From contig NZ_LT607755.1 in assembly GCF_900090275.1 (NCBI RefSeq), positions 1,240,001-1,304,000 on the forward strand: a stretch of DNA of 64,000 nucleotides, given 5' to 3'. The stretch comes from Micromonospora zamorensis. Lineage in GTDB: Bacteria; Actinomycetota; Actinomycetes; Mycobacteriales; Micromonosporaceae. Below are positions 1 through 64,000 of the stretch, piece after piece (position 1 is the first letter of the stretch; each line of letters starts with the position of its first letter). The notes under the pieces are model-generated. The model had not been told where the DNA came from. It ran no database searches and saw only the letters and a list, made by a program, of their open reading frames with translations. The translations under genes were made by a program, and so were the position numbers.

Positions 1-2175
1 TGGACGGTGAGCGGCGAGGTGCCACTGGTGGGCGTGCCGGTGGCCTTGACGATCGGTGACCGGCCGCCCTGGATGTAGTCGATCCGGTAGAGCCCGGAGT
101 CGCTGTTGCCGCCACCGAAGTTGGTGCCCCACTCCAGCAGGTAGAGCGAGCCGTCCTTGCCGAACTCCATGTCCATCGGCTTGTTGAACCCGCCACCGGG
201 CAGGAACGGGTTGGTGCGGGTCACCGCCGTGGAGGAGTCGAAGTGCACCTCCTTGACGTAGCTGCGCGACCACTCGTAGAAGAAGTGCACCCCGTCGTAG
301 TAGGGCGGGAACTTCGTCGCGGACGGGTTCGACGCGTCGTACCGGTAGACCGGGCCGCCCATCGGCGCGGAGCCTCCGGAGCCCAGCTCCGGGAAGGTCG
401 TCGAGGCGGGGTAGCCGTACCAGAGGTTCGGCATGACGACCGGCTTCAGGCTGGTCAGACCGGTGTTGTTCGGCGAATTGTTGACCGGCGCGGAACAGTT
501 GAACTTCGAGCCGACGACGCCGGTGTCCGGGTTGAACGGCGCGTACGGCTGGTTGTTGCCGTGGCAGAACGGCCAGCCGTAGTTGCCCGGCGTCTTGATC
601 ACGTTGAGCTCGACCAGGCCCTCGGGGCCGCGGTTGGTGGTGGGCGGGTTGCGGTCCGGCCCGTAGTCGGCCAGGTAGACCCAGCCGGTGGCCGCGTCGA
701 TCGAGAAGCGGAACGGGTTGCGGAAGCCCATCGCGTAGATTTCCGGCTTGGTCTGCGCGGTGCCCTGCGGGTAGAGGTTGCCGGTCGGGATGGTGTAGCT
801 GCCGCTGGCTCCGGGGCGGATGCGCAGCAGCTTGCCGCGCAGGTCGTTGGTGTTGCCGGCGGTCCTGGCGGCGTCGAGGTTGGACTTGCCTGACCGCCAG
901 TCCAGCGGGGCGTAGCCCTGCCAGTTGGGGTCGAGGTTCGGCGGCGTGTCGTCGCCGGTGCCGATGTAGAGGTTGCCGTCGGGACCGAACTCGATGTACC
1001 CGCCGGTGTGGCCGGGCTCCGGGAACGTCCGGTCACGGTACGCCGGGATGTCGATGATCGTCACACCGCTGGACATGTTCAACGTGTCGCCGGAGAGCGT
1101 GTAGCGGGAGACGCGGTTGACGTCGGTCGTGCTGCTCGCCGGCGAGTGGTACAGGTACACGTACCCGTTGGTGGCGAAGTTGGGGTCCAGCGCCATGCCG
1201 GTGAGACCGTCCTCGCCGCCGGTGTAGACGCTCAGCGTGCCGGCGGTGACAGTGCTGTTGGTGGAGGGCTTGAAGATCTTCAGTTGCCCGCCGCGTTGGG
1301 CGTAGAGCACCCGCCCGTCGGGGGCCACTGCCATCGCCATCGGGTCGACGGTGTTGTCGTCGAGGGTGCGCTTTTCGAAGTTGCCCCAGACGGTGCCGCC
1401 GCAGTCGCCGGCGACGTTGCCGGCGGCCCACCGGACGCCACCGAGGACGTGGTTGCGGAAGTTCGTCTCACTGTAGGAGTCGATCGCGTGGCCCATCGCG
1501 GTGGCCCACACCCGCCCACCACCGGCGTTGCGGCACCAGGAGATCGGGTGGTCCGGGCCCATCGCCCGGGACCCCGGGTTGTACGTGCGCTCGTCGGCGG
1601 TCACCAGGACGTGCACGTTGCCGCGCGGGTTGGTGTCGAAGTTGTACCACTCCTCGCTGCGGTTCCAGCGATCCGGCAGACCGGCCGTCGACGGGTGCTG
1701 CTTGTCGGCGACGATGGCGGTGCCGGGCAGCACGCCGGGGGAGTGTTCGGGCATGTGGGCGCCGCCGTTGATGGTCTGGTCCCACCACGGGTACTCCGAC
1801 TCGATGCCCATGTCGGTGGCGTTGTGGACGCCGACGATGCCCTTGCCGCTGGCGAGGTAGCCCTCCACCGCCTGGCGCTGCGCCGCCGAGGTCCAGACCA
1901 TGCCGGAGGTCTGGAACATGATGATGACGTCGAAGGTCGCCAGGTTGCTGGCGGTGAAGACGCTGGAGTCCTCGGTCGCCACCAGCTCGAAGTTGTTCGC
2001 CGCCGCCTGCTGCTGGAACATGGCGATTCCGGCGGGGATCGAGTCGTGCCGGTAGCCGGCGGTCTTGGTGAACAGCAGGGCACGGAAGGCCGGGGCCGCC
2101 GATGCGGGTGGGGCGAGTCCGAGCGACAGTAACAGGCCGGCGATCACCGCGATGATCAATGTATTGCGACGCATG
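1..2175 (-). CDS. Secreted ThuA-domain / PQQ-type sugar dehydrogenase-like protein (C-terminus off the window)
   Basis: Frame open for 725 codons and running off the left edge, so the C-terminus is missing. Residues 1-26 form a Sec signal peptide ending PASA. Residues about 29-255 resemble the ThuA (trehalose-utilisation, glutamine-amidotransferase-like) fold. Residues about 265-690 resemble the glucose/sorbosone dehydrogenase beta-propeller, with GFRNPFRF and EFGPDGNLYIGTGDD-type blades; a PKD-like stretch begins at about 705. The ATG at 2173-2175 has a good ribosome site (AGGAG, about 6 nt upstream). The family is secreted and acts on sugars or polysaccharides outside the cell, but the substrate is unknown. 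Such proteins usually end in carbohydrate-binding modules, which would lie outside this window. It is divergent from the sugar importer at 2697. Confidence 0.85.
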
Positions 2176-2696
2176 CCGTCTCCTAGGTTGTGCGGTGGTG
2201 GGGTGCGATCACGGGCCCTACGGTGCGTCAGGTTCTGCCTGGACGCCTGGGCGGGCACGAGCGCGCGCTGGGCTGTCCTCGTGCCGTTCGCCGAAACGGC
2301 AGTCAGACCGGCAGGACGTCACACAGCGTGATGATGGCCGTGGTTGTCGTCCCGTGGCCCGCGAGGTCAGGATGAGCTAGAGATCGATGGGTGTCAATCA
2401 GCGAGGGTAACATCCGATGTCCTGCCCGGTGGACGACGGCCGTGAGTGGCTCCCTGGCTGCGGTGCCACTGTCGATCATGGACCGGCCTGGCAGTCGGCC
2501 TAGATCGAGGATTGCGGACCCGCATCCAAACATCTATCTTCATACGTGTGATGTTTCGCCGATGTCAAGAGAATGTTTGCAACGCGCGAACGTAAGCCGC
2601 CTCCGTTCCTACGAAAGTTTGATGTCCAGCGCTTCAAAGTCACCGTAGTGTGGCATTGAATGCTGTCGATAACTACTGTCTGTGAGGGCACTCGGG
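2176..2696. other. Divergent intergenic region with inverted AAACATC/GATGTTT words
   Basis: 521 bp between two divergently transcribed genes. I see no convincing gene. The half nearest the importer is less GC-rich than its surroundings. It holds AAACATC at 2528-2534, GATGTTT at 2550-2556 (inverted, 15-nt spacing) and ATGTTTG at 2573-2579, which could be a regulator site for the importer operon. No clear -35/-10 pair could be assigned. Confidence 0.3.
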
Positions 2697-4208
2697 ATGT
2701 CAGACTCGCGGCCGGTGCCGCTGCTCACCCTTCGGGGTATCGGCAAGTCCTTCCTCGGAGTACGCGTTCTCGGCGAAGTCGACCTCGATGTGGCGCCAGG
2801 CGAGGTCCACGCCGTCGTCGGTGAGAACGGCGCAGGGAAGTCGACCCTCATGAAGATCGTCTCGGGCGGATACTCGCCGGACGAGGGCACTGTCGAGTTC
2901 GCCGGGGAACCCCGGGTGTTCCGTGGCCCGCGAGACGCGCAACGGGCCGGCGTCGGCATCATCCACCAGGAGTTCAACCTGCTCCCGGAGCGCACCGTCG
3001 CCGAGAACGTCTACCTCGGCCACGAGCCGGTCCGCCGCGGGTTGGTCGACCGCCGGGCGATGCTCGACCGCACCACGCGGCTGCTCGCCTCGATCGGGGA
3101 GACCACGTTGCCGGCGGACGCCCGGGTGGGGCAGCTCGGCGTCGCGCAGCAGCAGGTCGTCGAGATCGCCAAGGCACTCGCCTTGGACGCGCGGCTGCTC
3201 ATCATGGACGAGCCGACCGCCTCGCTGGCGGACCACGAGGTCGAGCTGCTCTACGGGTTGGTACGCCGACTCCAGGAGAGGGGCATCGGCCTGCTGTACG
3301 TCTCGCACCGGCTCGCCGAGGTCTTCGACCTGTCCAGTCGGATCACCGTCCTGAAGGACGGCCGCCGGGTGACCACAGTGGACACGGCGGACACCACCGC
3401 CGACCAGTTGGTGCGGCACATGGTCGGCCGCGAGCTCTCCAGCTACTACCCCGACCGGGCCAGCCCCGACGACCTGGGCCCGGTGCGGGTCACCGTCCGC
3501 GATGCGGGAAACCGGAAGCTGCGCGGCGTCAACCTCGAGTTGCGTGCCGGCGAGGTGCTCGGCGTCGGCGGCCTGCAGGGCTCCGGGCGTTCGGCGCTCG
3601 CCCGCGCGCTCTTCGGGGTGTCGCCGTTCACGACCGGCGAGGTCACGCTCGACGGCAGGCCGGTGCGGCTGCGCTCGCCACGCACCGCGATGCGGGCCGG
3701 CATCGCCTACGTCACCGAGGACCGCAAGGGCGAGGGGATCGTCCCCCGACAGTCGGTCCTCGACAACACGCTGCTCGCCAGCCGGGCCGTGTTCGCGATC
3801 CGCTCCGGCCACGCCGCCCGCACCGTCCGCGCCCGCGAGCTGCTCGCCGCCGTGGAGGTTCGTGGCGCCGGCGACGACCAGGAGATCCGCTTTCTGTCCG
3901 GGGGCAACCAGCAGAAGGTCGTGCTGGCCCGATGGCTCGCGCTCAACCCGCGGATCCTGCTCTTCGACGAGCCGACCCGGGGCATCGACGTGGGCGCGAA
4001 GTCCGCCATCCACGATCTCGTCCGCCGTCTCGCCCGCGACGGCGCGGCCGTGCTGATGATTTCGTCCGACCTACCGGAGCTGCTGGGGATGAGTGACCGG
4101 ATCGTCGTCCTGCGCGACGGCCGCATCGTGGGCGAGTTGCCCGCCGGCGCGTCCGAGGAGGACGTCGTCGCGTTGGCGGTCGGGACCGCGCGGGAGGCAG
4201 CTGCATGA
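2697..4208 (+). CDS. Sugar ABC importer, duplicated ATP-binding subunit (RbsA/MglA type)
   Basis: 503-residue ATPase with two nucleotide-binding domains, the hallmark of the CUT2 (ribose/galactose-type) importers. The first domain has Walker A GENGAGKST at residues 42-50 and Walker B LLIMDEPTASL; the second has the LSGGNQQKV signature and ILLFDEPTRGID. It powers uptake through the two permeases that follow. A GTG at 2682 is in frame, but ATG 2697 is preferred because GAGGG lies 8 nt upstream, while the GTG has no ribosome site. The stop overlaps the next start by 4 nt (ATGA), so the genes are translationally coupled. Substrate is not readable from sequence; the neighbouring pectin-degrading enzymes suggest a plant cell wall sugar. 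Confidence 0.93.
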   Translation: MSDSRPVPLLTLRGIGKSFLGVRVLGEVDLDVAPGEVHAVVGENGAGKSTLMKIVSGGYSPDEGTVEFAGEPRVFRGPRDAQRAGVGIIHQEFNLLPERTVAENVYLGHEPVRRGLVDRRAMLDRTTRLLASIGETTLPADARVGQLGVAQQQVVEIAKALALDARLLIMDEPTASLADHEVELLYGLVRRLQERGIGLLYVSHRLAEVFDLSSRITVLKDGRRVTTVDTADTTADQLVRHMVGRELSSYYPDRASPDDLGPVRVTVRDAGNRKLRGVNLELRAGEVLGVGGLQGSGRSALARALFGVSPFTTGEVTLDGRPVRLRSPRTAMRAGIAYVTEDRKGEGIVPRQSVLDNTLLASRAVFAIRSGHAARTVRARELLAAVEVRGAGDDQEIRFLSGGNQQKVVLARWLALNPRILLFDEPTRGIDVGAKSAIHDLVRRLARDGAAVLMISSDLPELLGMSDRIVVLRDGRIVGELPAGASEEDVVALAVGTAREAAA

Positions 4209-5176
4209 GCGCCCTGTCGCTCCTTCCGGCCCGCCGTCCCGTACCGGGCGTCTTCGTGGCCCTGACCCTCACCCTCGCGATCGGCTGGCTGGTCGTCCTC
4301 GTCGACGGCGGTCAGCTGTTCAACCAGTCCACGACGGTGAGTCTGCTGCACGTCGCCGCCGGCCTCGGGCTCGTCGCCGTCGGACAGACCCTGGTCATCC
4401 TGGGTGGCTCGCTCGACCTGTCGGTGGCGTACGTGATCAGCCTCAGCACCCTCGTCGCGGCCGAGACGATGAACGGCAGCGACGGCGCGTTGGTGCCGGC
4501 GATCGGCCTGGCGCTCGCCGTCAGCGCCGGTGTCGGGCTGCTCAACGGGCTCCTCGTCACCAAGTTCCGGGTCAACGCGTTCATCGCGACCCTCGGTGTC
4601 GGGCTGCTACTCAAGGGTTACCTCGACAACGGCTACGACGGCCCGGCCGGCACGACCTCGCCCACGCTCGTGCAGTCTCTCGGCTACCAGCGCGTCGGCC
4701 CGGTGCCACTGTCGTTCCTGTTGCTGATCGCCGTGACCGCAGCGGCCTGGTTCGCGCTCTCGCGGACCCGCTTCGGCCATCACCTGGTCGCCGTCGGCGG
4801 CGACCCGGAGGTGGCCCGGCTCTCGGGTGTCCGCAACGACCGGATCCTGGTCACCGCCCACGTGCTCTGCTCGATGTGTGCCGGGCTCGCCGGTATCTAC
4901 CTGGCCAGTCGGCTCGGTTCGGGCGCTCCCCGGGTGGGCACCGAGGGTCTCTACGACCTGGAGTCGATCGCCGCCGTGGTGATCGGCGGGACCGCCCTCG
5001 CCGGCGGGCGCGGCGGTGTCATCGGCACCGTCGGTGGGGTGCTGCTGCTCGCCAGCATCGACGCCATCTTCAACCAGCTCGAGGTGGATGCCTTCTTCAA
5101 GCAGGTGATCCGGGGCGTCATCATCATCGCCGCGGTCGCCGTCTACGCCCGCAGGGCCATGCGAAAGGCGGCCTGA
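4205..5176 (+). CDS. Sugar ABC importer permease 1 (RbsC type)
   Basis: 323-residue integral membrane protein of the CUT2 permease family. It has about 8-10 hydrophobic helices, and the family motif GGSLDLSVAYVISL near residue 65 (normally GGIDLSVG) precedes the conserved cytoplasmic region VGGDPEVARLSGV. The C-terminal GGTALAGGRGGVIGT stretch is also typical. It starts inside the stop of the ATPase gene and is followed 2 nt later by a second permease, so the channel is probably a heterodimer. Its DLS motif variant suggests a substrate different from ribose. Confidence 0.9.
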   Translation: MSALSLLPARRPVPGVFVALTLTLAIGWLVVLVDGGQLFNQSTTVSLLHVAAGLGLVAVGQTLVILGGSLDLSVAYVISLSTLVAAETMNGSDGALVPAIGLALAVSAGVGLLNGLLVTKFRVNAFIATLGVGLLLKGYLDNGYDGPAGTTSPTLVQSLGYQRVGPVPLSFLLLIAVTAAAWFALSRTRFGHHLVAVGGDPEVARLSGVRNDRILVTAHVLCSMCAGLAGIYLASRLGSGAPRVGTEGLYDLESIAAVVIGGTALAGGRGGVIGTVGGVLLLASIDAIFNQLEVDAFFKQVIRGVIIIAAVAVYARRAMRKAA

Positions 5177-5178
5177 CC

Positions 5179-6162
5179 GTGCAGACCGTCCAGCCCCGTT
5201 CACTGCCGCTGCGTCTGCCGCGGGTGCGCCCCGGTGGTGTCCTGCCGATCCTCGCGATCCTCGCGGTGCTGCTGGTGCTCGTCGGCATCCGGCAGCCCGA
5301 CTTCCTGTCCCCGCCGTCGCTGATGTCCTTCCTCGGTCGTTCGGCGCCGATCATCCTGCTCGCCGCCGGTCAGTACTTCGTGATCGTCTCCGGTGAGTTC
5401 GACCTCTCGGTCGGTTCCCTGGTCACGGCGCAGGTGGTCGTCGCCGCCCGGCTGATCGACGGAGACCCGGCGCGTACCTGGCCGGTGGTGCTGCTCCTGC
5501 TCGCCTTCGGAGCACTCGTCGGGCTGGTCAACGGCCTCATCACCACCCGGCTGCGGGTGCCGTCGTTCATCACCACCCTCGGCATGTTCCTGATCCTGGT
5601 CGGGGCGGTCTACCTGTGGTCCGACGGTGCACCGAAGGGTGGGCTCTCCGAGGAGTTCCGGCGGTTCGGCCGGCGCGCCTTCGAGGACGTGCCGGTGCTC
5701 GGCCGCATGCCGTACGCGCTGCTGGTCCTGTTGGTCCTGGCGGTGGTGGCCGTGCTGCTGATGCGGTCCGACTTCGGCCGGACGCTGGTCGCCGTCGGCG
5801 ACAATCCGCGCACCGCCGAGTTGAGCGGCGTACGCGTGTGGCGTACCCGGACCATCGCCTTCATCCTCAGCGGGCTCGCGGCGGCCGTGGCGGCGATCCT
5901 GCTGGGCGGCTACAGCGGCGTCTCGTTCCAGGCCGGAGCGGGCCTGGAGTTCGGTGCCATCACCGCGGTCGTCCTCGGTGGCGTCGCTCTGGGCGGGGGC
6001 CGCGGCGCGGTCGTCGGCGCGATGCTCGGGGCGCTGACCCTCGAACTGCTCTTCGCCCTCATGAATTTCTACGGCGTCTCCGGCGCCCTCAGGTCGGCCG
6101 TCCAGGGCGGGATCATCCTGCTCGCCGTGGCGGTCTCCGCAACTCGTTCTTCGTCGAGATAA
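5179..6162 (+). CDS. Sugar ABC importer permease 2 (RbsC type)
   Basis: 327-residue CUT2 permease. Motifs include VSGEFDLSVGSLV near residue 75, AVGDNPRTAELSGVRV in the cytoplasmic loop, and AVVLGGVALGGGRGAVVGA near the C-terminus. The frame is open far upstream, overlapping the first permease, but GTG 5179 directly after the preceding stop is the sensible start and gives the family length. It pairs with the preceding permease. A 13-nt gap leads to the binding-protein gene. Confidence 0.88.
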   Translation: MQTVQPRSLPLRLPRVRPGGVLPILAILAVLLVLVGIRQPDFLSPPSLMSFLGRSAPIILLAAGQYFVIVSGEFDLSVGSLVTAQVVVAARLIDGDPARTWPVVLLLLAFGALVGLVNGLITTRLRVPSFITTLGMFLILVGAVYLWSDGAPKGGLSEEFRRFGRRAFEDVPVLGRMPYALLVLLVLAVVAVLLMRSDFGRTLVAVGDNPRTAELSGVRVWRTRTIAFILSGLAAAVAAILLGGYSGVSFQAGAGLEFGAITAVVLGGVALGGGRGAVVGAMLGALTLELLFALMNFYGVSGALRSAVQGGIILLAVAVSATRSSSR

Positions 6163-6175
6163 AGGGGAAACCATA

Positions 6176-7357
6176 GTGCGACGTTTCATGGCGGCGCTGG
6201 CCGCTGTCACCCTGCTGTCCGTCACCGCCTGTTCCACCGACGAGCCGGCCGCCGGCCCCTCGGGCAGTGCCCCCGCCGCCGGTTCGGGCACCGGGGACCA
6301 GTCGAAGTTCTTCGTGCAGGCCGATTACGACGCGGAGCTCGCGCTGCTCGACGCCGCCGCCACGGGCCCGGCCGACAAGCCGTGGGAGCAGGTGCTCAAC
6401 CCGACGATGGTGGACACCGCCAAGTTCAAGAAGAAGGGCCCGCACAAGATCTGCTTCTCCAACGCGGCCCTGAACAACCCGTGGCGTCAGGTCGGGTTCA
6501 AGACCATGCAGGCCGAGGTCGATGCACAGAAGAGCCGCATCAAGGAGTTCGTGCACGTCGACGCCGAAGGCAAGGACCAGAAGCAGATCGCGGACATCAA
6601 CGACCTGCTCGGCAAGGACTGCGACGCGCTCATCGTCTCGCCCAACACCACCGCCACGCTCACCCCGGCCGTCGAGGCGGCCTGCCAGGCGGGGCTGCCG
6701 GTCATCGTCTTCGACCGTGGCGTCAACACGAAGTGCCCGGTGACCTTCATCAACCCCATCGGCGGTTACGGGTTCGGTCACGTCGGCGCCGAGTTCGTCA
6801 GTCAGAAGATGAAGCCCGGCGGCAAGGTCCTCGCCCTGCGGATCCTGCCTGGTGTCGACGTCCTGGAAACCCGGTGGTCGGCGGCGAAGGTGGCGTTCGA
6901 CAAGGCGAAGGTCGACGTCGTGGGTGTCGAGTTCACCGACGGTGACCCGGCCAAGACCAAGAAGATCGTGGACGACTACATCCAGCGTTACGGGACGATC
7001 GACGGTGTCTGGATGGACGCCGGAGCGGTTGCCGTCGCGGCGGTCGAGGCGTTCCAGGACGCGGGCAAGCCCGTTCCGCCGATGAACGGTGAGGACCAGC
7101 TCGACTTCCTGAAGATCTGGAAGGACAAGCAGCTCACCGCCATCGCGCCGACCTACCCGACCTACCAGTGGCGTACGCCGATCATCGCCGCGCTGCGGAT
7201 CCTCGACGGCGAGCAGGTCTCCAACCCGTGGAAGCTGCCGCAGCCGACCGTCACCCAGGACAACCTGGACCGGTACCTCGATCCGAGCATGCCGCCGCTG
7301 CACTACGCGATGTGCGGCTGCACCGACCTGCCCGGTTACCCGCAGCGCTGGAAGTAG
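6176..7357 (+). CDS. Sugar ABC importer substrate-binding lipoprotein
   Basis: 393-residue type 1 periplasmic-binding-like protein (Peripla_BP_4 type). The lipobox LSVTAC around residue 19 predicts a membrane-anchored lipoprotein captured outside the cytoplasmic membrane. The mature protein has the two-lobed pattern, with KICFSNAALNNPWRQVGFKTM at the first strand, DALIVSPNTTATLTP, and a C-terminal lobe ending in a Cys-containing tail. GTG start with an AAAGGGGA ribosome site. It supplies the sugar to the two permeases upstream. The unusual spot is the long insertion before the first beta strand (residues 35-80). Confidence 0.9.
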   Translation: MRRFMAALAAVTLLSVTACSTDEPAAGPSGSAPAAGSGTGDQSKFFVQADYDAELALLDAAATGPADKPWEQVLNPTMVDTAKFKKKGPHKICFSNAALNNPWRQVGFKTMQAEVDAQKSRIKEFVHVDAEGKDQKQIADINDLLGKDCDALIVSPNTTATLTPAVEAACQAGLPVIVFDRGVNTKCPVTFINPIGGYGFGHVGAEFVSQKMKPGGKVLALRILPGVDVLETRWSAAKVAFDKAKVDVVGVEFTDGDPAKTKKIVDDYIQRYGTIDGVWMDAGAVAVAAVEAFQDAGKPVPPMNGEDQLDFLKIWKDKQLTAIAPTYPTYQWRTPIIAALRILDGEQVSNPWKLPQPTVTQDNLDRYLDPSMPPLHYAMCGCTDLPGYPQRWK

Positions 7358-7363
7358 GTCCCG

Positions 7364-8215
7364 GTGTACGCCATCGGTGTCAACCCCTGGGTGTGGGCCT
7401 CGCCGGTCGACGACGAGGCCCTGGCCGAGCTGATCCCACGGATCGCCGCGTTCGGCTTCGACGCCGTCGAGCTGCCGATCGAGCAGCCCGGTGACTGGGA
7501 CCCGGTCCGTACCCGGGAGCTGCTGGCCGCGCACGGCCTCGCCGCCGCCGGGGTCTGCGCGGTCACCCCGCCGGGACGGGACCTGGTGGACGCCGCACCG
7601 GCCGTCGTGGAGTCGACAGTGGCGTACCTCATGGGATGCGTGGCGAGCGCCGCGGCCGTCGGCGCCCCGTGCGTCGGCGGCCCGGTGTACGCCTCGGTCG
7701 GCCGCACCTGGCGGATGTCGCCAGCGGCTCGCGCGGCCTGCTACAAGGACTTCCGGCAGGCCCTGGCGCCGGTGGCCGAGCGGGCGGGCGAGTGCGGGGT
7801 GAGCATCGGCGTCGAGGCGTTGAACCGCTACGAGACGAGCGTCGTCAACACGATCGAGCAGACGGTCGAGCTGATCGACGGCCTACCGCCGAGCGTCGGC
7901 ATCATGATCGACACGTATCACATGAACATCGAGGAGGCCGACCCCTACGCGGCCCTCGCGGTCGCCGGCCCGCACATCAAGCACGTCCAGGTCAGCGGCA
8001 CCAACCGGGGCGCTCCCGGTGCCGACCACTTCGACTGGCCCCGTTTCTTCACGGTCCTGCGTGACACCGGCTACCAGGGCGCGATCTGCATCGAGTCGTT
8101 CACGGCGGAGAACGAGACCATCGCCACCGCCGCGGCGATCTGGCGCCCGTTGGCCCCCTCACAGGACCGCCTCGCCACGGACGGCCTGCGCTATCTCCGG
8201 GAGATCCTCGGCTGA
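7364..8215 (+). CDS. Sugar epimerase/isomerase, xylose-isomerase-like TIM barrel
   Basis: 283 residues, the size of the D-tagatose/D-psicose 3-epimerase and hydroxypyruvate isomerase group (AP endonuclease 2 fold). It has VGIMIDTYHMNIEE, a metal-site Asp/His segment, HIKHVQVSGTNRGAPGADHFDW with two likely metal-binding His, and a glutamate in VGVEALNRYETSV-like context that matches the catalytic pair of 3-epimerases. GTG start 6 nt after the binding-protein stop; last gene of the importer operon, so it probably handles the imported sugar. The exact substrate is unknown. It could equally be an inosose or keto-sugar isomerase. Confidence 0.8.
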   Translation: MYAIGVNPWVWASPVDDEALAELIPRIAAFGFDAVELPIEQPGDWDPVRTRELLAAHGLAAAGVCAVTPPGRDLVDAAPAVVESTVAYLMGCVASAAAVGAPCVGGPVYASVGRTWRMSPAARAACYKDFRQALAPVAERAGECGVSIGVEALNRYETSVVNTIEQTVELIDGLPPSVGIMIDTYHMNIEEADPYAALAVAGPHIKHVQVSGTNRGAPGADHFDWPRFFTVLRDTGYQGAICIESFTAENETIATAAAIWRPLAPSQDRLATDGLRYLREILG

Positions 8216-8295
8216 CCGGCGCCGCGCGCCAACCCCGCGCTCGTTGAGGCGATCCGCCCACCCCCATCCCTTTGTCATGTCAGGAGCACCGTCCC

Positions 8296-10689
8296 GTGTC
8301 CTCGTCCCTTCCGCCGCTGCGCCGAATGCTGGCCGGCGCCGCCGCGACAGCGTTGACCGCGCTGGTCGTGGTGGCCGCCTCGGCGTCCCCGGCCTCCGCT
8401 GCCACCACCACCCTCTACGCGTCGCCCGCTGGCACCGGCACCAGTTGCTCGGCCAGCCAACCGTGCTCGCTGACCGCCGCCCAGGCCGCGGTCCGGGCGA
8501 GCAACGCCACGATGTCCGGTGACATCGTCGTGCAGTTGGCCGATGGCGTGTACCGGCTCTCGTCGCCGATGCGCCTGACCGCTGCCGACTCCGGCAACAA
8601 CGGCTACCAGGTGATCTGGCGGGCGGCGCCGTCCGCCCGTCCGACGATCACCGGTGCCCGGGCCGTCACCGGTTGGTCGCAGGTCGACTCCGGCAGGAAC
8701 ATCTGGCGTGCCAGCGTCGGCGCGGGGCTCGACTCCCGCCAGCTCTACGTCAACGGGGCCGTCGCCACCCGGGCGCGCACCGCCGTGAACCGCTCCGACT
8801 TCACCTTCACCACGGCCGGCATGCGGTTCAGCAACAGCGCTCTGAACTATCTCAACAACCTCGGCAACCAGAACCGGGTCGAGGTGGAGAGCGTCGGCTC
8901 GTTCACCGACCGGTACTCGCCGGTGCAGAGCATCAGCGGCAACTTCCTCACGATGCAACAGCCCGCGTGGAACAACAACACCTTCGGGTTCGACACCCTC
9001 TCCAGCCCGCACCGCGCCGGTCCCTTCTACCTGACCAACGCGTACGAGTTCCTGGACTCACCGGGGGAGTGGTATCTCAACCCGGGCAACGGTCAGCTCA
9101 ACTACATCCCGCTCGCCGGGCAGAACATGAGCTCCGTCAGCGTGGAGCTGCCGCAACTCCAGTCCCTGGTCAACGTCGGTGGCACCTACGACGCGCCCGC
9201 GCACCACATCTCGTTCAGCGGCATCACCTTCACGGGCACCAGTTGGCTCGGCCCCAGCAGCAGCAACGGCTTCGCCGACCAGCAGACCGGCGCGCACATC
9301 ACCGGCACCTGGGCGCGCCCGTCCGACGCGTTGACCTCCTGCCAGGCCGGCTGCCCCCAGTTCGAGGCCACCCGGCCGAACTGGAACCAGATGCCCGCCG
9401 CCGTGCAGGTGTCGGCGGCCAACACCATCACCTTCAGCGACTCGCAGTTCGTCAACCTCGGGCAGACGGCCATCGGCATCGGTAACGACGCCAACGCCCA
9501 CGCCAGCGGTGTCGGCCTGGGCGCCAGCAACATCACCGTCACCCGATCCGAGATCGCCCGGAACTCCGCCGGCGGCATCGTGGTCGGCGGTGTACGCGCC
9601 GACGCGCACCACCCCGGCGACCAGCGGATGGTCAACCGCAACATCACCGTGAGCAACAACCGGGTGCACGATCTCGGCCTGGAGTACCGGGGGGTCGTCT
9701 CGATCCTGACCACCTACGTGAACACGTCGCTGATCTCGCACAACGAGGTCTACAACATGCCGTACACCGGTCTGTCGGTCGGCTACGGCTGGGGCGCCAA
9801 CGACGCCGGCGGTAGCCAGCACTACGCGAACCGGGGCCTGTACAACTACCAGCCGCGCTACACCACGGCGACCACCGCGGCCAACAACCAGGTCATCGGC
9901 AACTACGTCCACGACGTGATGCAGCAGATGACCGACGGCGGGTGCATCTACACCCTGTCGGCGAACCCGGGCGGCACCATCAACGAGAACTACTGCCTGC
10001 GGACCAACGGCTGGTTCGGGCTCTACTTCGACGAGGGTTCCCGCTACTACACCGCCCGCAACAACGTGTTCTCCTCCACCGGCACCTGGGCCACCGCCAA
10101 CTACTGGTACGCGGAGAACATGGGCAACTTCACCGTCACCAACAACTGGTCGACGAACAGCTCCACGAACGTGACCAACGGCGATCGCGGCAACGTCGTC
10201 AACGGCAACATCACGGTCAGCAACGGCAGTTGGCCGTCGGGCGCGCAGACGGTGATCAACGCTGCTGGCGTGCAGAGCGGCGGCAGCACCAACCCGCAGA
10301 ACGTGCAGATCGTGGGCGTCCAGTCGGGCCGGTGCGCCGAGATCGGCAACTCCAGCACGACCAACGGCACGCAAGCCCAGATCTGGGACTGCATCAGCTC
10401 CGCCACCAACCAGCGGTGGACCCACACCGCCAGTCGACAGCTCATGGTCTACGGCACCAAGTGCCTGGACGCCTCCGGCCAGGGGACCACCAACGGCACC
10501 ACGGTGGTGATCTGGGACTGCAACGGCCAGGCCAACCAGCAGTGGAACGTCAACGCCAACGGCACGATCACCGGCGTGCAGTCGGGTCTGTGCCTCGACG
10601 CGAACGGCGCCGGAACGGCGAACGGTACGAAGTTGATCCTCTGGTCCTGCAACGGCGGCACCAACCAGCAGTGGCAGCTGCGCAGCTGA
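8296..10689 (+). CDS. Secreted GH141-like right-handed beta-helix enzyme with C-terminal CBM13
   Basis: 797 residues. A signal peptide (about residues 1-34, ending PASA) is followed by YASPAGTGTSCSASQPCSLT, the start of a beta-helix enzyme that resembles GH141 (known members: alpha-L-fucosidase of rhamnogalacturonan II and a xylanase). Parallel beta-helix repeats run to about residue 660. A ricin-type CBM13 occupies about 670-797, with three Q-x-W repeats (QRW, QQW, QQW). A TTG at 8272 is in frame, but GTG 8296 has AGGAG 9 nt upstream and is chosen. It follows the importer operon by 80 nt on the same strand. Family assignment is by resemblance; the substrate is inferred to be pectin or xylan side chains. 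Confidence 0.8.
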   Translation: MSSSLPPLRRMLAGAAATALTALVVVAASASPASAATTTLYASPAGTGTSCSASQPCSLTAAQAAVRASNATMSGDIVVQLADGVYRLSSPMRLTAADSGNNGYQVIWRAAPSARPTITGARAVTGWSQVDSGRNIWRASVGAGLDSRQLYVNGAVATRARTAVNRSDFTFTTAGMRFSNSALNYLNNLGNQNRVEVESVGSFTDRYSPVQSISGNFLTMQQPAWNNNTFGFDTLSSPHRAGPFYLTNAYEFLDSPGEWYLNPGNGQLNYIPLAGQNMSSVSVELPQLQSLVNVGGTYDAPAHHISFSGITFTGTSWLGPSSSNGFADQQTGAHITGTWARPSDALTSCQAGCPQFEATRPNWNQMPAAVQVSAANTITFSDSQFVNLGQTAIGIGNDANAHASGVGLGASNITVTRSEIARNSAGGIVVGGVRADAHHPGDQRMVNRNITVSNNRVHDLGLEYRGVVSILTTYVNTSLISHNEVYNMPYTGLSVGYGWGANDAGGSQHYANRGLYNYQPRYTTATTAANNQVIGNYVHDVMQQMTDGGCIYTLSANPGGTINENYCLRTNGWFGLYFDEGSRYYTARNNVFSSTGTWATANYWYAENMGNFTVTNNWSTNSSTNVTNGDRGNVVNGNITVSNGSWPSGAQTVINAAGVQSGGSTNPQNVQIVGVQSGRCAEIGNSSTTNGTQAQIWDCISSATNQRWTHTASRQLMVYGTKCLDASGQGTTNGTTVVIWDCNGQANQQWNVNANGTITGVQSGLCLDANGAGTANGTKLILWSCNGGTNQQWQLRS

Positions 10690-10753
10690 GACTGCGGCGT
10701 GCGTCAACAGGTCCGGGCCGGGGCGACACCGCCCCGCCCGGGCCTGCGCGGTT

Positions 10754-10792
10754 ACGGCTCCTCGACCACGCTCAGCCCGGTCGAGGAGCCGT
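10754..10792 (+). terminator. Hairpin terminator after the GH141-like gene
   Basis: Perfect 14-bp arms ACGGCTCCTCGACC (10754-10767) and GGTCGAGGAGCCGT (10779-10792) around an 11-nt loop, 65 nt after the stop. No U-tract, as is common in high-GC actinobacteria. A second GC hairpin around 10712-10730 lies between it and the stop. Confidence 0.6.
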
Positions 10793-10916
10793 TCCGTAGG
10801 CCCGTGCATGGTCTCGTCGGTCGCCACCCAGATCCGGTGGTCGTCACGGCTAGCGCTGCTGGTGGCGTCGGTGGAGAACAACGACGAGGGCTCCCCGTCG
10901 ACCACTGCAACAAACC

Positions 10917-10930
10917 TGCAAGCGCTAACC
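10917..10930. promoter_or_regulatory. Possible imperfect LacI-type site upstream of the pectate lyase promoter
   Basis: TGCAAGCGCTAACC contains the AAGCGCT core typical of LacI-family operators but is not symmetric at the ends. It lies 12 nt before the clearer operator at 10942. Confidence 0.3.
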
Positions 10931-10931
10931 C

Positions 10932-10961
10932 TTGCCTTGAGGGAAACCGCTTTCCTACGAT
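10932..10961 (+). promoter_or_regulatory. Pectate lyase promoter with LacI-type operator filling the spacer
   Basis: A -35 box TTGCCT at 10932-10937 and a -10 box TACGAT at 10956-10961 are 18 bp apart. The palindrome GGAAACCGCTTTCC (10942-10955) fills most of that spacer. It fits the GGAAAnCGnTTTCC pattern bound by many LacI-family repressors, so binding would block RNA polymerase directly. The implied transcript start near 10968 leaves a 5' leader of about 220 nt. Confidence 0.6.
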
Positions 10962-10967
10962 TGCGTT

Positions 10968-11187
10968 ACATCGATGTTTCATTCATGAGCCCGGGTGATC
11001 GCATTTAGGGCGATGCCAGCAGTGGGTGCCGATTGCGCGACGCCCACTGCGTTCACCAGGGGCAAGGGGATGTCGAGGACAGCCTGGCGATTTACTACCG
11101 CCAATTTCTGAGACGCGAGGTTCCGGCCGGTCGCGACGGCCGTCGCGTTGCGTCGGCAAAGACCAGACGAATGCGAAGTGAGGCGAG
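10968..11187 (+). other. Long, potentially structured 5' leader of the pectate lyase gene
   Basis: The roughly 220 nt between the inferred transcript start and the start codon have no ORF of note. They can form several hairpins: ATCGC/GCGAT (10998-11014), GCAGTGGG/CCCACTGC (11019-11026 and 11043-11050), and a 16-bp palindrome CGCGACGGCCGTCGCG (11132-11147). I do not recognise a known riboswitch in it. It completes the 498-bp gap between genes, which otherwise holds the terminator and operator listed separately. Confidence 0.35.
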
Positions 11188-12753
11188 ATGAGACGAGCAG
11201 TTTCGGTACGACTACCGGCAGCGCTGGCCACGGCAGCCGTGGGGATCGCGGTCGTGGTTGCCATGCCGACCCCTCAGGCGTCGGCGGCGGTCGGCAGCGC
11301 CACCGGCTACGCCACCCAGAACGGCGGGACCACCGGCGGAGCGGGTGGGCAGACGGTGCGGGCCACGACCGGCACGGCGATCCACGCGGCGCTGTGCGGC
11401 CGGGCCAGCAGCAGCACCCCGATCACCATCGAGGTCACCGGGACCATCAACCACGGCAACACCACCAAGGTGTCGGGGTCGAGCTGCAACACCGCGGCGG
11501 GCGTGATCGAGCTCAAGCAGATCAGCAACGTCACCATCATCGGGGTCGGCAGCGGAGCCGTCTTCGACCAGCTCGGCATCCACATCCGCGACTCCAGCAA
11601 CATCATCATCCAGAACGTGACCATCCGGAACGTCAAGAAGTCCGGCTCACCCACCTCCAACGGTGGAGACGCCATCGGCATGGAGAGCACGGTCCGCAAC
11701 GTCTGGGTCGACCACGTCACCCTGGAGGCGTCGGGCGGGGAGTCCGAGGGGTACGACGGCCTCTTCGACATGAAGGACAACACGCAGTACGTGACCCTGT
11801 CCTACAGCATCCTGCGCAACTCCGGCCGCGGCGGCCTCGTCGGCTCCAGCGAGAGCGACCTCTCGAACGGCTTCATCACCTATCACCACAACCTGTACGA
11901 GAACATCGACTCCCGTACGCCGTTGCTGCGCGGCGGCACGGCCCACATCTACAACAACCACTACGTGAGCCTGCACGAGTCCGGCATCAACTCCCGGGCC
12001 GGCGCCAAGGCCAAGGTGGAGAACAACTACTTCCGTGACTCGAAGGACGTCCTCGGCACCTTCTACACCAACGAGCGCGGCTTCTGGCAGGTCAGCGGCA
12101 ACATCCTCGACAACGTGACCTGGTCTGGCACCGGCAGCGAGAACTACCCAGCCGGCCCCAACCTGACGTCCACCACCACTGTCAGCATCCCGTACCCGTA
12201 CAGCCTCGACGGCGCGAGCTGCGTGCCGGACATCGTTCGGCAGACGGTGGGCGCCAATACGGGTCTGCGGGTGTCGAACGGCAGTTGCTCACCGCAGACC
12301 CCGCCGCCAACCACGCCTCCGCCGACCACGCCCCCACCCACCACACCTCCGCCGACCACACCTCCGCCGACCACGCCTCCGCCCAGTGGGACCAACCTCA
12401 GCCTGGGCGCCAGTGCCGACGGCTCCAGCAAGGCCAGCGGAACGAGCTACGGCAACGTGCGCGACGGCAACATCAGCAGCTACTGGTCACCGGCCGGCTC
12501 GACCGGCTCCATCTCGATCAAGTGGGGCTCGGCCACCCGGGTTTCCCGAGTGATCATTCGTGAGCCGTCGGGAACCCAGGGCTCCATCGGGTCCTGGCAG
12601 CTGGTCAACCACGACACCGGGGCCGTCCTGGCCTCGGGCAGCGGGGCCGGCCCCATCAGCTTCTCCGCTACGTCGTTGAGCAAGATCACCTTCAAGATCA
12701 ACAGCTCCAGCGGTACGCCCCGGGTCGGCGAGTTCGAGACGTACGCCAGCTAG
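11188..12753 (+). CDS. Secreted pectate lyase (PL1) with proline/threonine linker and C-terminal binding module
   Basis: 521 residues. Signal peptide about 1-33 (ending ASA). The PL1 beta-helix spans about 35-365, with family motifs NVWVDHVTLEA, YDGLFDMKDNTQYVTLSYS (Ca-binding and substrate region) and RTPLLRGGTAHIYNNHY. A PPPTTPPPTT linker at about 370-405 joins a discoidin-like (F5/8 type C) domain of about 115 residues that probably binds polysaccharide. It cleaves polygalacturonan by beta-elimination outside the cell. ATG 11188 has GTGAGG upstream. Expression is probably controlled by the LacI-type operator at 10942. Confidence 0.92.
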   Translation: MRRAVSVRLPAALATAAVGIAVVVAMPTPQASAAVGSATGYATQNGGTTGGAGGQTVRATTGTAIHAALCGRASSSTPITIEVTGTINHGNTTKVSGSSCNTAAGVIELKQISNVTIIGVGSGAVFDQLGIHIRDSSNIIIQNVTIRNVKKSGSPTSNGGDAIGMESTVRNVWVDHVTLEASGGESEGYDGLFDMKDNTQYVTLSYSILRNSGRGGLVGSSESDLSNGFITYHHNLYENIDSRTPLLRGGTAHIYNNHYVSLHESGINSRAGAKAKVENNYFRDSKDVLGTFYTNERGFWQVSGNILDNVTWSGTGSENYPAGPNLTSTTTVSIPYPYSLDGASCVPDIVRQTVGANTGLRVSNGSCSPQTPPPTTPPPTTPPPTTPPPTTPPPTTPPPSGTNLSLGASADGSSKASGTSYGNVRDGNISSYWSPAGSTGSISIKWGSATRVSRVIIREPSGTQGSIGSWQLVNHDTGAVLASGSGAGPISFSATSLSKITFKINSSSGTPRVGEFETYAS

Positions 12754-12773
12754 GGCGGTTTCCGATCGCGGGC

Positions 12774-12806
12774 GCTGCCGCGCTCTGGACTCAGGAGCGC
12801 GGCAGC
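12774..12806. terminator. Bidirectional terminator between pectate lyase and TetR gene
   Basis: Perfect 12-bp arms GCTGCCGCGCTC (12774-12785) and GAGCGCGGCAGC (12795-12806) with a 9-nt loop. It lies between two convergent genes and overlaps the stop and last codons of the TetR gene. Confidence 0.65.
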
Positions 12807-13456
12807 ATGCCCACGAGCGACGTGATGATCGCGACCCGCAGGGCTGTCCGCAGGTCGACCTGGTGGACCGCGAGCGCCGGCTCGGACTCGTAGACGGCGA
12901 GCAGGCTCGGCGGTGGCGAGGTGTAGGCGGACAGTGCGCCACCCACGAGCAGGGCGTTCAGGCAGAACAGCTCGGCGCGGTCGCCGACCTCGGGCAGGTG
13001 CCGCCGGACCAGGTCGGCCATCACCGCGAGGTTGCCCAGCGAGGCCCGCTTGTGTCGGCGGACCACCTCGACCGACACGTTGTGCTCAAGCACCCCACCC
13101 TGCGCGCCATAGAGATCACAGAGCACGGTCTGGGCGGCGAGCGACCGACTGAGCACGTCGGCCACCTGCTCCGCCCGTTCCAACGCGGGCCGGCCCAGGT
13201 CGACGCCGTGGGCCAGCTCCTGGTCAAGCTCGGCCAGCCAGGTCGTCGTCCGGTCGTCCATCAGGTCGAGCAGCACCGCCTCGCGGGACTCGAAATAGCG
13301 CAGCACCGCCGTCTTGGCCAGGCCGACCCGCCGGCTCAGCTCGTTCAGGGTCACCTCGGCTACCGGCATCTCGTCGAGCATCGCCGAAGTGGTCTCCAGG
13401 ATCGCTCGGCGCCGGATCTCACGCTGCTCCTCGCTGCGCGCCCGCTGGAACGTCAT
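12791..13456 (-). CDS. TetR-family transcriptional repressor
   Basis: 221 residues. The N-terminal helix-turn-helix (about 15-62) reads RRRAILETTSAMLDEMPVAE then LNELSRRVGLAKTAVLRYF, classic TetR. The remaining all-helical part would bind an unknown ligand. It is divergent from a short-chain dehydrogenase, with three copies of a TACCGGCGGT-type word in the 101-bp gap, so it probably represses both itself and the dehydrogenase. ATG 13456 has AGGG about 9 nt upstream. Confidence 0.9.
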   Translation of the reverse strand: MTFQRARSEEQREIRRRAILETTSAMLDEMPVAEVTLNELSRRVGLAKTAVLRYFESREAVLLDLMDDRTTTWLAELDQELAHGVDLGRPALERAEQVADVLSRSLAAQTVLCDLYGAQGGVLEHNVSVEVVRRHKRASLGNLAVMADLVRRHLPEVGDRAELFCLNALLVGGALSAYTSPPPSLLAVYESEPALAVHQVDLRTALRVAIITSLVGMLPRS

Positions 13457-13476
13457 GACGTCAACCCTAGCTTAGG

Positions 13477-13545
13477 TACCGGCGGTTCCTTGACATCGTA
13501 CTGGCGGTACATTACCGTTCGAGCATAAGTTACCGGCGGTACATT
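13477..13545. promoter_or_regulatory. SDR promoter with three TetR-type operators
   Basis: A -35 box TTGACA (13490-13495) and a -10 TACCGT (13513-13518), 17 bp apart, face the dehydrogenase. Three related words surround it: TACCGGCGGT at 13477, TACTGGCGGTACATT at 13499-13513 and TACCGGCGGTACATT at 13531-13545. The core TACCGGCGGTA is an 11-bp palindrome with one central base, the size expected of a TetR half-operator. Copies start 22 and 32 bp apart, about two and three helical turns. Confidence 0.65.
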
Positions 13546-13557
13546 GGGGAGCCCGAA

Positions 13558-14472
13558 ATGAAGTGGACCGAGCAGCAGATTCCGCGCCAGGACGGCCGGG
13601 TGGCCGTGGTCACCGGCGCCAACACCGGACTCGGCTTCGAGACCGCCCGGCGGCTCGCCGAGCGCGGGGCGTCAGTCGTCCTGGCCGTGCGCGACACCGG
13701 GAAGGGCAAGCTGGCCGCTGCCCGGATGAACGGCGACGTCTCCGTACGGGAGCTGGATCTGACCTCGCTGGAGTCGGTGCGCGCCGCCGCGGACGGTCTG
13801 CGCGCCGCCCACCCGAGGATCGACCTGCTCATCAACAACGCCGGCGTGATGTACACCCCGAAGCAGACCACCCGCGACGGCTTCGAGATGCAGTTCGGCA
13901 CCAACCACCTGGGCCACTTCGCCCTCACCGGCCTGCTGCTCGACCTGCTGCTGCCCGTGCCCGGCTCCCGGGTGGTCACGGTCAGCAGCACCGGCCACCG
14001 CATCCGCGCGGCCATCCACTTCGACGACCTGCAGTGGGAACGGTCCTACGGCCGGGCTGCCGCCTACGGCCAGTCGAAGCTCGCCAACCTGATGTTCACC
14101 TACGAGTTGCAGCGTCGGCTCGCCGCACACGGCACCACCGTCGCGGTGGCCGCACACCCCGGCGTCTCCAACACCGAACTGGCCCGCAACACCCCGTCGG
14201 TCGTTCGCCGGCCGGTCACCTGGCTCGCCCCGGTGATCACGCAGCCCGCGACGGCGGGCGCGCTGCCCACCCTGCGGGCCGCCACCGACCCGTCCGTCCT
14301 CGGCGGGCAGTACTACGGCCCCGACGGCCTGGGCGAGGTGCGCGGCCACCCGAGGCTGGTCACGTCCAGCCCCGAGTCCTACGACGTGACAGTGCAGCAA
14401 CGCCTCTGGGCCGTCTCGGAAGACCTCACCGGCGTGCGGTTCCCGGTGGGCCAGGCAGTCGTCGCGGCGTGA
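13558..14472 (+). CDS. Short-chain dehydrogenase/reductase (retinol-dehydrogenase-like)
   Basis: 304 residues, Rossmann fold. The cofactor motif TGANTGLG (about residues 20-27) is followed by an Arg in VRDTGKGK that suggests NADPH, LLINNAGVMYTP holds the NNAG motif, and YGQSKLANLMF holds the catalytic YxxxK. The Ser is in VVTVSSTG. It oxidises or reduces an unidentified hydroxyl/carbonyl compound in the cytoplasm. ATG with GGGGAG about 7 nt upstream. It is probably induced by the ligand of the divergent TetR repressor. Confidence 0.9.
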   Translation: MKWTEQQIPRQDGRVAVVTGANTGLGFETARRLAERGASVVLAVRDTGKGKLAAARMNGDVSVRELDLTSLESVRAAADGLRAAHPRIDLLINNAGVMYTPKQTTRDGFEMQFGTNHLGHFALTGLLLDLLLPVPGSRVVTVSSTGHRIRAAIHFDDLQWERSYGRAAAYGQSKLANLMFTYELQRRLAAHGTTVAVAAHPGVSNTELARNTPSVVRRPVTWLAPVITQPATAGALPTLRAATDPSVLGGQYYGPDGLGEVRGHPRLVTSSPESYDVTVQQRLWAVSEDLTGVRFPVGQAVVAA

Positions 14473-14490
14473 CCGTGCCACGGGCACCCG

Positions 14491-15801
14491 TCACGAGGGC
14501 GTGGCCGGCAGGGTGTCCATGAAGGAACTGACCGAGAATACGGCCCGGCCCGGTCCGGCCGGGCCGTAGCCGGGTGGGCTGGACAGGCCGTTGGCGTCCA
14601 TCGTCGCCCGGTAGACCTCCAGCAGGCGGACGTGATATTCGAGCGGTGCACCCTCGGGGTTGGCTCGGCCGAGCGGCGTGGTGGGCTCCGGGCACCAGGT
14701 GGTGAACCTCGGCGTGATCCCACGCGACATGAAGTATTCGAGCCCCGTGGCGGTGGAGTCGATCGCCTCGCTCACGCTCGCGAAGCCGTGCGGAGCCGCC
14801 ATCTCGATGCCCGCCACGAAGTTCGGGATCACGTTGCCCGCGCCGAAGACCTCGGCGGAGTCGAGGATGCGGCGGTGCCACTCCTCCCGGCCGACGTAGC
14901 GCTCCTTGCCCGGGCAGTACAACTCGAACAGCCGCTTGTCCCACACCTCGTAGTTGGGGTGGTAGATGCGAATCCCGTAGTCGTGGAAACGCTGCACGTC
15001 GGCTCGGGGCAGCGCCTGGGCGACGACCTTGCCGATCCACCGCCCGGGAAACCGTTCCTCGATCGCCTGCGCGTACCGGCCGTAGAAGTCCGCCTCAGCC
15101 AGCCCGTCGACCTGCGAGGTGATGCTCCCGCCGGTCAGCGTGTACGCCTGCGAGGCGCGGTCGGTGTCGTACCGGTCGATGATCTCCAGGGCCTCCAGCA
15201 CCTCGTCCACGGGCTTGACACCGGTGTAGGGCCGACCCGCCTGCTTGTGCTGGCGCCAGTTGTGGTTGATGTCGCAGTACTGGCACTCCTCCTTGGCACC
15301 GAAGTACTGGCAGACCCGGAACGCGGTCAGGTAGATGAGATAGCCCCACTGGATCGTCGGGGCGACCTCCATCACCGACTTGCCGTTGGCGAGCGTGTGG
15401 CGGTAGTAGGCCGGCATGGGCGGCAGCCCGACATCGGCGATCGGCCGTCCGTCCAGGAACAGCCGCAGTCGACCGTCGCCGTCGGTCCCGACCCGGTACG
15501 GCGAGCTCGGGTTGATGCGGACCGACACGACGGTACGACGTAGCTCGTACGGACCCCCGGTGAGCACGATCTCCTCGGGCGGCCGACGCAGCGCGGCCGT
15601 CCCCAACTCCGGCAGCGTCCGATGATCGAAGGAGAAGATGAAGTACGACTTCGGCTTGACCGTCCCGCTCTCGTTGTCGGTCAGCGCCGCGTCGTCGAAG
15701 GCGAGCCCGCCGCGCAGCAGATCCTCCTTGAGGACCGCCTCTCGTGGCACCTGCGGAAAGCGGCTCATCAGCTCTTCGACGAGGTCGGTGCGCGACGTCA
15801 T
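14491..15801 (-). CDS. Radical SAM protein with CX8CX2C cluster motif, partner of sodN
   Basis: 436 residues. Cysteines at 164, 173 and 176 in VCQYFGAKEECQYCDIN give CX8CX2C, not the usual CX3CX2C for the SAM-binding iron-sulfur cluster; a downstream glycine-rich TLTGGSIT agrees with a radical SAM barrel. The reading frame is open 53 codons further up, but ATG 15801 has AGGAGG 5 nt upstream. It lies 61 nt after the nickel superoxide dismutase gene on the same strand, so the two are probably co-transcribed. The reaction is unknown; a role in maturing SodN or in a stress-linked modification is possible but only suggested by position. Confidence 0.75.
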   Translation of the reverse strand: MTSRTDLVEELMSRFPQVPREAVLKEDLLRGGLAFDDAALTDNESGTVKPKSYFIFSFDHRTLPELGTAALRRPPEEIVLTGGPYELRRTVVSVRINPSSPYRVGTDGDGRLRLFLDGRPIADVGLPPMPAYYRHTLANGKSVMEVAPTIQWGYLIYLTAFRVCQYFGAKEECQYCDINHNWRQHKQAGRPYTGVKPVDEVLEALEIIDRYDTDRASQAYTLTGGSITSQVDGLAEADFYGRYAQAIEERFPGRWIGKVVAQALPRADVQRFHDYGIRIYHPNYEVWDKRLFELYCPGKERYVGREEWHRRILDSAEVFGAGNVIPNFVAGIEMAAPHGFASVSEAIDSTATGLEYFMSRGITPRFTTWCPEPTTPLGRANPEGAPLEYHVRLLEVYRATMDANGLSSPPGYGPAGPGRAVFSVSSFMDTLPATPS

Positions 15802-15862
15802 GCGGTCCTCCTGAAAGGCGGTACGCCGGACCGGGTGGCCTGCGCCACCCGGTTCCGGTCGG

Positions 15863-16267
15863 TCAGCTCTGCTTGGTCTCCCAGAAGATCTTCGAGATCT
15901 CCTCGATCTTCCCGAGGAGCCGGTCCGCGACCGCCGGGTCAGCGGCGCCCTTCGCGCCACCGGCGCCGGCCAGCTTGGTGGCCTCGTTGAAGAGGCTGTG
16001 CAGCTCGGGGTACTTCTCGAAGTGCGGCGCCTTGAAGTAGTCGGTCCACAGGACCCAGAGGTGGTGCTTGACCAGCTCGGCCCGCTGTTCCTTGATGAGC
16101 AGCGATCGGGTGCGGAACTCCGGGTCGTCGCTGGCCTGGTACTTCTCGGAGATCGCCTTGATCGACTCGGCCTCGATGCGGGCCTGCGCCGGGTCGTAGA
16201 CGCCGCAGGGCAGGTCGCAGTGTGCGCTCGCGACGGTGCGCGGGCGCAGAAGGCGTGGCAGGTACAT
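15863..16267 (-). CDS. sodN: Nickel superoxide dismutase precursor
   Basis: 134 residues, near-identical in layout to actinobacterial SodN. A 15-residue propeptide (MYLPRLLRPRTVASA) precedes the nickel hook HCDLPCGVYDP, in which the new N-terminal His16 amine and side chain plus Cys17 and Cys21 bind nickel after cleavage. The four-helix body ends in KIFWETKQS. It disproportionates superoxide as a hexamer. The family needs a processing protease (SodX, S26 type) usually encoded next door; none is here. ATG 16267 has GGAGGAAATCTG before it, a near-perfect ribosome site. Confidence 0.95.
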   Translation of the reverse strand: MYLPRLLRPRTVASAHCDLPCGVYDPAQARIEAESIKAISEKYQASDDPEFRTRSLLIKEQRAELVKHHLWVLWTDYFKAPHFEKYPELHSLFNEATKLAGAGGAKGAADPAVADRLLGKIEEISKIFWETKQS

Positions 16268-16356
16268 CAGATTTCCTCCGATGGCAGTGCTGGGGTGACG
16301 GACGTCCGGCGAAACAGCTCGTCCGCCTTCCGGCCGTCAACGTGATCCACCACGTG

Positions 16357-16387
16357 ACGCTAGAACCTGAACCACGGTTCATGTCAA
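16357..16387 (-). promoter_or_regulatory. sodN promoter with 19-bp spacer holding a palindrome (MerR-type architecture)
   Basis: On the minus strand, -35 TTGACA (16382-16387) and -10 TAGCGT (16357-16362) are separated by 19 bp. The palindrome TGAACC-GT-GGTTCA (16368-16381) lies in that spacer. Over-long spacers with a dyad are the signature of promoters activated by MerR-family regulators by DNA twisting. No merR gene is in the window. Confidence 0.6.
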
Positions 16388-16411
16388 GCTGCCGGGCCCG
16401 GGCCTCGGCCT

Positions 16412-17218
16412 TCAGTCCCTTTCGGTGCGCTGTCTGCGGATGAGAGCCAGCAGAGCGGCATGGGTCTGCTCGTCCGCGGCGGCGACGAGGCCTTCGCCGC
16501 CGGCGTGCAACGGCCGGCCGTCGATCCCGGTGACCACACAACCGGCCGCCTCGCAGAGGGCGATGCCGGCTGCGAAGTGGACGCTCTGGCGCAGGTCGCG
16601 GCCGTCCGTCACGTAGGCGGCGCGGCGGCCGGCAGCCACCCAGGCCACGGCCAGGGTGCTGGAGACCACACGTGGGCGGAACTGTGCGATGAAGCCGTCG
16701 TCGGCGAGCATCCGGGCGGCCAGGAACGCGTCCCGGTGAGGAAACGGTGGATCAAGATTGAGGTCGACCAGCGTCGACTCGGCCGACGGCACGAGTCGTT
16801 GGTCCGTCCCTGCGCGTCGGACGTACGAGGCGACGCCGTCGGTCCAGAAAACCTCCTCGCTGAACGGGTCCGCCGAGGCGGCCACGGCGAGGTGTGTGCC
16901 GGTGCGTAGAGCGACGTTGACCGAGACCAGCATCGTCCGCGCGCTGTAGTTCAGCGTGCCGCACAACGGGTCGACCAGCCAGGTACGTCCGTTTCCGCCG
17001 GTGCCCGTGCGTCCGCTCTCCTCGCCCAGCAGGCCGTCGTCCGGACGTGCCGCCCCCAGGACGTCGAGGATGGCCTTCTCCGCCTCGATGTCGGCGGTGG
17101 TGGCGAAGTCGGTGCCGACCTTCGCGAAGCGCGTCAGCGAGGATCCGTACTGCGAACGGACCACCGCGGCTCCGGCCTCCGCCGCCTCGATGGCCAGCGC
17201 ATGGTCTGTGGTGGACAT
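16412..17218 (-). CDS. Inositol-monophosphatase-fold protein with altered metal site
   Basis: 268 residues of the IMPase/FBPase fold. DFATTADIEAE (metal or substrate loop, about 38-48) and GEESG (65-69) are intact. The central WxxDPxDGT motif reads WLVDPLCGT: Cys86 replaces the second Asp. The C-terminal WDxAAG motif reads SVHFAAG, with His214 in place of Asp. Both changed positions are metal-2 ligands in the family, so classical Mg-dependent phosphatase activity is doubtful or needs fewer metals. It follows the upstream gene by 3 nt, so is probably translated with it. The ATG at 17218 is preceded by no strong ribosome site. Confidence 0.75.
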   Translation of the reverse strand: MSTTDHALAIEAAEAGAAVVRSQYGSSLTRFAKVGTDFATTADIEAEKAILDVLGAARPDDGLLGEESGRTGTGGNGRTWLVDPLCGTLNYSARTMLVSVNVALRTGTHLAVAASADPFSEEVFWTDGVASYVRRAGTDQRLVPSAESTLVDLNLDPPFPHRDAFLAARMLADDGFIAQFRPRVVSSTLAVAWVAAGRRAAYVTDGRDLRQSVHFAAGIALCEAAGCVVTGIDGRPLHAGGEGLVAAADEQTHAALLALIRRQRTERD

Positions 17219-17221
17219 CGG

Positions 17222-17830
17222 TTACTCCGCCAGTTCGGTGATCGGGGCATGACTGACGACCGCAGTCATGATCATTGGGGCGTCGCCGTCACACTGGTTG
17301 ACCGAGACCGCGATCCATCGGCCTCCGGTCGCCGTGGGCCCCCAGACCGTCAGGTCGCCGAAGCAGTCCAGGTCGCCAAGGGCCTGGAACAGTGCCGGCA
17401 GGGGTGCGCGGGCCTGGTGCCGAAACAGCGGCACGCGCATGGAGACCTTGCGGTGCGGGCCCCACCGATGGTCCGACTCCCGGACGACGAGAGCCAGGTT
17501 CGCCTCGGCGGCATCCTCGGCCTGGTTCCAGTCGGCGCCGTACACGCCCGTGAGGGCTTCGCTCTCCCACAGCGGGATGATCCGAAAACCCGCGCCCCGG
17601 GTGCCGGTCCACTCCCCGGTGGCCGGGTCACCCTCGCTGACCGTCGGGCCGCTGGTGGGCAGATCCGCGGCGAGCAACGTCTCGATGTCGGACACCGCCC
17701 GAGTGGTGTCGAACACCTCACCGGCCCGGCCCGTCACCGGGCGACCCGTCCCACCGCTGTCGGCCTGTGCCACATCGTTCGCACTGCCTGCCTCCCTCAG
17801 CCTCCGAACCACGATCATCGTCCACGGCAC
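17222..17830 (-). CDS. Hypothetical protein of about 200 residues
   Basis: I do not recognise this family. No signal peptide or membrane segment is obvious. The C-terminal half looks like a compact domain (RVPLFRHQARAPLPALFQALGDLDCFGDLTVWG and RWIAVSVNQCDGDAPMIMTAVVSH). The start is uncertain: the GTG at 17830 gives 202 residues but has no good ribosome site, and a later GTG near residue 20 has GGGAGG about 14 nt upstream. It abuts the IMPase-like gene (3-nt gap), which suggests a shared function. Confidence 0.5.
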   Translation of the reverse strand: MPWTMIVVRRLREAGSANDVAQADSGGTGRPVTGRAGEVFDTTRAVSDIETLLAADLPTSGPTVSEGDPATGEWTGTRGAGFRIIPLWESEALTGVYGADWNQAEDAAEANLALVVRESDHRWGPHRKVSMRVPLFRHQARAPLPALFQALGDLDCFGDLTVWGPTATGGRWIAVSVNQCDGDAPMIMTAVVSHAPITELAE

Positions 17831-17894
17831 CGCCGTCCGGCCAGCGAGGGCCGGACGCCGCCCGTGCCGATGGACGGACGCGGCGGGGCATAGG

Positions 17895-18344
17895 TCAGGA
17901 GACGGCTGCCTTCACCAGCTCGGTGACCTTCTTCTCCACGGCAGGGCTCCACTTCTGCAGCGCGTACGCCACCGGCCACAGGTCTCCGTCGTCGAGGTTG
18001 GCCGCGTCCTGGAAGCCCACTGTCGAGTACCGGTAGTTGAACTTGCCGGAGTCCTGGAAGAAAACGACGATCTTGCCGTCCGCGTTCGCGTAGGCGGGCA
18101 TCCCGTACCAGGTCTTGGGCGTCAGGTCCGGGGCGGCGGCGGTCACCGTCACGTGCACGCGCTCGGCGAGCGCGCGATCGTCCGGCTCCATCTGCGCGAT
18201 CCGGTCGAGGATCGCCTGCAGCCCGTCGGCCTTCTTGGCGCCCTTCTTGCCCTCGGCGCGCAGCTCGGCAGCGCGCTCCTTCATCGCGGCCCGTTCGTCG
18301 GCGCTGAAGCCGTCGGAGGTGGTCGTGGAGGTCTTCGCGGACAT
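17895..18344 (-). CDS. DUF1801 (YdhG-like, iron-chaperone fold) protein
   Basis: 149 residues. The first 40 are charged and helical with a Lys-rich run (RAEGKKGAKKADG). The rest matches the DUF1801 pattern: TPKTWYGMPAYANADGKIVVFFQDSGKFNYRYSTVGF, then an alpha helix LWPVAYALQKWSPAVEKKVTELVKAA. Members are small cytoplasmic proteins compared to frataxin; their role is not settled. ATG with GAGGGAG 8 nt upstream. Stands alone on the minus strand. Confidence 0.75.
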   Translation of the reverse strand: MSAKTSTTTSDGFSADERAAMKERAAELRAEGKKGAKKADGLQAILDRIAQMEPDDRALAERVHVTVTAAAPDLTPKTWYGMPAYANADGKIVVFFQDSGKFNYRYSTVGFQDAANLDDGDLWPVAYALQKWSPAVEKKVTELVKAAVS

Positions 18345-18544
18345 ATCTAGGCTCCCTCTCGTTGGTCAGGTCAGGCGCGCTGCCGGTGACCTGGGAAAAG
18401 GCTAGGCCTGGTCGTGCCCGTCGGGCTTCTCGATTCCTGATCGGTTTCGCCGCTCGGACGGACGCGAGCTCGGGACGGCGGGGCGGCAGGCACCGTCAGG
18501 GCGTCCGGGCGGTGATTCGGACACATGGGTGGGGGAGAGGCTTC

Positions 18545-19273
18545 GTGACCTTCAGTGAGAGCGTGCGTTCGGCCTTTCGGCGTGGTGAGACCGACGCTGT
18601 GGTGCGGATGAGTGAGGCCGAGATCGAGCGGGCCCAGGCGGCCGGTGACCCGGCGGGTGAGGTGGAGGCCCGCTACAGCCTGGCCCGGGTGGCGATCCGC
18701 GGTGGCGACCTGGCGGGCGGCGAAGCGCGGGCCCGGGAAGCTCTGGAGGTGGCACTGCGCTCCGGCGACCGCAGCCTGGAGGAACGGCCGAGGCACGTGT
18801 TGGCCGGCGTGGCGCGCATGTCCGGCGATCTGCTGCGGGCTCGGGACCTGTACCGGGAGAGCATCGCGCTCAACGAGTCGCTGGGCCGGCCGATGATGGT
18901 CAACTCCGAGTTCCACAACCTTGCGTTCTGTGAGCTGGGGCTGGGCAATCTCGAAACGGCGAGGGCACTGTTCGCCGAGAACCGCGAGCGGGTGTTCGCC
19001 AACGACTGGGCAGACTTCGTGCCGTACGTCTGCGTCGCGGGCGCCGCGCTCGCGACGGCCGAGGGCGATCACGCGCGGGCGGCGCTGATGATCGGTGTCG
19101 CGGACGCCGCGTTCACGGCGCTGGGCCAGGTGCCGGACCCGGACGACGCGGCCGACCTCGCCACGATGCGCACCGCCGCGATCGAGGCGCTCGGCCGCGC
19201 CGCCTTCGACGCGGAGTACGCGGCGGGTCAGGGCCTCGAACCACGGGCGGCCTTCGCGCGCGACCAGCGCTGA
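18545..19273 (+). CDS. Tetratricopeptide-like repeat protein
   Basis: 242 residues from GTG 18545, chosen because GGGGGAGAGG lies just upstream; the frame is open earlier but without a ribosome site. Helical repeats spaced about 40 residues apart (ARYSLARVAIRGGDLAGGEARAREALEVA, then LAGVARMSGDLLRARDLYRESIAL, then FHNLAFCELGLGNLETARALFAENRER) match the TPR pattern seen at the C-termini of actinobacterial regulators such as AfsR-type proteins. Here there is no DNA-binding or ATPase domain. Probably a protein-interaction scaffold; partner unknown. Confidence 0.7.
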   Translation: MTFSESVRSAFRRGETDAVVRMSEAEIERAQAAGDPAGEVEARYSLARVAIRGGDLAGGEARAREALEVALRSGDRSLEERPRHVLAGVARMSGDLLRARDLYRESIALNESLGRPMMVNSEFHNLAFCELGLGNLETARALFAENRERVFANDWADFVPYVCVAGAALATAEGDHARAALMIGVADAAFTALGQVPDPDDAADLATMRTAAIEALGRAAFDAEYAAGQGLEPRAAFARDQR

Positions 19274-19362
19274 GGGCCGGTGACCGCTTGTCGCCGGTCA
19301 GGCGTCGACCGACGTCCGGTACGCCCCAGCGCGCGATGTCTGACGGGCGACGCCACTGTCGA

Positions 19363-20064
19363 CTACGACGCCTCTCGGGCTGCCGCGATGGTCCGTCCGC
19401 GCTCCGACTCGGGAAAACGGTCGAGCATGGCGCGTACCTCGTCGGCGCTGACGTTCGCGCCGAACATCTCGCTGCCCGGTTCGAGCCGTACCCCCTCGGC
19501 CAGGGGGCCCGCGACGACCGGATCGAAGCCGAGCGCGTCCACAAGGGAGGCGACCGCCGTGACGGCGGTGGTGTCGTCGCCGGCGACCGCGATGGCCTTG
19601 CGGCCGGTCGTCCCCGCCGGCCGCGCCTCATCCTCAAGATCGTGGTAGCCCATGTGGTTGAAGGCCTTGACGACGCGCGAGTCGGACAGGAAGGCCTGGA
19701 CGATCTCGCTCGACGAGGTGTGCGGATCGGTGAGGTCCGCGCGGATACCGTCGATCTCCCACCAGTAGTTCATGGCATCGACGACGAGCTTGCCGCGCAG
19801 TGCGTCGACGGGAACGCTGCGGTACTTGCCCAGCGGGAGGGCGAGGATGACGATGTCGGCGTCCGCTGCCGCGTCACCCGCGGTGGTGGCTACCGCCCCC
19901 GGCGCGAGCACCTCGACGGTGAGGGCGATCTTCGCGGGGTCGCCGGAGCCGGCGACCAGCACCCGGTAGCCGGCGGCGACGGCGAGACGGGCGAGCACAG
20001 TGCCCACCTTGCCGGCCCCGAGGATGCCGAGGGTCACCGGCCGGCTCCGGTCGTTGTCGTTCAT
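19363..20064 (-). CDS. NADPH-dependent F420 reductase-like protein
   Basis: 233 residues. The N-terminal nucleotide-binding loop [18 protein letters not shown] and [13 protein letters not shown] match the F420H2:NADP oxidoreductase family. The conserved [13 protein letters not shown] stretch (KAFN in the family) is present. It would pass hydride between NADPH and deazaflavin F420. It lies 33 nt after two LLM-class oxidoreductase genes, and supplying them with F420H2 is a reasonable inference. ATG with GGAGGGAC upstream. Confidence 0.8.
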
Positions 20065-20096
20065 GTCGTCCCTCCGGTACCAAGTGCGTGCGCTGG

Positions 20097-21128
20097 TCAG
20101 CTCGTCAGGATGTCGCGGACCATGGGGATCACCTTGGAGCCGTACAGTTCCACGGCGCGCATCCGGGCACTCACCGGTTGCGCTCCGGCCGAGTAGATGA
20201 GGTCGAACCGGCCGACGCCGAGGCTGCGGATCGCGCGGGCCATCCGGCGGGCCACGGTCTCCGGGGAGCCGATGTAGAGCGAGCCGTTCTCCACCTCGGA
20301 GTCGAACTCCTGGCGGCGGATCGGTGGCCAGCCCCGCAGCGCGCCGATGCGGTTGCGCATCACGCGGTAGTGCGGCCAGTACACCTCCTTGGCCTCCTCG
20401 TCGGTGTCGGCGATGAAGCCCGGCGAGTGCATTCCGACCGGGTGCGCCGTCGTGCCGAGTTGATCGGCCGCCCGGCGGTACAGGTCGATGTAGGGCGCGA
20501 AGCGCTCGGGCGCGCCACCGATGATGGCGAGCATGAGCGGAAGGCCGTACTGGGCGGTGCGGACGACCGACTGCGGTGAGCCACCGACGCCGACCCAGGT
20601 GCTCAGGTGGCCCGACTCCGTCTTGGGGAAGACGTCGGCGTTCTCCAGGGGCGCGCGCAGGGTGCCGCTCCAGGTGACCGGCTTCTCGTCCAGCAACTTC
20701 ACGAACAGTTCGATCTTCTCCTCGAACAGCGTGTCGTAGTCGCGCAGGTCGTAGCCGAAGAGGGGGAACGACTCCGTGAACGACCCGCGACCGAGGATCA
20801 CCTCGGCCCGGCCGTGGGACAGCGCGTCGACGGTGGCGAAGCGCTGGAACACCCGGACCGGGTCGTCGGAGCTCAGCACCGTCACGCCGGAGGCCAGCCG
20901 GATCCGCGACGTACGGGTGGCGATACCGGCCAGCACCGTCTCCGGCGTCGACACCGAGTACTCCGGCCGGTGGTGCTCGCCCAGGGCGATGACGTCGACG
21001 CCGAGCTGGTCGGCGAGCACCGCCTCGTCGACGACCTGCCGGATCGCGGCGGCGTGGGAGACGAGCTTGCCGGAGTCGTCCTCCGGTACGTCGCCGAACG
21101 TGTCGAGGCCGAACAACAGATCAGACAT
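20097..21128 (-). CDS. LLM-class flavin/F420-dependent oxidoreductase (copy 2)
   Basis: 343 residues, luciferase-like monooxygenase TIM barrel. Family marks include [64 protein letters not shown] and [20 protein letters not shown]. It uses FMN or F420 to oxidise or reduce an unknown compound. ATG 21128 has AGGAG 7 nt upstream and lies inside the stop of the preceding paralogue (8-nt overlap), so the pair is translationally coupled. The longer open frame upstream is not used. Confidence 0.88.
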
Positions 21129-22170
21129 GGGTGGGCTCCTTCGCCAGCAGCTCCCGGACCCGCGGCGCGACCTCACTGCCCAGCAGTTCGATGGTGCGCG
21201 CGCGTGCCTCGCGGGGCAGGTGCATGATGTCGTACTTCAGGTCGAAGCGGCTCAGTCGCAGGTCGCGGGCGACCGTGGCGATCTTCTGCGCCACCGTCTC
21301 GGGTGACCCGACGAAGAGCGCGCCGTGGTCGATTTCGGCCTCGTAGCGCGCGCGGTCGGGTTTGTAGAAGCCGCGTTCCTCGGCCAGCGCGGCCACCACC
21401 GGCTGCCAGTGTCGCCACCACGTCTCCACCGCCTCCTCGTCGGTGTCTGCGACAAGGCCGAGAGAGTGCTGCCCGATTGGCTGCGGGGTATGCCCGAACT
21501 GTTCGAGCGCCTTGGTGTAGAGCTCGACGTGGCCGGCGAACCGCTGGGGTCGCCCGCCGATGATCGCGAGCATCAGTGGGAGTCCGTGCCGGGCGGCGCG
21601 GATCACCGAGTTCGGGCTTCCCCCGACGCCGATCCACGTCGGGATGCCGCCCGGCTGCATCCGTGGGTGCAGGCGCTGCTCGACCAGGGCACTTCGCACG
21701 GTGCCGGACCAGGTGACCGGTTCGTCCCGTTGGAGCCGCAGGAAGAGGTCCAGCTTCTCCTCGAACAACCGCTCGTAGTCGGTCAGGTCGTAGCCGAACA
21801 GCGGGAACGACTCGGTGGCCGACGCGCGTCCGAGAACCATCTGGGCGCGCCCGTTCGACACCGCGTCGAGGGTCGCGAACTCGTGGTACAGGCGTACCGG
21901 GTCGTTCGTGCTGAGCACCGTGACCGAGGTGCCGAGGCGAATCCTCTCGGTGGCCGTCGCGGCCGCCGCGAGCAGGACGGGTGTCGCCGAGTCGTTGTGG
22001 CCTTCCCGATAGTGCTCGCCGACGCTGAACACGTCGAGCCCGACCGACTCGGCGAGTCGCGCCTCGTTGACGAGGAGCCGGACGGTCTCGGCGTCGCTCA
22101 GGACGCGGCCGCCGTCGGTGGCCACCTCCCCGAACGAGTTGAGCCCCAGCTCGAAGCCTGTTGCTGCCAT
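21121..22170 (-). CDS. LLM-class flavin/F420-dependent oxidoreductase (copy 1)
   Basis: 349 residues, clearly a paralogue of the next gene: the segments [57 protein letters not shown] and VGVGGSPNSVIRAARHGLPL align along the full length. The pair arose by tandem duplication. ATG 22170 has GGAGGAG 4 nt upstream. First gene of the operon with copy 2 and the F420-reductase-like protein, divergent from the MarR regulator and likely controlled by it. Confidence 0.88.
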   Translation of the reverse strand: MAATGFELGLNSFGEVATDGGRVLSDAETVRLLVNEARLAESVGLDVFSVGEHYREGHNDSATPVLLAAAATATERIRLGTSVTVLSTNDPVRLYHEFATLDAVSNGRAQMVLGRASATESFPLFGYDLTDYERLFEEKLDLFLRLQRDEPVTWSGTVRSALVEQRLHPRMQPGGIPTWIGVGGSPNSVIRAARHGLPLMLAIIGGRPQRFAGHVELYTKALEQFGHTPQPIGQHSLGLVADTDEEAVETWWRHWQPVVAALAEERGFYKPDRARYEAEIDHGALFVGSPETVAQKIATVARDLRLSRFDLKYDIMHLPREARARTIELLGSEVAPRVRELLAKEPTHV

Positions 22171-22186
22171 CGTCTCCTCCTGCCGG

Positions 22187-22227
22187 TTGACGTGTCAATC
22201 ATGCTAACTTGGCGATTGACACGTCAA
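22187..22227. promoter_or_regulatory. Pair of inverted MarR-type palindromic operators
   Basis: TTGACGTGTCAATC at 22187-22200 and its exact reverse complement GATTGACACGTCAA at 22214-22227 face each other in the 73-bp gap between the oxidoreductase operon and marR. Each contains a 12-bp dyad TTGAC-GT-GTCAA. Centres are 27 bp apart. Confidence 0.75.
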
Positions 22228-22243
22228 TTCCCGGGAGAATGAC

Positions 22244-22735
22244 ATGACGGACACCACACCCGGCCGGCGGGGAGGACGCCAGCTCCCGACCGCCGAGGAG
22301 CTACGCATCTGGCGGGACTTCATCGAGACGACGGCAGCGCTGAGTTCGCGCCTGGAGTCCCGCCTACAGGGCGACTCCGCGTTGTCGACGGGGGACTACG
22401 CCGTGCTGCTCGCTCTCAGCGAGGCGCAGGGCCAGGCGATGCGGTCCTCCGAACTCGCGTCACACATCGGCTGGGAGCGGAGCCGCCTCTCCCACCACCT
22501 GGGGCGGATGGAGCGACGGGGCCTGATCCGGCGCCAGGAGTGCGCCACCGTGCCCCGGGGAGCCGAGGTGCTGCTCACCAAGGTCGGAGCCGACGCGTTC
22601 GCCGGGGCCGCCTTTCCGCACCTGCGCGCCATCCGTGAACTCTTCGTGGACGCCCTCACGCCGGATCAGATCGTCGCGGCGGGCGAGATCGCCGCGGCGC
22701 TGCGAGCGCGCCTCGACGTCGTGGGCAAGGGCTGA
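22244..22735 (+). CDS. MarR-family transcriptional regulator
   Basis: 163 residues. Winged helix region ALSTGDYAVLLALSEAQGQAMRSSELASHIGWERSRLSHHLGRMERRGLIRRQ (about 44-96) is typical of MarR. The flanking helices form the dimer interface. It probably represses itself and the divergent LLM operon via the two palindromes in the shared promoter, and is released by a small aromatic or oxidant ligand. ATG with CGGGAG upstream. Confidence 0.9.
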   Translation: MTDTTPGRRGGRQLPTAEELRIWRDFIETTAALSSRLESRLQGDSALSTGDYAVLLALSEAQGQAMRSSELASHIGWERSRLSHHLGRMERRGLIRRQECATVPRGAEVLLTKVGADAFAGAAFPHLRAIRELFVDALTPDQIVAAGEIAAALRARLDVVGKG

Positions 22736-22933
22736 TCAGCAGGGGACGCTGCGGTCAGCTGGCGAGTTGCGCGAGCGCGCTGCGGCCTTCCGCCAACCAT
22801 CCGTTCATTCATGACTGCGAGTGATCAGTCAATTGCTAACGGCTATGTCTGGGTGGTCCAATCCTCCAGGAACCCGCCAATCCGCCTGGCCTGGCTGAGA
22901 CGGCGACGGTGCGCCGCCCCGGGAGGTACGACC

Positions 22934-24916
22934 ATGATCGAGACCGCCGCCGCAGAGCCCCACCGCACCCGGTCAGGCCGCCCCGGCGCCGGGCGCACCG
23001 AGTCGGTGTTGCCGGAGCTGCGGGAGATGTGGTGGGAGACGGGGGTGCGGGCGCGAGCCGAGGCCGGTGTCTTCGCCGTCTTCGCCGAGCTGCCCAGGCT
23101 CGTACGGACAGCCCTGGGCATCAGCTGGCGCGCCGACCGACTGCGTACCGGCGTGGTGGCCGCGGCGACGGTCGGCGCGGGAGTGATGGCCGCCTTCGGC
23201 CTGTTGGCCACGCAGCGGGTGCTGGTGGAGTTGTTCGCCGGCGGGCCGACCGCGGACAAGGTGCGGGCGGCGATGCCCGCCCTGGCCGTGCTGGCGGCGG
23301 CGGTCGCGCTGCGCGCCGGGATGGGCATCGCCACGGGGTACGCACAGAACGGTTTGACGCCGCGGGTGAGCCGCGAGGTGGAACGGGGTCTGTTCGAGGT
23401 GTCCACCGCGGTACGCCTGGAGGCGTTCGACGCCGACGCGTTCGCCGACGACATGGAGCGCGCCTCCCGGGGCACCGAGTCGACGATCGGGCTGGTGCAG
23501 GCGTCGATGAACCTGCTCGCCGGGCTGGCCGGGCTGCTCGCCGTGGCGGCCGCCGTCGTCATCATCCACCCACTGCTGCTGCTGGCACTGCTGGTGGCCA
23601 CGGTGCCCAACGCGTGGGCGTCGTTGCGGGCCGGGCACCTGCGCTACCAGACGTACACCGCCGGATCCGTGCGCAGACGTCGACTGTGGCTGCTGCACAA
23701 GCTGATGGCCGAACGGGCCTCCGCCCCGGAACTGCGCTCGTACGGGCTGCGCGGGTTCCTGCTCGATCAGTACGACCGGGTGATGCAGGTGGAGACCGAC
23801 ATCCAACTCGCCCTGGCCCGTCGGGTCACCACGACCACCACGGTCGGGGCGATGATCGGCGGTCTCGCCACGGGCACCGTCTACGCACTGCTCGGCCTGC
23901 TGCTCCTGGACGGGCAGATCCCGCTCGCCGCCGCGGCGACCTGCGTCATCGCGGTGCAGTCCGCGCAGCGGTCCCTGGCCATCGCCACCTTCCAGGTGGA
24001 CCACGTCTACACCGAGGGCCAGCATTTCGGCGACTACACCGGCTTCATGACGCGCGCCGACGCCTACCTGCCGGACGCGACACGACCCGCCGCCGCCGGT
24101 CCGGAACGGTTGCGGGAGTTGACCGTCAGCAGGGTGAGCCTGCGCTACCCGGACCGGGACACCCCCGCCGTGGACGACGTCACGTTGACGATCACCGCCG
24201 GCCAGACGGTCGCGCTCGTCGGGGAGAACGGCTCGGGCAAGACGACCCTCGCCGCGATGATCGCCGGCCTCCGGGCCCCCTCCGAGGGCAGCATCGAATG
24301 GAACGGCCGACAGTTGTCGGAGTGGAACGTCGCCGGGCTGCGGGCCCGAATCGCTGTGGTGACGCAGGAATACCACAAGTGGCCGTTCACCGCGGCGACG
24401 AACATCGCCATCGGCGACGTCGACACCGAGGCCCGGCAGGACCTCATCGAGGCCGCCGCCGCCCGCGCGGTCGCCCACGACATGATCAACGAGCTTCCGC
24501 ACGGGTACGAGACGCTGCTCGACCGGACCTTCGCGAGAGGTCAGGATCTGTCCGGCGGTCAGTGGCAGCGCATCACCGCGGCCCGCGGGTTCCTGCGCGA
24601 CGCCGAACTGCTGATCATGGACGAGCCGTCCTCCGCTCTCGACCCTCGAGCCGAGGACGCGCTGTTCCAGGCCATCCGCGACCGTCGAGGCCGGGCCACC
24701 ACGATCCTCATCACGCACCGGCTCGCGAACGTCCGCCACGCCGACCGGATCTTCGTCCTGCACCACGGCCGGCTGGTCGAGGCCGGCACCCACGACGAGC
24801 TGGTCGCCACCGGCGGTCGGTACGCCGAACTGTTCGCCCTCCAGGCCGCCGGCTACGACACCAACCTGACCAGGGAGCCTCAGCTTCCGCACCAGGGCAC
24901 CGCGACCTCCCACTGA
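22934..24916 (+). CDS. ABC exporter, fused membrane and ATP-binding domains
   Basis: 660 residues. A cytoplasmic N-terminal stretch of about 60 is followed by a six-helix exporter domain (about 65-370) and a nucleotide-binding domain with Walker A GENGSGKTT, signature LSGGQWQR, Walker B LLIMDEPSSALD and H-loop ITHRLANVRHADR. A half-transporter that would act as a homodimer; substrate unknown. ATG 22934 has GGGAGGT 8 nt upstream; an upstream in-frame ATG at 22811 has none. It follows marR by about 200 bp but is probably separate. Confidence 0.88.
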   Translation: MIETAAAEPHRTRSGRPGAGRTESVLPELREMWWETGVRARAEAGVFAVFAELPRLVRTALGISWRADRLRTGVVAAATVGAGVMAAFGLLATQRVLVELFAGGPTADKVRAAMPALAVLAAAVALRAGMGIATGYAQNGLTPRVSREVERGLFEVSTAVRLEAFDADAFADDMERASRGTESTIGLVQASMNLLAGLAGLLAVAAAVVIIHPLLLLALLVATVPNAWASLRAGHLRYQTYTAGSVRRRRLWLLHKLMAERASAPELRSYGLRGFLLDQYDRVMQVETDIQLALARRVTTTTTVGAMIGGLATGTVYALLGLLLLDGQIPLAAAATCVIAVQSAQRSLAIATFQVDHVYTEGQHFGDYTGFMTRADAYLPDATRPAAAGPERLRELTVSRVSLRYPDRDTPAVDDVTLTITAGQTVALVGENGSGKTTLAAMIAGLRAPSEGSIEWNGRQLSEWNVAGLRARIAVVTQEYHKWPFTAATNIAIGDVDTEARQDLIEAAAARAVAHDMINELPHGYETLLDRTFARGQDLSGGQWQRITAARGFLRDAELLIMDEPSSALDPRAEDALFQAIRDRRGRATTILITHRLANVRHADRIFVLHHGRLVEAGTHDELVATGGRYAELFALQAAGYDTNLTREPQLPHQGTATSH

Positions 24917-24996
24917 GCAACGACACGGGGAAGAGGGTGCACGAGCGCCGGCCACGTCCGACGGTTCGGGCGTACTCCCGCCTGTGCGCCGGAGGT

Positions 24997-25009
24997 TAGG
25001 CTTCGGCCT
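24997..25009 (+). promoter_or_regulatory. Leaderless promoter of the histidine kinase gene
   Basis: A -10 box TAGGCT (24997-25002) ends 7 nt before ATG 25010, so the transcript should start at or next to the start codon. No ribosome site is present, as expected for a leaderless mRNA. Confidence 0.55.
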
Positions 25010-26155
25010 ATGTCAGGGTCGCGGTGGCGTGGCCGGGCGGCGGACGCGGGCCTGGTGCTCGGCGTCGGGCTGGTGGCCCTCGTCGGCCTGGTGGTGCAGT
25101 CGCGCGGCATCGACACCGCAGCCGAGTTGGCGGCGCTGCTGGCGGTGCTGGCCTCCTCCGGTGCGCTGTACGTCCGCCGCCGCCACCCGGTGCCGGTGGG
25201 CGTGGTGGCGTTGGTCGCCGTCGGCGCGTACGGGGCGTTGTTGCACAAGACCGGCCCGATCATGTTGGTGTTCGTCGTGGCGCTCTACACCGTTGTCGAC
25301 GAGGGCCATCTCCGGGTCGCCATCGGGCTCGGCCTCGCCTCGGTGATCGCCTTCGCCGTCGCCGACAGCGGCAACCGTTCCCCGGACACCAGGAACGGTG
25401 CGACGCTGCTGCACGCCGGCTGGCTCGTCGCGGTCATCGTCGGGGTGACCCGAAACCGCCGGGCCTACCTCGCCGAGGCGCAGGCCCGGGCGGTTGCCGC
25501 CGAGCAGAGGCTGGAGGAGGAGGCCCGGCGACGGGCCACCGAGGAGCGGTTGCGCATCGCCCGCGAGCTGCACGACGTGCTCGGCCACCATCTCTCGCTG
25601 ATCAATGTGCAGGCCAGTGCCGCGTTGCACCGACCGGACCCCGCCCGGTCCGAGCAGGCGCTCACCGCGATCAAGGAGACCAGCAAGGAGACACTGCGCG
25701 AGTTGCGGGCGACGCTGGGCGTGCTGCGGCAGGAGGGTGAGGCGCCGATCGTGCCCGCGCCGGGCCTCAACCGCCTCGACGACCTGATCACCACGGCGGG
25801 GCGTTCCGAGCTGGAGATCCGCACCGAGTTCGCGGAGATCCCGGCGCTGCCGCCGGAGGTCGACCTGGCGGTCTACCGGATCGTCCAGGAGGCACTCACC
25901 AACGTGGCCCGGCACGCGGGCGCCACCGCCGCCGTGGTCCGCGTCCGGCCCGACCGCGACGACGTGCTGGTGGAAGTGGAGGACGACGGCACCGGCGCAC
26001 CAGGCGCGCCCGGCAGTGGGATCCTCGGCATGCGCGAACGGGCCCGGGCGCTGGGCGGGTCGCTGACCACGGGCACGCGGCCGGACGGCGGCTTTCGGGT
26101 CTGCGCCCGCCTGCCGCTGCGGCCCGACCCGACGCCGGTGGGGGAGCGGGCGTGA
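25010..26155 (+). CDS. Sensor histidine kinase, NarL/DesK group
   Basis: 381 residues. Four hydrophobic helices in the first 145 residues serve as membrane sensor. A coiled coil (EAQARAVAAEQRLEEEARRRATEERL) leads to the HisKA_3 dimerisation helix ARELHDVLGHHLSLINVQASA with phospho-acceptor His188. The ATPase domain ends with [26 protein letters not shown]. It phosphorylates the response regulator encoded next, whose start overlaps its stop by 4 nt. Confidence 0.92.
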   Translation: MSGSRWRGRAADAGLVLGVGLVALVGLVVQSRGIDTAAELAALLAVLASSGALYVRRRHPVPVGVVALVAVGAYGALLHKTGPIMLVFVVALYTVVDEGHLRVAIGLGLASVIAFAVADSGNRSPDTRNGATLLHAGWLVAVIVGVTRNRRAYLAEAQARAVAAEQRLEEEARRRATEERLRIARELHDVLGHHLSLINVQASAALHRPDPARSEQALTAIKETSKETLRELRATLGVLRQEGEAPIVPAPGLNRLDDLITTAGRSELEIRTEFAEIPALPPEVDLAVYRIVQEALTNVARHAGATAAVVRVRPDRDDVLVEVEDDGTGAPGAPGSGILGMRERARALGGSLTTGTRPDGGFRVCARLPLRPDPTPVGERA

Positions 26156-26814
26156 TCCGGCTGCTGCTCGTCGACGACCAGACCCTGGTCCGCGCCGGCT
26201 TCCGCTCCATCCTGGACGGTGAGGATGGCATCGAGGTGGTCGGTGAGGCCGCCGACGGGGCGGAGGCGGTGCGACTCGCCGTGCGGCTGCGGCCGGACGT
26301 CGTCCTCATCGACATCCGGATGCCCGTGCTGGACGGCCTCGCCGCCACGGGGCAGATCGTCGCGCGGACCGATGCCCGCGTCATCATCCTGACCACGTTC
26401 GACCTGGACGAGTACGTCTACGGGGCGTTGCGAGCCGGCGCGAGCGGGTTCCTGGTCAAGGACACCGAGCCGGCGGAGCTGATCCACGCGGTGCGGGTGG
26501 TCGCCCGCGGTGACGCGCTGATCGCGCCGGCGATCACCCGTCGACTGATCGCCGAGTTCGCGGCCCGGGTCCGGCATCCGGACCCCGGGCCGCGACTGAG
26601 CGTCCTCACCGAGCGGGAGCGTGAGGTGCTGACACTGGTCGCCGCGGGCCTGTCCAACGACGAGATCGCCGCGCGACTGGTGCTGAGCCCGGCCACCGCC
26701 AAGACGCATGTCAGCCGGATCATGACCAAGGCGCAGGTGCGGGACAGAGCCCAGCTGGTGATCCTCGCCTATGAGTCGGGTCTGACCGTTCCCGGCTGGC
26801 TCACCCGATCCTGA
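26152..26814 (+). CDS. Response regulator, NarL/LuxR type
   Basis: 220 residues. The receiver domain has VDDQ at 7-10 and phospho-acceptor Asp54 in VVLIDIRMPVLDG, with Lys in FLVKDTEPAEL. The LuxR-type helix-turn-helix covers about 148-210 (LTEREREVLTLVAAGLSNDEIAARLVLSPATAKTHVSRIM). GTG start overlapping the kinase stop (GTGA). Target genes are unknown; the neighbouring ABC exporter is a candidate by position. Confidence 0.92.
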   Translation: MIRLLLVDDQTLVRAGFRSILDGEDGIEVVGEAADGAEAVRLAVRLRPDVVLIDIRMPVLDGLAATGQIVARTDARVIILTTFDLDEYVYGALRAGASGFLVKDTEPAELIHAVRVVARGDALIAPAITRRLIAEFAARVRHPDPGPRLSVLTEREREVLTLVAAGLSNDEIAARLVLSPATAKTHVSRIMTKAQVRDRAQLVILAYESGLTVPGWLTRS

Positions 26815-26821
26815 GCCACTC

Positions 26822-27256
26822 TCAGGCGGCCAGCCGGCCGGTGCGGCGGGCGCGGGCCAGCGCCAGCCCACCGAGGACCACGCCGACCAGGCCGACCGCC
26901 ACGGCCACATACGCCCCGCCCCGCCCGTTGCCGGTGCCGATGCCGCTGTCGGAGGTGGCCACCACCAGCCCTCCGAGCGCCAGACCGAGCAGGCCCGCCG
27001 CCAGGGCCAGGACGGCGCCGAGCAGCCCGGAGCCGGTGCCGAGGCGACCGGCGGGGCGGGCCAGGGCCAGCCCACCGATGACCGCACCGACCAACCCCAG
27101 CAGTACGCCCACGCTGGCGCCGAGTCGCCCGGAGCTCATGGTCATGGCGGTGGCGGCGGTCGGCTGGACGGAGGAGTGCGCGGCTGCCGGCGCGGCCAGG
27201 GCGATTGCCCCGGTAGCGCCGGCAACGGCGGCGGTGAGCAGACGACGGATCGACAT
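26822..27256 (-). CDS. Small membrane protein, DUF6223-like
   Basis: 144 residues. A signal-like N-terminus MSIRRLLTAAVAGATGAIALAAPAAAHS is followed by three glycine/leucine-rich membrane helices separated by LARP and TSDSG loops; the last loop and tail end in RARRTGRLAA. Two internal repeats (GLVGAVIGGLALARPAGR and GLVGVVLGGLALARARR) suggest duplication. Function unknown. ATG 27256 with GAAGGGAAA is preferred over an in-frame GTG at 27277. Converges on the response regulator gene with a 7-bp gap. Confidence 0.7.
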   Translation of the reverse strand: MSIRRLLTAAVAGATGAIALAAPAAAHSSVQPTAATAMTMSSGRLGASVGVLLGLVGAVIGGLALARPAGRLGTGSGLLGAVLALAAGLLGLALGGLVVATSDSGIGTGNGRGGAYVAVAVGLVGVVLGGLALARARRTGRLAA

Positions 27257-27514
27257 CACGTTTCCCTTCGGTCCCACGACGGTTACCGCCGCCAGCGTAT
27301 GAACCGAAGTGCGCGTGAGTCGTCATGCCGACGATGTCGATGCGCCTACCACTGGGGATGTACGCACACCGCCCGGCGTACCGCCGCAGTTGTCTCCCGT
27401 GATCAGCGCTGCTGGCCAAAAGCGGCCTTGACCTGCGGTTTTGTCAGATCCGAGCAGTGGCTTTCGTGGTCTGTGAGTGGTACGACTGAAGCATCCACCG
27501 ATCGGGGTGACGCA

Positions 27515-27574
27515 ATGGTCACGTCAGTGTTCGAGTTCAGCGCCCCACCACTGCGACCGGTGAGACCATCGTGA
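27515..27574 (+). CDS. Possible 19-residue leader ORF coupled to the next gene
   Basis: ATG 27515 with GGGGTGA (27504-27510) starts a 19-codon ORF (MVTSVFEFSAPPLRPVRPS) whose TGA overlaps the next gene's GTG start by 4 nt (GTGA). The arrangement suggests translational coupling. No known function. The preceding 258 bp (27257-27514) hold no gene I can support. Confidence 0.4.
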   Translation: MVTSVFEFSAPPLRPVRPS

Positions 27575-27951
27575 CGGGCCCGGAGGACACCGAGAACACG
27601 GCTGCCTACAACCGCGGTCTCGGCGCGGGACGCATCGAGCAGCGTCTGCAGGGGCACGATGAGCACCTGCGGCAGATCAACGGTTCGATTGACTCGATGA
27701 CGCGGGCGTTGCATGCCCTCACCGAGGAGTTACGTGCCAATGCCGCCGCGTTCCGCGCCACCGTTACCTCGGATCGCCGGGACGACACTGAGCGGGAGAG
27801 GATCGCCGCGGTCCGGGTCGAGGAGGCGGACATTGTCACATCCCAGCGGACGGTCCGGTGGACGGCATGGCAGCGCTGGTTCGCCGTCCTCGGCGCGATC
27901 ATCCTGGTCGTGAACTTCGGTCTGGGGCTCTACGTCGCCTTCAACGGTTGA
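27571..27951 (+). CDS. Small coiled-coil protein with C-terminal membrane anchor
   Basis: 126 residues. A polar N-terminus with QRLQGHDEHLRQINGSIDSMTRALHALTEELRANA is predicted coiled coil. A single membrane helix (WFAVLGAIILVVNFGLGLYVAFNG) closes the protein, so most of it faces the cytoplasm as a tail-anchored protein. Layout recalls phage holin-like or spanin-like accessory proteins, but no phage gene is nearby. GTG start overlaps the stop of a tiny upstream ORF; it has no strong ribosome site of its own, which favours coupling. Function unknown. Confidence 0.55.
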   Translation: MTGPEDTENTAAYNRGLGAGRIEQRLQGHDEHLRQINGSIDSMTRALHALTEELRANAAAFRATVTSDRRDDTERERIAAVRVEEADIVTSQRTVRWTAWQRWFAVLGAIILVVNFGLGLYVAFNG

Positions 27952-27983
27952 CTCGATCGGCTTTCGCCAGCAGGAACGCCGGA

Positions 27984-28748
27984 TCACCGCTGCCAGGCGT
28001 CGATGGTGCGTACGCCGTCGCGGAGGACCCGGTCCACCATGGCGGGGTCGCCGTTGGTGCCCTCCCACCCCTGGTCGTCAAAGACCGTCACCGTGGTGTC
28101 GACGCGCGCCACGGCGATCTGGCTGGACGAGCTGCCGCCGGTGCGGTCTCCGTTCAGGTTCGTCCCGGCCCACGTCCGGTCCAGCAGCAGCGCCTCGTCG
28201 CCAACGCCGGACAGGGCCCGGCTCTTCACGGTGCCGGGGCTCCCAAAGTGGTCGTAGGAGGGGCACGCCTGCACGGCGGTGCGCAGGCGCGCCATGTACG
28301 CCGAGGCGCCGTCGCCCTCGAAGGTGAAGATGGTCTGGTGGATCATCCCCTGCGGCACGTTGGTCTCCGGTTCGCCGGCCTTCTTGTAGGTGACGGTCAT
28401 CGCGGCGCTGGCGGTGACCTGTCGACCTCCGGTGCCGAACTCGTTGGCGCACAGCTTCGGCAGGGCCTCTTCGACGGGCGTCGTCCGTCGGGGGGACTTC
28501 CGCAGCTCGGTGGGCAGCTCGACGAAGGCTGACGTCGGGATGGTCGCCGGAGCGCTCGCGCTCGACGATGGCGGGTCGCTCGGGTTCGTTGCCGCCCCCG
28601 CGGTCGTCGGCGCCGCGCTCGATGGGGTCGCGTCGGGCGAGTCCTCAGCCGTGCTGCAGGCACTCGCGAGTGCGATGCTGCCGAGCAGCGGGACCAGCAC
28701 AAGCAGACTTCGCGTACGGGAGGTCGGCGGTGTCACGTGTCGGCTCAT
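27984..28748 (-). CDS. Putative secreted lipoprotein, unknown function
   Basis: 254 residues. Signal with lipobox LASAC (Cys about 31), then a long Ser/Thr/Pro/Ala-rich linker (about 32-75) typical of actinobacterial lipoproteins. The folded C-terminal part (about 80-254) contains four cysteines in total and FTFEGDGASAYMARLRTAVQACPSYDHFGSPGTVKSRALSGVGDEALLL, which recalls the extracellular PknH-like sensor fold. ATG with AGGGG 7 nt upstream. Role unknown; possibly cell envelope sensing. Confidence 0.65.
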   Translation of the reverse strand: MSRHVTPPTSRTRSLLVLVPLLGSIALASACSTAEDSPDATPSSAAPTTAGAATNPSDPPSSSASAPATIPTSAFVELPTELRKSPRRTTPVEEALPKLCANEFGTGGRQVTASAAMTVTYKKAGEPETNVPQGMIHQTIFTFEGDGASAYMARLRTAVQACPSYDHFGSPGTVKSRALSGVGDEALLLDRTWAGTNLNGDRTGGSSSSQIAVARVDTTVTVFDDQGWEGTNGDPAMVDRVLRDGVRTIDAWQR

Positions 28749-28862
28749 GGTCACCCCTTGTCTGTTCCGACGCAGTTCCCTGCGACGAGTCGTCCAAAAC
28801 GACAGTGGGCGGAGGCCGGACCGGCCCTCGGGAAACGGGGTGCCGCCACTGTGTCGGGCCGT

Positions 28863-28875
28863 TAGGCTGCCCCGC
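28863..28875 (+). promoter_or_regulatory. Leaderless promoter of the argS leader peptide
   Basis: TAGGCT at 28863-28868 lies 7 nt before ATG 28876, the same layout as at the histidine kinase and sigma factor genes. No clear -35 box. Confidence 0.5.
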
Positions 28876-28968
28876 ATGACCAGCGTGAGCGCCCACCGCA
28901 CCGGACCGTCGTGTGACGTCCTGGTCGGTGCGCGGCGACGCCAGCGATCCGTCGCCCGCCCGCGCTGA
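28876..28968 (+). CDS. Arginine-rich leader peptide upstream of argS
   Basis: 30-codon ORF (MTSVSAHRTGPSC then DVLVGARRRQRSVARPR). Seven of 30 residues are arginine, including three consecutive codons CGG CGA CGC at 28933-28941. It starts right behind a leaderless promoter, ends 122 nt before argS, and is followed by a strong hairpin. This is what a ribosome-mediated attenuation leader for an arginine-related gene should look like. No homologue could be checked. Confidence 0.5.
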   Translation: MTSVSAHRTGPSCDVLVGARRRQRSVARPR

Positions 28969-29004
28969 CCTGTTTCCTGCGACCGGCGGATCGAGCCGCC
29001 GGTC
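28945..29004 (+). promoter_or_regulatory. Candidate attenuator with competing hairpins
   Basis: Terminator-like stem GACCGGCGG (28981-28989) with CCGCCGGTC (28996-29004), 6-nt loop, no U-tract. The segment CGATCCGTC (28945-28953, inside the leader ORF just after the triple Arg codons) can pair with GGCGGATCG (28985-28993), 8 Watson-Crick pairs and one G-U, which would exclude the terminator stem. A ribosome stalled on the first of the three Arg codons leaves 28945-28953 mostly free; one that reaches the stop at 28966 covers it. Confidence 0.45.
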
Positions 29005-29090
29005 ATCCGCTGGTCGTCCTCGGTCCGCCCGCATCTCCCCCTTTCAACGACTCGCGTGACGGCGCGGGTACGAGTGAGATCGGCGTACTC

Positions 29091-30809
29091 ATGGATCTTG
29101 AAAAGCTGTTGTCCGACCGGCTGGCGCCGGCGTTCGCGGCGGTGGCCGGCGCCCCTGTCGACCCGCTCGTGCGGCGGTCTCCGCGCGCGGACTTCCAGTC
29201 CGACGCGCCGCTGGCGCTGGCCCGGCGGCTCGGCCGCCCGCCGCGCGACATCGCCGCCGCGGTGCTGGAGCACGCGGTGCTCGACGACGTCTGCGTGTCG
29301 GCGGAGGTGTCCGGGCCGGGTTTCCTCAACCTCACCATCGCCGACCGGGCACTGGCCGACCTGGTCGCCGGGCTGGCAGCCGACGCCCGGCTCGGCGTGC
29401 CGCTGGCGGCAGCACCGCAGACCGTGGTGGTCGACTATTCGGCGCCGAACGTGGCGAAGGAGATGCACGTCGGGCATCTGCGCTCGACCGTCATCGGCGA
29501 CGCGGCGGTGCGGCTGCTGGACTGGCTCGGGCACCGGGTGGTGCGGGTCAACCACCTGGGTGACTGGGGGACACCGTTCGGGATGCTGATCGCGCACCTC
29601 GCCGACCTCGGTGAAGCCGAAGCGGCGCACGAGTTGTCGATGGGCGACCTGGACGGCTTCTACCGGGCGGCGCGGGTGAAGTTCGACGCCGACGAGGCGT
29701 TCCGGGAACGGTCGCGGCTGCGGGTGGTCGCGTTGCAGGGCGGCGACGAGCGGACGCTGCGGTTGTGGCGGCTGCTGGTGGAGCAGTCCGAGCGGTACTT
29801 CCTGACCGTGTACGACCTGCTCGACGTGACGTTGTCCGAGGACGATTTTCGGGGCGAGAGCGCCTACAACGACCTGCTTCCGGGCATCGTCGACGACCTG
29901 GACCGGTTGGGGCTGCTGGTTTCCAGCGGCGGGGCCGACTGCGTCTTCCCACCCGGGTTCACCGGGCGGGACGGCGAAGCGTTGCCGCTGATCGTGCGTA
30001 AGAGCGACGGTGGGTACGGCTATCCGGCCACCGACCTTGCCGCGCTGCGGCAGCGCACCGGTGAGCTGGGAGCGACCCGGTTGTTGTACGTGGTCGGGTT
30101 ACCGCAGCGGCAGCACTTCGCGATGGTGTTCGCCGTCGCCCAGGCGGCCGGTTGGCTGTGCCCGCCGGTCCGGGCCGAGCATCTGGGCTTCGGGTCGATC
30201 CTCGGCGCCGACGGGCGGATGCTGCGCAGCCGGACCGGCGAGTCGGTGAAGCTGGTCGGGCTGCTGGAGGAGGCGGTCACCCGCGCCACCGACCTGGCCC
30301 GGAGCAGGAACCCGGACCTGGACGCCGAGGCCGCCGCCGAGATCGGGCGGGCCGTCGGTATCGGCGCCGTCAAGTACGCCGACCTGTCCACCGATCGGAG
30401 GAAGGACTACGTGCTGGACTGGGAGCGGATGCTCTCCCTGGACGGCAACACCGCGCCCTACCTCCAGTACGCGTACGCCCGTATCCGGTCGGTGTTCCGG
30501 CGTGCCGGCACGGAGGCGCGGAGGGACGCCCCCATCGTGCTCGCGCAACCGGCGGAGCGGGCGCTGACTGTCGAGTTGCTCGGCTTCGGCGCGGTGGTCA
30601 CCGAGGTGGAGCGGAGCCTCGACCTCCACCAGCTCGCCGGTTACCTGCATCGGCTCGCGACCGCGTTCAACGCGTTCTACGAGCGCTGCCCGGTGTTGCG
30701 CGCGCCGGACGAGCTGCGGGAGAGTCGGCTGCTGCTGGCCGAGCTGACGGCCCGGACCCTGCGGCAGGGGCTGCACCTGCTCGGCATCCGCACCCTGGAG
30801 CGGATGTGA
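29091..30809 (+). CDS. argS: Arginyl-tRNA synthetase
   Basis: 572 residues, class Ia synthetase that charges tRNA-Arg in the cytoplasm. The signature VDYSAPNVAKEMHVGHLRSTVIGD contains the HIGH-equivalent HVGH at 126-129. The KMSKS-type loop is degenerate (RMLRSRTGESVKL), as in most bacterial ArgRS. The all-helical anticodon-binding domain covers about 450-572, with YLQYAYARIRSVFRR. Length matches the family. Expression is probably tuned by the arginine-rich leader and hairpin upstream. Confidence 0.95.
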   Translation: MDLEKLLSDRLAPAFAAVAGAPVDPLVRRSPRADFQSDAPLALARRLGRPPRDIAAAVLEHAVLDDVCVSAEVSGPGFLNLTIADRALADLVAGLAADARLGVPLAAAPQTVVVDYSAPNVAKEMHVGHLRSTVIGDAAVRLLDWLGHRVVRVNHLGDWGTPFGMLIAHLADLGEAEAAHELSMGDLDGFYRAARVKFDADEAFRERSRLRVVALQGGDERTLRLWRLLVEQSERYFLTVYDLLDVTLSEDDFRGESAYNDLLPGIVDDLDRLGLLVSSGGADCVFPPGFTGRDGEALPLIVRKSDGGYGYPATDLAALRQRTGELGATRLLYVVGLPQRQHFAMVFAVAQAAGWLCPPVRAEHLGFGSILGADGRMLRSRTGESVKLVGLLEEAVTRATDLARSRNPDLDAEAAAEIGRAVGIGAVKYADLSTDRRKDYVLDWERMLSLDGNTAPYLQYAYARIRSVFRRAGTEARRDAPIVLAQPAERALTVELLGFGAVVTEVERSLDLHQLAGYLHRLATAFNAFYERCPVLRAPDELRESRLLLAELTARTLRQGLHLLGIRTLERM

Positions 30810-30825
30810 CGGGGCAGCCGCCGGG

Positions 30826-31197
30826 TCAGCGGGCCTTCTTCGTGGCCCGCTTTCGAGGCGGCGTCAGCAGATCGGCGATCTGCGCGATCGCGGCGGGCAC
30901 CAGGCGGTAATACGCCCAGACCCCGCGCTTGTCCCGCTCGAGTAGGCCCGCCTCGGTGAGGATCCGCAGGTGATGACTCACGGTCGGCTGGGAGAGGTTG
31001 AGCGCCGCGGTGAGGTCGCTGACGGACGCTTCACCCTCCGGGGCGGACTGGATCAGGCTGAGCAGCCGGAGGCGCGCCGGGTCGGCGAAGGCCTTCAGCA
31101 CCCCCGCAAGCCGCTCGGCATCGGCCCGCTTGATCGGGTCGCCGGTGAGCGGCGAGATCGCAGGCATGGCAGTTTTCGCAGTTCCCACGCCTGCCAT
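30826..31197 (-). CDS. ArsR-family transcriptional regulator
   Basis: 123 residues. Winged helix LAGVLKAFADPARLRLLSLIQSAPEGEASVSDLTAALNLSQPTVSHHLRILTEAGLLERDKRGVWAYYRLVP is textbook ArsR/SmtB. The ELCVCDL metal motif is absent (SVSDLTAA), so metal sensing by alpha3 Cys is unlikely. ATG 31197 gives 123 residues; an internal ATG at residue 11 is possible. ATGGCAG and CTGCCAT, 18 nt apart around the start region, form an inverted repeat that could be its own operator. No target gene is adjacent. Confidence 0.85.
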   Translation of the reverse strand: MAGVGTAKTAMPAISPLTGDPIKRADAERLAGVLKAFADPARLRLLSLIQSAPEGEASVSDLTAALNLSQPTVSHHLRILTEAGLLERDKRGVWAYYRLVPAAIAQIADLLTPPRKRATKKAR

Positions 31198-31314
31198 AGT
31201 GACACCAACACCATCAATAAGCCGGTAGAACCGGCACCAGTCCTCCGATGGCGTCCGGATGGCCGCCCGGTACGTCCGAACGTGAGTCGAACCTCGACGT
31301 CCGTGGTGACGTAC

Positions 31315-31350
31315 GGGCCGTGTGGGGCTCCGCCGCGCCCCACACGGCCC
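31315..31350 (-). terminator. Terminator downstream of the GH10 xylanase gene
   Basis: 14-bp perfect arms GGGCCGTGTGGGGC (31315-31328) and GCCCCACACGGCCC (31337-31350) with an 8-nt loop, 42 bp after the xylanase stop. It also insulates the arsR gene, which starts at 31197. Confidence 0.65.
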
Positions 31351-31391
31351 TACGCCGGCATACGTGCCGTCGGATCAGCCGGGCCCGCGGG

Positions 31392-32585
31392 TCAGCGGCG
31401 GGGCCTGGGCGTGATGCGCGGCAGGACGTACGGCGGTCCAGCGAGGATCAGGTCCGACTTCAGCTCCTGGTACGCCCGCTTGGGTTGGTAGTTCTCGTCG
31501 TAGATCGTGGCCAGGCCCTCCGGCGGGTCGTCGAACCAGTCCGGCACCCAGGAGTACCTGTCGCTGAAACCCCAGACCGTGTACGACAGGCAGCTGCGCA
31601 CCGCGAGGCACGCCTTCATCAGCACGCTGAAGTTGGCGGCCGACGCCTGGAGCCGAGGGTTGATCTCCTCCGAGTTGCCGGCCTGGACACCTGCCGTCAT
31701 CTGACTGCGGACGTCGACCTCGGTGAAGGCGGTGGCGACGCCGAGCCCGCTGAACTTCTTCAGCGCGGCGGTCACCTGAAGGGTGTCGAAGTTGCCGTAC
31801 TGCGTGCCCAGGTGGCCCTGGGAGCCGACGCCGTCGATCGGGACACCCTGTGCGCGCAGCCCCTTGGTCATGTCGTAGACGAACTGGGTCTTGTCGTCCG
31901 CCGGGTTGCCGGAGCCGAACGCCTCGATGTTGTAGTCGTTGTAGAACAGCAGGGCCTTCGGGTCGGCGGCCCGCGCCCAGCGGAACGAGTCGGCGATGTA
32001 GCCGGGCCCGAGGTTCTGCGCCCAGAATCCCTTGTAGTGCAGGGTCGACGGGGTGTCCCACGGGTCGCTGACCGCCTCGTTGACCACGTCCCACTGCCAG
32101 ATCTTGCCCTTGTAACGGTTGACGACGGTGGTGATGTGCTTGCGCAGAATCTCGCGCAGCTCCTGCTTGCTGATGGAGCCGTCGGCGACACCGGCGGTCA
32201 GCCAGGCGGGCAGTTGGTTGTGCCAGACCAGCACGTGGCCGCGCACGCTCTGCCGGTTGCGCTTGGCGAACTCGACCAGCTGGTCGGCCGCCGCCCAGTT
32301 GTAGGTGCCGCGGGTGGGCTCCAGGACCTCCCACTTCATCACGTTCTCGGCGGTGACCGAGGTGAACTCGGAGGAGGCCAGCGCGCGGTACTGCGGGTCA
32401 CCGGCGTCGTTGAGGGCATCCATGTTGACCGCGGTGCCGACGTGGAGGCCGTGGCGCAGACCGAGGGCGCCGAGGCTCTGCGCCGTGGGGTCGTAGGGCC
32501 GGCTCGCGGTGGCCGGCACCGTGTTCAACGCCGCGACGGTCGCGACGGCGACCACGGCGACGGTCGTCCACTGTCTCAGCTTCAT
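31392..32585 (-). CDS. Secreted endo-1,4-beta-xylanase (GH10)
   Basis: 397 residues, single catalytic domain without a binding module. Signal peptide about 1-28 (ending ATAS). The GH10 barrel carries the acid/base Glu170 in WQWDVVNEAVSD and the nucleophile Glu289 in ATAFTEVDVRS, with WHNQLPAWL in the substrate cleft. It hydrolyses the xylan backbone outside the cell. ATG 32585 has AAGGAAGG 5 nt upstream; an in-frame ATG 14 codons up lacks this. The C-terminal VLPRITPRPRR tail is extra to the fold. Palindromes upstream suggest xylan-specific repression. Confidence 0.95.
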   Translation of the reverse strand: MKLRQWTTVAVVAVATVAALNTVPATASRPYDPTAQSLGALGLRHGLHVGTAVNMDALNDAGDPQYRALASSEFTSVTAENVMKWEVLEPTRGTYNWAAADQLVEFAKRNRQSVRGHVLVWHNQLPAWLTAGVADGSISKQELREILRKHITTVVNRYKGKIWQWDVVNEAVSDPWDTPSTLHYKGFWAQNLGPGYIADSFRWARAADPKALLFYNDYNIEAFGSGNPADDKTQFVYDMTKGLRAQGVPIDGVGSQGHLGTQYGNFDTLQVTAALKKFSGLGVATAFTEVDVRSQMTAGVQAGNSEEINPRLQASAANFSVLMKACLAVRSCLSYTVWGFSDRYSWVPDWFDDPPEGLATIYDENYQPKRAYQELKSDLILAGPPYVLPRITPRPRR

Positions 32586-32926
32586 GTGCCTTCCTTTCCA
32601 GACCCTTGATCGACAAGTGTCGATCAAGAAGGTGCGGGTCCGGTGTGGGCGGGTGGGGAGCGGGGTTCGGAATCGAGCGCCCTGGTCCGGGCGAGGGGCC
32701 GGTAGTTCCGGCCGGTGACCGGAAACCTGCTCGAAACGTTAAGGCCGTCTATGTCCGGGCGTCAACGCTGAAAACTTCCGGAAATTCGTCATATGACCTG
32801 CGCGGGGTTGCTTGACGGCCTCGCGAAACTTTCGGATGTCAGGGACGTGCTGCTGCCACGCAACGAGGCACCGTCGACCGGGTGGCCGACGATGCCTGGT
32901 GGCGTTACGGAAGTTGAGGGGCGCAG
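32586..32926 (-). promoter_or_regulatory. Upstream region of the xylanase with CGAAA-type palindromes
   Basis: 341 bp without genes. CGAAACTTTCG at 32824-32834 is a perfect palindrome with one central base. Related words are CGAAACGTTAAG from 32732 and GGAAATTCG at 32780-32788 next to TTCCGGAA. Repeats of the CGAA-N-TTCG type have been described at xylan genes of Streptomyces (BxlR) and would suit a repressor site here. Confidence 0.45.
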
Positions 32927-33757
32927 TCAGCGCAGACCGGCGAAGAGGTCGTCCTCGGGGGTAGGCGCGCCGGTCCGGTCCCGGACCCGCACGAACGTCT
33001 CGACACCCATCAGCTCGGTGAACCGCTCGCGGCCCAGTTGCAGGAAGAAGATGTTCTCGGTCTGACTGGCGTGGGTGGCCAGCGCGTCGAACTTCTGCCC
33101 GCCGTAGCTGCTCGTGTCGACCCAGGTGCTGATCTCGTCGTCGGGCAGACCGAGCTGCGGCATCGGCTCCGCCGCCGGGTCCGGCTCGGACCACTCCACG
33201 CCGAGCTCCTGCATGATCCGGCCGAACTGCTCGAACGCCGTACGCGGCACGGTGGTCCAGTAGACCTTCGCCGGGCTGTCGGTCATCTCGACGGCGGCCA
33301 TGGTGATCCGGTGCGCCTGGATGTGGTCCGGGTGGCCGTAGAAACCGTTCTCGTCGTACGTGACGATGACGTCCGGCTGGTGCTGCCGAATCAGCTCCGC
33401 GAGCCGACCCGCAGCCTCCGCAACCGGCGTCGTCCAGAACGCGCCGGGCTGGTCGTTGGTCGGCCAGCCCATCATCCCCGAGTCGGCGTAACCGAGGGTC
33501 TCCAGGCGGCTCACCTTCAGCACCGCGCAGCTGGCCTCCAGCTCGGCCTGGCGCATCGCCACGACAGCGGCCGGGTCGTGCCCCGGGTCGCCCGGCTTGA
33601 CCCCGCCGGGGCCGTCGCCGCACCGCCCGTCGGTGCAGGTCACCAGCACCGTCGTGATGCCCTCCGCGGCGTAGCGGGCCAGCACGCCACCGGTGCTCGT
33701 CGCCTCGTCGTCGGGGTGGGCGTGCACCGCCATTAGGGTCAGAGGTCGCTCAGCCAT
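32927..33757 (-). CDS. PIG-L family deacetylase, mycothiol amidase/deacetylase-like
   Basis: 276 residues. Zinc-site motif AVHAHPDDEATSTGG (13-16) and the second ligand region ENGFYGHPDHIQAHRIT are intact, and TDGRCGDGPGGVKPGDPGHD is typical of the mycothiol branch (Mca and MshB). It would hydrolyse an N-acetylglucosaminyl amide, either in mycothiol synthesis or in detoxifying mycothiol conjugates; the sequence alone does not decide between the two. ATG 33757. Stands alone on the minus strand. Confidence 0.85.
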   Translation of the reverse strand: MAERPLTLMAVHAHPDDEATSTGGVLARYAAEGITTVLVTCTDGRCGDGPGGVKPGDPGHDPAAVVAMRQAELEASCAVLKVSRLETLGYADSGMMGWPTNDQPGAFWTTPVAEAAGRLAELIRQHQPDVIVTYDENGFYGHPDHIQAHRITMAAVEMTDSPAKVYWTTVPRTAFEQFGRIMQELGVEWSEPDPAAEPMPQLGLPDDEISTWVDTSSYGGQKFDALATHASQTENIFFLQLGRERFTELMGVETFVRVRDRTGAPTPEDDLFAGLR

Positions 33758-33986
33758 GCACTCACCCTACGGTCATCCCCCGACGGCCCCACGACCTCCA
33801 CCGTCGTCCGGTTCGCGTCCCGCGTTCGTGGCAGGCGTCCGGCTGACTTCGGGCCGGCATCCTACCCAGCTCGGCGTCCGTGCAGCGGTCCTTGCCGCAA
33901 AGCGCCATCAGGTCCGTCACCGGCCCCTACATTCGGCAGGGCCAGCAGGTCGGAGCAGTTCGGGACGCGGGGAGAGGTCGATCGCG

Positions 33987-34890
33987 GTGGCCGGTGCGGG
34001 GTCGTTCGCCGAGGTGAAACAGGTCGACGCCGGGGTCCTGAACGTGGGCTACGTGGACGCCGGGCCGCCGGACGGGCCCGCGGTGATCCTCCTGCACGGC
34101 TGGCCGTACGACATCCACAGTTTCGTCGACGTCGTACCGCTGCTCACCAACGCCGGCCACCGGGTCGTCGTCCCGTACCTGCGCGGCTACGGCGCCACCC
34201 GCTTCCTCTCCGACGACACCATGCGCAACGGCGAACCGGCGGCCATGGGGCTCGATCTCATCGCCCTCATGGACGCCCTGCACATCGACACCGCGAAGCT
34301 GGCCGGGTTCGACTGGGGTGCGCGTACGGCGGACGTCGTGGCCGCGCTGTGGCCCGAGCGCTGCCGGGGTCTGGTCTCGGTGAGCGGCTACCTGATCGAC
34401 GGCCAGGAATCGGGCAAGGTGCCGCTGCCGCCGAAGGCGGAACTGGCGTGGTGGTACCAGTACTACTTCGCCACCGAGCGCGGCCGGGAAGGCTACGACA
34501 GGAACCGGCGCGACTTCGCCAGGCTGATCTGGCACACCGCGTCCCCCCCAGTGGATGTTCGACGACGCGACGTTCGACCGCAGCGCGGCGGCGCTCGACA
34601 ACCCCGACCACGTCGACATCGTCATCCACAACTACCGGTGGCGACTGGCCCTCGCCGCCGGCGAGCCGCAGTACGACGAGGTGGAGCAGCGCCTGGCCGC
34701 GAAACCGAAGATCACCGTACCCAGCATCTCCCTGGAGGGGGATGCCAACGGCGCACCGCACCTGGAACCCGGCGTCTACGGCAAGCAGTTCTCCGGGCGC
34801 TACGAGCACCGGACCATCGGCGGCGGTGTCGGGCACAACCTGCCGCAGGAGGCGCCGCAGGCATTCGCGGACGCGGTGCTGGAGGTCTGA
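33987..34890 (+). pseudogene. Alpha/beta hydrolase (epoxide hydrolase/dehalogenase type) broken by a frameshift
   Basis: The N-terminal part reads VILLHGWPYDIHSF (oxyanion region) and the nucleophile elbow LAGFDWGARTAD with Asp as nucleophile. The frame breaks at a run of seven C at 34543-34549. Removing one C joins it to MFDDATFDRSAAALDNPDH and ends in GGGVGHNLPQEAPQAFADAVLEV, which holds the catalytic His. The corrected ORF is exactly 300 codons plus stop. GTG 33987 has GGGGAGAGG 9 nt upstream. It is either a pseudogene or a sequencing error in a homopolymer. Its stop is 9 bp from the convergent prfH-like gene. Confidence 0.8.
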
Positions 34891-34899
34891 CCCGGCTCG

Positions 34900-35535
34900 T
34901 CAGCCTCGGCGGCCCGGACGCTGCGGCTCCGGACGTTCCACCCGCACGGGGTCGCCGCGTACCAGATCGTCGTGGATGCGCCACCGCGCGGTCGTGACGG
35001 CACGCCGCGCTGTCTCGTCGCCCTGCTCGATGCGTTGCCGCAGCAGTTGCAGGGCGATCCGACGGTTGAGGCTGAACTGCCGCTCCTCGTCCACCACCAC
35101 GACGATGCCCGACGGACGGTGCGTCGCCCGCACCGCCGTGCTGGCCTTGTTGCGGTGCTGACCGCCGGGCCCGCCGGTGCGACAGGCGACGATGTCGACA
35201 TCCGCCTCCGAGAACGTCGTCGGCGCGGCGTCGAGGCGGGGCGTCTGGGCGGTGACGTACCAGTTCTTCCGACCGACGCTCGTCCGGTAGGGGCTGGGGG
35301 CCTGCCAGCAGAGTGTCCCGGTCCATGACCCGGCGAACGTCTCCGCGTCGGCGCCGGAGATCTCGATGAGCACCGACCGGTAGGTGCCGGCCCGGTCACC
35401 GGGCACGGCCTTGACCTGCCGGATGGTCAGACCTCGCCGGCTGCCGTCGGCGTTGAGGCGGTGCAGGAGCTGGGTCAGCGCCCAGGCGCATTCCCGCGGA
35501 CCGCGCCCGGCGGACAGCAGCAGGAGCGTGCTCAC
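34900..35535 (-). CDS. prfH: PrfH-type release factor
   Basis: 211 residues, about the length of PrfH and far shorter than RF1/RF2 (about 360), lacking the N-terminal domain. The GGQ loop at 124-126 sits in CRTGGPGGQHRNKASTAVRATHRPSG, the hallmark of peptidyl-tRNA hydrolysing release factors. The stop-codon recognition SPF/PAT-type motif is replaced by SPYRTSVGRKNWYV. PrfH is known to release stalled peptides from ribosomes damaged at the decoding centre, where its partner RtcB2 then religates the rRNA. GTG start overlaps the rtcB stop by 4 nt (GTGA), so the two are coupled. Confidence 0.88.
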   Translation of the reverse strand: MSTLLLLSAGRGPRECAWALTQLLHRLNADGSRRGLTIRQVKAVPGDRAGTYRSVLIEISGADAETFAGSWTGTLCWQAPSPYRTSVGRKNWYVTAQTPRLDAAPTTFSEADVDIVACRTGGPGGQHRNKASTAVRATHRPSGIVVVVDEERQFSLNRRIALQLLRQRIEQGDETARRAVTTARWRIHDDLVRGDPVRVERPEPQRPGRRG

Positions 35536-36719
35536 GACCCGCCTCGCCTGCCGCGGTGGCCCCGCCGGTCGGACCGCGCCGTGGACGCGAGGTCGGGCGT
35601 CTTGTAGGTGACCAGGGGAATCGTGCTGACCACCGGCGTGGCCAGCTGGTGCTCGACGAGGTCGGCGATCACCTGCTCGATGCGCTTGTAGGCGGTGGGC
35701 GCCTCCTCGAAGAGCAGTTGACGGTCGCCGCACACCACCAGCGAGCCCACCGGTGTGCGGCGCAGCTCCTCGACGGTGTGCTTGGCGCGGCCCCGGCGCA
35801 GCGCGTCGGCGCGTGACATCTTGCGGCCGGCGCCGTGCGCCACGGAGTGGTTGGCCTCCGGCCCTGCGTGGGCGGCCACCAGATAGGACGCCGTCCCCCG
35901 CGTCCCGGCGACGAGGACGTCGCGGCCGTCACCCGGCGCCGCGCCCTTGCGATGCAGGTACAACCCGTCGCGGATCTCGACCAGGTTGTGGCACTGGTCG
36001 ACGATCGGGTCGGTGGGCTCGGCCCCCAACGCGTATGCGACCCGGGCCGCCAGCACCCGGCGGTTGAGCGAACCCCAGCGCACAGCGTCGTCGTGCCGCG
36101 CCAAGTAGGCGGCGGGGTCGGGGGCGGCACCGGCGCCGTGGGCCTCGGTGTGCGCCCGCAGGATCCGCTCGCCCAGACCGCGCGAACCACTGTGTACGAC
36201 CAGCACGAGATCGCCGGCGTCGAGCCCGAGCCGACTCGCGTGACCCGGGTCGAGGACGGCGCCGACGCGGGCCAGCTCGACGAAGTGGTTGCCTCGGCCG
36301 ACGGTCCCCAGGCCATCGAGGTGACCGGCCGGGACGTCGCCCTGAACGACGGCCCAGGCCGGGTCGTCGGCGTCCCGCTCCGGGTCCAGGGCGTGGTCGA
36401 GGTCGGGGAACCGGGAGGCCAGCCGCTCCGGTACGGCCCGCTTGAGCTTGATGGGGAACACGGCGATGCCGCAGCCGATGTCCGATCCGACCAGGAACGG
36501 GTACAGCACCGTCGACGCCATGGCCGCACCGATGGGGGCGCCCTTGCCCGGGTGCAGGTCCGGCATCGCGGCAACGTGGACCATGCCGTCGAGGGCGGCG
36601 ACCTGCTGACACTGCGCGAGCGCAGCGGACTCGATCCAACTCGCGGCCGACGCGAACACCGTGACGGAGGCAGAGGTGGGGGAGGGCGTGGAAATCCGAG
36701 GGGGGTGGTGCTCAGACAA
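35532..36719 (-). CDS. rtcB2: RtcB-type RNA ligase (RtcB2, partner of PrfH)
   Basis: About 395 residues. All active-site landmarks are present: AMPDLHPGKGAPIG, GSDIGCGIAVF (Asp80, Cys83), GRGNHFVEL, VVHSGSRGLGERI, QCHNLVEI and HGAGRKMSRADA with the guanylylated His (about 295). RtcB joins RNA 2',3'-cyclic phosphate or 3'-phosphate ends to 5'-OH ends using GTP and manganese. Coupling to a PrfH gene marks the ribosome-repair branch (RtcB2), distinct from archease-linked RtcB. The frame is open to 36782; a TTG at 36719 with AGTGAG upstream is the likeliest start but is uncertain. Confidence 0.88.
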   Translation of the reverse strand: MSEHHPPRISTPSPTSASVTVFASAASWIESAALAQCQQVAALDGMVHVAAMPDLHPGKGAPIGAAMASTVLYPFLVGSDIGCGIAVFPIKLKRAVPERLASRFPDLDHALDPERDADDPAWAVVQGDVPAGHLDGLGTVGRGNHFVELARVGAVLDPGHASRLGLDAGDLVLVVHSGSRGLGERILRAHTEAHGAGAAPDPAAYLARHDDAVRWGSLNRRVLAARVAYALGAEPTDPIVDQCHNLVEIRDGLYLHRKGAAPGDGRDVLVAGTRGTASYLVAAHAGPEANHSVAHGAGRKMSRADALRRGRAKHTVEELRRTPVGSLVVCGDRQLLFEEAPTAYKRIEQVIADLVEHQLATPVVSTIPLVTYKTPDLASTARSDRRGHRGRRGGS

Positions 36720-36848
36720 GGGGTACTCACTTCTCGTTGAGAAGGTGGAAACGGACGACGTCACGCCGCCGGGAGGCGTCACCGGGGGCGGAGCGGGGGA
36801 GGGAGTCCGTCAGTACGTCATGGACGCCACTCTCGCCGAGCGCGCCGG

Positions 36849-36882
36849 GTACGACAAACGATTTTCCTTCGCGTCGTACGCT
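36849..36882. promoter_or_regulatory. Inverted repeat at the leaderless kinase promoter, shared divergent region with rtcB2
   Basis: GTACGAC (36849-36855) and GTCGTAC (36873-36879) are 17 nt apart. The second arm overlaps TACGCT (36877-36882), which lies 6 nt before ATG 36889 and so looks like the -10 box of a leaderless transcript. The symmetric repeat straddling this promoter is where a regulator of the rtcB2-prfH/kinase pair could bind. Confidence 0.45.
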
Positions 36883-36888
36883 GCCGCG

Positions 36889-37440
36889 ATGAGCGCACCG
36901 CGTCGCATCCTGATCTACGGCGTGTACGGCTCCGGCAAGTCCACCCTCGCCGCGCGGCTGGCCGACCACCTCGGGCTGCCCTGGTATCCGGTGGACGACC
37001 TGGTCTGGCAGCCGGGCTGGGTCGAGGTGCCCGTCGCCCAGCAGCGCAGCCGGATCGAGGAGGTCTGCCGACGGGACTGCTGGATCATCGACGGGGCGTA
37101 CCACGGCTGGCGGGACGTTCCGCTGGCCCGTGCCGACCTGGTCGTCGGCCTGGACTATCCACGGTGGCGCTCGTTCTGGCAGCTGCTGCGGCGCACCGTA
37201 CGCCGGGTGGTGACGGGTGAGGAGATCTGCAACGGCAACCGTGAGTCGTTGGGCAGTGTGCTGTCCGCGGACTCGATCCTGCTGTGGCACGTCACCGCGT
37301 TCGGTCGCGCGCGACGGAGGATGCGGGCCTGGCGGAGCGACCCGTCCGCGCCGCCCGTGGTGTTGCTGCGCTCCCCGACGGAACTGGACGACTGGCTGGC
37401 CGGCCTGGCGCGCCGGGGTGTCGACCGGAACTCTGCCTGA
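36889..37440 (+). CDS. P-loop kinase, DNA-topology-modulation (FlaR)-like
   Basis: 183 residues. Walker A YGVYGSGKST (residues 10-19) follows RRILI. Then VDDLVWQPGWVEV, RDCWIIDGAYHGW, DLVVGLDYPRWRSF and RRTVRRVVTGEEICNGNRESL follow the small adenylate-kinase-like NTPase family often annotated as topology modulation protein. Substrate unknown. ATG 36889 has no ribosome site and fits a leaderless start. It diverges from rtcB2 about 170 bp away, so a link with the RNA repair pair is possible but unproven. RtcB itself needs no kinase, as it uses 5'-OH ends. Confidence 0.75.
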   Translation: MSAPRRILIYGVYGSGKSTLAARLADHLGLPWYPVDDLVWQPGWVEVPVAQQRSRIEEVCRRDCWIIDGAYHGWRDVPLARADLVVGLDYPRWRSFWQLLRRTVRRVVTGEEICNGNRESLGSVLSADSILLWHVTAFGRARRRMRAWRSDPSAPPVVLLRSPTELDDWLAGLARRGVDRNSA

Positions 37441-37468
37441 CATGTTCGCGGGCACCGTCCGCCACACC

Positions 37469-37560
37469 CGTCGTCGGCCCACCCTGATCGGGAGTGGGCC
37501 GACGACGAAGGGGATGACAGTGCCTGGAGTGGTCCGGCCGGCAGTTCACCGGCCGGACCA
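37469..37560. terminator. Two tandem terminator hairpins between convergent genes
   Basis: First stem CGTCGTCGGCCCA (37469-37481) with TGGGCCGACGACG (37495-37507), 13 bp. Second stem TGGTCCGGCCGG (37530-37541) with CCGGCCGGACCA (37549-37560), 12 bp and a 7-nt loop. They separate the kinase and the surface-protein genes and would stop transcription from both sides. Confidence 0.7.
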
Positions 37561-37564
37561 CCGA

Positions 37565-38701
37565 TCAGGACTCCTGGCGTCGACGCCGCGCGAGGAAGAA
37601 CGCGAACGCGCCCAGCACGACCATCACACTTCCGACGCCCGTCATGGCCGGGACCACACTGCCGCCGGTCACCGGCAGGATGGGGCGCTTGCCACCAGGG
37701 CTGCCAGGCGCTCCGGGGCTGCCGGGGGCTCCGGGTGCTCCAGGGCTACCGGGTGCTCCGGGTGCTCCAGGGCTGCCAGGTGCTCCAGGTGCTCCGGGCG
37801 CTCCGGGGCTGCCAGGCGCTCCCGGTGCACCGGGACTGCCGGGTGCTCCTGGGCTACCGGGTGCGCCGGGGCTGCCGGGCGCGCCAGGAGAGCCGGGTGC
37901 TCCGGGGCTGCCGGGCGGGCCGGACGGGCCGGCGGGGCCAGTTGGTCCGGGCGGACCGGTCGGTCCCGCACACACCGGTGCGCTGATGACGTTGGTGTCG
38001 AGGGTGACCGCCTCGGTTCGTGCCAGCGCGCGGCCCTGGAGGGTCGCGCCCGTGGCCATCGTGATCGCCGCCTGCGCCATGATGGTGCCGACGAAGGTCG
38101 TCCCCGTGCCGATCGTCGCCGAACTGCCGATCTTCCAGAACACGTTGCAGGCCGAAGCGCCGTTGATCAACACGACGCTGCTGTTCGAGGCCGTCGTCAA
38201 CGAGGAGTCGACCTGGAAGATGAACACGGCCGACGGGTCGCCCTGCCCGTTGAGGGTCAGCGGTCCGGTGAGCTGGGCTGCCCCGATCCGGTAGACCCCT
38301 TCGTTGAGCGTGTTGCCGCCGAGTTCCGCGGGCAGGTTGGTGAACGGGGTCCGACCGGCGGCGTCGTTGAAGGCGATGGTCAGGTCGCTCTGGGCCTGGA
38401 GAGCGACCGCGTCACCGAGGTGGATCTCGCCGCCGATGGTCGCCGTTTCGAAGCCGGCCGCGGTGCTTCCTGGGAACCGCCCGAGGCTCTGCGCCAGGAA
38501 GCTGGGGCCGGTGTTGGTGGGCTCGGCCCCGGCCAGGACGGAGAAGTTCGCCGCCGTCCCGAGGTTCACCGGCGCTTCCTGTGCGCTGGCGGCAGTCGAG
38601 CTGAAGAGCAGTAGGCTCGCCGCGACTGTCGCGGCGGCTCCGGCCGCGAGCGCCGGCAACACCACCCGCCGCCGTAGGCCGAGTCTCGGTTTCACTGTCA
38701 C
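37565..38701 (-). CDS. Cell-wall-anchored surface protein: DUF3494 (ice-binding-like) domain, collagen-like stalk, LPXTG
   Basis: 378 residues. Signal peptide about 1-38. DUF3494 (about 42-235: [68 protein letters not shown]) is the ice-binding or adhesin beta-helix. About 30 G-X-Y triplets, mostly GSP and GAP, follow as a collagen-like stalk. The end is LPVTGG, a membrane helix and RRRRQES, a sortase sorting signal. It probably projects an adhesive domain from the cell wall. GTG 38701 has GGAGG 7 nt upstream. No sortase gene is near. Confidence 0.9.
37697..37966 (-). repeat. Collagen-like GXY coding repeat
   Basis: About 270 bp coding for roughly 30 glycine-X-Y triplets (chiefly Gly-Ser-Pro and Gly-Ala-Pro). 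The DNA is a degenerate 9-18 bp tandem repeat on the GGNGCNCC theme and prone to length change by slippage. Confidence 0.85.
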
Positions 38702-38988
38702 TGAACATCCTCCGTGGGTACTACTCGCGGGAACGCGTCTCGTGAGCCGCGTCCTGCGCGCGTTACGGCCGATATGGCACCGACAAGCGGCGCTGACCAC
38801 CACATCACGCACGCCGAGTGAATGCCCGCAAAACGGAATAATCGACCGCAGTCGTCCGTACAAAGAGGATCGGGTCTCACGTTCGCGTTCGACGGCCTCG
38901 CGTTTGCGCCCCGGCCCACTGCCACGACGACCCGTGGCGCGTCGGCCTCGCGCCGCCTGATCTCAGGGCAGCGGGTCGGCCGCCTCCA

Positions 38989-39633
38989 CTATCGGCCTGC
39001 CGGCCAGGTCGCGCGCCCGTGTACGCAGGGCGAGGACGGGCTGTTGCTGCCAGCCGGAAAATGGAACCGGCGCAACTCCTCGATCACGAACCCTGCGTCC
39101 GTGATCGCGGCGATGGTGTCCCGGCCGGTGTGGCAGCCGGCGAACAGCTTCGGCCACAGTGTCGCGTCGAGCAGCCGCTGGGTCCGGTGCAGCCTGCTGG
39201 CCTCGTCCGCGGCGACGTGCTCGAAGAACCGCAACTCACCACCGGGGCGTAGCGTCCGGCCGATCTCGGCCAGCGCGCTCGCCTGATCGGGCACGGTGCA
39301 CAACACCAACGCGACCACCGCCGCGTCGAACTCGCCGTCGCGGGCCGGCAGGCTCTCGGCCAGGCCGTCGACGACAGTGATCGGAACCGGCGCGGTCGGT
39401 GCCGCGCGCTCGGCGGCGGCCCGTAGCCGGCGTTCCGGCTCGACCGCGACGACCTCGCTCACCCCCGGCGGGTAGTGGGAGAACATCCGCCCGTTGCCCG
39501 CGCCGACCTCGATCACCCGGCCGGACAGACCGGCGACCAGGTCCCGTCGGAACTCCGCCGTGCCGGCACGGTCCATGGCGACGCTGAGCCGCTCGTAGAC
39601 CCGGGCGAACACCGGGTGGGACACCGTAGCCAC
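38989..39633 (-). CDS. SAM-dependent class I methyltransferase
   Basis: 214 residues. The SAM-binding loop VIEVGAGNGRMFSHYPP (motif I) is at about 39-55, VVAVEPERRLR carries the acidic motif II residue, and DAAVVALVLCTVPDQASALAEIGRTLRPGGELRFFEHV is motif IV and post. Closest in look to methyltransferases of the type 11 or UbiE-like group. GTG 39633 has GGAGG 7 nt upstream. The C-terminus (SNSPSSPCVHGRATWPAGR) is odd and may be non-native. Divergent from the NAD(P)-binding protein at 39754. Confidence 0.82.
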   Translation of the reverse strand: MATVSHPVFARVYERLSVAMDRAGTAEFRRDLVAGLSGRVIEVGAGNGRMFSHYPPGVSEVVAVEPERRLRAAAERAAPTAPVPITVVDGLAESLPARDGEFDAAVVALVLCTVPDQASALAEIGRTLRPGGELRFFEHVAADEASRLHRTQRLLDATLWPKLFAGCHTGRDTIAAITDAGFVIEELRRFHFPAGSNSPSSPCVHGRATWPAGR

Positions 39634-39753
39634 GTCGACCTCCGGGAAGCGGGTGGAACAGTTCTCCCGCGATTGTCCTGCATCGGCGCACGCTTTCCGT
39701 CTTACTGGGTGGCAGCACGATTCGACCAGGTGCAGACAGGACGTGGTACGACC

Positions 39754-40509
39754 ATGAAGATCGTCGTCATCGGAGGCAGCGGCCTCATCGGTTCCAAGCT
39801 CGTGGACAGCCTCGCCGGACAGGGCCACGAGGCGGTGCCGGCTTCGCCGAAGACCGGCGTGAACACACTGACCGGCGAGGGAGTCGCCGACGTGCTCACC
39901 GGCGCCGAGGTCGTCGTGGACGTGTCGAACTCGCCGTCGTTCGAGGACAAGGCCGTGCTGGAGTTCTTCGAGACGTCCACCCGGACGCTCCTCGGCGCCG
40001 CGTCGGACGAAGGGGTGGGCCACTACGTCGCGCTCTCCATCGTCGGTTGTGACCGGATCCCGGACAGCGGTTACATGCGGGCGAAGGTCGCCCAGGAGAA
40101 GCTCATCGTCGCGTCCGGAACCCCGTACTCGATCGTGCACGCCACCCAGTTCTTCGAGTTCCTCCAGGGCATCATCGACGCCGGCACGGACGGTGACACC
40201 GTGCACCTCGCGCCGGTGCTCATCAAGCCGATGGCCGCGGACGACGTCGCGGCCGCGGTGGCCGAGGCGGCGGTCGCAGCGCCGACGAACGCCGTGGTCG
40301 AGGTCGCCGGCCCGGAGCAGTTCCGCCTCGACGAACTGGGCCGGTCGATGCTCGCCGCCCGGCAGGACCCTCGTTCGGTGGTGGCCGACCCCGACGCCCG
40401 CTACTTCGGCGCCAAGCTGGGCGAACGCTCCCTCGTTCCCACCGACGGCGCCCGCATCGCCGGTACGCGTCTCGACGACTGGCGTGCCCGGACGGCCGGC
40501 GGTCGCTGA
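39754..40509 (+). CDS. NAD(P)-binding, NmrA/extended-SDR-like protein
   Basis: 251 residues. N-terminal Rossmann motif VIGGSGLIGSKLV (4-16), then VVVDVSNSPSFEDKAVLEFF and the central VGHYVALSIVGCDRIPDSGYMRAKVAQEKLI, where the YxxxK-like pair is Y-M-R-A-K. Similar to atypical NAD(P)H-sensing SDR proteins (NmrA or LysX-like). Function may be redox sensing or an oxidoreductase step. The ribosome site is weak (AGGACG about 16 nt up). The ORF ends 2 bp before the convergent membrane hydrolase gene. Confidence 0.8.
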   Translation: MKIVVIGGSGLIGSKLVDSLAGQGHEAVPASPKTGVNTLTGEGVADVLTGAEVVVDVSNSPSFEDKAVLEFFETSTRTLLGAASDEGVGHYVALSIVGCDRIPDSGYMRAKVAQEKLIVASGTPYSIVHATQFFEFLQGIIDAGTDGDTVHLAPVLIKPMAADDVAAAVAEAAVAAPTNAVVEVAGPEQFRLDELGRSMLAARQDPRSVVADPDARYFGAKLGERSLVPTDGARIAGTRLDDWRARTAGGR

Positions 40510-40511
40510 CG

Positions 40512-42725
40512 CTACGTCGGGGTGTCGGGCGGATCGGCTCGCCCGAGACGCTGCACCAACTCCCGGACCACCTCGGTGAAGTGCTGGTCGGACTCGCCCG
40601 GCCAGTGTCCCTGGATGGGTGGGGGGACGCTGTCGCTGGGTGGCGTCACCACGTCGCGAGGGTCGCGATACCGGCGATCCACGGTGGCGGCCGGGCCGCT
40701 GGCGCCGGCCGGCGCGTGCGGCCGGTGAGCGGAGAAGATCCAGCCGCCGATGGGGTCGGCGTCACTCCACAGGTTCACCCACCGCCAACCAACCCGGTGG
40801 CCGATCTCGTGCAGCGCCGCCTCGTCGACGTACGCGGGGAAGAGCCGCGCGTAGAGGCGGCGCAGCGGTGACCCGTGGGTGAGCAAAGCGACCCGACCGC
40901 CGACGTGCGGCGGCAACTGGAGCACCGTCGCGGCGAGCAGGACCGAGCCGTGGCTGTGCCCGGTGAGCAGCACCGCGTCGCCGCGCTCGACGAGGTACGT
41001 GATGCGGCGGGCCAGCTCCGGCACGGCCCGCTCGGAATAGCAGGGCGGCGCGAACGGGTGGGCGGCCCGAGGCCAGAAGGTGCCGAGGTCCCAGAGGACA
41101 CCGATGTGCCGACGGAACGGCACGGTCCGGTAGGCGAAGATGCCCCCGACGAGCAGGCCGAGGATGATCGCCGCGATCACCCAGCTGCCGAACGCGATGC
41201 CGAAGATGACCGAGTCCGCGGGCAGACCGAGGTTCCGCTCGATGACGTCGTCCGGGAACTGCCCCAGCAGGCCGACGGTGGTGGTTGCCGTGGCGAGTCC
41301 GGTGAGACAGCCGTAGAGCACGGCCAGCGGCACCAGTTTCTCGGTGAAGCGAGCCCGGGCGATCGCGTCCCGGACCTGCCGCAGTCGCGGCCCGGCCTCG
41401 GCCGGGGCGTCCGGGTAGTCGTGGGCGACGATCGCCGCCGCGGCTCGGCGCCGACTGCGCCGGGAGAGCACGATGACGAGGCCGGCGACGATCACGGTGA
41501 CCAGCAGCGCCCGGAAAAAGCCGTAGATCGCCCAGGTGTACGCCCGAGGCGGACCGGTCGCGATGCCCTCCCCGGTCGGCACGTCGCGATCGAGGAAGTC
41601 CGCCACCCGGTAGACCAACTCCGCGGAGTACGCCACCGCCAGGCTGATCCCGGTGGCCGCGACCACGAGGGCGCCCAGCCCGAACAGCGGGGTGGCGCCG
41701 CGATTCCGGCGGCAGAGCAGCACCACGCCCAGAGCGGCCAGCAGCGCCGTCTGTGCGACGAACAACCCGGCCAGGTGCGTCTCGTAGCCGGGCAGTCCGT
41801 GCCCCTCGTGCCACTGCGGTGGACCGGTCGCCAGGTGAGCCAGGACGACGACGGTCAGGACGACGGCGACGGTCCGCAGCGTACGGGTGACCCGGTCGAG
41901 CCGCTGGTCCCCGGCGGCCCGGTCGATCAACGGTGGCGTGCAGAGCAGCACCGCGCAGACCACCAGGACCACTCCGGTGACAACCGTCAGCGTGATCGTG
42001 GCGCCGCTCGCGGCCCGGGCCAGGAGCAGGGTGAGGTCCAGCGTCGCGAACGCGGCGGCGACATGGATGGAGCGCAGCCGGCCCACCAGCGGCTCGGCGT
42101 CCCACTGACCGACGGTGCCGAGCCGCGACCCGGAGAACTCCCGATCGGGTGCGCGAAACGCCTCGAACGTCCGGCCCGGGCGGTTGCTGATCCGCCAGAT
42201 CAGGCCGATCGCGGCGGCCGGGACCAGCGCCAGCACCGCCAGTCGCAGTCCGACCGGTCGTCCGCTCAGCCAGGACAACCAGCTGCGCCCGGCCAGGCAG
42301 CGCGGCGAGGAGAGGCATTTCCAGCCGACCAGATCCACTGCGACGCCGGCGATGGCGAGCACGTACAGCACGGTGAGCGTGAGCGCCAGCAGCCGGCACA
42401 GCGACTTGACCACCGCCTCGGAGCCAGGGTTCGCCGGGCGCATCCAGATCGCGACGTTGACCAGCATGAAGGGCAGCAGGAAGACCACGGCCAGGGTGCG
42501 GGCCACGGTCCCGGACGGCAGGTCACCCCAGCGGTACGCCTCCAGCGTCACCCCGTGCGCGCCGGTGCTGTCCTCGCACCGGGGCCGCGGCCGGTAGAAG
42601 CCACCGCTGCGGTCACCCGCGACCTGCGCCGTCTGCTGAAGGTCGAGCACCTGTGCGGCGCTCGCGCCCGAGACGCCGTGCACTCGCAGCTCCACGACAT
42701 CGCGGGGGATGTCCGACCCGCTCAA
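40512..42725 (-). CDS. Large polytopic membrane protein with C-terminal lipase-like (GHSHGS) domain
   Basis: 737 residues. The N-terminus (about 1-75) resembles part of an alpha/beta hydrolase (VELRVHGVSGASAAQVL). About ten hydrophobic helices span roughly 75-560. The C-terminus (about 570-737) contains AVLLTGHSHGSVLLAATVL, the GxSxG nucleophile elbow, and WSDADPIGGWIF. A membrane-tethered hydrolase or lipase split by a membrane insertion is the best reading; substrate unknown. The start is the TTG at 42725, without a strong ribosome site, so it may begin slightly later. Confidence 0.7.
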   Translation of the reverse strand: MSGSDIPRDVVELRVHGVSGASAAQVLDLQQTAQVAGDRSGGFYRPRPRCEDSTGAHGVTLEAYRWGDLPSGTVARTLAVVFLLPFMLVNVAIWMRPANPGSEAVVKSLCRLLALTLTVLYVLAIAGVAVDLVGWKCLSSPRCLAGRSWLSWLSGRPVGLRLAVLALVPAAAIGLIWRISNRPGRTFEAFRAPDREFSGSRLGTVGQWDAEPLVGRLRSIHVAAAFATLDLTLLLARAASGATITLTVVTGVVLVVCAVLLCTPPLIDRAAGDQRLDRVTRTLRTVAVVLTVVVLAHLATGPPQWHEGHGLPGYETHLAGLFVAQTALLAALGVVLLCRRNRGATPLFGLGALVVAATGISLAVAYSAELVYRVADFLDRDVPTGEGIATGPPRAYTWAIYGFFRALLVTVIVAGLVIVLSRRSRRRAAAAIVAHDYPDAPAEAGPRLRQVRDAIARARFTEKLVPLAVLYGCLTGLATATTTVGLLGQFPDDVIERNLGLPADSVIFGIAFGSWVIAAIILGLLVGGIFAYRTVPFRRHIGVLWDLGTFWPRAAHPFAPPCYSERAVPELARRITYLVERGDAVLLTGHSHGSVLLAATVLQLPPHVGGRVALLTHGSPLRRLYARLFPAYVDEAALHEIGHRVGWRWVNLWSDADPIGGWIFSAHRPHAPAGASGPAATVDRRYRDPRDVVTPPSDSVPPPIQGHWPGESDQHFTEVVRELVQRLGRADPPDTPT

Positions 42726-42838
42726 CCGCGCTGATCCATGCGACGACCCCCCGAGGCGCTCGGCAGCCCCGTCTACCCGATGCGGACGGCCTCAACCGCA
42801 CGAGCTGACGGGAGCGGGTCGGTGACCGTTGGCGAGGC

Positions 42839-43687
42839 TCAGTGCTCCCGGTCGGGTGTCAGGTCCGTCCTCGCCTGCCCGGTGTCCGGGTCGAAGGGGA
42901 ACGACACGTGCTGGTGGATCATCTCCCAGCCCCGACCGGCCCGCTGGAAGACGCGGGTGCCCCGGGACCAGCTCACGATCGTGGTGCCGTCCGGCTGCTG
43001 CGCGGTCATCCGGTTGAGGCCCCACGACACGGCCAGGTCGTCGCGGGCGATGACCGCCAGGTCCGGAACCGTCCAGGTGACGGTGCCGGTGCTGACGTCG
43101 AGGCCGTTGGCGCAGACCTCGCGAACCTCGTCGCGGCCGACGTACTCCAGCGGCAGTTCGTGCTCGTACGACACGACGGTCGCGGCGACAGGCTCCATGA
43201 TCCCGTCGAGGTCCTTCGCCTCGGTGGCCTCGTACCAGCGCTCGTGCAGTGACCGCACCTCCCGCTCGGAGGTCTCGCGGTCGTCGGCGCCGCTGTCGTC
43301 GGCGAACGAGTGGTGCTCGTGCGCCACGACCCACGAGCCGTTCTCCTTGCGCAGCCCGAGAGTCAGGCGCAGCAGGAGCTCGGGCCGCCTGGCGAGGTCC
43401 TCGGGGGTGCCGCAGCGCAGCAGCGCGTTGGCGTAGGCGACGGTGTCGCCGGCGGTGATGTCGAGGCTGGTCAGCTCGAAGACGGCCCCCGACGCCTGCC
43501 ACCGGAAGAAGTCGGGCCAGGTCCGCTCGTACGCCTCGATGCCCCGGACCCCCTCATGCGGCGGGGGTACGTCGTACATGACGATGTCCGCGGAGTGGCG
43601 GGCGAGGACGCCGGGCAGGTCACCGGCATGGACCGCCTGCGCCCACCGCTCGATCAACTCGCGGATTTGTGTCTCGTCGTCGGCCAT
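42839..43687 (-). CDS. Tandem SnoaL-like domain protein
   Basis: 282 residues in two SnoaL/NTF2-type halves of about 130 residues: MADDETQIRELIERWAQAVHAGDLPGVLARHSADIVMYDVPPP and EREVRSLHERWYEATEAKDLDGIMEPVAATVVSYEHELPLEY. These cone-shaped folds bind small ligands or act as isomerase-type or protective enzymes. It starts 33 bp after the sigma factor gene, which itself ends in a SnoaL-like tail, so the two probably act in one pathway. ATG with GAGGGAGC upstream. Confidence 0.82.
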   Translation of the reverse strand: MADDETQIRELIERWAQAVHAGDLPGVLARHSADIVMYDVPPPHEGVRGIEAYERTWPDFFRWQASGAVFELTSLDITAGDTVAYANALLRCGTPEDLARRPELLLRLTLGLRKENGSWVVAHEHHSFADDSGADDRETSEREVRSLHERWYEATEAKDLDGIMEPVAATVVSYEHELPLEYVGRDEVREVCANGLDVSTGTVTWTVPDLAVIARDDLAVSWGLNRMTAQQPDGTTIVSWSRGTRVFQRAGRGWEMIHQHVSFPFDPDTGQARTDLTPDREH

Positions 43688-43720
43688 GGTGCTCCCTCGT
43701 GCGTCGGGTTGCTCTCACCT

Positions 43721-44722
43721 CTACAACCCGCGCGGAGCGACAAACTCATCGTCGCGCGCCGACCGAATCTGTTCAGCCTGATCCAGGTGGGTCGGCAGAC
43801 CGCACATGGGCAGTGTCTCCGGGGTCAGGAACGACACCACCTCGGCGATCCGGTCGCCGCGCAGCGCGACGACGTCCAGTGCCGCCGCCGTGAAGACCGA
43901 CGCTTCCGGGTTCCAGAGGTACGTCCCGAAGGCGAGTTGCCCGTTCGCGTACGTCGGGACGAACCGCCACCGCACCGCTAACGGGCCGTCCAGCAGGAAC
44001 TGACGGATGGCGTCGCGGCCCTCGTACCACTGGGGCAGCGGCGGCATCGAGTACCGGGCGTCGTCGGTGAGCATCGCCAGGATGGCCTCGACGTCGCCGC
44101 GCTCCCACGCGGTCACGTACCGCCGTGCCAGTTCGCGCACGGTGTCGTCGCCGAGGTTGCTCAGCTCCGCCTGCTGGCTCTCGGTCGGGCGCAGCGCGTC
44201 CACGACCCGTCGGGCGCGTTGCAGTGCGCTGTTGACCGCCGGGGTGGAGGTGCCGAGCAGGTCGGCCACCTCGGCGGCGGGGTAGCCGAGCACCTCCCGC
44301 AGCAGCAGCACGGCCCGCTGTCGGCCGGGCAGGTGTTGCAGCGACGCGACGAAGGCGAGCTCCAGGTGCTCGCTGTCGATCACCCGCTGCGCCGGGTCCC
44401 GCTGTTCCGGAGGCAAGGAGCGTCGGTCCGGGTACGGCCCGAGCCAGGCCGTTTCGGCCACGGCGGCGGCGCCCGGGGTCAGGTCGGTCGGCAGCTCCCG
44501 GCGGCGACCCCGACCCTCGATCATGCTCAGGCACCGATTGGTGGCGATCCTGTAGAGCCAGGCTCGCAGAGTGCCGCGATCCTCGTAGCGGTGCTGGTTC
44601 TGCCAGGCCCGCGTCAGCGTCTCCTGCACCGCGTCCTCGGCGTCGTGGAAGGAACCGAGCATCCGGTAGCAGTGGGCGGTCAGCTCGTCGCGGTGCTCGT
44701 CGATCAGCCGAGCGAACGTCAC
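43721..44722 (-). CDS. ECF sigma factor with C-terminal SnoaL-like domain (SigJ type)
   Basis: 333 residues. Sigma region 2 [49 protein letters not shown] (about 18-66) and region 4 [44 protein letters not shown] (about 150-195) are clear. The last ~110 residues form an NTF2/SnoaL domain ([27 protein letters not shown]), which in SigJ-type factors replaces an anti-sigma factor. GTG 44722 is a leaderless start. The downstream SnoaL gene is probably in the same operon and may be the target. Confidence 0.9.
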
Positions 44723-44736
44723 GGTCGTGGAGCCTA
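44723..44736 (-). promoter_or_regulatory. Leaderless promoter of the ECF sigma gene
   Basis: TAGGCT (minus strand, 44731-44736) lies 8 nt before the GTG start at 44722, a leaderless layout; no ribosome site precedes the start. Confidence 0.55.
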
Positions 44737-44827
44737 CCGTCGGCTCGGCCGTCGCGCGCCTGCTCGCTGGCGCCGATCGATCGGCGGGGGAGGGGATTGA
44801 TCCGACCAGGGCGGGGTAGGTGCGGCC

Positions 44828-46015
44828 ATGGTCGCTGCCGGTCGGCGCGGAGCGGACGGTGGCGTTCCGGCACGTGCCGGGGACATCGCCCACGGCGGCC
44901 TGGCGAACACCGTGGCCCGGCTGTGGGACCGTGCGCTGGACACGGTGCGGGAGCGGTTCCGTCGGGTACGCGCCGTCGGCGGCCTCGCCCTGCAGGCCGG
45001 GCTGGCCGCGGCGCTGTCCTGGTTCGTGGCGCACGAGCTGCTGCACGTGTCGCAGCCGGTGTTCGCGCCGATCTCCGCCGTCTCGACCCTCGCCGCGTCC
45101 GTCGGTCAACGGCTGCGTCGTACCGTCGAGCTGATCCTCGGCGTCACCGTCGGGGTGCTGATCGGCGATCTGCTGCTCCTGGTGATCGGCACCGGCTGGT
45201 GGCAACTCTCCCTGATCGTCGTCCTGGCGATCATGGTCGCGTTGTTCCTCGCGGGCAGTGCCGCGGTGGTGATCCAGGCCGGGGCGACGGCGGTGCTCAT
45301 CGCCACGCTCAGCCCGTCGATCCGCGATCTGGAGGTTCCCCGGTTCGTGGACGCGCTCGTCGGGGGAGGGGTGGCGCTGCTGGTCACCGCCGTGCTGCTG
45401 CCGTTGAACCCGCTGCGGGTGCTCAACCGGGCCGCGCGCCCGGCATTGGATCTCCTGGCCGCCCAGCTCGACGCCACCGCCGACGCGCTGGCCGAGCGTG
45501 ATGCCGCCCGCGCGCGTACCGCCCGCAGCGAGCTGCGGCAGAACAAGGGCCCGCTGAAGGCGTTCGTCGAGGCGACCCAGGGCGCCCGGGAGGCCAGCAC
45601 CCTGTCACCGGTGCACTGGCACCAGCGACGCGGGCCGGTGGGCCGCTACGCGCAGGCGGCGGAGCCGATCGACCGGGCGATGCGCAACAGCGGAACGTTG
45701 ATCCGTCGCTCGGTGACTCTGATCGAGGACCGCGAACCGGTCCCGGAGCCGCTGCCGAGGGCGGTCGCCGATCTTGCCGAGGCCGTCCGGTTGCTCAAGC
45801 GGGAGTTCGCCGCGGGTGACGAGCCGGACCGGGCGCGCAAGCAGGCACTGTTGGCGGTCGAGACGGCCGGTGACGCCTACCGGGAGGGCGTCGGCTTCTC
45901 CGGTGCGGTGGTGGTGGCGCAGGTTCGTACGACGGTCAGCGACCTTCTGGTGGCCATAGGACTGAGCCAGGAAGACGCGAATCGCCTGGTCAGGCGCTCG
46001 TTCGGTGGCCTCTGA
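44828..46015 (+). CDS. FUSC-family (aromatic acid exporter-like) membrane protein
   Basis: 395 residues. A short N-terminus is followed by about six membrane helices ([68 protein letters not shown] to [11 protein letters not shown]), the FUSC_2 half-repeat. The rest is cytoplasmic and helical ([36 protein letters not shown]). Related proteins export aromatic acids or fusaric acid. ATG 44828 with GGTAGGTG just upstream. Diverges from the sigma factor gene. Function in this organism unknown. Confidence 0.82.
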
Positions 46016-46045
46016 GCGCGTGCCGGCCGGACCGTGACGGAGCCA

Positions 46046-46110
46046 ATGGCATCACCCTGAGCCAGGGGTGTTGCATGTTGAGCCAAAGTGGTGCCATGAT
46101 GGTGCCATGG
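46046..46110 (+). promoter_or_regulatory. Leaderless promoter with tandem repeats, candidate autoregulatory site of the RHH protein
   Basis: An exact 10-bp word is repeated in tandem as TGGTGCCATGA (46089-46099) and TGGTGCCATGG (46100-46110); a related inverted word ATGGCATCA lies at 46046-46054 and TGTTGCATG at 46069-46077. A -35 TTGCAT (46071-46076) and -10 CATGAT (46095-46100), 18 bp apart, place the transcript start at the ATG 46107. Repeats spaced 11 bp over the promoter suit cooperative binding by ribbon-helix-helix dimers. Confidence 0.5.
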
Positions 46111-46631
46111 AGCTGAGGTCATACGTCGAGAACCTGCGTGACGAGTTCGCCGTGGCTGCGGAGGGCGTCGACGCGGACGGCCGCGCGCTGGCCGAGCGAC
46201 TCTTCGCCCAACTGGAGGCCGCTACCCGACTCACCCTGCTGGAGGCGCTGTCCGACGCAGCCGACGAGATCACCCGCGAGCTGGCACCGGGCTCGGTGCA
46301 CGTCCGGCTGCGTGGGCGCGAGCCTGACTTCGTGGTCACCCCGGCCACCCCGCCGCTCGACGAGCCGAGCGAGGCCACCGGGCCGCAGGCACCCCCTGCG
46401 CCGGTGCTCCCACCGGACGGCGACGACGGCGGCACCTCACGGATCAACCTCCGGCTCCCCGACCACCTGAAGGCCAGTGTCGAGGAGGCCGCCGGGCGAG
46501 CCGGGCTGTCGGTCAACGCCTGGCTGGTGCGAGCCGTCGCCGGTGCCATCGGGGCGGGCGACACCGAACGTCGTCCACCCCGGCGGGTGGAGCCGCGCTC
46601 CGGGCAGCACTTCACCGGCTGGGCCCGCTGA
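46107..46631 (+). CDS. Ribbon-helix-helix (HicB/CopG-like) regulator
   Basis: 174 residues. The N-terminal ~85 residues are acidic and helical. A Pro-rich linker leads to a C-terminal ribbon-helix-helix SRINLRLPDHLKASVEEAAGRAGLSVNAWLVRAVAGAI. That part resembles HicB-type antitoxins, but no toxin gene is adjacent. It heads a four-gene operon (DUF4097, ABC ATPase, ABC-2 permease) and is probably its autorepressor. ATG 46107 fits the leaderless promoter; the in-frame GTG at 46068 is less likely. Confidence 0.75.
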   Translation: MELRSYVENLRDEFAVAAEGVDADGRALAERLFAQLEAATRLTLLEALSDAADEITRELAPGSVHVRLRGREPDFVVTPATPPLDEPSEATGPQAPPAPVLPPDGDDGGTSRINLRLPDHLKASVEEAAGRAGLSVNAWLVRAVAGAIGAGDTERRPPRRVEPRSGQHFTGWAR

Positions 46632-46703
46632 CCCCCCGTACCCCTTTGTTTTCGCGCCGCTGACCAGCGGCGACATTCACCGACCACCTTTCGGGAGACC
46701 ACC

Positions 46704-47546
46704 ATGCCTGTTTTCGAAACGCCAGAGCCCATCTCCGTCCAGATCGAGCTGCCCGTCGGGGATGTCTGGATCAGCGCGACCGACCGCACCGACACGGTGG
46801 TGACGGTGCGGCCCCGCGACCCGTCGAGCAGGGCCGACGTGAGCACCGCCGAACAGTGCACCGTCGAGTACGCCGCCGGAAAACTGCTGATCAGGGTGTC
46901 GAAGAGTTGGCGCCGCTACGGCTTCGGCCCCGGCCCGTCGGTCGACGTCCTGATCGAGTTGCCGACCGGGTCGCGGGTGCACGCAGAGTCGTCGTGGGCG
47001 GCATTCCGCTGCGAGGGCCGGCTCGGCGAGTGCCGGATCAAGACCGGAAGTGGGATCCGGCTCGACGAGACCGGCCCGCTGGACATCGACAGCAGCCACG
47101 GTGAGGTCGCCGTGGAGCGCGTCGCCGGTGACGCCCGGGTGAAGGCCTCGTCCGGCAAGGTGCGCATCGGTGCGGTCGACGGCACCGCCGAGATCAAGAA
47201 CTCCTCCGGCGACTGCTGGATCGGCCGCAGCGGCGGCGACGTCAGGGTCAACACCGCCTACGGCGACATCACCCTCGACACGTCGACGGCCTCGGTGACG
47301 GCACGCACCGCCTACGGCAACCTCCGGCTGGGCGAGGTCGCACGGGGATCGATCGACCTGAACACCTCGTACGGGGCCATCGAGGTCGGCATCCGTCGCG
47401 GGACTGCCGCCTGGCTCGACGTCAGCTCCAAGCACGGCCGCGTACACAACGCCCTGGAAACCACCGACAGCCCGGCGCAGACCGACGAGACGGTCGAGGT
47501 CCGGGCGAACACCGCCTACGGCGACATCATGATCCGCCGCGCCTGA
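46704..47546 (+). CDS. DUF4097 beta-helical protein
   Basis: 280 residues, mostly short repeating strands: SGIRLDETGPLDIDSSHGEVAVERVAGDARVKASSGKVRIGAVDGTAEIKNSSGDCWIGRSGGDVRVNTAYGDITLDTSTASVTARTAYGNLRL, the DUF4097/DUF2807 putative adhesin fold. No signal peptide, so it stays in the cytoplasm. It lies in an operon with an ABC-2 exporter; in other actinobacteria such proteins accompany such exporters, role unknown. ATG with GGGAG upstream. Confidence 0.85.
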   Translation: MPVFETPEPISVQIELPVGDVWISATDRTDTVVTVRPRDPSSRADVSTAEQCTVEYAAGKLLIRVSKSWRRYGFGPGPSVDVLIELPTGSRVHAESSWAAFRCEGRLGECRIKTGSGIRLDETGPLDIDSSHGEVAVERVAGDARVKASSGKVRIGAVDGTAEIKNSSGDCWIGRSGGDVRVNTAYGDITLDTSTASVTARTAYGNLRLGEVARGSIDLNTSYGAIEVGIRRGTAAWLDVSSKHGRVHNALETTDSPAQTDETVEVRANTAYGDIMIRRA

Positions 47547-47578
47547 TCCGCTGCCACACAGACCGCAAAGAGGAGACC

Positions 47579-48552
<974 letters not shown>

Positions 48553-48556
<4 letters not shown>

Positions 48557-49341
48557 GCACCCTCTCCCTCGCCGTCCGTGACTCGAGCACGATGCTGCGG
48601 CGCAACCTCCTGCACATGCGGCGCTACCCGTCGATGACCCTGCTGCTCGTCGGCGTCCCGGTCATCACCCTGCTGCTCTTCGTCTACGTCTTCGGTGGCA
48701 CGCTCGGCGCCGGCCTCGGGCCGACCGGCGACCGTTCCCAGTACGCCAACTACGTCACGCCGGGCATCCTGCTCATCACCGTGGCCAGCGCGGCGCAGGG
48801 CACCGCCATCTCGGTCGCGATGGACATGACCGAGGGCATCATCGCCCGGTTCCGAACGATGGCGATCTTCCGACCGTCGGTCCTCACCGGACACGTCCTG
48901 GGCAGCCTGGTCCAGACCCTGCTCAGCCTCGCGGCCGTCACCGGTGTGGCGCTGCTCGTCGGGTTCCGGCCCACGGCCAACCCGGTCGAGTGGCTCGCCG
49001 CCATCGGCGTCCTCTCCATGATCACCTTTGCGCTGGCCTGGCTGTCGGTCGCCCTCGGCCTGGTCAGCGACAGTGTCGAGACGGCCAGCAACCTGCCCAT
49101 GCCACTGATCCTCCTGCCGTTCCTCGGCAGCGGGTTCGTCCCCACCGACTCCATGCCCACAGCGGTCCGGTGGTTCGCCGACTACCAGCCCTTCACGCCC
49201 GTCATGGAAACCCTCCGCGGCCTGCTCCTCGGCACCGGGATCGGCGCCAACGGGATCATCGCGGTGATCTGGTGCGTCGTCATCAGCGCGCTCTCCTTCC
49301 TCTGGGCCAAGACCCTCTACAACCGCAGTCGAGCGACCTGA
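48553..49341 (+). CDS. ABC-2 exporter permease, DrrB type
   Basis: 262 residues with six hydrophobic helices. MLRRNLLHMRRYPSMTLLLVGVPVITLLLFVYVFGG starts it, and LPMPLILLPFLGSGFVPTDSMPTAVRWFADYQPFTPVMETLRGLL is the ABC-2 signature region. Partner of the preceding ATPase; the operon ends here at a strong terminator. Substrate unknown. Confidence 0.9.
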
Positions 49342-49370
49342 TCCTGACCGGCGCCCGATGTCCCCGCCAT

Positions 49371-49429
49371 CGCGACGGACAGCCGGCGGCTCGGCCCACT
49401 GGGCCGAGCCGCCGGCTGTCCACGTCGCG
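49371..49429 (+). terminator. Very strong terminator after the ABC-2 operon
   Basis: Perfect 22-bp arms (49377-49398 and 49400-49421) meet around a single base, so the hairpin folds with a tiny loop. CGCGAC/GTCGCG extends the stem to 49371-49429 across a small bulge. It lies 30 bp past the permease stop. Confidence 0.8.
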
Positions 49430-49594
49430 CGGGACGGGGTCGAGGTGGTGCAGGGCTGGCGGCGTCGCGAAGGCTTGACCGACGCCACGCCACTGCCCGC
49501 GTCGCGCCACGGCGCCGGGCGCGGGAGGCCGACCGTGAGCCGTCCGTCCGACCCGAGGGCATGCGACCGACGCAGCCATCACTGAAACGTCGAA

Positions 49595-49608
49595 TGTTAT
49601 CGATAACA
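49595..49608. promoter_or_regulatory. LacI-type operator 1
   Basis: TGTTATCGATAACA is a perfect 14-bp palindrome. Matches the TGTTAnCGnTAACA consensus shared with the araB, GH43 and GH27 promoters. Confidence 0.75.
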
Positions 49609-49723
49609 CCCACCGGGTTCCCGACCGTGAGATGCGCCGGTCGCCCGCCGGGGCGCTCGCCGATGAGCCCGCGCGACCGTCGGCTCCGGTTCCATAGATC
49701 TGATCAAGAGATCGCGAAGCCTC

Positions 49724-49747
49724 GATGATGTTATCGCCAACATCATC
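49724..49747. promoter_or_regulatory. LacI-type operator 2
   Basis: TGTTATCGCCAACA at 49729-49742, inside a longer dyad GATGATGTT/AACATCATC (49724-49747). Confidence 0.7.
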
Positions 49748-49983
49748 GGCGAGCGGCACGCGGTCGCCGTCGGACGGCCGTCTCGTGGTGGCGGAGGGTG
49801 GGACCTTGTCGTCCGGCCCGCCGAGAGGCATCCGGGCGTCGACCGGTCCGCGCGGCAACCCCACCCGGAGTGCAGGGGAAAGGCCCGGCACTGGATTCGC
49901 GCCTTTTGCGCCGGTCCGTTATCGACCCTCCCGAGTCGGCCCACCTTCGGCGTTCCGTTACGGAGCTGTTGCGGGTAGATGTC

Positions 49984-50027
49984 TTGACGAGGCTGGATGT
50001 GAGCGTTAACACTATCCCCGTTAACGG
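49984..50027 (+). promoter_or_regulatory. araB promoter with LacI-type operator 3
   Basis: -35 TTGACG at 49984-49989. TGTGAGCGTTAACA at 49998-50011 (operator) overlaps the -10 region, and a second short palindrome CCGTTAACGG at 50018-50027 lies next to the ribosome site. Binding should block the araB promoter. Confidence 0.7.
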
Positions 50028-50038
50028 TGGAGGTGAAC

Positions 50039-51721
50039 ATGAACCGTGTGGACGGAGCAGGCGACCGCTATGTCGTCGGTGTCGACTACGGCACCCTGTC
50101 CGGGCGCGCTCTGGTGGTCCGTGTCGGTGATGGTGCCGAGTTGGGGACCGCGGTGCACGAGTACGGCGACGCAGTGATCAGCACGGCGCTTCCGGGAGGT
50201 CGACCGCTTCCCCCGGACTGGGCCCTGCAGAACCCGGAGGACTACCGCGACGTGTTGCGGTACGCCGTCCCGGCGGCGGTGTCCGCCGCAGGGGTGGATC
50301 CGGCCGCGATCGTCGGCATCGGCATCGACTTCACCGCCTGCACGGTGCTGCCGACGACCGCCGACGGCATCCCGCTCTGCGAGGATCCCGAGCTGCGCGA
50401 CCGGCCGCACGCCTGGGTCAAGCTGTGGAAGCACCACGCGGCGCAGACGCACGCCGACCGGATCAACGCGCTGGCCCACGAGCGGGCCGAGCCGTGGATC
50501 GGCCGGTACGGCGGCAAGATCTCCGCCGAGTGGCAGTACGCCAAGGGGCTCCAGATGCTCGAGGAGGACCCCGAGGTCTACCACCGCGCCGAGCGCTTCA
50601 TCGAGGCGGCCGACTGGATCGTCTGGCAGCTCTGCGGCGCCGAGACCCGCAACGTCTGCACGGCCGGTTACAAGGGCATCCTTCAGGACGGCCAGTACCC
50701 CAGTGAGGACTTCCTGACCGCGCTCAATCCCGGGTTCGGCGACTTCGTGACCAAGCTGGACGGTCCGTTGCTGCCCCTGGGCGCCCGGGCCGGCTCGCTC
50801 ACCGCGCGGGCCGCCGCCTGGACCGGCCTGCCGGAGGGGATCGCGGTCGCCGTCGGCAACGTCGACGCGCACGTCACCGCGGCGTCCGCGCAGGCCGTGG
50901 AGCCCGGCCGGCTCGTCGCCATCATGGGCACCTCGACCTGTCACGTGGTCAACGGCGCCCAGGTCGCCGAGGTGGCCGGGATGTGCGGTGTCGTGGACGG
51001 CGGCATCAGCCCCGGCGCGTGGGGTTACGAGGCCGGGCAGAGCGGTGTCGGCGACATCTTCGGCTGGTTCGTCGAGCACGCGGCTCCGGCCGGCGTCGAC
51101 TCGCACGAACGCCTCACCGAGCTGGCCGCGAGCCAGCCGGTCGGCGCGCACGGTCTGATCGCCCTGGACTGGTGGAACGGCAACCGTTCACTGCTGGTCA
51201 ACCACGACCTCAGCGGGATGATCGTCGGAATGACCCTGGCCACCCGGCCGCAGGACATCTACCGGGCGCTGCTGGAATCCACCGCGTACGGCACTCGGAT
51301 GATCATCGAGGCGTTCGTTGAGGCCGGAGTCGCGGTGAACGACCTCGTGATCGCCGGCGGCCTCACCAACAACGCGCTGCTGATGCAGATCTACGCCGAC
51401 GTGACCAAGCGGCCACTGAACATCATCGCCTCGACGCAGGGGCCGGCGCTGGGATCGGCGATCCACGCCGCCGTGGCAGCTGGCGAGTTCCCCTCGGTCC
51501 ACGAGGCGTCGCAGGCGATGGGTCGGGTGCACGAGGCTGTGTACCGACCGGATCCCGAGCGGGCGCGTGCCTACGACGCCCTCTACGCCGAGTACCGGAC
51601 GCTGCACGACCACTTCGGTCGCGGCGGCAACGACGTCATGCTGCGCCTGCGGGCTATCCGCAACGCGGCAGCCGGAACCGCTGCGGCCGCACCCGAGGCC
51701 GCGTTGGAGGTGGTCGCATGA
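50039..51721 (+). CDS. araB: L-ribulokinase
   Basis: 560 residues, FGGY carbohydrate kinase. YVVGVDYGTLSGRALVVRV is the ATP-phosphate loop 1, GIGIDFTACTVLPTTADGIPLC and TTADGIPLC-region fits the substrate site, and GLTNNALLMQIYADVTKRPL is the FGGY-like C-terminal motif. It phosphorylates L-ribulose to L-ribulose 5-phosphate. ATG 50039 has GGAGG 5 nt upstream; the in-frame GTG at 50027 is not needed. The stop overlaps araD by 4 nt. First gene of an eight-kb arabinose operon. Confidence 0.95.
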   Translation: MNRVDGAGDRYVVGVDYGTLSGRALVVRVGDGAELGTAVHEYGDAVISTALPGGRPLPPDWALQNPEDYRDVLRYAVPAAVSAAGVDPAAIVGIGIDFTACTVLPTTADGIPLCEDPELRDRPHAWVKLWKHHAAQTHADRINALAHERAEPWIGRYGGKISAEWQYAKGLQMLEEDPEVYHRAERFIEAADWIVWQLCGAETRNVCTAGYKGILQDGQYPSEDFLTALNPGFGDFVTKLDGPLLPLGARAGSLTARAAAWTGLPEGIAVAVGNVDAHVTAASAQAVEPGRLVAIMGTSTCHVVNGAQVAEVAGMCGVVDGGISPGAWGYEAGQSGVGDIFGWFVEHAAPAGVDSHERLTELAASQPVGAHGLIALDWWNGNRSLLVNHDLSGMIVGMTLATRPQDIYRALLESTAYGTRMIIEAFVEAGVAVNDLVIAGGLTNNALLMQIYADVTKRPLNIIASTQGPALGSAIHAAVAAGEFPSVHEASQAMGRVHEAVYRPDPERARAYDALYAEYRTLHDHFGRGGNDVMLRLRAIRNAAAGTAAAAPEAALEVVA

Positions 51722-52410
51722 GCACTGAGGTGACCGGACAGATCCGTGAGCTGCGCGAGACGGTCGCACGCCTGCACTCCGAGCTGACCCGGTACGGCCT
51801 GGTCGCCTGGACGTCCGGCAACGTCTCCGCGCGGGTTCCCGGCCAGGACCTCCTGGTGATCAAGCCGAGCGGCGTCAGCTACGACGACCTCACCGCGGAC
51901 AACATGGTGGTGTGTGACCTCGACGGCGCTCTCGTCGAGGGCGACTTCGCCCCGTCCAGTGACACCGCCGCGCACGCCTACGTCTACCGGGCCATGCCCG
52001 AGGTCGGTGGGGTCGTGCACACGCACAGCTCGTACGCCACCGCCTGGGCCGCCTGCGGCGAGGCGATCCCGTGCCACCTCACCGCCCAGGCCGACGAGTT
52101 CGGCGGGGAGATCCCGATCGGCCCGTTCGCTCTGATCGGCGGTGACGACATCGGCAAGGGCATCGTCGCCACGCTGGCCGGTCACCGCTCGCCTGCGGTG
52201 CTGATGCAGAACCACGGCGTCTTCACCATCGGGCGCGACGCCCGCGCCGCGGTCAAGGCCGCGGTCATGTGCGAGGACGTGGCCCGTACCGCGCATCTGG
52301 CCCGCGCACTGGGGCAGCCCGTGCCGATGGCGCAGGCAGACATCGATGCTCTTTATGACCGTTACCAGAACGTCTACGGTCAACAACCAGTCGCACCCGC
52401 GGGTTCCTGA
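51718..52410 (+). CDS. araD: L-ribulose-5-phosphate 4-epimerase
   Basis: 230 residues, class II aldolase fold. LVAWTSGNVSARVPGQDLLVIKPSGVSYDDL carries the phosphate-binding SGN and PSG motifs; AYVYRAMPEVGGVVHTHSSYATAWA holds the HxH zinc ligands. It turns L-ribulose 5-phosphate into D-xylulose 5-phosphate for the pentose phosphate pathway. ATG overlaps the araB stop (ATGA). Confidence 0.95.
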   Translation: MSTEVTGQIRELRETVARLHSELTRYGLVAWTSGNVSARVPGQDLLVIKPSGVSYDDLTADNMVVCDLDGALVEGDFAPSSDTAAHAYVYRAMPEVGGVVHTHSSYATAWAACGEAIPCHLTAQADEFGGEIPIGPFALIGGDDIGKGIVATLAGHRSPAVLMQNHGVFTIGRDARAAVKAAVMCEDVARTAHLARALGQPVPMAQADIDALYDRYQNVYGQQPVAPAGS

Positions 52411-52559
52411 CCATTTCGGCCAGGCCGAAGCCCGCTGGTCTGCACCACCGAAGCACCACCGACGCACCAGCACGCACCAGTACGCACCACCCGCGTACGC
52501 CGCTCTTTCGCACCTCGGCGGTTGGCGCGGTTTCCCACCACATGAGCCAAGGAGATCCG

Positions 52560-53564
52560 ATGAGAAAGATGCGAACGCAGTCCGCTCCGTGGCGCGCTGC
52601 CGCGGTCCTCGCCAGCGTGCTGCTCGTCGGCGGCGTGGCGGCCTGCGGCAACAGCGACACCGGCGGCGGCGGTTCCAAGGACGACGGCAAGATCACGATG
52701 GGCTTCTCCCAGGTTGGTGCGGAGAGCGGCTGGCGTACCGCGAACACCACCTCGATCAAGGATGCCGCCGCTGCGGCCGGGATCGAGCTGAAGTTCGACG
52801 ACGCTCAGCAGAAGCAGGAAAACCAGATCAAGGCGATCCGCAACTACATCCAGCAGAAGGTCGACGTGATCGCCTTCTCGCCGGTGGTGGAGTCCGGGTG
52901 GGACACCGTGCTCAAGGAGGCCAAGGACGCCGACATCCCGGTCATCCTGACCGACCGCTCGGTGGACTCGGCCGACAAGAGCCTGTACAAGACCTTCCTC
53001 GGCTCGGACTTCGTCAAGGAGGGCCGGCTCGCGGGTGAGTGGCTGGTCGAGCAGAAGAAGACCGCCTCGGGCCCGGTGAACATCGTCGAGTTGCAGGGCA
53101 ACACCGGCGCGGCGCCGGCGAACGACCGCAAGAAGGGCTTCGCCGAGGCCATCGCCGCCAACCCGAACCTGAAGGTCATCGCCTCCCAGCCGGGTGACTT
53201 CACCCGCGCGGGCGGCAAGCAGGTCATGGAGCAGTTCCTCAAGGCCAACCCGAAGATCGACGTGTTGTTCGCGCACAACGACGACATGGGCCTGGGCGCA
53301 CTCGAGGCGATCACCGCTGCCGGCAAGGTGCCCGGCAAGGACATCACCATCATCACTGTCGACGCTGTCAAGGACGGCATGCAGGCTCTCGCCGACGGGA
53401 AGTTCAACTTCATCGCGGAGTGCAGCCCGCTGCTCGGCCCGCAGCTGATGGACCTGGCCAAGAAGGTGCACGCTGGCGAGCAGGTGGCGCCTCGGATCGA
53501 GACCGAGGAGACCACCTTCACCCAGGAGCAGGCCAAGGAAGCACTGCCCAACCGCAAGTACTGA
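52560..53564 (+). CDS. Sugar ABC importer binding lipoprotein, YtfQ-like
   Basis: 334 residues. Lipobox GGVAAC (Cys 29) follows a signal helix. The mature protein starts KITMGFSQVGAESGWRTANTTSIKDAAAAAGIELKFDDAQQKQENQIKAIRNYI, the YtfQ (galactofuranose-binding) signature; later DVIAFSPVVESGWDTVLKEAKDADIPVILTDRSV and HNDDMGLGALEAI are conserved in this group. Between araD and araA, it most likely binds L-arabinose, perhaps its furanose form. ATG 52560 has AAGGAG 5 nt upstream. Confidence 0.9.
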   Translation: MRKMRTQSAPWRAAAVLASVLLVGGVAACGNSDTGGGGSKDDGKITMGFSQVGAESGWRTANTTSIKDAAAAAGIELKFDDAQQKQENQIKAIRNYIQQKVDVIAFSPVVESGWDTVLKEAKDADIPVILTDRSVDSADKSLYKTFLGSDFVKEGRLAGEWLVEQKKTASGPVNIVELQGNTGAAPANDRKKGFAEAIAANPNLKVIASQPGDFTRAGGKQVMEQFLKANPKIDVLFAHNDDMGLGALEAITAAGKVPGKDITIITVDAVKDGMQALADGKFNFIAECSPLLGPQLMDLAKKVHAGEQVAPRIETEETTFTQEQAKEALPNRKY

Positions 53565-53572
53565 CCGACGCC

Positions 53573-53600
53573 GGGGTCGCCGCGCTCGCGTGGCGGCCCC
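53573..53600 (+). terminator. Hairpin after the binding-protein gene
   Basis: GGGGTCGCC (53573-53581) pairs with GGCGGCCCC (53592-53600), one G-U. It probably acts as a partial terminator or RNA stabiliser, as in many importer operons where the binding protein is made in excess over the membrane parts. Confidence 0.45.
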
Positions 53601-53750
53601 GCCGCGTCGTCCCCCTACCCGCAACGGACCGGGCATGGCCCGCGACCATCCCGCAGCACGCCCGCCCGGACGATCCCCAGGGACGACCGGGCGGGCGCAC
53701 GGGGCGGTGGCGGCCCTTCCGTGTCGACAACCCAGAAGAGGTCTGATGGG

Positions 53751-55288
<1,538 letters not shown>

Positions 55289-55292
<4 letters not shown>

Positions 55293-56359
55293 ACGCCACC
55301 ATGGGCCGCTACCGGGCGGTGACCGGTCACCGGTTGTTCTGGCCCGTCGCCGTGCTGGTCGTCATGCTCGCCGCGAACACGATCTACCGGCCCGGGTTCC
55401 TGTCGATCGAGCTCAAGGACGGGCACCTGTACGGCTCGCCGATCGACATCCTGCGGCTGAGCGCACCACTGATCCTCGTCGCGCTGGGGATGACCCTGGT
55501 CATCTCGACCGGCGGCATCGACCTGTCGGTGGGGTCGGTGTGTGCGATCAGCGGCGCGATCGCCTGCATGTACATCAGCAAGCAGTCCGACCAGAACAGC
55601 CTTGTCGTGGTGCTGACCGCCCTCGCGATGGCGTTGGGCGTCGCGCTCGTGCTCGGCGCCTGGAACGGCGTGCTGGTGGCCGTGATCGGGATCCAACCGA
55701 TCATCGCCACCCTGATCCTGATGGTGGCCGGCCGGGGCCTCGCCCAGCTGATCACCCAGGGTCAGATCATCACCATCAACTCAGAGCCGTTCCGGGCGAT
55801 CGGGCTGGGCCACCTGTTCACCCTGCCGCTGGCCATCTTCATCGCCCTCGCCGCGGCACTGCTCGTCGCCGCGTTCACCCGGCGCACCGCACTCGGCATG
55901 ATCGTCGAGTCGGTGGGCGGCAACGCCGAGGCGAGCAGGTTGGCCGGCATCCGCTCCGGCCGGGTCATCTTCCTCGCGTACGTGCTCAGCGCCGTCTGTG
56001 CCGCGATCGCCGGTTTCATGATGACGGCCAACGTCTCCAGTGCCGACGGCAACGCGGTCGGCCTCTGGGTGGAGCTGGACGCCATCCTCGCCGTCGTCAT
56101 CGGCGGTACGTCCCTCGCCGGTGGCCGGTTCTTCCTCAGCGGCACGATCATCGGCGCGCTGATCATCCAGACGCTGACCACCACGGTGTACGCCATGGAC
56201 ATCTCACCGCAGACCTCGCTGCTGTTCAAAGCGGTCGTCGTCATCGCCGTCTGCCTCATCCAGGCGCCGGCCTTCCGGGCCCGGTTCGCCCGCCGCAGGC
56301 GCAGCGCGCCGAAGCCCACCACCATCGCCGACAAGCCGAAGGAGCAGGTACCGGCATGA
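55289..56359 (+). CDS. Sugar ABC importer permease, YtfT-like
   Basis: 356 residues, CUT2 permease with about ten helices. The motif [22 protein letters not shown] is intact, as are ESVGGNAEASRLAGIRSGRVIFLAYVLSA and VVIGGTSLAGGRFFLSGTIIGALII. Cytoplasmic Lys/Arg-rich tail ARFARRRRSAPKPTT. Works with YjfF-like permease as heterodimer. Coupled to the next gene by a 4-nt overlap. Confidence 0.92.
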
Positions 56360-57345
56360 CCACTGGATCGCTCACCGCTGGTCGTGCCCGGTTCCGGCTG
56401 CCGAGGCGGCAGATACCGGTCCTGGCCACGCTCGTCCTCCTGCTGGTGATGTACGGCATCGGGGTGTCCCAGTACCAGGCGTTCTCCAACGTGCAGGTCA
56501 TCTTCAACGTCTTCATCGACAACGGTTTCCTGCTCGTGGTCGCGATCGGGATGACCTTCGTGATCCTCACCGGCGGCATCGACCTGTCGGTCGGGTCCGT
56601 CGTGGCGATGACGGCGATGGTGTCGGCCTGGCTGCTCCAGGAGGGCCTGCCGGCGGCGCTGGTGCTCGTCATCGCCCTGCTCATCGGGCCGACGCTCGGT
56701 CTGCTGATGGGCTGCGCCATCCACTTCTTCGACATCCAGCCGTTCATCGTCACCCTCGCGGGGATGTTCTTCGCCCGGGGGATGTGCACGTTCATCTCCG
56801 GCTCGTCCATCCCGATCACGGACGGGTTCTGGACCAGGATGTCGCAGGAACGGATCGGTGATCCCCGGGGCAACTTCGTCTCGATCAGCGTGCTGATCGC
56901 CTTCGTCGTGGTCGCCGTCGCCGCGTACGTGCTGGCCTACACCCGGCTGGGACGCAACGTGTACGCCATCGGCGGCAACCCCCAGTCGGCCCTGCTGATG
57001 GGTCTGCCGGTGGGGCGGACCAGGATCGCCGTCTACACCATCAGCGGTCTGTGCTCCGCGATCGGCGGGATCCTGCTGTCCTTCTACACCCTCTCCGGCG
57101 CGCCGTTGATCGCCGTCGGGATGGAGCTGGACGTCATCGCCGCCGTCGTCATCGGAGGCACGGTGCTCACCGGCGGCTCGGGTTACGTGTTCGGCACGGT
57201 GCTCGGCGTCCTGGTGCTGGGCGTGATCCAGACCCTCATCACCTTCGATGGGAGCCTCAACTCCTGGTGGACGAAGATCGTGATCGGCGGTCTGCTCTTC
57301 GCGTTCATCCTCCTCCAGCGCCTCATCGGAATTCGTTACAAGTGA
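56356..57345 (+). CDS. Sugar ABC importer permease, YjfF-like
   Basis: 329 residues, CUT2 permease. Motifs [55 protein letters not shown] and [21 protein letters not shown] are family-typical. ATG 56356 overlaps the YtfT-like stop (ATGA); the frame is open far upstream but the family length supports this start. Last transporter gene, 26 bp before araA. Confidence 0.92.
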
Positions 57346-57371
57346 CAGTTCCTCTCGCGGAAGGCAACCCC

Positions 57372-58874
57372 ATGGCACCACAAACCCAACCCGAGATCTG
57401 GTTCCTCACCGGCAGCCAAGGCATGTACGGCGAGGAGACGCTCCGGCAGGTCGCCGAGCAGTCCCGCCAGATCGCGGCCGCGCTCGACGACTCGCCGCAG
57501 ATTCCCGCCCGGGTGGTCTGGAAGCCCGTCCTGACCAACAGTGGTGAGATCCTGCAGGTCTGCCGGGACGCCGCCGCCCAGGGTGCCGTCGGGGTCATCG
57601 CCTGGATGCACACCTTCTCTCCGGCGAAGATGTGGATCTCCGGTCTGGACGCGTTGCAGACGCCGTTGCTGCACCTGCACACCCAGGCCAACGTGCTGCT
57701 GCCCTGGAACGACATCGACATGGACTTCATGAACCTGAACCAGGCCGCCCACGGCGACCGGGAGTTCGGGTACATCCAGACCCGTCTCGGTGTGGCCCGC
57801 AAGACGGTGGCCGGGCACGTCAGCGACCCGCGGGTCACCGCCCGGGTCGGGGCGTGGGCACGTGCCGCGCTCGGCTGGTCGGCGATGCGGTCGCTGCGCC
57901 TGGCCCGCTTCGGTGACAACATGCGCGACGTCGCGGTGACCGAGGGCGACAAGGTCGAGGCGGAGCTGCGGTTCGGGGTCTCGGTCAACACCTACGGCGT
58001 CAACGACCTGGTCGAGGTGGTCGGCCAGGTCACCGACGCGCAGGTGGACGACCTGGTCAAGGAGTACCAGGACACCTACCGCATCGGCGGCGACCTGCTG
58101 CCCGGCGGCGATCGGCACGACTCGTTGCGGTACGCGGCCCGCCTGGAGCTGGGCATGCGCACGTTCCTGGACGCGGGCGGGTTCCGGGCCTTCACCACGA
58201 ACTTCGAGGACCTCGGGGGCCTGCGTCAGCTGCCGGGCATCGCCGTGCAGCGGCTCATGGCCGACGGCTACGGCTTCGGTGGCGAGGGCGACTGGAAGAC
58301 GTCGGTCCTGGTGCACACGCTCAAGGCGATGTCGGTGGGCGTGGACGGCGGCACGTCGTTCATGGAGGACTACACCTACGACCTCACCCCGGGTGAGGAG
58401 CTGGTGCTCGGCGCCCACATGCTGGAGGTCTGTCCGACCATCGCCTCCGATGTTCCCAACGTGGAGATCCACCCGCTGAGCATCGGCGGGCGGGAGGACC
58501 CGGTCCGGTTGGTCTTCGACGCCGCGCCCGGTCCGGCGGTGGTGCTCGGTCTGGCCGACATGGGGGAGCGGTTCCGGCTCGTCGCCAACGAGATCGACGT
58601 GGTCACTCCGCCGCAGCCGCTGCGCCGGCTGCCGGTGGCCCGCGCGGTCTGGCGTCCGCGACCGGACCTGCCGGTGTCGGCGGAGTCGTGGATCACCGCG
58701 GGCGCGCCGCACCACACCGTTCTGTCGCAGGCGGTGGGGGTGGAGGAGTTGCACGACCTGGCCGAGATGAGCCGCACGGAACTGGTCGTCATCGACGCCG
58801 ACACCCAGCCCCGCCGCTTCGCCGACGAGATCCGCTGGAACCAGGCCTACTACCGGTTGGCGCGCGGCTTCTGA
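57372..58874 (+). CDS. araA: L-arabinose isomerase
   Basis: 500 residues, the usual AraA length. [25 protein letters not shown] starts it, and [36 protein letters not shown] and [10 protein letters not shown] (metal-binding Glu and His) are conserved. It converts L-arabinose to L-ribulose using Mn, feeding AraB and AraD upstream. ATG with GGAAGG 9 nt upstream. A terminator hairpin follows. Confidence 0.96.
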
Positions 58875-58897
58875 TCCATTCGCTCGGAGCGTCCGGA

Positions 58898-58942
58898 AAC
58901 GGGTGGTCCATCCCTGCCTGCGGGCCGGGGTGGCCACCCGTT
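58898..58942 (+). terminator. Terminator of the ara operon
   Basis: AACGGGTGG (58898-58906) pairs with CCACCCGTT (58934-58942), with an inner stem CCATCCC/GGGGTGG, 24 bp after araA. The rest of the 337-bp gap up to 59211 holds two LacI-type operators and no gene. Confidence 0.65.
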
Positions 58943-58998
58943 CGCGCGTGGTCCTGGCAGGAACGCGGGCCGACTGTGTTACGTCTTGACTAACAGCA

Positions 58999-59012
58999 TG
59001 TTATCGCTCACA
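58999..59012. promoter_or_regulatory. LacI-type operator upstream of GH43, site A
   Basis: TGTTATCGCTCACA, matches TGTTAnCGnTmACA. TTGACT at 58986-58991 just upstream could be a -35 box, but I see no -10 box at the right distance. Confidence 0.65.
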
Positions 59013-59111
59013 GTCTATAGCCAAGATGGTCGATGTCTTGACTGTCCGGCCATGCGCGCGTTGCACCCCCTCGGTTGCGGCACCTCGTCGCCGCGACGGT
59101 CGGGCTGGCGG

Positions 59112-59125
59112 TGTTAGCGATCACA
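59112..59125. promoter_or_regulatory. LacI-type operator upstream of GH43, site B
   Basis: TGTTAGCGATCACA, same consensus as site A, 113 bp downstream of it, 87 bp before the GH43 start. Two sites this far apart could be bridged by a LacI tetramer or act independently. Confidence 0.65.
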
Positions 59126-59211
59126 AGGTCGGACGCGGGTCAACTCGGTGCCCCGCCCGGTGCCGCGGACGCCGACCCAGACCGCTCGGTTCGCGTCAGC
59201 AGAGGAGGATC

Positions 59212-61317
59212 ATGCTTTCCATCGGTCGGGTTCCCCGAGGTGCGCCACGTCGGCGCGGGTGGCTGTCGAGACTCGCCGTCGCCGCTATGACACTGGTGGT
59301 CGGTGGCGCGGCCGTAGCCGTCGCCTCGTCGCCCGCGTCAGCGGCCACCGTCGACACCAGCGCCTGGTACGTGTTGGTGAACCGCAACAGCGGCAAGGCC
59401 GTGGACGTGTACAACCTGGCGACGAACGACGGCGCGCGGATCACGCAGTGGACGCGCAACAACGGCAACCAGCAGCAGTGGCAGTTCGTCGACTCCGGAG
59501 GCGGCTACTACCGACTCAAGTCGAGGTTGTCGGGCAAGGTGCTGGACGTCTCCGGCCGCTCGACCGCCAACGGCGCCAGCGTCGTGCAGTGGACCGACAA
59601 CAACGGCACCAACCAGCAGTTCCGGCTGGCAGACTCGGACGGCGGGTACGTCCGGTTGATCAACCGCAACAGCAACAAGGCGATGGAGGTGCAGGGCGCC
59701 TCGACCGCCGACGGCGGCAACATCGTGCAGTACGACGACTGGAACGGCGCCAACCAGCAGTGGCAGCTCGTCCGCGTCGACGGCGGGACCGACCCCACGA
59801 CGCCGCCGCCGTCGAACGGCACGTACTCGAACCCGGTGGTCTGGCAGGACTTCGCCGACGTCGACATCATCCGGGTCGACAACGCCTACTACATGTCGGC
59901 GTCCACCATGCACTACTCGCCGGGAGCGCCGGTGCTGCGCTCGTACGACCTGGTGAACTGGGAGTTCGCCGGTCACTCGGTGCCCCGGCTCGACTTCGGC
60001 TCGAAGTACGACATGAGCGGCGGTAACGCGTACGTCGACGGGATCTGGGCGTCGACGTTGAACTACCGGCCGAGCAACCGGACGTACTACTGGGCCGGGT
60101 GCATCGACTTCGCGCAGACCCACATCTACACCGCGTCCGCCGTCGACGGTGCGTGGAGCAAGCACACCACCATCCCCAACTGCTACTACGACGCCGGCAT
60201 GCTGATCGACGACAACGACACCATGTACGTGGCGTACGGCAACGGCACCATCAGCGTGGCGCAGTTGTCCGCGGACGGTAAGTCGCAGGTTCGCGCCCAG
60301 CAGGTCTACACGACGCCGTCGAGCATCGGCACGCTGGAGGGCGCCCGGTTCTACAAGCGCAACGGCGCCTACTACATCTGGCTCACCCGCCCGGCCAACG
60401 GCCAGTACGTGCTGAAGTCGACCAACGGCCCGTTCGGCCCGTACGAGCAGCGTCAGGTGCTGCTCAACCTGCCCGGCCCGATCTCCGGTGGCGGTGTGCC
60501 GCACCAGGGTGGGCTGGTGCAGACCCAGAACGGCGACTGGTACTACATGTCCTTCGTCGACGCGTACCCCGGTGGTCGGATGCCGGCGATGGCCCCGATC
60601 ACCTGGACCGGCGACGGCTGGCCGGTGCTGCAGACGGTCAACGGCACCTGGGGCACCTCGTACCCGAAGCCGAACCTGCCCGCGCCGCCGCGTGCGGTCA
60701 AACCGCTGACCGGCACCGACACGTTCGCCGGCACCACCCTCGGCCCGCAGTGGGAGTGGAACCACAACCCGGACAACAGCAAGTGGGCGGTCAACAACGG
60801 GCTGAACCTGCAGACCGCCACCGTCACCGGCGACCTGTACAAGGCGCGCAACACGCTGACCCACCGCATCCAGGGCCCCAGCTCGACCGCGACGATCGAG
60901 TTGGACTACTCCACGATGCGCGACGGTGACCGGACCGGCCTGGCGGTGCTGCGCAACTCGTCAGCCTGGATCGGGGTCCGACGGGACAACGGGTCGACAC
61001 GTCTGGTCATGCAGAACGGCCTGACGATGGACGGCAGCTGGAACACCACCAGCACCGGCAGCGAGGTGGCGAGCGCCGCTGTCTCCGGTGGCCGGATCTG
61101 GTTGCGGGCCAACGCCGACATCAGACCGGGATCGGGTCGGCAGGCGCGTTTCTCGTACAGCACGGACGGGGTCAACTTCACCTCGTTCGGCAACGCGCTC
61201 ACGCTGGCGAACAACTGGCAGTTCTTCATGGGCTACCGGTTCGCCATCTTCAACCATGCGACCCAGGCGCTCGGTGGCGCTGTCACCGTGCGTCGATTCG
61301 ACCTGACAACGCCGTGA
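59212..61317 (+). CDS. Secreted GH43 glycoside hydrolase with N-terminal CBM13
   Basis: 701 residues. Signal peptide about 1-44 (ending SASA). Three ricin-type repeats (about 48-193) with QQW, NQQF and QQW form CBM13. A short TTPPPS linker leads to GH43 (about 205-510): the base Asp in VVWQDFADVDIIRVDNAYYM, a metal-site Asp in NCYYDAGML, and the acid Glu in IGTLEGARFYKRN. The C-terminal ~185 residues (LTGTDTFAGTTLGPQWEWNHNPDNSKW) form the GH43_C2 lectin-like sheet of beta-xylosidase and arabinofuranosidase members. ATG with AGAGGAGG. Likely releases arabinose or xylose. Confidence 0.9.
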   Translation: MLSIGRVPRGAPRRRGWLSRLAVAAMTLVVGGAAVAVASSPASAATVDTSAWYVLVNRNSGKAVDVYNLATNDGARITQWTRNNGNQQQWQFVDSGGGYYRLKSRLSGKVLDVSGRSTANGASVVQWTDNNGTNQQFRLADSDGGYVRLINRNSNKAMEVQGASTADGGNIVQYDDWNGANQQWQLVRVDGGTDPTTPPPSNGTYSNPVVWQDFADVDIIRVDNAYYMSASTMHYSPGAPVLRSYDLVNWEFAGHSVPRLDFGSKYDMSGGNAYVDGIWASTLNYRPSNRTYYWAGCIDFAQTHIYTASAVDGAWSKHTTIPNCYYDAGMLIDDNDTMYVAYGNGTISVAQLSADGKSQVRAQQVYTTPSSIGTLEGARFYKRNGAYYIWLTRPANGQYVLKSTNGPFGPYEQRQVLLNLPGPISGGGVPHQGGLVQTQNGDWYYMSFVDAYPGGRMPAMAPITWTGDGWPVLQTVNGTWGTSYPKPNLPAPPRAVKPLTGTDTFAGTTLGPQWEWNHNPDNSKWAVNNGLNLQTATVTGDLYKARNTLTHRIQGPSSTATIELDYSTMRDGDRTGLAVLRNSSAWIGVRRDNGSTRLVMQNGLTMDGSWNTTSTGSEVASAAVSGGRIWLRANADIRPGSGRQARFSYSTDGVNFTSFGNALTLANNWQFFMGYRFAIFNHATQALGGAVTVRRFDLTTP

Positions 61318-61712
61318 CACCAGTCACAACAGGATCGGTCTGATCCGGTGGCGTGGGCGCGCACGTGCCCGCCGGCCCGTCGAGCCCGCGCCACCGCGTG
61401 ATGCCGTCGCCGGCCTGCTCCACGCTCTGTCCAGGGAGCGTAGGGCAGGCCGGCGTGGCGTCTGGCAACGACGGAGTACGCCGCTTGGCCGCGTACTCCA
61501 GGTGGGAGATGCGTTGCGCGGCTCTGGCGCGTTGCGCGGACCCCCTACCGCCGTCCCGTGTTCGGGGCGGTGGCTGGCGTAGACTGTCGGCGATCCAGCG
61601 CTGGTCACCTGGGATTCAGCACCGGCGTGGTGACTGAGCGAGGGGGATCGGGCCGGGCCGCTCCAGTCGACGTCGACGGGCTGCGGGCCGGAGACGTAGC
61701 GGGGGGAGCGAA
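61318..61712 (+). other. GH43-lacI intergenic region with possible terminator
   Basis: 395 bp without a gene I can support and without the arabinose-type operator. A stem GGTGGCGTGGGC (61347-61358) with GCCCGCGCCACC (61384-61395), 25-nt loop and one G-U, may end the GH43 transcript. GGGGGGAG precedes the lacI ATG. Confidence 0.4.
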
Positions 61713-62720
61713 ATGGCCGTCCACGGTCCCGCGATGACGGACGTTGCTCGTCTCGCCGGTGTCTCCCATCAGACGGTGTCGCGGGTGCTCAACGGGCACC
61801 CCAACGTCCGTGAGCAGACCCGGCTCCGGGTGCGCGCGGCGATCGCCGAACTCGGCTACCGTCCGAACGGCGCGGCACGCGCGCTGGTGACCGGTCGATC
61901 GCAGGTCATCGGCGTGGTCGCACAGAACACGACGCTCTACGGTCCCGCGTCACTGCTGGCGGCGTTGGAGCAGACCGCCGCCGAAGAGGGTTTCGCGGTC
62001 AGTGTCGGCAGCGTCCGCAACCTGGACCACCGGTCCATCTCGGCGGCAGTCGAGCGGCACCTGTCGCACCGCGTCGCCGGCATCGTGGTCATCGCGCCCG
62101 TCGAGTCGGCCGGTGAGGCGCTGGAACGCCTGCCGAAGGATGTCCCGCTGGTCACGGTCGACGGTGACCCGAGCCGACCGGTGCCACTGGTGACTGTCGA
62201 CCAGGTGGCGGGTGCCCGAGCGGCGACGCAACATCTGCTCGACGCGGGGCACCGCACCGTCTGGCACGTCTCGGGCCCGTCCGACTGGTTCGACAGCGTT
62301 GGTCGGATCGACGGCTGGCGGGAGGCTCTGCTGGCCGCCGGGCTGGTTCCGCCACCGCTGATGCCGGGGGACTGGTCCGCGGCCTCGGGTTACCGGTGTG
62401 GGCAGATGTTGGCGCGGATGCCGGAGGTCACCGCGGTCTTCACCGCCAACGACCATCTCGCGCTGGGCGTGCTGCGGGCGTTGCACGAGTTCGGCAAGCG
62501 GGTGCCGGACGACATCAGCGTCGTCGGCTTCGACGACGTGCCCGAGGCGGCGTACTTCATTCCACCGCTGACCACCGTTCGCCCGGACTTCGACGCGGTG
62601 GCGCGCGCGAGCCTGCAGATGCTGCTGAGCCAGATCGAGTCGGGCACCGGCGGGGCACTACGGCAGACCGTCGCCCCGACACTGGTCTCCCGCGAGAGCG
62701 TCGCGCCACCGCGTCGCTGA
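61713..62720 (+). CDS. LacI-family repressor of the arabinose regulon (probable)
   Basis: 335 residues. Helix-turn-helix MTDVARLAGVSHQTVSRVLNGHPNVREQTRLRVRAAIAELGYRPNGAARAL, with hinge-helix GRSQVIGVV, is textbook LacI. The effector domain has GIVVIAPVESAGEAL, VTVDGDPSRPVPLVTVDQVAGARAATQHLL and GFDDVPEAAYFIPPLTTVRPD. It sits between GH43 and GH27 genes, and its likely operators TGTTAnCGnTAACA flank it on both sides. No such site precedes its own gene, so it is probably not autorepressed. Confidence 0.92.
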   Translation: MAVHGPAMTDVARLAGVSHQTVSRVLNGHPNVREQTRLRVRAAIAELGYRPNGAARALVTGRSQVIGVVAQNTTLYGPASLLAALEQTAAEEGFAVSVGSVRNLDHRSISAAVERHLSHRVAGIVVIAPVESAGEALERLPKDVPLVTVDGDPSRPVPLVTVDQVAGARAATQHLLDAGHRTVWHVSGPSDWFDSVGRIDGWREALLAAGLVPPPLMPGDWSAASGYRCGQMLARMPEVTAVFTANDHLALGVLRALHEFGKRVPDDISVVGFDDVPEAAYFIPPLTTVRPDFDAVARASLQMLLSQIESGTGGALRQTVAPTLVSRESVAPPRR

Positions 62721-62840
62721 CGCTCGTCCGTCGACGGACGCGGTTGGATTGCCGCAGAGCGCCCCTATCGATGCTCGGCAATGCATCGAGAGCAAGGTAT
62801 TGAACCTCATGAAATGTCGCCGTAACATGATGGGCGTCTC

Positions 62841-62854
62841 TGTTAACGCTAACA
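62841..62854. promoter_or_regulatory. LacI-type operator upstream of GH27
   Basis: TGTTAACGCTAACA, perfect match to the TGTTAnCGnTAACA consensus, 75 bp before the GH27 start. Confidence 0.75.
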
Positions 62855-62928
62855 ATATTGGCGTCCAGCAATAGGCCCAGCGACCCAAGATCGTAGTCAG
62901 GGGCGGGCGCCACCGACAAGGAGGCTCG

Positions 62929-64000
62929 ATGAACCGCATAACCCGAGGTCGTCGCTGGGGGAGCGTACTGGCGGCCGGAGTGCTGCTCGCCGGCGCTCTG
63001 GTCGGCCTGCGCGCCCCCGCAGCGCAGGCACTGGACAACGGGGTGGCGCGTACTCCCCCCATGGGTTGGAATTCGTGGAACTCGTTCGGCTGCAACATCA
63101 ACGAGGCGCTGATCCGGCAGACGGCCGATGCGATCGTCAGCAGCGGTATGCGGGACCTCGGCTACAACTACGTCGTGGTCGACGACTGCTGGTTCAACCC
63201 CAACCGGGACAGCTCCGGCAACATCCAGGGCGACCCCAGCCGGTTCCCCAGCGGGATGAAGGCGCTCGGCGACTACCTGCACGCCCGGAACCTGAAGTTC
63301 GGCCTGTACCAGGTGCCGGTCGACAAGACCTGCGCGCAGTACTTCGGCGCCTACCCCGGCGCGACCGGCAGCCGGGGCCACGAGGTGCAGGACGCGCGCC
63401 AGTTCGCCGCCTGGGGCGTCGACTTCCTCAAGTACGACTGGTGCTCGCCGGAGGGCAGCATCAACGACCAGGTGACCACCTTCGCCAAGATGCGTGACGC
63501 GCTGGCCGCGACCGGCCGACCGATCGTCTACAGCATCAACCCGAACAGCATCCACGCCAAGACCGGCCCGCAGCGCAACTGGGGCGACGTGGCGAACATG
63601 TGGCGAACCACCGAGGACATCACCAACGCGTGGGACACCGGTCAGAGCAACGGCTACCCGATGGGCATCCAGAACATCATCAACGTGACCGTCCCGCTGG
63701 CGTCCTACGCGAGGCCGGGTGGGTTCAACGACCCGGACATGATGGAGGTCGGCCGGGGTGGCATGAACGACACGGAGATGCGCAGCCACTTCGCGATGTG
63801 GGCGATCATGGCGTCTCCGCTGATCGCCGGGAACGACGTGCGGAACATGAACTCCGCGACGCAGACCATCCTCAAGAACGCCAACCTGATCGCGATCAAC
63901 CAGGACTCGCTCGGGTTGCAGGGGACGCAGGTGTCCTTCGACGGCACCCGTCGGGTGCTGGCCAAGCCCCTCGCCAACGGTGACGTCGCCGTCGCCCTGC
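62929..64000 (+). CDS. Secreted GH27 glycoside hydrolase (alpha-galactosidase or beta-L-arabinopyranosidase), C-terminus off the window
   Basis: At least 357 residues, open to the window edge. Signal peptide about 1-34 (ending AQA). GH27 barrel: TPPMGWNSWNSFGCNIN, VVVDDCWF, FLKYDWC with nucleophile Asp170, and GGFNDPDMMEVG with acid/base Asp270. Known actinobacterial GH27 enzymes cleave alpha-galactosides or beta-L-arabinopyranosides; sharing the arabinose operator favours the latter. A CBM13 probably follows outside the window. ATG with ACAAGGAGG upstream. Confidence 0.9.
   Translation, partial: MNRITRGRRWGSVLAAGVLLAGALVGLRAPAAQALDNGVARTPPMGWNSWNSFGCNINEALIRQTADAIVSSGMRDLGYNYVVVDDCWFNPNRDSSGNIQGDPSRFPSGMKALGDYLHARNLKFGLYQVPVDKTCAQYFGAYPGATGSRGHEVQDARQFAAWGVDFLKYDWCSPEGSINDQVTTFAKMRDALAATGRPIVYSINPNSIHAKTGPQRNWGDVANMWRTTEDITNAWDTGQSNGYPMGIQNIINVTVPLASYARPGGFNDPDMMEVGRGGMNDTEMRSHFAMWAIMASPLIAGNDVRNMNSATQTILKNANLIAINQDSLGLQGTQVSFDGTRRVLAKPLANGDVAVAL

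Follow-up and report, generated by a model that had tools for sequence, protein, structure and literature searches.

Does the short region in front of argS in this Micromonospora genome sense arginine and, if so, how does it act on the gene? A sequence-only reading of the window (the whole stretch of 64,000 nucleotides analysed) had proposed a ribosome-mediated attenuator. Our analysis keeps the arginine-rich leader, the mutually exclusive pairings and their conservation, but assigns the antiterminator to another strand, makes translation initiation a likely output and identifies the target as an auxiliary gene. We consider it likely that 28863-29090 attenuates this auxiliary argS in response to arginine by way of a translating ribosome, and ribosome mediation is the most likely way in which the conserved arginine-specific leader switch before the spare argS works. 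The elements discussed below are listed in Table 1.

Table 1. Elements of the argS leader region, in coordinates of the window
Element	Position	Strand	Remarks and evidence
-10-like box TAGGCT	28863-28868	+	7 nt before leader ATG 28876; leaderless start expected
Leader ORF MTSVSAHRTGPSCDVLVGARRRQRSVARPR	28876-28968	+	30 codons, 7 Arg
Segment 1, Arg run CGG CGA CGC CAG CGA	28933-28947	+	sequence; CGA enrichment
Segment 2, end of the leader ORF reaching into its stop codon; pairs with segment 3	28953-28967	+	2:3 conservation, folding
Segment 3, common arm, pairs with 2, 4 or 5	28977-28995	+	folding, alignment
Hairpin 3:4, 9-bp stem	28981-29004	+	sequence, conservation, covariation
Segment 5 CTCGGTCCGCC	29019-29029	+	can pair with 28985-28995 (3:5) or with the pre-argS region (5:7)
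Segment 7, region of argS initiation; 3' arm of hairpin 5:7	29061-29087	+	folding
argS, auxiliary arginyl-tRNA synthetase, 572 aa	29091-30809	+	TIGR00456, E 5.2e-133

The leader itself was found as first described, with its box at leaderless spacing from the ATG and an ORF of the claimed length and arginine content whose three consecutive Arg codons lie at 28933-28941. It also held up when the region was compared across Micromonosporaceae: the ORF, the Arg run, the stem and the downstream segments are present in 77 of 77 genus loci, these being the fetched loci with an ArgRS identity of at least 77% (two come from one genome). Outside this set are eight full-length genus loci of 76-78% identity (G047, G058, G101, G103, G128, G130, G144 and G151) and argS fragments. 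A TANNNT box at leaderless spacing precedes the ORF in 76 of the 77 loci, L063 being the sole exception. The 76 box-bearing leaders code for 28-35 aa, all contain CGACGCC in frame, and all end in ..RLR, ..RPR or ..RLS.

Mutually exclusive pairings downstream of the Arg run do exist, as folding and conservation of 2:3 and 3:4 indicate. The 9-bp stem has its arms at 28981-28989 and 28996-29004 around a 6-nt loop, exactly as claimed. The proposed antiterminator, 28945-28953 with 28985-28993, can indeed pair over 9 bp with one G-U, but it is not the main strand, a role that falls mainly to 28953-28967. Among the 77 sequences its inner six pairs are kept in 98.9% of cells and its outer three in 57.2%; the latter figure and a mean probability of at most 0.001 in ensemble folding led us to reject it as the main antiterminator, although the well-kept inner pairs may contribute. 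Pairing 2:3 is found in 99.4% of cells in the same 77 sequences and is nearly invariant, so covariation is uninformative about it.

More variable material was provided by a set of 31 diverse sequences, drawn from 95 loci after removal of redundancy. Here 3:4 is paired in 98.2% of cells, with 8 cells changed on both sides, and none of 500 shuffles was as high on both-side cells and score; the number of pairs with both-side changes (2) was reached by 215 of the 500 shuffles and that of further pair types by 408. Since the stem core belonged to the pattern by which the 31 sequences and a larger set of 102 loci were selected, the inner stem pairs are independent evidence only in the 77. Pairing 3:5 (28985-28995 with 29019-29029) is present in 96.2% of cells of the 31 sequences, 14 of them changed on both sides; again no shuffle in 500 was as high on both-side cells and score, while the number of pairs with both-side changes was reached by 396 and that of pair types by 104. 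The best 9-mer of 3:5 matches at 8 or 9 of 9 positions in 101 of 102 loci. Against shuffled downstream regions, 3:5 gives P 0.073 in the window, and Fisher combination gives 2e-5 over 19 loci and 4e-4 over 7 picked by hand. In folding, hairpin 5:7 ends a few bases short of the argS start and sequesters the initiation region; its mean z is -1.9 over 102 loci, with 51 of them below -2, and it is weak in the window (-0.3). In L156, L160 and L163 it covers a GGGG that resembles a Shine-Dalgarno sequence. Sequence and comparison show the ORF with its Arg/CGA run, and that 2:3, 3:4, 3:5 and 5:7 are conserved. The fold z-score is -1.88 for 28876-29110 and -0.62 for 28951-29110, which lacks the first 75 nt.

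The effect of a ribosome on these pairings was modelled by folding. When the RNA ends at segment 3, the 76 main-clade loci form 10.2 pairs of 2:3 with a stalled ribosome, 1.5 with the ribosome at the stop codon and 4.6 without a ribosome; the corresponding values are 11.5, 0.05 and 4.9 in a group of 9 loci and 3.8, 0.5 and 2.5 in 6 mixed loci. In these folds, stalling favours 2:3. The values of the window itself (11.6 stalled, 5.0 at the stop codon, 9.6 without a ribosome) count against the proposal. Once segment 4 emerges, 3:4 dominates in every ribosome state. For RNA ending after segment 5, the main-clade values of 3:4 and 3:5 are 0.58 and 0.32 when stalled, 0.69 and 0.30 at the stop codon, and 0.65 and 0.33 without a ribosome; the two pairings are within mutual reach in all states. 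The clade means thus show no stall-specificity of 3:5, which counts against the proposal. In the window, 3:5 reaches 0.32 when stalled, 0.00 at the stop codon and 0.15 without a ribosome. The full transcript counts against the proposal, as 3:4 together with 5:7 dominates whatever the ribosome position, 5:7 forming in all states. A forced 3:5 lies on average 10 kcal/mol above 3:4 (range -3.2 to 27.4). Equilibrium folding with ribosome masks therefore failed as proof of switching and by itself yields no switch: because 3:5 is costly and the full-length RNA insensitive to the ribosome, a kinetic switch has to be assumed. If it exists, it would have to be set while the RNA is being transcribed.

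We suggest that it would work as follows. The ribosome would start on the leaderless 30-codon ORF and then read the Arg run with its rare CGA. When charged Arg-tRNA is sufficient, it would complete the leader and segment 3 would pair with 4; segment 5 would then close 5:7 up to the argS start, turning argS off. When charged Arg-tRNA is short, the ribosome would stall within the Arg run and leave segment 2 uncovered, which could capture segment 3 as it emerges and so delay 3:4; segment 5 may then take segment 3, leaving the argS start open. Pairing 3:5 would accordingly represent the on state, and arginine shortage would raise argS. With the third partner of segment 3 at 29019-29029 and the hairpin that extends to the argS start, translation initiation becomes a likely output; that this is the main output has in our view about an even chance, a translational lock being slightly favoured over termination. 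Rho, or a pause at 3:4, may contribute as well.

The same arginine sensor might act by classical transcription attenuation, with 3:4 terminating either without a U-tract or via Rho, 2:3 serving as the antiterminator and the downstream hairpin being incidental. The competition of 2:3 with 3:4 has the classical geometry, 2:3 depends on the stall in folding, and the survey in PMC1262725 includes leader peptides of cys operons without obvious terminators, for which Rho is suggested. However, the missing U-tract, seen from the outset as the weak point of the attenuator, was confirmed for the window stem and is equally missing after the whole set of 102 stems, where the longest T run in the following 20 nt is 1-3; an intrinsic terminator with a U-tract at 3:4 was rejected for this reason. 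Under transcription attenuation the conserved 3:5 and 5:7 would, moreover, be superfluous, and we regard this explanation as rather unlikely.

A further question is whether the leader senses an amino acid at all. It could be a constitutive upstream ORF, acting for instance through reinitiation or mRNA stability; short upstream ORFs are common in Actinobacteria and Arg codons are frequent in GC-rich DNA. Taken alone, the leader in the window is indeed near chance in dinucleotide shuffles (P 0.20 for an Arg run of three, P 0.42 for 7 Arg). Clustering into Arg runs gives a Fisher P of 1.6e-5 over 19 leaders and of 0.006 over 8 clade representatives picked by hand, L135 and L138 having been excluded from the shuffle tests as their stem was unmatched by the search pattern. 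It is conservation that indicates that the leader and the folds are real, though they are barely above chance in the window sequence alone. The run of three in the window is CGG CGA CGC and contains the rare codon CGA; the longest Arg run in the 76 genus leaders is 4 in 66 leaders, 5 in 7, 3 in 2 and 2 in one. CGA makes up 109 of 527 leader Arg codons (20.7%); among the Arg codons of argS at the same loci, counted over the first 300 codons, it accounts for 24 of 2088 (1.1%). In 25 of 25 further leaders, 24 from other genera together with L083, CGA again lies within the Arg run, several reading CGA CGA CGA (L157, with 2 Arg, was left out of this comparison). That the Arg run with CGA is kept before an ArgRS gene while the remaining peptide changes makes a constitutive ORF improbable. 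One property of the leader counts against our preferred reading, an arginine-responsive attenuator: variation by codon position is 0.125, 0.103 and 0.045 over 48 leaders, with the third position varying least, unlike in a normal protein, and the peptide itself is thus probably not under selection. The GC content by codon position is 0.72, 0.69 and 0.90 in the genus leaders, and the leader peptide matches no NCBIfam family.

Beyond the genus, 24 of 42 loci from other genera (L128-L167, L199 and L200) have a leaderless-type ORF with at least 3 Arg, albeit diverged; L157 has its leader with 2 Arg, and 17 have none by our rule. These 17 include L129-L131 of the gltX2 group, described below, and several loci in which argS itself stands behind a TANNNT box. 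L142 was scored as having none because the alignment misplaced its start, although both the end of a gltX-like tail and a stem can be recognized in the DNA upstream. At class level (L100-L127), a short ORF with three consecutive Arg precedes argS in 8 of 28 loci if any ATG or GTG start is permitted, and in 0 of 28 under the box rule.

Several relatives are organized differently. L089-L091, of the same genus and with an argS of about 55% identity, carry a different Arg-rich short ORF, e.g. MGPVVAVRRGRLRRR, which ends in CGA CGA CGA TAG; downstream of it lies a hairpin with complementarity to these CGA codons. L146, L150, L151 and L165-L167, from related genera, have another type of leader that ends in ..RRR(I/F/V)xAAR or similar, mostly written CGA CGA CGA. 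In relatives without a leader (L085, L137, L139-L141), argS lies behind TAGATT and appears to be leaderless itself; the window has at 29074-29090, just before the argS ATG, a degenerate stretch, GAGATCGG, similar to this TAGATT.

Two explanations dispense with a leader that is read by a ribosome. The palindrome could be the DNA operator of a dimeric regulator, the Arg leader being unrelated; it comprises 9 bp near a promoter and its bases are strongly conserved. We set this very improbable reading aside because the spacing of the arms varies among relatives and the outer pairs covary; the conservation, in addition, extends beyond the palindrome to the Arg/CGA run and to the partner segment of 3:5. 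A riboswitch that binds arginine or tRNA directly would likewise place mutually exclusive RNA folds before an aminoacyl-tRNA synthetase gene, but we consider it scarcely credible, as the window has no Rfam match at gathering scores, T-boxes included, no large conserved aptamer is seen, and conservation is found in the reading frame of the ORF and in the Arg run.

The specificity of the element was judged with a covariance model, R1, built from the 31-sequence set; several of the loci it matches are among its training sequences. In the source genome it finds one strong place (E 1e-12), the other listed match being the opposite strand of that stem (E 0.97). Among 150 family genomes, 34 have exactly one strong place each, in all cases just upstream of an argS of the window type (32 by position and 2 by direct check).

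The leader may have an unusual origin. In L079-L082, L084 and L129-L131 its position is taken by the 3' end of gltX, which directly precedes the RNA switch and argS; these loci represent an auxiliary gltX2-argS2 pair. In three loci of this group that were read through, the leader frame is open for 222-224 codons upstream, to the edge of the piece, and gltX2 frames of 473 residues are found in G235, G248 and G273, each of which has an additional gltX elsewhere in the genome. The frame matches TIGR00464 with E 2.3e-39, under the model cut-off because only the end of gltX was supplied. By a profile of the tails beside argS, 8 of 36 leaders (L022, L083, L128, L132, L133, L134, L138 and L200) beat 300 of 300 shuffles in their likeness to gltX tails, L083 having P 0.15 with a wider profile. 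The likeness of the window leader is not significant (P 0.077 with argS-adjacent tails, 0.22 with the wider profile). In a midpoint-rooted ArgRS tree, the main genus clade groups with the gltX2-linked and gltX-like clades (98/94), and the gltX2-linked loci lie inside this group. The history may have been an ancestral gltX2-argS2 pair with repeated loss of gltX2 or a single joining of gltX2 to the leader.

Tentatively, and with somewhat less confidence than we would call probable, we propose that the leader descends from the tail of a second gltX, which in some clades became a dedicated arginine leader. As parts of this one proposal, the last codons of gltX2 (ending in GRERTLARLRAALDRLS and the stop codon) would serve in the leader position in one clade, so that a whole synthetase gene doubles as an arginine sensor; other clades would have lost the gltX2 body, their tail gaining a leaderless promoter and CGA codons; and the competition of segments 2, 4 and 5 for segment 3 would couple the stall to the lock on the argS start. 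The gltX-like leaders may show a regulatory leader peptide arising from a neighbouring gene.

The gene downstream was rightly called argS, as its TIGR00456 match indicates, but it is an auxiliary one: the source genome codes for another ArgRS, which is only 28% identical to it. A match to the window-type ArgRS was found in 125 of 160 genus genomes (best E 2.6e-29 or lower), a count that takes in fragments and copies of about 55% identity; the remaining 35 have only a weak match (best E 2.7e-11 to 3.9e-22). The other ArgRS is strong (66-100% identity) in all 18 Micromonosporaceae genomes tested, whether the window type is present or absent, and is matched weakly (E 1e-31 to 1e-17) in 8 of 8 genomes from other families, where the window type consequently looks like the sole ArgRS. 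Fragmented or partial argS genes of the window type occur in G017, G022, G066, G069, G118, G121, G134, G146 and G148, as for an accessory gene undergoing loss; assembly breaks may also account for them. Elsewhere in the window lie a histidine kinase of the HisKA_3 type together with a LuxR-type response regulator, and an ORF of the RtcB family (25010-26814, + strand, and 35532-36782, - strand), with no evident connection to the RNA switch. The ORFs flanking the argS locus (31248-32609, + strand, and 27984-28748, - strand) have no Pfam or NCBIfam match at E 0.001, and the 64-kb window contains no tRNA genes. The proposal makes it testable why many such bacteria retain two ArgRS enzymes: the second might stand in when arginine is scarce or, if the indolmycin-resistant TrpRS1 (PMC9437257) is a valid analogy, when the first is inhibited.

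The sequence-only reading knew of no documented argS case, and we found no argS leader attenuator in a literature search that covered mainly openly accessible papers and few subscription ones; an earlier mention in work on attenuation of aminoacyl-tRNA synthetase genes is possible. Lopatovskaya and co-workers reportedly treated attenuation of such operons in 2010. In the same year Vecchione and Sello are said to have described ribosome-mediated attenuation of the auxiliary trpRS1 of Streptomyces, transcriptional by the title. That system resembles ours in its mechanism, in its auxiliary synthetase gene and in its actinobacterial host, whereas here arginine replaces tryptophan, there is no U-tract and a hairpin covers the gene start. 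The polycysteine upstream ORFs of mycobacteria are likewise short and leaderless and contain a run of the amino acid that they sense, but they concern cysteine and other target genes. If true, our proposal links the control of a spare synthetase to a rare codon and to a leaderless start.

Among actinobacterial amino-acid and aminoacyl-tRNA synthetase operons, PMC1262725 reports trp, cys and leu/ilv elements and ileS T-boxes, other pathways being without conserved structures, with candidate attenuators before trp, trpS, leuS and ilvB as well as leader peptides upstream of cys genes. Runs of the regulatory codon within a leader peptide are shared with our case and two of the targets are synthetase genes, but the trp and leuS cases have U-tracts. 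If our reading is correct, it adds an arginine-responsive attenuator of argS in Actinobacteria, a case absent from the parts of that 2005 survey drawn on here. Arginine sensing by leader codons is described in two other bacteria. In rbfL of Staphylococcus aureus (PMC13009471), a leader uses rare Arg codons to sense arginine, as proposed here, and acts on downstream translation initiation; unlike in our proposal, the paused ribosome blocks the ribosome-binding site and lowers expression, and the gene is not that of a synthetase. The orf34 leader of Salmonella speF (PMC6386406) belongs to the family DUF2618, is apparently not leaderless and precedes an ornithine decarboxylase gene, but it too senses arginine by consecutive Arg codons in a short ORF, with folds that sequester the downstream ribosome-binding site and an involvement of Rho, and in its Arg codons and its folds over a downstream start it resembles the argS leader.
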